IMG/VR virus record: IMGVR_UViG_3300017706_000295
Span: 1 to 25,217 of that record
DNA: 25,217 bases
DNA from: a virus
Reading direction: 5' to 3' (one strand)
Of this stretch, positions 1 to 25,217 are shown piece after piece. Below the pieces are notes generated by a model. It was not told the origin of the DNA. It saw nothing but the letters and a program-made list of their open reading frames with translations, and did not search any database. A program made the position numbers and the translations under genes. Position 1 is the stretch's first letter. The number at the start of each line of letters is the position of its first letter.

Positions 1-2136
1 GCCACCAGAATTGAATACTGCTGATGTTTTACTTAATGAAGCATTTCCGACAGTAAATGTTCCTGATAATACTTGAACATGACCATCTCCATTATCTTTA
101 ATAATACTATTACTACCATCATGGAAAATTTGTAAATCTTGTGAATTACCAAATCTAATAGCATTATTATCTGGAATGTTTACATCTGCAAATTGTGATA
201 TACCAGTTGCAACAACTCTACCAGTTATATTTACTGGGTGTGAGAAATCAAACTCATCGTTTGTAGCATCCCAAAGAATAGTAGCATCTGTTGAAGCATT
301 AACAGCGTCTTGTATAGTAATACCAGCGCCATTTGCATTACCTGAAGTATCATTTGAAGCATGATAGTTTAAAGTTAAATTCTTATCAACAACATCTAAC
401 GTTGTACTATTAACTGTAGTAGTTGTACCTTGAACTGTAAGATTACCACCAACAACAACATTTCCTGCAAAGTCTGCATTTGCTCCTGTTAATGTAAGAG
501 CAAGTGTTTGACTGGTTGGTTTAAATCTTATAGCACCTGTGCCTGTATTTGAGATATCAGCAAAACCATTTGTAGAAAAGTTTAAATCATCGCCTAAAGT
601 TATATCTCCTGATAAATATAAGTCTTTGAATCTTATAGTGTTACCACCTAAGTCTGTGTTGCCGTTATCAATAGCTGCTGTATTGGTTGTAGGAGTAATA
701 GCTCCAGCTCCAAATCTTAGACCTTTATGACCTGAAGCAGTGCTAAGAATTGCTAAATCGCCACTTACAGCATTGATAGCTCCAACACTTGAGCTATCTT
801 TTCTGAAGTCAACAATATTACCATCGCTTGACAGTCTATTAAAGTTAGCTGTTGACCCACCATCTACGACTGGTTGAATTGTTCCTGTGGAAGTGACTGT
901 AAATCCTGCTGTAGAGAAACTATTACTTGTTTTTCCAACAATGAAATTTCCAGAGGCATCGATTCTTGCTGCTTCGCTTCCGCCAATACGCCATCTATGG
1001 ATATTTGGAAGGGTAGCATGAGTTCCGCCGAATAATGAGTAGTTTGCTCCTGAGTTTGTAGCATTACCACCTGATATAGTTATAAGAGAGTTGTCACCAG
1101 TTGGTCTAATACTATCCGTGCTATCAACACGAAGACCATCATTTTCTACTATACCTGTTACGTTTATCCCTGCTGAGGTTGTGGCTAGTTTTTGTGAGCC
1201 ATTGTAATACAAAGCAGCTGCACCACCATTTGTAAATGTTGCAAATCTTGTTGTATCATCATTATCACCTATAACAACATCATCTTCTGATAATATTTTT
1301 ATATCATCACTGTCGCATTTAAGAACTAAATCGCCTGTATTATTGTCTATAAATGAGTTTGAACCATTATGATAAATCTGTAAATCTGAACCTGCACCGA
1401 ATACTGCTTTGTCGTTATCAGCAAATAATATGTCATTACCATTAGAAGCTAAATTACCACCAAGCTGAGGAGTTGTATCTTCTACAACATTGTTTATAGA
1501 AATAGCTTGTGCTCTTGCATCAGTATAATATAAATTGCTTGAACCTTCTCCTAAATCATCAGTATCAAATCCAGTTAAATTTCTTGTAGCAAAACTAACT
1601 GAACCACCCATATATCCATGAGCTGAACATTGGTAATAAAGAACCATTGGAGTATCTTTAGTTGGAACAATTTTTGTATATGCCCCTGAACTACCTGGTG
1701 TTCCACTTGTTGTTACACCTGCTGTATATGCTGTCGTTTTTGCAGCATCATAATAGAATCTTAAAGGATGACCTGAGTTTGAGCTGTCTGATTGGTCAAA
1801 TTGATATGAATTACCTGGTACAAAATTTAAATGAGGTGATTCAATACCATTAATGACATAACCACTGCTTGAACCTGAACCATGATAAACGTGGTCTGTA
1901 GTTTTTGAAGCAACTGCGACAGTAAAATTTTGATTAACAGTTTTTCTTATTTTAAAATAAGTATCTGTTGCGGAGCCGACTTGAATGACGCTATCTAAAC
2001 TACCCTCGGTAGTTTTCATATATAACTTACCGTCGCTAGTATTAACCGCTAACTCACCTAGGTCTAAATTACTTGTTGTTGGAATAGACCCCTGCGTAGC
2101 AGAGCGTCTTAATTTAATATTACTTTGACGTGCCAA
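1..2136 (-). CDS. Tail-fibre-like virion protein with cupredoxin-like domain, TTG start, C-terminus outside window
   Basis: An uninterrupted minus-strand frame of 712 codons runs from a TTG at 2136 to the left edge, where it is still open. The TTG start is chosen because an AGGAG ribosome site lies 9 bases upstream and because the N-terminus (residues 2-13, ARQSNIKLRRSA, then LDLGELAVNTSDGKLYMK at 24-41) has the form usual for marine phage fibre proteins. A cupredoxin-like domain covers about residues 58-183. Next comes an LYYTDARA motif (202-209), then two copies of a DLQI(Y/F)H(N/D)GSNS module (251-261 and 667-677), then a block ending IRFKDLYLSGD (501-511), and then the NLTVQGTTTTVNSTT module (565-579). 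No enzyme motif was seen. It follows the 523-residue fibre gene after an 86-base leader with its own late promoter. Inference: a distal tail or fibre component exposed on the virion. Its exact T4 counterpart, if any, is not recognisable. Confidence 0.85.
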   Translation of the reverse strand, partial: MARQSNIKLRRSATQGSIPTTSNLDLGELAVNTSDGKLYMKTTEGSLDSVIQVGSATDTYFKIRKTVNQNFTVAVASKTTDHVYHGSGSSSGYVINGIESPHLNFVPGNSYQFDQSDSSNSGHPLRFYYDAAKTTAYTAGVTTSGTPGSSGAYTKIVPTKDTPMVLYYQCSAHGYMGGSVSFATRNLTGFDTDDLGEGSSNLYYTDARAQAISINNVVEDTTPQLGGNLASNGNDILFADNDKAVFGAGSDLQIYHNGSNSFIDNNTGDLVLKCDSDDIKILSEDDVVIGDNDDTTRFATFTNGGAAALYYNGSQKLATTSAGINVTGIVENDGLRVDSTDSIRPTGDNSLITISGGNATNSGANYSLFGGTHATLPNIHRWRIGGSEAARIDASGNFIVGKTSNSFSTAGFTVTSTGTIQPVVDGGSTANFNRLSSDGNIVDFRKDSSSVGAINAVSGDLAILSTASGHKGLRFGAGAITPTTNTAAIDNGNTDLGGNTIRFKDLYLSGDITLGDDLNFSTNGFADISNTGTGAIRFKPTSQTLALTLTGANADFAGNVVVGGNLTVQGTTTTVNSTTLDVVDKNLTLNYHASNDTSGNANGAGITIQDAVNASTDATILWDATNDEFDFSHPVNITGRVVATGISQFADVNIPDNNAIRFGNSQDLQIFHDGSNSIIKDNGDGHVQVLSGTFTVGNASLSKTSAVFNSGG
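1588..1965 (-). other. Cupredoxin-like domain (amicyanin-type ligand spacing) within the fibre protein
   Basis: Residues about 58-183 of the TTG-initiated fibre protein. Visible elements are a beta-rich start (FTVAVASKTTDHVYHG), then SPHLNFVPGNSYQF, then DSSNSGHPLRF with His123, and finally VLYYQCSAHGYMGG with Cys170, His173 and Met176. One His upstream followed by Cys-x2-His-x2-Met is the ligand layout of type-1 copper proteins, and the x2/x2 loop matches amicyanin. The domain belongs to a sequence type seen repeatedly in marine phage structural proteins. Copper binding is an inference; the fold could be kept without metal. Confidence 0.6.
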
Positions 2137-2145
2137 TTTTGGCTT

Positions 2146-2150
2146 CTCCT
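2146..2150 (-). promoter_or_regulatory. Ribosome binding site AGGAG deciding the TTG start
   Basis: AGGAG on the minus strand lies 9 bases upstream of TTG at 2136. No in-frame ATG is available between this site and the conserved N-terminal ARQSNIKLRRSA stretch. This supports TTG initiation. Confidence 0.75.
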
Positions 2151-2159
2151 ATGTTCAAT

Positions 2160-2171
2160 CTCTATATAGAG
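2160..2171. repeat. Perfect 12-bp palindrome in the fibre leader
   Basis: CTCTATATAGAG is its own reverse complement and lies 23-34 bases upstream of the TTG start. In RNA it could form a short 4-bp stem with an ATAT loop; in DNA it could be a dimer-binding site. It has no U-tract, so it is not a terminator. Confidence 0.5.
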
Positions 2172-2187
2172 TTTTTAAAATGTTCAC

Positions 2188-2201
2188 CCTGTATATACAG
2201 G
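2188..2201. repeat. Perfect 14-bp palindrome near the predicted 5' end of the fibre mRNA
   Basis: CCTGTATATACAGG is its own reverse complement. It begins about 8 bases after the start site expected from the late promoter at 2215-2222, so the transcript would open with a 5-bp hairpin. It shares the TATATA core with the other palindrome 16 bases further downstream. Possible roles are a 5' stabilising hairpin or a protein site. Confidence 0.55.
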
Positions 2202-2214
2202 AATTATATAGTAT

Positions 2215-2222
2215 TATTTATA
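2215..2222 (-). promoter_or_regulatory. T4-type late promoter TATAAATA
   Basis: An exact TATAAATA octamer on the minus strand directly abuts the TAA stop of the 523-residue gene. It lies 78 bases upstream of the TTG-initiated fibre gene. With T4 late-promoter geometry, transcription would start near 2209 and give a leader of about 73 bases holding both palindromes. Confidence 0.75.
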
Positions 2223-3794
2223 TTAGTAGGTTCCGCCGTCTATAACATTTGAAACTAATGGAACACCTGAAGCATTAAATTGTATAATATCTCCAGCAGT
2301 ACCTAAAGAACTTGTTAGGTATGAAAGTGCTGTTCCACCAGCGTTTGAAATAATTACAGCATCCCCTGTGAATGATGATACTCCAGTACCACCTTCAGTT
2401 ACTGCTAAGTCATTAGTTAGAGTAACGGTTCCTGTAACATTTAGATTATCATCAACGACGACAGTGCCGCCTGCTGAATCAAGTGTTAAGTTGCCTGATA
2501 CTGTATCGATTTCATTATCGCCAGTAATACCTACTTGAATGTTTCCGAGATCTGCACCAGTACCATATATGTTACCAAATTCTGCATCACTCCAAGGAGC
2601 TGAAGCATCTTCTCCACCACTTAAATCTTCGTCTTTAGTAAATACAAATCTTTCTGATTGTATATCAAAACCAAAGAAACCAGTAGCAACTGCTGAACCT
2701 GTTCCCCATTTAAATCTTACACCACGATCAAGACCGTCTGATGTATTTGATGATGTGTTATCTGCTAATGCAAGTACTGGGTCATCAATAGTAACCGTTG
2801 TTGATTCTACAGTAGTTGTTGTACCTTGAACTGTTAAGTTACCAGCAATAACAACAGTATCTGATAAAGCATTACCTAAGTTAACATTACCATTAACATT
2901 TAAGTTACCAGTTAAAACTGAATTACCTGTTACGCCTAAATCATTTGATACTGTTAAGTCATTACCAATAGTTACATCATCAGGTAATGCAATGTTTAAA
3001 GTTACATCAGTGCCTGATTTTGAAGATGTGGTAACAATTTCATTTGCTGTACCAGTAATTTGTAAATCATCTGTTAATAAGTCAACATTGCCTGTACCAC
3101 TATCACCATCAACTGTAAGAGCAGTAGCAACTGCAACTGTAGAAGCAGCTGTTAATCTACCTTGTTGGTCAACTGTAAATGTTGGAATAGCTGTTTGTGA
3201 ACCGTATGAGCCTGGAGTAACAGCAGTATCATCAAGGTCAATTTCAATTGTATTGCCTGAACCTGTTGTTGTAATACCAGTATCACCAGAAATTGTAAGT
3301 GATTCTGAATCTAAGTCTATAGATAACGCACCACCATTATCTCCTTGGAAATCTAAATCTTGAGCTGTTACTTCAGTATCAATATATGTTTTAACAGCTA
3401 ATGCTGTAACTAATTGATTATCAGAAGCTCCTGATAAAGTTGTTGATGTAGAAATACTTGTTACTGTTTGACCAGTACCGCCTGAAGCTTCAAGAGCTAA
3501 AGTACCAATGTTTAATTGGTCTAAATGTTTATTTCCATCTACAATTAAAGCAGAGTTATTAGTAGTTGTGCCATGAGCATGATCTAATAAACTAGTAAAA
3601 TACTTACCGCCTATTATATCAACACTTGCTGCAATACCATTTGTTTCTGTTCCAGTACCAATATATAATCTGTCACCATTGTTTGATTGAGTTCCTGCTA
3701 CATAAGAATACGCCAACTCACCAGTTTTTACATTAGCTGGAGCTGTGGTTGTAGACCCAGTATTGAGGATCTTCATCCTAGTTAATTTTGCCAT
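2223..3794 (-). CDS. Tail-fibre-like virion structural protein (523 aa)
   Basis: A 523-residue, Ser/Thr/Gly/Asp-rich, beta-repeat protein with almost no hydrophobic segments, typical of marine phage fibre or tail adhesin proteins. The N-terminus has TGELAYSYV and GDRLYIGTGTE (25-50), the form of the attachment end of such proteins. A DHAHG..ALIVDGNKHLDQLNI module lies at 71-96. The SYGSQTAIPTFTVDQQGRL segment (196-214) and the NLTVQGTTTTVESTT segment (319-333) are shared with the other two large fibre genes in the window. Residues 358-410 (GVRFKWGTGSA, GFFGFDIQSERFVF) are a globular-looking insert. The protein ends IDGGTY. It starts one base after the stop of the 71-residue gene, whose last codons carry its GGAGG site. 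No catalytic motif is visible. Its precise position on the virion is unknown. Confidence 0.85.
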   Translation of the reverse strand: MAKLTRMKILNTGSTTTAPANVKTGELAYSYVAGTQSNNGDRLYIGTGTETNGIAASVDIIGGKYFTSLLDHAHGTTTNNSALIVDGNKHLDQLNIGTLALEASGGTGQTVTSISTSTTLSGASDNQLVTALAVKTYIDTEVTAQDLDFQGDNGGALSIDLDSESLTISGDTGITTTGSGNTIEIDLDDTAVTPGSYGSQTAIPTFTVDQQGRLTAASTVAVATALTVDGDSGTGNVDLLTDDLQITGTANEIVTTSSKSGTDVTLNIALPDDVTIGNDLTVSNDLGVTGNSVLTGNLNVNGNVNLGNALSDTVVIAGNLTVQGTTTTVESTTVTIDDPVLALADNTSSNTSDGLDRGVRFKWGTGSAVATGFFGFDIQSERFVFTKDEDLSGGEDASAPWSDAEFGNIYGTGADLGNIQVGITGDNEIDTVSGNLTLDSAGGTVVVDDNLNVTGTVTLTNDLAVTEGGTGVSSFTGDAVIISNAGGTALSYLTSSLGTAGDIIQFNASGVPLVSNVIDGGTY

Positions 3795-3795
3795 T

Positions 3796-4011
3796 TTAGT
3801 ATGTGCCTCCGATTATATTCGTGTTTTCATTACCTATATCTGTTGTAATGTCAAATTTATTTGTTGTGCCATTATATAATAGCATTGCTCCATCTGTGGT
3901 ACCTGTAGCATTAATGTCAGTTAAATCTGTTAATGCAACGTTACCTACTTTAAGAGTTTGTGCAACTATTTTATTAGGGTCTTTGCGTATTTTAGCTTTT
4001 ATAGTTGCCAT
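3796..4011 (-). CDS. Small virion-associated protein (71 aa), fibre-like
   Basis: A 71-residue protein with a basic N-terminus (IKAKIRKDPNKI), a LKVGNVALTDLTDIN stretch and a DGAMLLYNGTTNKFDI motif. This last type of short beta unit is common near the ends of marine phage fibre proteins. It ends in GGTY, the same C-terminus as the neighbouring 523-residue protein. It starts one base after the stop of the 112-residue gene. The nearest purine-rich site (GGGAG) is about 15 bases from ATG, so translation probably depends on coupling to the upstream gene. Function unknown; by context a small structural or connector protein. Confidence 0.7.
   Translation of the reverse strand: MATIKAKIRKDPNKIVAQTLKVGNVALTDLTDINATGTTDGAMLLYNGTTNKFDITTDIGNENTNIIGGTY
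3806..3810 (-). promoter_or_regulatory. GGAGG ribosome site encoded by the last codons of the 71-aa gene
   Basis: The codons GGA GGC for the C-terminal Gly-Gly of the small protein make a perfect GGAGG, 11 bases upstream of the ATG at 3794. The C-terminal peptide and the start signal of the next gene are therefore the same DNA. Confidence 0.7.
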
Positions 4012-4012
4012 T

Positions 4013-4351
4013 TTATATCGCTGTAACTCCCGGTGTTATTTCTAATTGTCCTTCTAAAACTCTTGTTTTTGTTCCGCCTGAACTTGTTATCTCTACATCA
4101 TAAACATAACGTCCAGCTTTCATAGCATTTGTTTGAGTATTAGTCAAACCTATATTTAATACTCCTGCTGTAGCTGGAGAAGCAACTGATACCGCAAAAT
4201 TAACTGCTGTTGTTGATGAATAACTTTTTCTAATTTGGCCAGCTCCTGCGTAGCCAGTTAAATTTAAGTTATCACCATCACTATCAGTAACGTCTATAGA
4301 AGCTGAATAATCTGCTCCTTGATCGACTACTATGTTGGAATAAACTGCCAT
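4013..4351 (-). CDS. Small beta-sandwich virion structural protein (112 aa)
   Basis: A 112-residue protein with alternating beta-strand pattern and no Cys. It opens with VVDQGADYSASIDVTDSDGD and closes with the segment RYVYDVEITSSGG followed by RVLEGQLEITPGVT. This type of short protein is common beside fibre genes in marine T4-like and T7-like phages. By its strand pattern it resembles an Ig-like or BppU-N-like domain that docks fibres. It has an AAGGA site 8 bases upstream and a perfect late promoter 21 bases upstream, inside the end of the preceding fibre gene. It is the first gene of a three-gene late unit (112 aa, 71 aa, 523 aa). The docking role is inferred. Confidence 0.75.
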   Translation of the reverse strand: MAVYSNIVVDQGADYSASIDVTDSDGDNLNLTGYAGAGQIRKSYSSTTAVNFAVSVASPATAGVLNIGLTNTQTNAMKAGRYVYDVEITSSGGTKTRVLEGQLEITPGVTAI

Positions 4352-4361
4352 TTTTTTTCCT

Positions 4362-4658
4362 TTATACCTTCTTATTTATACTTTTTAATTCTTCAATCTC
4401 AGCTTTTAATTCATTAATAGCATTTATTAATAAAGGAACTAATTTTTCGTATTTAACAGCTTTAAAGCCGTCATGTTCTCTTGTTTCTACAATTTCAGGT
4501 ACTACTTTTTCAACTTCTTGAGCAATCACACCAACATCATGTCCTGAATGAACGACTTGTTTATCATTCCAATCAAATTCATAACCTTTTAATTGTCCTA
4601 CTTTTTCTAATGAATTAGTTATTGGAGATATGTTATCTTTTAATCTTTCATCTGATGA
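4362..4658 (-). other. Peptidase S74 (endosialidase-type) intramolecular chaperone domain
   Basis: Residues 1305-1402 of the giant fibre. The Ser-Asp pair of the SDERLK motif, the GVIAQEV motif and the closing helical coiled coil (LINAINELKAEIEELKSI) define the family. Self-cleavage is expected just before Ser1306, leaving a mature fibre of about 1305 residues. Known for the family; not shown here. Confidence 0.9.
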
Positions 4659-7600
4659 TGCAAAAGCTACAACGTCTCCAGTACATTGAATAGTATTAGC
4701 AGGAGCTGCTGTAGTATCACCAACTCTTAATGCATCGAACTTAACACTACTATTATTATTAGTTGCTTGGTTAGAACTATATGTTGTATATCCTGGACCA
4801 TTTGTAAACTGATTAAGGTTTGAATATGTTGTATTAGTATCTGTAGATGTGATTCTAAATACACCTGTTGATGGTTCAGTAATACTTACATTTGAACCAC
4901 TTTGTAGAGTAATATTACCAGTTCTATAAGCTCCACTATCTTCTCTTATTTGAGTAACTGTGTTAGTATTAGTTACAGTTTCTGTAGCTGATGTAATGCT
5001 AGTAATATGTCCATGTGTATCAAGTAAAATATCTTGAATATATGTTCTACCACTATTATTTACTGATCCTTGACTTGATGTGTCGGCGTGATTAATAGTA
5101 ATAGTTGCATTAGATGATTGGTCAGTTGTAAATGAGCCACCACCTGTCAATGATGTTCCAGCTGAAACACTTATTGTAGCATTATTAGGTATAGTATTTG
5201 TATTATCTGAAGCTGGTAAAGTAACTGTTTTTGTGTTAACTCCAGTTATATGTCCTTGTGAACTTGAACTAACGCTATCAATTACTGTAAATGACTGACC
5301 ATAACCTCTTGACTGAGCACTTGTACTATCACCTCTACTTACATTATCATGTGTTATTGATATAGTACCATTACCTGATTGGTTAGCTGAGAATGTTCCA
5401 GAACCACCTAGTACTCCAGTACCTTGAACTGTTAATGTACCATTACCTAATGTAAATGTACCGGTTGAAGCTGCGGTTACGTGACCATGAGTATCAAAAG
5501 TTAAATCTTGAACAAAGGTTGTACCACTTGCATTTATATTACCAACACTTGATGTATTAGCATGATTAAATGTTATATTATTGTTTGTTGCGCTGTAAGC
5601 TACATCTATTGAAGTTCCGCCAGTAAATGAAACTCTTTCATTTTCTGATATATTACCTCTATCTGTTCCAGCAACTGTTAGATTCCAACCTGAATATGTA
5701 TCAACAGAAACTGTACCTGCTCCTGTTAAACGTCCTTGAGCATCTACTGTAAATGTTGGAATAGCACTACCACTACCATAACTTCCTGCTGTGACTGATG
5801 TATCATCTAATTCAAATGTAATTTTATCTGTTGCACCTCTAGTTGTTATTCCTGTAAGACCTTGGACTCTAAGTGTACCTTGGTTAACACTAGCAATAGC
5901 ATTAGCACCTACGTCGGGGTCAAAACTTCTATAAAAGACCTGCATTGAACCACGGTCGCTATTTGCGTATGAAACTGAATGTGTTGTACCAGATTTTGAT
6001 GTGACCAAGGTCATTCCAGTACCTTCTAAGAAGTTTAAATTATCACCAGACTCAAAATTATTGTTTTCTATCTTTGGTGTACCTTGTGTAGCTGCTGATA
6101 ATATTAATGAACCATCTGCTTCCCATCTATCTGTAGCAAAGTTATATACAATTGAGTGAGAACCAGTTACGTTTGATGCATTATTTGAGTGTGTGCCTAC
6201 ACCTGTAAATGATTTTGTTTCTATACCAAATCCACCAGTTGTTGGCTCAGTACTTGAAGTACCTGTAAGTATTAAAGTATCTTCTACTTCTAATGTTGCT
6301 GTATTTAAGATTGTATTAGTACCATTAACAGTCAAGTCGCCAGTAATTGTTAAATCACCAGGAATAGAAACTGTATCAGATGATTGATTACCTAAAGTAG
6401 TATTTCCACCTACTGTTAAATTTCTTGTTATTGCTAAATCACGAGTGACAGATAAATCTTGTCCTATTGTCACATCATTTGGTAAACCTATAGTGACTGT
6501 TGCAGTTTCAGAACCAGAACCTGATACTTCGATTTCATTTGAAGTACCAGCAATTGTCGAAACATAATTACCAACTGTGTCTGTTCCTAAAGCTATTGAA
6601 TTTGCAGCTATTGTTGTGGCAATACTTACATTACCTAAATTAGTCATTGTTGCTGAACCAGTCACATCTCCTGTTAAAGAAATTGTTGGGTCATTTACAT
6701 TAAAATCAAAGTTTTGATTTGTTGAATCCCATGTTACACTAATTCCTGCTTCAGCATTATTTGTAATTAAATCTTTTGCGTTATAGAATGTTACAATATC
6801 TGCAGTATTTGATGAACCGTTATTAGCCATACCGACAAGTTGCCATGCTCTTTCAGCAGTTGATGATACTAAAGCTTCATTCCATTGTAATCTTACATCA
6901 TGATTAGTCATAGAACCTGATGGAGTGATATGATCTCTATCTACTTGAAGACCCATTTGAGCAACTTCACCATCAAGGTTTAAGAATGCTGAACCAAAGT
7001 TTGCAACACCACCAGCAGCTGATACTAACAATGTACCATCTGATATATCTAAAACTGTTCCTGGACCAAAATCAAATGTTCCCTTACCACCTGTAGCAGT
7101 ATAATTAATATTACCTGAAAGTGATTGGCCACCGGCCGTTGTATTGGTAATATCTAGTTTTTCTGAAGCAAGTTCTCTTAAACCAGCTGATATATCAGTA
7201 GCTGATAAACCTGTAAGAGTCATATTACCGATATCTGCTTCATGTTCGTTAATAGCACCAGTATGAGTACTTGCGCTTGTTGCTAATGTAGCACTTCCTA
7301 ATTCAGAATGTAATTGAGATAAGGCACCTGTAATACTATTATTACCTGAAGCAATAGTTGTAATACCTATGTTACCAATTTGAGTTTCAATTTCTGCAAT
7401 TGCACCACTTACTGTACTTGCTGATGTACCCATTGCAACTGAACTTATTGTTCCTAATTCAGCATCTAATTCATTAACTGCTGCAGTTAAAGTAGAACCT
7501 GTAGTTGTAAGAGTATTATTACCTTGTAAAGCGTCTAATTCGTTGATAGCATCTGTTAAATCGCCAGCAGTTGTTGTTAATGACATATCACCGATATCAG

Positions 7601-8570
7601 TTTCATGTTCATTTACTGCAGTGATTAAATCATTTGCTGTAGTATTTAATGTATAGTTACTTAAGTTGCCTCTTACAGCTGTTTCTAATTCGTTAACAGC
7701 TCCAACAACGTTTGAAGTAATACCAGTACCAAGAGATGTATGAGCACCTAACTCTGTTCTTAATTCTTCAATAGCATCTTGAAAACCAGTAGATGATAAC
7801 CCACTAAATATAACATTACCTGTACCATATAAATCTGTTTCATGCTCATTAATAGCAAGTACAGCATTACCTGCATCTGTTGTTAAATTTTCTGTTACAC
7901 CAATATCGTCTTGTAATTCGTTAATAGCATCTACTAAACTTGTAGCTATTATTTGAATTGAATCACCAACACTCGCAGGTGTTATAAGTTCTATAAGTAA
8001 ACCATGACTAGAATCTATTACAGTATTTGCATTAATGTTTCCAGCACCTATTCTTTTTGCTGCATCAGTATGAGGTATACCTAAGTTTTGACTGTTACTA
8101 AACGTTCCAGTAGTTGATTTAAATCTGATTGTTGTAGTATCTGCAGATAAAACAACTCCTGAGAATCCGCCTGATTGAGTAAGTACTGCATTTTCTACAA
8201 ACTCAGATGGTAATGTAGGTGAACCAGTTAATGTTACTTTTAAAGCATAATTAGGTACAATGTATTGATTTGCTAAAAGACCTTGTTCTAATTCAGTGCC
8301 TTCGCTCTTAACTCTTACAGCTCCAGTTCTAAATGCTTCAGCTACTCCAGTAGTTCTATCAATAGTTTGTTCTGGAAATACTTCAAATCTTCCAGATATT
8401 TCGAAAAGCTTTTGGTTTGCTGTAGCAGTAAACCCGTATGTTTTATCTGTAATATTGTTTGAGAAAAGTTTATTATCACCGACTTTATCGATTGAAAGTT
8501 CATTAGTTTTTTGTCTAAACTCTTCTAATGTATTTGCTTTTAATATTCTGATTTCGTCTCTTATAGCCAT
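4362..8570 (-). CDS. Giant tail fibre with C-terminal S74 intramolecular chaperone (1402 aa)
   Basis: A 1402-residue fibre protein. The N-terminal part (about 1-205) looks globular and includes a Gly/Ser/Thr insert (131-158, TQSGGFSGVV..IRFKSTTGTF). Residues 211-472 hold eleven 23-27-residue repeats of the form AINELxxxIG. Then comes a long beta-repeat shaft with shared modules: LPNDVTIGQDLSV, GDLTVNGTNTILNTATLEVED and SYGSGSAIPTFTVDAQGRL. Three copies of a GHVT/GHIT motif follow. The last 98 residues are a peptidase S74 chaperone with SSDERLKDNI at 1305-1314 and the GVIAQEVEKVVPEIV core. In the S74 family this domain trimerises the fibre and then cuts itself off. The ATG overlaps the stop of the 67-residue gene (TAATG) and has an AGG site upstream. 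Inferred role: trimeric receptor-binding fibre. Confidence 0.9.
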   Translation of the reverse strand: MAIRDEIRILKANTLEEFRQKTNELSIDKVGDNKLFSNNITDKTYGFTATANQKLFEISGRFEVFPEQTIDRTTGVAEAFRTGAVRVKSEGTELEQGLLANQYIVPNYALKVTLTGSPTLPSEFVENAVLTQSGGFSGVVLSADTTTIRFKSTTGTFSNSQNLGIPHTDAAKRIGAGNINANTVIDSSHGLLIELITPASVGDSIQIIATSLVDAINELQDDIGVTENLTTDAGNAVLAINEHETDLYGTGNVIFSGLSSTGFQDAIEELRTELGAHTSLGTGITSNVVGAVNELETAVRGNLSNYTLNTTANDLITAVNEHETDIGDMSLTTTAGDLTDAINELDALQGNNTLTTTGSTLTAAVNELDAELGTISSVAMGTSASTVSGAIAEIETQIGNIGITTIASGNNSITGALSQLHSELGSATLATSASTHTGAINEHEADIGNMTLTGLSATDISAGLRELASEKLDITNTTAGGQSLSGNINYTATGGKGTFDFGPGTVLDISDGTLLVSAAGGVANFGSAFLNLDGEVAQMGLQVDRDHITPSGSMTNHDVRLQWNEALVSSTAERAWQLVGMANNGSSNTADIVTFYNAKDLITNNAEAGISVTWDSTNQNFDFNVNDPTISLTGDVTGSATMTNLGNVSIATTIAANSIALGTDTVGNYVSTIAGTSNEIEVSGSGSETATVTIGLPNDVTIGQDLSVTRDLAITRNLTVGGNTTLGNQSSDTVSIPGDLTITGDLTVNGTNTILNTATLEVEDTLILTGTSSTEPTTGGFGIETKSFTGVGTHSNNASNVTGSHSIVYNFATDRWEADGSLILSAATQGTPKIENNNFESGDNLNFLEGTGMTLVTSKSGTTHSVSYANSDRGSMQVFYRSFDPDVGANAIASVNQGTLRVQGLTGITTRGATDKITFELDDTSVTAGSYGSGSAIPTFTVDAQGRLTGAGTVSVDTYSGWNLTVAGTDRGNISENERVSFTGGTSIDVAYSATNNNITFNHANTSSVGNINASGTTFVQDLTFDTHGHVTAASTGTFTLGNGTLTVQGTGVLGGSGTFSANQSGNGTISITHDNVSRGDSTSAQSRGYGQSFTVIDSVSSSSQGHITGVNTKTVTLPASDNTNTIPNNATISVSAGTSLTGGGSFTTDQSSNATITINHADTSSQGSVNNSGRTYIQDILLDTHGHITSITSATETVTNTNTVTQIREDSGAYRTGNITLQSGSNVSITEPSTGVFRITSTDTNTTYSNLNQFTNGPGYTTYSSNQATNNNSSVKFDALRVGDTTAAPANTIQCTGDVVAFASSDERLKDNISPITNSLEKVGQLKGYEFDWNDKQVVHSGHDVGVIAQEVEKVVPEIVETREHDGFKAVKYEKLVPLLINAINELKAEIEELKSINKKV
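4373..4380 (-). promoter_or_regulatory. T4-type late promoter TATAAATA inside the 3' end of the giant fibre gene
   Basis: An exact octamer overlapping the final codons (Ser-Ile-Asn) of the 1402-residue gene, 21 bases before the ATG of the 112-residue gene. The predicted start near 4367 leaves a leader of about 16 bases that still contains the AAGGA site. Confidence 0.65.
7155..7940 (-). repeat. Eleven coding repeats (AINEL..IG type) in the fibre
   Basis: Protein repeats at residues 211-472 of the giant fibre. The core Ala-Ile/Val-Asn-Glu-Leu/His recurs with alanines (or the equivalent Gly) near 215, 239, 266, 291, 318, 341, 364, 390, 416, 439 and 463. Each core is followed by an acidic heptad-like stretch and a Thr/Ser-rich beta turn such as LTTTAGDLTD. 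The spacing is 23-27 residues. The pattern suggests a segmented helical shaft alternating with short beta turns. Confidence 0.85.
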
Positions 8571-8773
8571 TATTTACTACCTAATTTTTTTATAATCTTT
8601 TTAAGTTCTTCTATATCTGATTTCATTTTTTCGATTTCAGTATCTTTATCTGCTAACTTAGCTAGTTGCTCTCTTCTATTAGAAAAGGCCGAACTATTAG
8701 TATTTATAACTGCGTTCGTAACTGTATCCTTTTCGAAATCAGGAAGTTCATTTACTTTTTTCTTACTTGGCAT
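8570..8773 (-). CDS. Small coiled-coil protein (67 aa) upstream of the giant fibre
   Basis: A 67-residue charged protein. The N-terminus is basic (MPSKKKVNELPDF) and the second half is a predicted coiled coil (LADKDTEIEKMK, then DIEELKKIIKKLGSK). Its last heptads resemble the coiled coil that ends the giant fibre (EIEELKSINKK). It has an AGGA site 7 bases before ATG, lies 8 bases after the 1744-residue gene, and its stop overlaps the start of the fibre gene, so the two are translationally coupled. No known family is recognised. Inferred: a fibre-associated structural or assembly helper. Confidence 0.7.
   Translation of the reverse strand: MPSKKKVNELPDFEKDTVTNAVINTNSSAFSNRREQLAKLADKDTEIEKMKSDIEELKKIIKKLGSK
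8701..8708 (-). promoter_or_regulatory. Possible late promoter TATAAATA inside the 67-aa gene
   Basis: An exact octamer, but it is formed by the codons for Ile-Asn-Thr in the middle of a gene and lies about 130 bases from the giant fibre start. It could give the fibre an extra late transcript or be a chance match in AT-rich coding DNA. Confidence 0.3.
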
Positions 8774-8781
8774 TATAATTC

Positions 8782-11700
8782 CTATGTTGCACAGATTGCT
8801 CTAAAATCTTTTATTCTTGGTGGAGTAGAAGATACTGTTGATCGTAATACTATTTTAAACTGTATAGTACCAAAACTACCTGTTGGGTCTATATCATATC
8901 TTACTTCAGAAAAACCTGTTTCATTAACTGGTATTTCTTCTACTGGAGAAGCTGCAACGAATGCTACATCATTAATGTTTGAAGATGAACCACCTTCTAA
9001 TGTTCTAAAGTATAAATCAATATTTGCTGAACCTGGTCTACTTGCATTTAAGAAAATAGTTGCAGTATCAGCTTCTTCATTAAGTTCTACCTTTTTAGTA
9101 ATATATCTTGTAAGTTCTGCTCCGCCTGAAGTTACTGCTTCAGAACCACCGTTTGAACCAACGATATTTTGTATTGTATGTACTGAAGCTCTGTTCATGT
9201 CTAACACAGGAGATAAAGCTTCATTTGTTGTACTGAGTACACATCTTAATGAAAGTGACTTATTACTACTCATATTGTTTGATTCTTGTATTGAAGAACC
9301 AATCATTTTTGGAGCGTCAAATACATAGTTCTTGTTAGGTAATATCTCGAATTCGTTTGATGGCTGATGAGCTGCCTCTGAACCATCGATACTTTGTGAG
9401 CTATAAATTGTAGCAAAGAATCTAATAGTTGTACCTGGTATTTGTAAGTTTTGAAGCACTGGATACATAACGTCAATATGTCTATTTTCAGTTGCTGTTA
9501 CAGCTGAACCACCGCCAGCTCCTGTTGCTGTTGCGTTATTACTACCTGTTGCAGTAATTGTATAACTATCATGAGTAATATTTGATATTGTATATGTACC
9601 ATCAATATCGCTACCTGTAATACCATTAGTATTTGCTGAACCATCTATTGTTACTTTAGATGCTGAATCATGCATACCATGATTTTTATGAGTAACTGTA
9701 ATTACTTTAGAACCACTTGTTGTTGAGAGTGGATTACCTACAAGTTTACGTACTGGTAATATATCATTTACTAATGTAATTTCAGCTGATGAACCAGTGA
9801 AAGAAGCTCTGTTTAATTTAAACTTAAGATCTTTGCTTTGTTCTGGAGTCCATGTTGAAGCATTTTGAGATGTAAAGAATACACCACCGTATGGTTGCTT
9901 TGTAATCCTTTCAGCAGTATTTGTTAAATCTTGACCACCCATTTCAGCTACATATACTTCATAGTTATCACATTGAGATGTAATTACAATTGCATATTCT
10001 GTATCTTGAGCTAAATAAACTGGATAATCAAATGCGAAGTTTGTTGCAGCTGATGCATCAGCTGATATATTAACTGATGATGGATATAAAATCTTATCAG
10101 CACCTGGTACTATTCTTTGTGTAGGTGTACCATTTTGAGTTGTTCTTATAGTTACTCGTACTGGTATAGCAGCATCTTTTTTCTTAAAGAATAAATCAAC
10201 TGATTTTGAAAAGATACCACCTTGTTTATCTATTAATATAGTTTCTGCTAATGGGTCTACCCATTCAGTTGTTTCAGATACTTGACTATCTACTATAGTT
10301 CTATCATCGTTTAATTCTGATTGAACTAATCTTGGAACTTTTGTTGATACCACTCGGCTCTCAACAGATTCTAATAATCCTTGAGCATGATACTGAGCTT
10401 CGGCATAGGTTGTTTCGCTATCCTTATTGTTTGTAGAACTATCTGTAAGTCTAAATTCTCTTACACCAGTCTGGAACTTAAGCGCGGCATTTCTTGGTAT
10501 GATAAACGAACCTTCCACTATGCCCGAAGCGTCTGTAATTAAATTGCTATTTGATGGATGAACTGTTGTTCCTTCAAATGTATCTACACTTGTTTGATCT
10601 GAGAATTCAGCAAAGCTTTCTTCTGCGCAGAAATTAGTAACGTTTACACTGTCAAAGAATGCATAAACCTGTGTACCTGGTTTCAGTAATTGAGCTTTAA
10701 AGAATACTTTTCTCGATCTGATAAATGGTACAAAGTTAACTTCAACAACTCTTGTTCCATCTGTTCTTTGTACTGTATCAAATGCTAAATCTGTTCTTAA
10801 TCCTGATCTTGATTGGTTTTGAGTTGTTGTTCTTGTTGTAGTTGTAGTTTGACTTATGCCAAATCTACCGGTACCTGATATACCAAAGATTCCTTCTTCT
10901 ATAGCTAATCCTCTTCCTCTTAGGTCTACTCTATTACCAGTTTCTCTTGTATCAGAATCAACTTCAACTCCAGTCCAGTTTGTTTCCCATTCGTTCCAAA
11001 CTGTTCCAAGTATACCTGTTTCTTCCGCCATTTGAGCAAACTGTTCGTAAGCTGATGAATCATCAATAATAACATTAGGTCTTACGTCTGTCTCTTTCCA
11101 TTCGTCTCCTTCTGGAGAAAGCTCTATTGTACCTGCCCAACTAAATACATTATATGGATTTACATTTGAAGCAAATGATGAATAAGGCTGATTAATATAG
11201 TTTGTAGATGTATGAGGTAAAGTAACTATTGAACCATTTTTAACTGCTGTTCCTGAGTCACTTGATTTTCTTACTAAGTTTACATTTCTTTCATCAAACC
11301 TAGGTCTTAATAAACCATTTATTTTATCAATTGATGCAGAATAGTCTGGATTACTTGAATCTGCTATATTATGACCTTTAAATCCATCTACTATAAATCC
11401 ATTTTTTAATCTTGAGAATCCGCTACCATCAAAAAGTTCTACATCAGCAGCACTCTGTTCGAGTAAAGATAATGATGTATAATATTCTAGGTTTTTAATT
11501 CTTTTATCAAGAGAACCAATATCTCTCATTGTATATCTTCTATTGTCTATAATTTCTGGTTTAACATCATCAATAGTAAATATGTAAGGATTTAATTTTA
11601 AGTTGTATATGCCCATAGCATCTTCAGGAGTTTCTGGAGCTTTAGGATTTAAACTTGGTACACCAATTTCTGTTTTAAATTCACCTTTACGTGTAATATA

Positions 11701-14016
11701 AAGTTTATCAATTCTTGGCATAAAGTGAGTAACTTCAGCGATTGCAGCATGACCTGGTTTAGGTGGCTGAGGATTCGAAGCTCCTGTTGCTGTAAAGTTA
11801 TTTGCAGCATCTGCTTTTCTTGGTCTAAAGTCTAAACAATCTCTTAATTGTACAAGACCTTGTTGACTACTAAATGCAGTAATTGTATCATAATCAGCTG
11901 TTGGATATGAATCAACTGTAAAGTAATCTCCTGAACCATGCTCATAAAAATCAAATGTAACTACTATGTTACCAGATGGAGTAGAGAATCCTGGCTTAAG
12001 ACTTATTTTACCAATGTCATAGAAGTTATCTCTTTGACCATTATCTAATGTAAATCTTTCTGTAATATCTACTGATTGAGCATCAACAACTGAAACGATT
12101 CTTATAATATCTGCTTTATCTAAACTTAATAAACCACTTGCAAGAGCTCCTGTTTTAGTAGAGTTATTACTTCTTGTTTTTGTTTTGTGTAAAAGGTTTT
12201 TCTGGACATCTGCCATAACCTTTAATGTAGTTGAACCAGGTGCGACTCCACTTACATTACTAAATGTTAACGATGTAGAACCGTCACCGCCTGATGATAT
12301 TGTTGGGGTTACATCAATAACTCCTGCTCCGAGTGAAGCTGAGATCGATGATGTATTAACAAATGTACCTTGACCTGAAGCGATACTTATTGTAGAACCA
12401 TTTGTTTCAAATAATTGTTTTACAACATATACAGTATCTACGACTGATGCGTTTGCAGCGGTGTAAAGAGTCTTAACAGCTGAATATGGAAGTTTAAATA
12501 CTAATCCATTATTACCAACATCAAATAAATTACCAACTGATGCTAAGTCACCAATAAAGTTTTGTGTTGTACCTGTTTGATTAATACTTCTTACAGCACT
12601 AAATGTTCCTGATGTCATACTGATATCAAATAAGTAAAGTCTTAATTCAGTACCTATATATTCTATTGACCTTGCTCTTGCAGTACCAACAACTGAACCA
12701 CCTTGGCCTGTTGCGTTATGTAAATTTAATGTTGCAAACTCATTTACATCTGGCATACCCTTTACAGTTGATGCGTTTAATTTAACATAGTTACCTACTG
12801 GTATACTTGTTGTTGCAACGTTAACGTTATTAGTAGCATTTACGCCTCTTGGCTTTTCTACAATAACATTTTTAGTTGTATTATTTTGAACTCTAAATCC
12901 TTTAACATAAGCTACTGATGGGTCAACACCAATTACTAATCTATCATTACCAAATGTTGTAGCAGCACCTGTGTTACCAGCATCTCCATCAGCTATAATT
13001 TCAGCTGTTGTTCTAAAACCATCATTAGTACCATCATTAAGATACTCTCTCTTTTGTATTTGAAAAGGTTCTACAACATAGTCGCCTGATTCTTCAAAGG
13101 TTCTTCTTGCTAATCTTTCTGTTAACTCAGTATCTCCAGTTTTATCTGTTTTATCTACTGATGTTTTTCCATCTTCTACAACAACAAGTGTAATATAACT
13201 ATCTTCAGTTCTTGAAGCAAAGCTTAAAGGTTCTTTAATAAGTGTTGTAGCAATTTTATATCTTGTTGCACCTGGTGCTGCAGTATTTGGAACACCTTGA
13301 GCGTTATCAAGTAAAGTAGTATCTGTAGTAGAATCAACGACTGATTCAGTAACTTTTAAACCTATAATATAGTTTGGTGTGTTTGTATATTTGTCTAATA
13401 TTAAAGAACCAGCTGGAACATATGCAAATGTACCTGCAATAAAATATACACCTTCTTCTATATTAATTGATGAACCGAAACCAGTAGGCGTTGATATTGA
13501 AGACCCTGAGCCTCCACCAACTTTACCATATCTTACTGTAGTTGCGTCTGAACTTAACTCTTCTCCAGCTGCAAAGGCTGTTGTAGTATTATTAGTACCA
13601 GAGTTTGTATATTTAACATACAAAGTAGCTGGATCTGAACCACTTGCTGCAATAGCTTCTACAACTGTAGCAGTTACTCCAGTTGTAGCACCAGTAATTT
13701 TTGTACCTACAAATTCTGATAGATAATTATCTGCATTTAATGCACCGGCTGTACTATGAGTAAATGATGATTCTATTTTTATAAAATCATATTTTACGTT
13801 TAAAGTAACTTTACCATTTACAACTCTTGAACCATCTTTAAACGCGAATTGACCATAACGATCAATTTGAGCTTGTAATGCTGTTTGTAATTGAGTAAGT
13901 TCTCTTGCTTGAACTGAATAACCTGGTCTAAAAAGTATGCGATGATAATTCTTTGTTTCGTCAAAGTCATCGTAATACGGGGCTATGCTATAATTTTTTA
14001 CTACTGTTGTTGCCAT
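8782..14016 (-). CDS. Very large DUF4815-type tail/baseplate structural protein (1744 aa)
   Basis: A 1744-residue protein. The N-terminus carries the DUF4815 signature: YYDDFDETKNYHRILFRPGY at 14-33 followed by QARELTQLQ. A KITGATTGVTATVVEA module follows, of the kind inserted in many marine phage proteins. Later regions include a long predicted beta/helical body, a Thr-rich linker (TTTTTRTTTQNQSRSG), a SVDLFFKKKDAAIPVRVTIR jelly-roll-like segment, and an Ig-like insert around residues 1424-1512 with THKNHGMHDSASKVTIDGS. No T4 protein of this form is obvious. It stands after gp8, where T4 has gp9-gp12. Inferred: baseplate-to-fibre connector or peripheral baseplate protein. It has its own late promoter and an AGGAAGAG site. 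Function has not been determined from sequence. Confidence 0.8.
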   Translation of the reverse strand: MATTVVKNYSIAPYYDDFDETKNYHRILFRPGYSVQARELTQLQTALQAQIDRYGQFAFKDGSRVVNGKVTLNVKYDFIKIESSFTHSTAGALNADNYLSEFVGTKITGATTGVTATVVEAIAASGSDPATLYVKYTNSGTNNTTTAFAAGEELSSDATTVRYGKVGGGSGSSISTPTGFGSSINIEEGVYFIAGTFAYVPAGSLILDKYTNTPNYIIGLKVTESVVDSTTDTTLLDNAQGVPNTAAPGATRYKIATTLIKEPLSFASRTEDSYITLVVVEDGKTSVDKTDKTGDTELTERLARRTFEESGDYVVEPFQIQKREYLNDGTNDGFRTTAEIIADGDAGNTGAATTFGNDRLVIGVDPSVAYVKGFRVQNNTTKNVIVEKPRGVNATNNVNVATTSIPVGNYVKLNASTVKGMPDVNEFATLNLHNATGQGGSVVGTARARSIEYIGTELRLYLFDISMTSGTFSAVRSINQTGTTQNFIGDLASVGNLFDVGNNGLVFKLPYSAVKTLYTAANASVVDTVYVVKQLFETNGSTISIASGQGTFVNTSSISASLGAGVIDVTPTISSGGDGSTSLTFSNVSGVAPGSTTLKVMADVQKNLLHKTKTRSNNSTKTGALASGLLSLDKADIIRIVSVVDAQSVDITERFTLDNGQRDNFYDIGKISLKPGFSTPSGNIVVTFDFYEHGSGDYFTVDSYPTADYDTITAFSSQQGLVQLRDCLDFRPRKADAANNFTATGASNPQPPKPGHAAIAEVTHFMPRIDKLYITRKGEFKTEIGVPSLNPKAPETPEDAMGIYNLKLNPYIFTIDDVKPEIIDNRRYTMRDIGSLDKRIKNLEYYTSLSLLEQSAADVELFDGSGFSRLKNGFIVDGFKGHNIADSSNPDYSASIDKINGLLRPRFDERNVNLVRKSSDSGTAVKNGSIVTLPHTSTNYINQPYSSFASNVNPYNVFSWAGTIELSPEGDEWKETDVRPNVIIDDSSAYEQFAQMAEETGILGTVWNEWETNWTGVEVDSDTRETGNRVDLRGRGLAIEEGIFGISGTGRFGISQTTTTTRTTTQNQSRSGLRTDLAFDTVQRTDGTRVVEVNFVPFIRSRKVFFKAQLLKPGTQVYAFFDSVNVTNFCAEESFAEFSDQTSVDTFEGTTVHPSNSNLITDASGIVEGSFIIPRNAALKFQTGVREFRLTDSSTNNKDSETTYAEAQYHAQGLLESVESRVVSTKVPRLVQSELNDDRTIVDSQVSETTEWVDPLAETILIDKQGGIFSKSVDLFFKKKDAAIPVRVTIRTTQNGTPTQRIVPGADKILYPSSVNISADASAATNFAFDYPVYLAQDTEYAIVITSQCDNYEVYVAEMGGQDLTNTAERITKQPYGGVFFTSQNASTWTPEQSKDLKFKLNRASFTGSSAEITLVNDILPVRKLVGNPLSTTSGSKVITVTHKNHGMHDSASKVTIDGSANTNGITGSDIDGTYTISNITHDSYTITATGSNNATATGAGGGSAVTATENRHIDVMYPVLQNLQIPGTTIRFFATIYSSQSIDGSEAAHQPSNEFEILPNKNYVFDAPKMIGSSIQESNNMSSNKSLSLRCVLSTTNEALSPVLDMNRASVHTIQNIVGSNGGSEAVTSGGAELTRYITKKVELNEEADTATIFLNASRPGSANIDLYFRTLEGGSSSNINDVAFVAASPVEEIPVNETGFSEVRYDIDPTGSFGTIQFKIVLRSTVSSTPPRIKDFRAICAT

Positions 14017-14035
14017 AAATCTCTCTTCCTAATAT

Positions 14036-14043
14036 TATTTATA
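14036..14043 (-). promoter_or_regulatory. T4-type late promoter TATAAATA before the 1744-aa gene
   Basis: An exact octamer abutting the TAA stop of the gp8-like gene, 19 bases before the ATG at 14016. The expected start near 14030 coincides with the first base of the AGGAAGAG ribosome site, so the leader would be only about 14 bases. Confidence 0.75.
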
Positions 14044-15630
14044 TTAGAATTCTATAATTACTTTTATATCTTCAATTTGGGTTGCGGTTCTACTAATAGG
14101 GTCTCTATTTTCTAAGAAAAGAATTTCACCTGAAGCTCTATCAACTTCTGGAATACCAAGTGCATTTGATGTTGCAAGAGGTTTATCAGCTGAACTTGTT
14201 TGCCCTACAACGTCTTCTCCGTCTTGGAATAGCGTATAACCAGTTTTATCATTTTGATGATATCTTAGATATCCATTAGATTCGTCTATTTCTACAATAT
14301 ATGCTTGTGCGCCTGATGTTTCACCCACCATTAATTCGTCTACTGCAAAAGCTGCAGCGTCTGCTGTTACTGCAAGATCAAGATAAGAAGTTGCTTTTAA
14401 AGTATCAGCTGTTGCAATGTTACCTGCAAGTGGCGTAGCGTTATAATTTCTTGGTTGATTAAGTAACATAATTTGTCTAAAATCATTACCTACTGTGATA
14501 TCACCACCATCATTACCATCTAGTTTAGAATTTAATGACATAAAGAATCCACCAAGTTCTCTTACTGGGTCAACTCCGTGTCCTGCTTTAGGAGCAAGAA
14601 CTCCTCTTGCTGCTGCGTCTGAACCACCGCCTCCAAGAAAAGTAATATCAAGTACGCTATAATTAGTACCTTTATTGTTAACTACTACTGATGATACAAC
14701 TGAACCAGATAATACCGCTGTTGCTGTTGCGCCTGTACCATCACCACTTACTAATACAGTTGGAGCTGAACTATATCCAGTTCCACCAGCTGTTACCTCG
14801 ATTCTTTCAACTCCAGCTGCTGTTATAGAATCTCTTGAAGCTTTTTGGTTAAGGTATTGAGCATAATCTGCTTCTGATAAAACAGCTTCTGCATCAGAGT
14901 CTTGAGCATATGCAAATGTAAGTATATCTGCAGCTGATAAAGTTTGAGCTGTAGATAAAGTAAGAACTGAACCATTGATTGCTGAAACAGTTGGAGTACC
15001 TGATATATTAGAACCTGTTACTGTCATACCTGTATGAATTTTAAAATTAGTCTCAGTAAGAGTTACAATAGTTGCTGAACTTGTAGTTACTGAAACTGTT
15101 CCACTTGCACTTAAAGAAACTGTTTTAACTGGCATATAACTATTTGTTAAGAATTTTTCAGCGTCAGCTACTGAGATAGTAAACATGTATTTCCATGTAT
15201 AACCATCTGATTCTGCAGTTGGAGCAGTTAATGTTTGAGTTGGCTGAATGCTTGAAGCTCCACCGCCAGCCTTAATACATTTATATACTTTAAATTCTGA
15301 TGTGACTATGTAAAAGTCTTTATCAAAAATAGCTGCGTCATCTGAATCCCATGCATAGTATGAATTACCTGATGTCCAAGTATGTCTTGGTACTACATGT
15401 GATATATCAGTTGCTACAATTTTCTTCATAGCAATTAGGTTTGCTCTTGCTTCTCCTAAATTATCTAGGTTATCACCTGGAGTAAATGGAGTAGTATCAG
15501 TAGTATCTGAAGTCGTTAATGACCAGACGTCTGATTTACCTATTGATACGTAAACACTTGAACCGTCTACTTGGTCTTTAAAGTGTTGAGCGTTTAAAGT
15601 TCTAAAATTTGATGTTACTATTGCTGCCAT
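14044..15630 (-). CDS. gp8: Baseplate wedge protein gp8-like, with inserted modules (528 aa)
   Basis: Homologue of T4 gp8, the wedge protein that binds gp7 and gp10 in T4. Supporting matches are the start AAIVTSNFRTLNAQHF, the VYVSIGKSDVWS stretch (26-37), VVPRHTW at 79-85 (T4 has IPRRDW) and DGYTWKYMF at 142-150 (T4 has DGYVWEYLF). At 528 residues it is far longer than T4 gp8 (334). Two insertions explain this. An Ig-like module covers about 171-245 (TLTETNFKIHTGMTVTGSNI, TLSTAQTLSA). A GGTGYSSAPTVLVSGDGTG module covers about 275-340 and is shared with the preceding wedge gene. It has a GAGAG site 8 bases upstream and a late promoter 51 bases upstream. Confidence 0.87.
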   Translation of the reverse strand: MAAIVTSNFRTLNAQHFKDQVDGSSVYVSIGKSDVWSLTTSDTTDTTPFTPGDNLDNLGEARANLIAMKKIVATDISHVVPRHTWTSGNSYYAWDSDDAAIFDKDFYIVTSEFKVYKCIKAGGGASSIQPTQTLTAPTAESDGYTWKYMFTISVADAEKFLTNSYMPVKTVSLSASGTVSVTTSSATIVTLTETNFKIHTGMTVTGSNISGTPTVSAINGSVLTLSTAQTLSAADILTFAYAQDSDAEAVLSEADYAQYLNQKASRDSITAAGVERIEVTAGGTGYSSAPTVLVSGDGTGATATAVLSGSVVSSVVVNNKGTNYSVLDITFLGGGGSDAAARGVLAPKAGHGVDPVRELGGFFMSLNSKLDGNDGGDITVGNDFRQIMLLNQPRNYNATPLAGNIATADTLKATSYLDLAVTADAAAFAVDELMVGETSGAQAYIVEIDESNGYLRYHQNDKTGYTLFQDGEDVVGQTSSADKPLATSNALGIPEVDRASGEILFLENRDPISRTATQIEDIKVIIEF

Positions 15631-15646
15631 GCTGCTTCTCTCGTTG

Positions 15647-18169
15647 TTATTCTATATGTACAAATGTATTTGTATTATAGTTATTTATATCAGTTGAGTC
15701 GATAGTTTGTAACGTTTTGTTACCTAAAAACTCAATAGTTTGATTAGTATTAAAAAGCCTAGATGTATTATAGAAATTGTCTGTGCCTTTCCTTTGTAAG
15801 TAATTATTATTTATAATGGTTCTAAAATTAGGATTTATAACTTTAACTGTGTGTTCTGATAAGAACTTATCTGCGCTTCCAGTTGATGTCATTATTGAAC
15901 CAGTTGTTTGAAGTGGATTAACTTTAATTTCAGTTATTAATGTATCTACATTATTATGATTACAACTTATTTCAGTTATATGTTTTAAATTAGGTACTCT
16001 TGCTTCACTATTTAAAGTACTTCCCAATCTTACAAGTGGATCAGATATATAACCTGAACCAGGTTGTGTTATTGTTACACTATTTATTTCTCCATCTGAA
16101 TTTAAACCGAATGTAGCTGCAGCTAATACGTTAGTAGATAATAAAATACCATCTGCATCTTTTGCTTGAGGTTGAGGAAATACTATACTAGGTGCTGAAG
16201 AATAGTTTTTATTTGCAGTGTTTATAAATTCAACATCTGCAATAGAACCAGCAGCGGCATTACCTGCTACTGAACCAAAGAGTGAAGACCAATTAGAACC
16301 TTCAGATGTTATAACAATATTATCGATATCTAATCTACCATTTGAGTCAATACCAATACTTACTACTGGAGCAACTCCCGTTTCTCCCTCAACATCAATA
16401 CCACTAAATGTAATAGCTGGTGCTGATGTATAACCGAATCCTGGCTCTACAACTTCAATACTTTGTAAAGCGCCGTCAAGTTTTGTAGCTGTTGCTGTTG
16501 CTGTTTGACCAGTGAATGAATGTTCTGTACCTGAACCTACGCCAGATATATTAATTATTGATTCAGATCCGCTTAAAGCTTTTAATTTTACTTTACTACC
16601 AGAAGATGTATGTATTCTATATTGAGTGCCACTTACGATACCAGGAATTGCGCCACCTGAACCTGAGCTATATGTAACTATTGAATTAACTGGTAAAGCA
16701 GCTTGTTGTGCACTTGTAAGTTTAATTGTATCATCATTAATATTTACAATACCTGCTCCTAATACTTCATCATCGCTTCCATCAAATGTAATTGCTGTTG
16801 GAGCTGCGACACTGAGCGATGGTACATTATAATCTTTACCACCATTACCTATTGTAATTCCTGATACTGCTCCATTTGTAAGAGCTGAAGTTAATGTTGC
16901 TGTGGTAAACCCGGCTGGAGTACCTGAATCAGATGATATAATCGTAGGAGCTGAAGTATAACCACTTCCTCCACTTGTTACTGTAACACTGTTAATTACA
17001 CCTGTTTTTAAAGCAACTGAAACAGTAGCTGATTTATGTATTCTTGCAGTTGTTGTAGGTAAGAAAGATGAAGCAAACATTTCAACAAGTACTGGTATAT
17101 CTTCAGGTCCTATAATACCTGGTTGAACACCTGGCATACGACTTAAAGTTAAAGCGTCTGTTAATACTGCTCCTGTTAATTGTAAAAATATTAATATCTC
17201 AGCAAAGTATATAAATCCACTTGGATGTACTAATCTATCAAATGCAAGTTCCCAATCAGATAAATTTTTACCTGTTTTAATAAGGTATGAGAACTTTTGA
17301 TATCTTAAACTATCTTGTACTTTAATACTATCAGATAAGAATCCTTTATTATCTAGGTATTGACCACCTTTTGATAATGCTGGATTAATATCCCAATTAC
17401 CTGATGAAGGTATTAATGTTTTATCATAAGGAAATTCAACTTCTGCAGTATCATTAAATAATATTTTAAAAAATATTTCTACAGAATCAGATGAACCTCT
17501 TAATTTATAAAAGTCTATAATTTGTTTATATAAATTTCTTTTATTTACTGTTACTCCTCTTGGAATAGTAGCAGCAATTTCTTTTTGCATTAATTCTAAA
17601 TAGCTTTCTCCATTTAAATCAATATCCATTGCTTGTTCAATTGTATTCATTACATAAGATGGTCCAGGACCTACCCAGTATTTAACAATTGTAGTTAATT
17701 TAGCTGTATAGTTATTATATGCAGCTAATCCATTCACAGTAAATGTCTTACCAATCTCAGATGTTGAAGCTGCAAGTGTACCTGGTAGTTCATTACCATT
17801 TGTTATTGCTACATTGATACTATTTAATGGTATATTAGTTGTTAAACCAGCTGGATCTGTTAAAACAAGTAATGAACTTGCACCTGACTCATCAGTAAAG
17901 AATCTATTATTTTCATTCTTAGGATCGGGTATTCTAAACTGAGCTTGACCATTTAAAATAATATCACTAAAGTCTTCATTCTCTTGATATATAAACTCAT
18001 CCATATTTTGAAACGCATAATACGCTTCTAAAAATTTAGTAAGTTGAACTTTATCTGATAATATCTCAGAAGGTATTAATTGGTCAATACGTATATCTTC
18101 TTTTGTTTGAGATAATGTTCCCTGTTCGACTTCAATCGCACCGGGAGTTAAATGAGACTTATATGACAT
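15647..18169 (-). CDS. gpI/gp7-like baseplate wedge protein with GGxGY repeats (840 aa)
   Basis: An 840-residue protein just after gp6, the place of T4 gene 7. The N-terminal part contains IDQLIPSEILSDKVQLTKFL (28-47) and AYYAFQNM (49-56). At about 204-250 it has the hallmark NKRNLYKQIIDFYKLRGSS then VEIFFKILF and EVEFPYDKTLIPSSG. This pattern is typical of gpI-type wedge proteins that pair with gp6/gpJ. Residues about 396-716 contain five degenerate GGSGYTSAPTI-type beta repeats. The C-terminus is Asn/Thr-rich. Its ATG overlaps the stop of gp6 by one base, which suggests coupled, stoichiometric translation. Equivalence with T4 gp7 (1032 aa) rests on position and the motif, not on overall similarity. 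Confidence 0.72.
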   Translation of the reverse strand: MSYKSHLTPGAIEVEQGTLSQTKEDIRIDQLIPSEILSDKVQLTKFLEAYYAFQNMDEFIYQENEDFSDIILNGQAQFRIPDPKNENNRFFTDESGASSLLVLTDPAGLTTNIPLNSINVAITNGNELPGTLAASTSEIGKTFTVNGLAAYNNYTAKLTTIVKYWVGPGPSYVMNTIEQAMDIDLNGESYLELMQKEIAATIPRGVTVNKRNLYKQIIDFYKLRGSSDSVEIFFKILFNDTAEVEFPYDKTLIPSSGNWDINPALSKGGQYLDNKGFLSDSIKVQDSLRYQKFSYLIKTGKNLSDWELAFDRLVHPSGFIYFAEILIFLQLTGAVLTDALTLSRMPGVQPGIIGPEDIPVLVEMFASSFLPTTTARIHKSATVSVALKTGVINSVTVTSGGSGYTSAPTIISSDSGTPAGFTTATLTSALTNGAVSGITIGNGGKDYNVPSLSVAAPTAITFDGSDDEVLGAGIVNINDDTIKLTSAQQAALPVNSIVTYSSGSGGAIPGIVSGTQYRIHTSSGSKVKLKALSGSESIINISGVGSGTEHSFTGQTATATATKLDGALQSIEVVEPGFGYTSAPAITFSGIDVEGETGVAPVVSIGIDSNGRLDIDNIVITSEGSNWSSLFGSVAGNAAAGSIADVEFINTANKNYSSAPSIVFPQPQAKDADGILLSTNVLAAATFGLNSDGEINSVTITQPGSGYISDPLVRLGSTLNSEARVPNLKHITEISCNHNNVDTLITEIKVNPLQTTGSIMTSTGSADKFLSEHTVKVINPNFRTIINNNYLQRKGTDNFYNTSRLFNTNQTIEFLGNKTLQTIDSTDINNYNTNTFVHIE
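15682..15689 (-). promoter_or_regulatory. T4-type late promoter TATAAATA upstream of gp8-like gene
   Basis: An exact octamer inside the last codons (Asp-Ile-Asn-Asn) of the 840-residue gene, 51 bases before the gp8 ATG. A second exact octamer at 15808-15815 in the same gene is more likely a chance Ile-Asn codon match. Confidence 0.55.
16022..16984 (-). repeat. GGxGYxSxP coding repeats in the wedge protein
   Basis: Protein repeats at residues 396-716. The units are SGGSGYTSAPTIISSDSG, GNGGKDYNVPSLSV, EPGFGYTSAPAITFSG, TANKNYSSAPSIVFPQP and QPGSGYISDPLVRLG. Each is followed by an Ala/Thr-rich strand pair. The same unit occurs once or twice in the neighbouring gp8-like protein. Confidence 0.85.
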
Positions 18170-20013
18170 TATTTAAATCTTGATGTTGTGTTATAGTTTA
18201 TACTACCAGCTGAACCAGCAACTGCGATAGTATCTATTTCTGGTGTTATTGAAACACTATTATTATCTATAGAAATTAATTCGGCTCTCTTTGGAGCAAG
18301 GTCTAATGAGTTAGGTAATAAAGTTATTTTAATCGGTGTTGTAGTATCTGGTCTAAAGTTATTTAAAGTTACTTTTCCTTTTTCTACATCAATGAGACCA
18401 GCATCATTTATAACAGTTACATTAGTTAAACCAACAACTTTATATACAATAACTTTTCTTTGTGTTGAACCACTTATAGGAACATCACCAAAGAAATGTA
18501 CTACATTATTAATAGTAAATCCTGATGATTTTAAAATAAATGCTGTTGATTGCCCTGATTGAAAGAATGGAGCAACAAAAGAAAGATCAAAATTATTATC
18601 TGAATTATTACTCGGTGTAATGTTTTGAAACATTCTTGGTCTTACAATTGTATTTAATATTGATGGGTCAGAATTATCAATTGCTTTTGTTAATTGTGAA
18701 TGCCTAAATACACCATCAAATTTATTTAAATTATTAAAGTTATAATCTGTTATTGTATCTCTTACAACTGATTGTAATTCAACAGAACTTCTATCAGTTA
18801 AGTTAGGATTATATTTAAATGCTGCATCTAATTCTAAATAAGTAAAATTAGTATCTACAATTTCTGGTATAATAGAAACTACATTCTTACCTTTTAAAAT
18901 TGCGCCAGTAATATCTGTTTTTTCAGCGGTTGTAAGTGTTTCAGCTAATAAAGGTTTGATTGCAATATAAACTTTACCGTAATCAGGTGGATCGTTATCT
19001 TCACCACCCCATGTTGATATTGAATCTATATTACTAAACTCTTTTTTAATAATCGCTGCGTAATCATCGGCTGTGACAGCTCTGTTTTGAGATATAAATG
19101 TTAATGGTGCGTTAAAACGTATAGATTCCATTGTTTCTTCTTCAGCTCCACCTGTTGCAGCTGACGCTAATGTGACAGTAATACTACTATATCCATTGAT
19201 ATCATCTAACATATCAAAATTATTAGCACCGTTTGATTCTATACCTTCTGTAATTACATAATCAAGAGTTATAATATTATTATTTGCTGGTTTAAATCCA
19301 GTAATACCATCACCGAAGTATACTTCAAAGAATCCACTTGGATTTTCTTGTAGATAATAAACCTTTGATGTTGAATCAACACCTCTTAATGTTTCAAAAG
19401 GAGTGTATATATCGAATGAGCTTGACTCTTCGTTTGACTGTACTCTTACTCTTAATGTACTTGAATCTGCGTTATAATCAGTAAGTTGAAACTTTTGATT
19501 CTCAATATCATTATCAACTCTATATTTTAATTCTCTTACAGAACCTTCTGCAATAACAACATCATTAAATGTATATGTTGTACCTGTTAATGTTGCTTGT
19601 TGAGTTTCTAATACCACGTATTGAAATTCTTCTCCACTTACAACAGTATTTAATTTAGTACCACGTTTTAATTCTAAAACAGTTGGTATTGTTCCTATTT
19701 CGCCTGAGATATCAACAACAATATTAACTTTACCTCTTGGAGATAAAACTGATCGCGGTGTATAACCTAAAAGCTTTGCTCTTGTGACTACATTACCTCT
19801 TATCTGAGCTGAATCTAAGAATGATTCATTTAATGAGTAGTGAGCGTTTAATGCGTTATAATGAGTATTATAAGCTAATACATCTAATAAAACATTAAGG
19901 CCTGAACCATCAAAATCATAGTCACTAAACTCTGATTGTTGTTTTAAAAAGTTTTTTAAATTTTGCTTTATATCTGCAAAATCTAATTCTGTTACATTTA
20001 AATTTGTTGCCAT
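18169..20013 (-). CDS. gp6: Baseplate wedge protein gp6 (gpJ-like, 614 aa)
   Basis: Homologue of T4 gp6 (660 aa), the wedge protein that forms the inner baseplate ring and undergoes the main change at contraction. The N-terminal region (about 35-70) carries DGSGLNVLLDVLAYNTHYNA and LNESFLDSAQIRGN, typical of the gp6/gpJ family. The central region has FEVYFGDGITGFKP and AVTADDYAAIIKKEF, the conserved gpJ-core motifs. The length is close to T4 gp6. It follows gp25 by one base and has AGAAGG about 11 bases upstream; its stop overlaps the next start. The order gp25-gp6-gpI/gp7 is the conserved core of contractile baseplates. Confidence 0.94.
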   Translation of the reverse strand: MATNLNVTELDFADIKQNLKNFLKQQSEFSDYDFDGSGLNVLLDVLAYNTHYNALNAHYSLNESFLDSAQIRGNVVTRAKLLGYTPRSVLSPRGKVNIVVDISGEIGTIPTVLELKRGTKLNTVVSGEEFQYVVLETQQATLTGTTYTFNDVVIAEGSVRELKYRVDNDIENQKFQLTDYNADSSTLRVRVQSNEESSSFDIYTPFETLRGVDSTSKVYYLQENPSGFFEVYFGDGITGFKPANNNIITLDYVITEGIESNGANNFDMLDDINGYSSITVTLASAATGGAEEETMESIRFNAPLTFISQNRAVTADDYAAIIKKEFSNIDSISTWGGEDNDPPDYGKVYIAIKPLLAETLTTAEKTDITGAILKGKNVVSIIPEIVDTNFTYLELDAAFKYNPNLTDRSSVELQSVVRDTITDYNFNNLNKFDGVFRHSQLTKAIDNSDPSILNTIVRPRMFQNITPSNNSDNNFDLSFVAPFFQSGQSTAFILKSSGFTINNVVHFFGDVPISGSTQRKVIVYKVVGLTNVTVINDAGLIDVEKGKVTLNNFRPDTTTPIKITLLPNSLDLAPKRAELISIDNNSVSITPEIDTIAVAGSAGSINYNTTSRFK

Positions 20014-20014
20014 A

Positions 20015-20464
20015 TTATCTTAACCTTCTTAACTCGATATTTACTGATGTTGCTTGATCGAATTCTTTTATTTTAAAATTTACTATAATACCATATGAAT
20101 TCGCTCGAGTGTTATCAATTATATTAATTGATGTTACTCTGATTCTTGGCTCGTAATTATTTAATACGTTTTCTATGTTATCTCTTAACATAATTTCTGT
20201 AAATAAACCTGCAGGTTCAAATAATAAACCTCTTAGGTTAGCACCTAAATCATCTTGAAATGGTCTCTCATAAAAATTAGAAATTATTAAATTTTTAACT
20301 GCATTTTTAATTGCAGCATCGTCTTTTAACGGTATTATATCCTTACGTATAGGATGTATCTTTAAAGAAAGGTCTAAATCACTCCATGACTTTTTCTTTG
20401 CAACAACGCTCGCTTGTTCTAGCTTACCAGTTATTCGTTTACTGCCTGTATATAATCCTGCCAT
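20015..20464 (-). CDS. gp25: Baseplate wedge protein gp25 (149 aa)
   Basis: Homologue of T4 gp25 (132 aa), the protein that links wedge gp6 to the sheath in the core baseplate. The conserved block is NFYERPFQDDLGANLRGLLF (63-82) with EP after it. YEPRI at 104-108 includes the Glu-Pro-Arg knot seen across gp25, pyocin and type VI secretion TssE proteins. It lies directly upstream of gp6 as in other contractile systems. The ATG is 5 bases downstream of a perfect late promoter octamer, and the only purine-rich stretch (AAAGAG) is too far (about 13 bases) for a normal ribosome site. The N-terminus is about 15 residues longer than in T4. Confidence 0.94.
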   Translation of the reverse strand: MAGLYTGSKRITGKLEQASVVAKKKSWSDLDLSLKIHPIRKDIIPLKDDAAIKNAVKNLIISNFYERPFQDDLGANLRGLLFEPAGLFTEIMLRDNIENVLNNYEPRIRVTSINIIDNTRANSYGIIVNFKIKEFDQATSVNIELRRLR

Positions 20465-20469
20465 ATAAC

Positions 20470-20477
20470 TATTTATA
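20470..20477 (-). promoter_or_regulatory. T4-type late promoter TATAAATA, 5 bases before gp25
   Basis: An exact octamer between the 333-residue gene stop and the gp25 ATG at 20464. With T4 spacing (octamer at -13 to -6), transcription would begin on the A of the gp25 ATG and give a leaderless mRNA. Alternatively it is a chance match and gp25 is read from upstream transcripts. Confidence 0.55.
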
Positions 20478-20481
20478 CTCT

Positions 20482-21483
20482 TTAATCGGCTTCTTCAACC
20501 GTAATTACGTTAGGAAGTTGACTTTGTGTATTATTAATTAATGTTTGCACTGATTCTGGTAAATCGATTGTTGATGGAAAGCCTATAAGCTTTAAATAAT
20601 CACAAAAACTAAATGTAATCCAATCAATTACTGAACCTAATCCTATTTTACTAAAAAAATCTTCTACCTTTTTAATCCATAACTTCATTAAATATGTCTG
20701 CCATTCCTCTGCAAACTCTCTTGCTCTCTTTAATAATCTTTCTTTTTGAAATTCTGGTATTTCTACATTATCATCAAATTCTCCACCTAGTAAATCTAAT
20801 AAACTAAATCCAAATATTTGAACCTGTTCTAATTCTTCTATTGTTTTATCTCTGATTAATGCTTCTAAATCTATTTCTTGTAATCCAGGAAATGATGGTA
20901 ATCCTAATCCGTCCCATATTTCATCAAACAAATCTATAAGACCAGAAAATCCACCAGTCATTAATAGATTCATTTTCTTTGCTACTTCAAAACGTATATA
21001 ATTTCGTATTGATTCTTTTTTAAAGTCGGCTGTTTCAAATTTATTCCATACTTTATATTCGTCTGGTATTAAATCATATATACTATCAACTTCATCTAAT
21101 GATATATTATCTAAAACACTATTTGGATTTGCTAAAAACTCTAATATGTCAATTTCAATACCAAGTATTGTGACATTAAAATTAATTGAAAAGACTTCAT
21201 TAATTAATGATAATATTTTTTGTTGAACATACATAGGATATTCAGATGATAAACGTGTTATCATGATTTCCCATTCTAATTCTGGTATTTCTATCTTCTC
21301 AAAGTTTGGGTCATATATATCCAATAAAGAACGTATACGCTCTAGCTCATCTTTTAAACTATCTATTTCATATCGATAAGCATGAGTAGCCAAACCACCA
21401 AATAAGTTTCTTAAATTTGCTGGAGTAGGTAATAAAACATCAGGACATTCTAATGGTGGTATTGTTAATGTAGGTGTTGTCAT
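20482..21483 (-). CDS. Unrecognised virion-type protein between spike and gp25 (333 aa)
   Basis: A 333-residue acidic protein, mostly predicted alpha-helix, unlike the beta-rich neighbours. The N-terminus is Pro-rich (TPTLTIPPLECPDVLLPTP). A helix follows (RYEIDSLKDELERIRSLLDI), then IPELEWEIMITRLSSEYPMY. Repeated amphipathic stretches include FSLLDLLGGEFDD and LKLIGFPSTIDLPESVQTL. There is no signal peptide and no clear membrane span. It overlaps the spike stop by one base (TAATG) and has no evident ribosome site, so it is probably coupled to the spike gene. I do not recognise the family. By position inside the hub-wedge block it is probably a baseplate component or assembly factor. Functional analogues could include T4 gp26 or gp28, but no sequence similarity was seen. 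Confidence 0.75.
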   Translation of the reverse strand: MTTPTLTIPPLECPDVLLPTPANLRNLFGGLATHAYRYEIDSLKDELERIRSLLDIYDPNFEKIEIPELEWEIMITRLSSEYPMYVQQKILSLINEVFSINFNVTILGIEIDILEFLANPNSVLDNISLDEVDSIYDLIPDEYKVWNKFETADFKKESIRNYIRFEVAKKMNLLMTGGFSGLIDLFDEIWDGLGLPSFPGLQEIDLEALIRDKTIEELEQVQIFGFSLLDLLGGEFDDNVEIPEFQKERLLKRAREFAEEWQTYLMKLWIKKVEDFFSKIGLGSVIDWITFSFCDYLKLIGFPSTIDLPESVQTLINNTQSQLPNVITVEEAD

Positions 21484-21986
21484 TATATAACACGAGTTTT
21501 CTTAAGTGATTTAAGTTCTATAGTTCCATCTTCTAAAAATTTTATATAAGAGCCGGTCTTATGAGTTATTCTTATTTGTTCAGAACCATATTTATTATCT
21601 ATTTCTATTAAATGTCCTGCTTTTGATTTATAAACTTTATTATCTACAGAAGATTCAGTTGGTATATCTTGCGTTCCATTTGTTTGTGTGGCAATTGAAC
21701 CTATAACCATAGGGTCTTGTGCTGATGGACCATCTCTAAAAAATCCTACAACCCATGAACCTACTTCTAAATGATGATTACCACCTTCACCTTGTATTGA
21801 TGCCGATGTTACAGGCATTATTACGGTTGCCCAAGGCAAATCTTTTACTTCTACACTCTCATCATAAAAACCAAAACATCTTACTTTAACTCTATTTAAA
21901 TGTTCTTTATCATCAATGTCTTCTACCTTGCCAGTGTACCATACAAAGGCTCCGTTTTTATATTGGTCTGCCATTCTTCCTATCAT
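21483..21986 (-). CDS. gp5: Baseplate central spike gp5-like OB protein lacking lysozyme (167 aa)
   Basis: Corresponds to the N-terminal OB domain of T4 gp5 plus a short spike. The region GKVEDIDDKEHLNRVKVRCF (19-38) and the core LPWATVIMPVTSASIQGEGG (50-69) closely parallel T4 gp5 (LPWMSVIQPITSAAMSGIGG). The VGSWVVGFFRDG and DPMVIGSI strands follow. Residues 120-160 (GHLIEIDN, IRITHKTGSYIKF, DGTIEL) look like the first turns of a VgrG/gp5C beta-helix. T4 gp5 is 575 aa with a lysozyme domain; both that domain and the long helix are absent. Start 21986 has AAGGA about 8 bases upstream. A second ATG at 21974, also with AGGA close by, would drop the first four residues. Confidence 0.88.
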   Translation of the reverse strand: MIGRMADQYKNGAFVWYTGKVEDIDDKEHLNRVKVRCFGFYDESVEVKDLPWATVIMPVTSASIQGEGGNHHLEVGSWVVGFFRDGPSAQDPMVIGSIATQTNGTQDIPTESSVDNKVYKSKAGHLIEIDNKYGSEQIRITHKTGSYIKFLEDGTIELKSLKKTRVI

Positions 21987-21987
21987 A

Positions 21988-23373
21988 TTATAATCCTTTT
22001 TCTAGTGGTGATATAAATGAATCTTTCTTTAATACCACATTCATCATATAACCTTCTTTACCAAAGTGATGAACGATTTGAGTAACTAAATGTTTACCAG
22101 AAAGTATCGTATCTTTAAATTCATCATTCTCTTCTTGTTCAATTGTAATATCAGCATTTTTTATAATATTTAAATTTACAATCTTACCACATGAAAGACT
22201 AAAATCTCCTGGTATTACAATCTCTTGTTTAATTGTATCTAAATTATGATGATGAGCTTGTGCTTTACCTAATGCATTAGCGTCAGTTACTTTATGATAG
22301 TTTCCTTTAATTATTGTATAAAACCCTGAATCATTAATTGAACTCTCTTTAAATTCATCGTGAGAATGCATATTATATGAAACATAATGGTGTTTAGTAT
22401 TTTTAAAATCTGTCATCTCAATTTCACCTATTTTAATATTACCACTTATAGGTGAGTGATCGTTCAACATCATCATTTTAGTTTTTTTATATTTAAAAGG
22501 CTCTTGAGTTACTTTTTTAGTACTAATATCTATTTTATTAAGAACAGATCCAAATGCTCCATTAAATGCTGCTTTAAGTTTAGACATATTTAAATGAGAG
22601 TTCATTTTAGTTATTTTAGATTTCTCTTCATTAAAAACATTATACAAAGATTCTGCACCGCCTGTAAAGCTTTCATTAAACATAGGGTAGTTGTTATAAG
22701 TAGCATATACTTCATCTTTGTTTTCTAATATTTTATTATAAGATGTAAATATAAGACCATCAGCTGGCGTTTCATAAAAATAAAATGGAGTACCATCATC
22801 ATAAGAGTTTCGTAAGAGCCAAGATATTGCTTGTAACGGTTGTATTCTTGGATATATCCCTTTAATAAGACCGTTTGATTTTGTTTTTACATCAACAGCT
22901 GATTGTAGTTCTTTAGATACTATACTTTTTATTAAATTAGATGCTGTATTACTAAAGCTTCTTTTTAAAAGTCTATAGTTATTTAAATAAACATGCTTTG
23001 ATACGCACTGTAATGTATAAGCTTTTGTAGATGGTTGTGGTGTTGAGTAATTTTTTAATTCAGCTACTCTTAATTTAAGTTCAAACTTTTTAATTTCGTA
23101 TTTATCTTTTGACGTTGGCTCAGCTCTTGAAATAATTATTTCAACATATTCATTACCTGCAATTCTTAATTCTTCAATTAAATTTAAAGCGTCATAAACA
23201 AATATATCGACTGTCATACCTGACTGATATAAACTTTCAGTAATTTTTATATCTTGAACAAGTTCAGTAATATCAATAGGTATACCTGTATTAGAGGTTA
23301 TTGTACATACTTCAAGTCCATAACCTTTAGGCGTTGCTGTGATTGCTCCAGATGTTAAATTACTATTACTCAT
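21988..23373 (-). CDS. Baseplate hub protein, gp27/gpD-like (461 aa)
   Basis: A 461-residue protein just upstream of the OB spike, the position of a gp27-type hub. The N-terminal half has VQDIKITESLYQSGMTVDIF (39-58) and a LKLRVAELKNYSTPQPSTKAYTLQCVS stretch, matching the first barrel of gp27/gpD-type hubs. The middle contains ISWLLRNSYDDGTPFYFYET. The last part (IVIPGDFSLSCGKIVNLNI, then SGKHLVTQIVHHF with a basic-aromatic strand) is the typical second barrel. In T4, gp27 trimers join the tail tube to the gp5 spike. It starts inside the end of gp53 (8-base overlap) and stops one base before the spike start. Assignment is by fold pattern and position; identity to T4 gp27 is low. Confidence 0.77.
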   Translation of the reverse strand: MSNSNLTSGAITATPKGYGLEVCTITSNTGIPIDITELVQDIKITESLYQSGMTVDIFVYDALNLIEELRIAGNEYVEIIISRAEPTSKDKYEIKKFELKLRVAELKNYSTPQPSTKAYTLQCVSKHVYLNNYRLLKRSFSNTASNLIKSIVSKELQSAVDVKTKSNGLIKGIYPRIQPLQAISWLLRNSYDDGTPFYFYETPADGLIFTSYNKILENKDEVYATYNNYPMFNESFTGGAESLYNVFNEEKSKITKMNSHLNMSKLKAAFNGAFGSVLNKIDISTKKVTQEPFKYKKTKMMMLNDHSPISGNIKIGEIEMTDFKNTKHHYVSYNMHSHDEFKESSINDSGFYTIIKGNYHKVTDANALGKAQAHHHNLDTIKQEIVIPGDFSLSCGKIVNLNIIKNADITIEQEENDEFKDTILSGKHLVTQIVHHFGKEGYMMNVVLKKDSFISPLEKGL

Positions 23374-24178
23374 TAATTATTTCTTCAAACTTAGTAACAA
23401 ACTCATTTATATATGCAGGGTCTACGTATCTTATTTGAGACCTGCTATCATTTTTCATAATCTCTTGTTCTCTATTAGTAACATATAATAGCTGATGATT
23501 AGGTATTCCGCCCTCAATATGTATATCGTTTGTTACTGGCTTTTTATTTACATCACCATTTTTATAAAAATAATGTGGAGCGTCAATATATTTAAACACT
23601 CTATATGTAGCAACTGAATCTTCTGATATCGAACCAGTAATATTTTCAGTTGTATTTGTTGAACCTGTTTGGTCTCCTATAAAGGCACCTGTTGTATTTT
23701 GTACTATTAATTGACTTAAATCAGTTATTTTTTTAGTTAATGTACCACTTGCTCCACTTGAGCCACCTGTTAATGTTTCACCTAATTGAAATCTACCTGA
23801 TAAACTATTCCTATGGTCAGTAATAATACCATCGCTATCACGTACAATACTTGGACTTGTTTCTATTACGTATCCAGAATATTGCTTTTCAATATAATTA
23901 TATAAATCTTCTTGACTCATTGGCCATGAACGATAACCATCGTGTAAAAAATCATTTACGACAAAGAATGTCCAATAGTACTGTGATGTACCATATAATC
24001 TACCAGAAATAATATCAGGTCTTTCTCCGTTTTTAACATCATAAAACTTATATGCTGAATAATTATCAATAAACGTAGGTAATGGTCTTACACTTCTAAA
24101 TAAGTCAACCATATTTTGTTTAATACCTGTACGATTAAAGTCGTATTCTATCTTTGGAAATTTATTAAAAAAACTCAT
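23366..24178 (-). CDS. gp53: Baseplate wedge protein gp53 with internal insert (270 aa)
   Basis: Homologue of T4 gp53 (196 aa), the wedge clamp that holds gp6-gp7 together. Supporting segments are the FPKIEYDFNRTGIKQNMVDL start, FYDVKNGERPDIISGRLYGT (45-64), SQYYWTFFVVNDFLHDGYRS (65-84), and the Asn/Glu-rich C-terminal helix (YINEFVTKFEEIINE). About 80 extra residues lie at 105-190. They include RFQLGETLTGGSSGASGTLT (129-148), a module type frequent in marine phage proteins. An AGGAGA site lies about 10 bases before ATG, and the next gene overlaps its 3' end by 8 bases. Confidence 0.9.
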   Translation of the reverse strand: MSFFNKFPKIEYDFNRTGIKQNMVDLFRSVRPLPTFIDNYSAYKFYDVKNGERPDIISGRLYGTSQYYWTFFVVNDFLHDGYRSWPMSQEDLYNYIEKQYSGYVIETSPSIVRDSDGIITDHRNSLSGRFQLGETLTGGSSGASGTLTKKITDLSQLIVQNTTGAFIGDQTGSTNTTENITGSISEDSVATYRVFKYIDAPHYFYKNGDVNKKPVTNDIHIEGGIPNHQLLYVTNREQEIMKNDSRSQIRYVDPAYINEFVTKFEEIINE

Positions 24179-24184
24179 TTATTT

Positions 24185-25153
24185 TTATTCTCCTGATGGA
24201 ACTGGATCGTTATGGAATCCATCTCTTTCTATTGTAGTGTCATCATTTTCGTATAAATCTTGTCTTATTAAAGATCTTTCTTCTTGGAATGACAGTGAGA
24301 GCGATACTTCTAGAGGAGCTGCTGATGATGTATGAACATTATTTGTTGATTCATTAAACGTAGATTCTAAAGATGTAAGATAACATGGTTTAATTTTTGG
24401 CATATAATCATTTTCCCGACCTTCAGCCCAGAATTTTATATCAACTAATGGTGGATAAGTTAATGCAACAGCTCCAGCTCTCTTAGGATATAAAAATTTT
24501 CTAAATGATCTTTCTATTCTTCTTGCCATTTTTGATTCGTTTTCTGATTCAGCTACAAGTTTAAATGTAAAATTAAAACTTCTTATATTTACATTTTCAA
24601 ATGCTTGTCTTGTATATGGATTAGTAGCAACCCCAGCTTTCAGCGCGCTTTTACTTCTTATATTTAAACCACTACTACGTCCGCTTAATTTTTCTTTAGA
24701 AATCAATGCAAGAGCTAATGCGTCTTGATTTGTTGATGTGTTATTACCTTGAGCGAGCTGTTTAGCAAAATCTAAACCACCAGAAAGCGTACCCATATCA
24801 AAATTACCGTAGTTAGCTCCATCAGATACTACTACTCCAGGAGGAAATGGTAAGTATATATTAACAAACCCTTTACCTTTAGTTTGTTTAATTCTAAATT
24901 GCATAAAGGGATAGCCTTGATTAGAACCATCTCTTATTGAATCTGGAAAATAATGATATTGAGGTTTTGATAAATCAACTCTTTCACCAGTTGCTGCTTG
25001 TACTAACTCATCAGTAAGATTACTGGCTGCTGTTATAAGACTTTTATCAGCTACTTTTGGATCACCTGATTTAAAAGGTGTAGCATATGTTCGCGAATCG
25101 TTAAATGATCTACCTTGATGACCTGGTGCTGCGTTTCCTTCTATTTGTGCCAT
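24185..25153 (-). CDS. gp48: Baseplate tail-tube cap gp48-like (gp54 alternative, 322 aa)
   Basis: A 322-residue protein whose C-terminal half follows the gp48/gp54 pattern. It has NIRSFNFTFKLVAESENESK then ERSFRKFLYPKR, and later PCYLTSLESTFN followed by PLEVSLSLSFQEERSLIRQD. T4 gp48 has the parallel PCQIQSIRFD and STFTLEITMREI. In T4, gp48 and gp54 form the two rings between hub and tail tube. The central part is Ala/Leu- and Ser-rich (DFAKQLAQGNNTSTNQDALALALIS). Length is between T4 gp54 (320) and gp48 (364), so the choice is not firm. It is the first gene of the leftward block, with an AGGA site before ATG and a late promoter 37 bases upstream. Confidence 0.8.
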   Translation of the reverse strand: MAQIEGNAAPGHQGRSFNDSRTYATPFKSGDPKVADKSLITAASNLTDELVQAATGERVDLSKPQYHYFPDSIRDGSNQGYPFMQFRIKQTKGKGFVNIYLPFPPGVVVSDGANYGNFDMGTLSGGLDFAKQLAQGNNTSTNQDALALALISKEKLSGRSSGLNIRSKSALKAGVATNPYTRQAFENVNIRSFNFTFKLVAESENESKMARRIERSFRKFLYPKRAGAVALTYPPLVDIKFWAEGRENDYMPKIKPCYLTSLESTFNESTNNVHTSSAAPLEVSLSLSFQEERSLIRQDLYENDDTTIERDGFHNDPVPSGE

Positions 25154-25165
25154 GCTTTTTTCCTA

Positions 25166-25173
25166 TATAAATA
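25166..25173 (+). promoter_or_regulatory. Possible plus-strand late promoter TATAAATA
   Basis: An exact octamer on the plus strand in the 44-bp gap between the tube-cap start and the plus-strand start at 25198. Predicted transcription from about 25179 would give the rightward gene a 19-base leader with a weak AGAG site. It faces the minus-strand octamer at 25191-25198. A chance match in AT-rich DNA is possible. Confidence 0.5.
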
Positions 25174-25190
25174 TAATTAAACTATAGAGT

Positions 25191-25198
25191 TATTTATA
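25191..25198 (-). promoter_or_regulatory. T4-type late promoter TATAAATA before the tube-cap gene
   Basis: An exact octamer 37 bases before the ATG at 25153, with the predicted start near 25185. Its last plus-strand base is also the A of the ATG of the rightward gene. Confidence 0.7.
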
Positions 25199-25217
25199 TG
25201 AGTTATCAAGGCAAATA
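25198..25217 (+). CDS. Start of a rightward gene, possibly head-completion protein gp4 (partial)
   Basis: Six complete codons (MSYQGK) follow an ATG at 25198 on the plus strand and run off the right edge. T4 gp4, the head-completion nuclease-like protein, begins MAYSGK, and gene 4 lies beside gene 53 in T4, which fits the neighbourhood. Only 20 bases are visible, so the call rests on the short N-terminal match, the promoter-like octamer upstream and the context. Confidence 0.4.

Follow-up and report, generated by a model that had tools for sequence, protein, structure and literature searches.

A segment close to the N-terminus of a tail fibre encoded by a marine T4-like phage is probably a cupredoxin domain with a complete set of type-1 copper ligands. 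That the segment adopts the cupredoxin fold is nearly certain, and the fold, the ligands and their conservation among relatives make it likely that the domain binds a metal. On balance, copper would be the natural metal of this domain, and a direct role of the domain in host binding is rather doubtful. If this assignment is true, ocean phage virions commonly contain a copper-protein fold, with at least 542 matching stretches found in the viral collection, and phage particles are tied to copper chemistry in sea water. A candidate, testable metal site would then be located on the fibres of phages infecting SAR11, OM43, Prochlorococcus and Synechococcus, and phages with such fibres may carry copper on them.

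The fibre gene and the candidate ligands

The window (the whole stretch of DNA analyzed, a virus record of 25,217 bases) carries, on its minus strand, the part of a marine T4-like phage genome that encodes baseplate and fibres. A gp6-like baseplate wedge encoded at 18169-20013 shows 40% identity to that of Methylophilales phage Melnitz, 39.8% to Pelagibacter phage Mosig and 38% to HTVC008M, and the region 4362-8570 encodes a fibre ending in peptidase-S74. The fibre gene of interest (Table 1) runs off the edge of the window after 712 amino acids. Its product matches phrog_30742, denoted 'tail fiber protein' (E 4.8e-49), and its TTG start has GGAG ahead and is kept in relatives. The N-terminal segment is shared between fibres that have the cupredoxin domain and fibres that lack it, and is probably the part attached to the virion. 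A perfect 12-bp palindrome, GCCAAAATTGGC, contains the TTG start behind the GGAG. Of 25 close relatives, 24 share it without any change and L341 has one mismatch; it occurs once per locus and is also present in two relatives that do not encode the cupredoxin domain.

Table 1. Features of the fibre gene (window coordinates; residue numbers refer to the fibre protein)
Feature	Position	Strand	Basis or remark
Tail-fibre gene	1..2136	-	TTG start at 2134-2136; 3' end beyond window
N-terminal segment, residues 1-55 (MARQSNIKLRRSATQGSIPTTSNLDLGELAVNTSDGKLYMKTT...)	1972..2136	-	Match to phrog_29752
Cupredoxin domain (probable), residues 66-183	1588..1941	-	AlphaFold2 model, PDB matches, profile comparison
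His123, equatorial ligand candidate, followed by Pro	1768..1770	-	Invariant in window-clade alignment A1
Cys170, thiolate ligand candidate, sole Cys of the domain	1627..1629	-	Conservation in relatives
His173, second equatorial His candidate	1618..1620	-	Conservation in relatives
Met176, axial ligand candidate	1609..1611	-	Conservation; Leu in L291/L293
His82	1891..1893	-	Invariant in the window's own clade, absent from distant relatives
Rest of fibre, residues 190 onward, repetitive and beta-rich	1..1569	-	Translation, phrog search
GGAG ribosome-binding site and 12-bp palindrome GCCAAAATTGGC across the TTG start	2132..2149	-	

The four residues proposed as ligands in the first-pass annotation, His123 (SNSGHPLRF), Cys170, His173 and Met176 (YYQCSAHGYMGG), are all found at the claimed positions in the translation of 1-2136. 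The amicyanin spacing proposed along with them applies to the C-x2-H-x2-M loop only. The distance from His to Cys, 47 residues, exceeds that of amicyanin (39 residues) and is the same as in plastocyanin. The 8177 amino acids encoded in the window contain a single instance of a His with C-x2-H-x2-M 35-55 residues further on; shuffling the residues of each protein gives an expectation of 0.001. The domain had been placed at 1588-1965, which corresponds to residues 58-183; homology to phrog_30742 spans residues 66-183. A search of the window with a ligand-masked profile found no second copy of the domain. His82 was considered as an extra ligand or core-site residue and was dropped, since it is missing in distant relatives.

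Predicted fold and relation to blue-copper families

An AlphaFold2 model of the domain, built from the window-clade alignment A1 (44 sequences), is all beta (mean pLDDT 89, pTM 0.82), and its best matches in the PDB are cupredoxins, in agreement with the cupredoxin-like reading proposed initially. In domain numbering, His69 immediately precedes strand 71-74 and Cys116 terminates strand 111-116; the loop leading to strand 124-128 carries His119 and Met122. In the model, the four ligands thus placed occupy the cupredoxin ligand positions relative to the strands: an upstream His, then a single C-terminal loop with Cys, His and Met, all at the expected strands. A Greek-key beta-sandwich is likewise predicted, the topology being judged via structural matches and not drawn by hand.

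Among 350,542 PDB chains, Foldseek returned nine matches at E≤0.001, comprising eight rusticyanins and one pseudoazurin, followed by small laccases and by a pseudoazurin engineered to carry an amicyanin loop. The TM-scores of these matches were modest (about 0.4-0.5), and the model was therefore re-aligned with VIA-align. The best result (Z 8.7, rmsd 2.9, 101 residues) was obtained with 6tfo, the N-terminal cupredoxin domain of a three-domain nitrite reductase. Since a Z near 8 alone may reflect a common arrangement, a sister clade was modelled separately from its own alignment, A2 (pLDDT 88). This second model matched the N-terminal cupredoxin domain of the nitrite reductase 2dv6 with Z 10.9 (rmsd 1.9, 90 residues) and rusticyanin with Z 10.6, and its Foldseek matches include amicyanin, plastocyanin, auracyanin and pseudoazurin.

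When the window domain alone was compared with Pfam, no significant family was obtained and no PF00127 match was listed at E≤10; the domain is therefore filed as a cupredoxin fold and not as a member of PF00127. Searches of the domain alone against NCBIfam, PADLOC and with phmmer yielded no significant family either. A match of the full protein to NCBIfam mCpol (residues 189-252) was discarded, being below the cut-off and outside the domain.

Judged from profile comparisons, sequence homology to known cupredoxins is detectable through the sister clade. A fibre domain of this clade, located on a phage contig binned as Rickettsiales (L087), scores 21.6 bits against PF00127 Copper-bind (cut-off 21.2) and is also recovered by the window-clade profile (8.6e-12). 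In cyanophage P-HM1, a second domain gives a match to plastocyanin 1b3i (E 6e-5). HHalign aligns the window clade (A1) with the sister clade at a probability of 99.3% and the sister clade with bacterial cupredoxins at 94.7%; the window clade compared directly with cupredoxins reaches only 47%. These alignments pair His with His, Cys with Cys, His with His and Met with Met. The real scores of 28.0 and 44.2 exceed the largest of 100 column shuffles (15.9 and 19.5) as well as a reversed-profile score of about 12. At the level of sequence profiles, the sister clade ties the window domain to plastocyanin and amicyanin.

Ligand conservation, metal binding and alternative readings

Conservation of the ligands was assessed with controls, as some scans of the collection used patterns containing the Cys-His motif, which biases them to conserved copies. 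In the first control, six patterns confined to residues 1-110 and lacking any of the four ligands recovered 54 loci. A profile without the loop then gave C-x2-H-x2-M in 166 of 167 distinct domains from loci including those 54. The free loss of ligands in homologues, which the first-pass annotation had named as an argument against its proposal, was not seen: with the ligand columns masked, 217 distinct domains had all columns filled, and 212 of them show His, Cys, His and Met. The others comprise two with HCHL, one with HSHM and two in which Cys, His and Met are lost together. Among representatives at 50% identity, all four ligands are present in 11 of 13; the loci from the collection scans do not represent a random sample.

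The deviating copies can be assigned to a few loci. In L291 and L293 (3001-3315), the axial Met is replaced by Leu (CTAHAALNG), and Cys and both His are kept; natural type-1 sites tolerate this exchange. The first copy in L076-L078 carries Ser in place of Cys (YYQSSSHDYMG), and the second copy in the same locus has the Cys. The degenerate copies are those of L161 (855-969 of the ORF) and L297 (133-254 of the ORF); L161 also has an intact copy, and L297 an intact-type match elsewhere in the locus. An intradomain disulfide as the reason for keeping the Cys was rejected, because 209 of 214 intact copies have a single Cys in the domain. The ligand conservation and the lone Cys fit selection on one metal site.

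The intact ligand set would most likely be metal-loaded on the virion. The fibre would be made in the cytoplasm as an apo- or zinc-protein and take up copper in sea water after lysis; loading at this late stage is probable because the cytoplasm is copper-poor. The bound metal would lock the Cys-His-Met loop, and the domain would then be a compact fibre element for bracing or display, possibly contacting an outer-membrane receptor. Being close to the N-terminus, the domain is more readily seen as a brace or side display than as the receptor-binding tip. Several points are counted against this reading of the domain: the missing PF00127 match, the low direct profile probability, the one copy with Ser at the Cys position, a first His followed by Pro and not by the Asn of most small cupredoxins, and the synthesis of phage fibres in a copper-poor cytoplasm.

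A more far-reaching proposal, in which the fibres bear true blue-copper sites and the copper or its redox state is used in finding or docking to the host, is unlikely. Copper would here play the part that iron has in the 'Trojan horse' proposal. A genuine, though less likely, alternative to copper is a cupredoxin fold with zinc (or Cu(I)) as its natural metal, which would only stiffen the loop and support no redox or blue-copper chemistry. In favour of zinc, fibres are assembled in a cytoplasm with zinc and almost no free copper, recombinant azurin picks up zinc, and a location beside the fibre N-terminus is better suited to bracing than to receptor contact at a tip. Against zinc argues the axial position, since Met or Leu is typical of copper sites and unneeded by zinc; of the 215 copies with His, Cys/Ser and His intact, 213 have Met.

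There is also a small chance that the domain is a metal-free adhesive or structural module whose ligand-like residues serve packing or receptor contact. The use of the fold as a module in several fibre contexts and the clade with Ser instead of Cys would agree with this. Arguments against it are the near-invariance of Cys, His, His and Met at less than 50% identity, where most other columns vary, the joint loss of Cys, His and Met in the two degenerate copies, and the retention of a lone free Cys in an extracellular protein. That the residues coincide by chance within an unrelated stretch of beta-rich fibre, conceivable as phage fibres are rich in beta structure, is refuted for practical purposes by the expectation of 0.001 per window, the PDB fold matches, the ligand invariance and the Copper-bind match in the sister clade.

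Distribution and comparison with known systems

Together with the small cupredoxins (PF00127: plastocyanin, amicyanin, pseudoazurin; also rusticyanin), the window domain shares the predicted fold, the order of the ligands and their positions on the strands, and its C-x2-H-x2-M loop is spaced as in amicyanin. In contrast to these small soluble electron carriers, it is part of a large virion fibre, comprises about 120 residues and has His-Pro at the first ligand, where most small cupredoxins have His-Asn. The type-1 site of multicopper oxidases (HPxHLH) resembles this His-Pro. The domain is not filed as an amicyanin, its best fold matches being rusticyanin, pseudoazurin and the nitrite reductase domain.

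The fibres of P-SSM2, Bellamy, P-TIM68, Mosig and Melnitz as well as phrog_30742 contain the same domain, 45-70% identical and with the same ligands. In the records examined they are annotated as tail fibre or hypothetical, with the copper-protein fold unnamed; a domain so far denoted 'tail fiber' or 'hypothetical' would gain a name and a structural class. Marine T4-like cyanophages were reported to carry petE (plastocyanin) as an auxiliary gene (PMC3037559). In both cases, marine T4-like phages encode a fold of type-1 copper proteins; the petE product is a free photosynthetic electron carrier, whereas the window fold belongs to the virion. The nearest published idea to copper on fibres is iron on tail fibres, as in the HxH fibres of T4 (gp37) and Alteromonas phage R22Y (PMC11705849) and in the 'Ferrojan/Trojan horse' hypothesis. 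There, too, a metal site is proposed on a phage fibre; those fibres are trimeric and hold iron by HxH motifs, whereas the window fibre has another ligand set and fold and contains no HxH motif. No report of cupredoxin or plastocyanin-like domains in phage virions was found in the literature searched, which was mainly open-access. The fold and ligand set are already known; their use as a virion fibre module did not turn up in this literature.

Phages with the domain include T4-like ones infecting Prochlorococcus, Synechococcus, Pelagibacter and OM43, and pelagiphages of podovirus size (e.g. the 39-kb pelagiphage Baldr). It also occurs in very large virion proteins of cyanophages, in a phage region that forms part of a SAR11 single-cell genome (L085) and in bacterial proteins that are exported; 'beta-sandwich' proteins of giant viruses show the same fold. 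The domain is a mobile module across fibre contexts. The N-terminal segment, present in 34 loci, leads into the cupredoxin domain in 23 and into something else in 11. In fibres of the window type, the domain follows this segment ahead of the shaft; in L087 it forms the C-terminal end of the fibre, and L048 and L062 have two copies per locus.

The possibility that the domain is a host gene in L085-L087 was rejected, as its neighbours are phage structural genes. L082-L084 are probably binned phage contigs too. Among them, L082 (NHBP01000115.1), labelled as a Planctomycetaceae MAG, carries a domain 94% identical to that of the window; this contig is probably phage DNA that was binned into a bacterial genome.

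Like copper proteins, the cellular relatives show N-termini resembling signal peptides or are joined to domains of exported proteins. In a 5.7-Mb bacterial genome from the same phylum as the SAR11 single-cell genome (L368), two adjacent small exported proteins contain one domain of this kind each; one of them was scanned and gave no Pfam match. Three exported proteins of Bacteroidota (L371, L372 and L376) combine CHRD or Fasciclin repeats with the same cupredoxin-like domain. These proteins share with the window fibre the domain, as recognized by profile, and its ligands, and differ from it in being cellular and in their signal-peptide-like N-termini.
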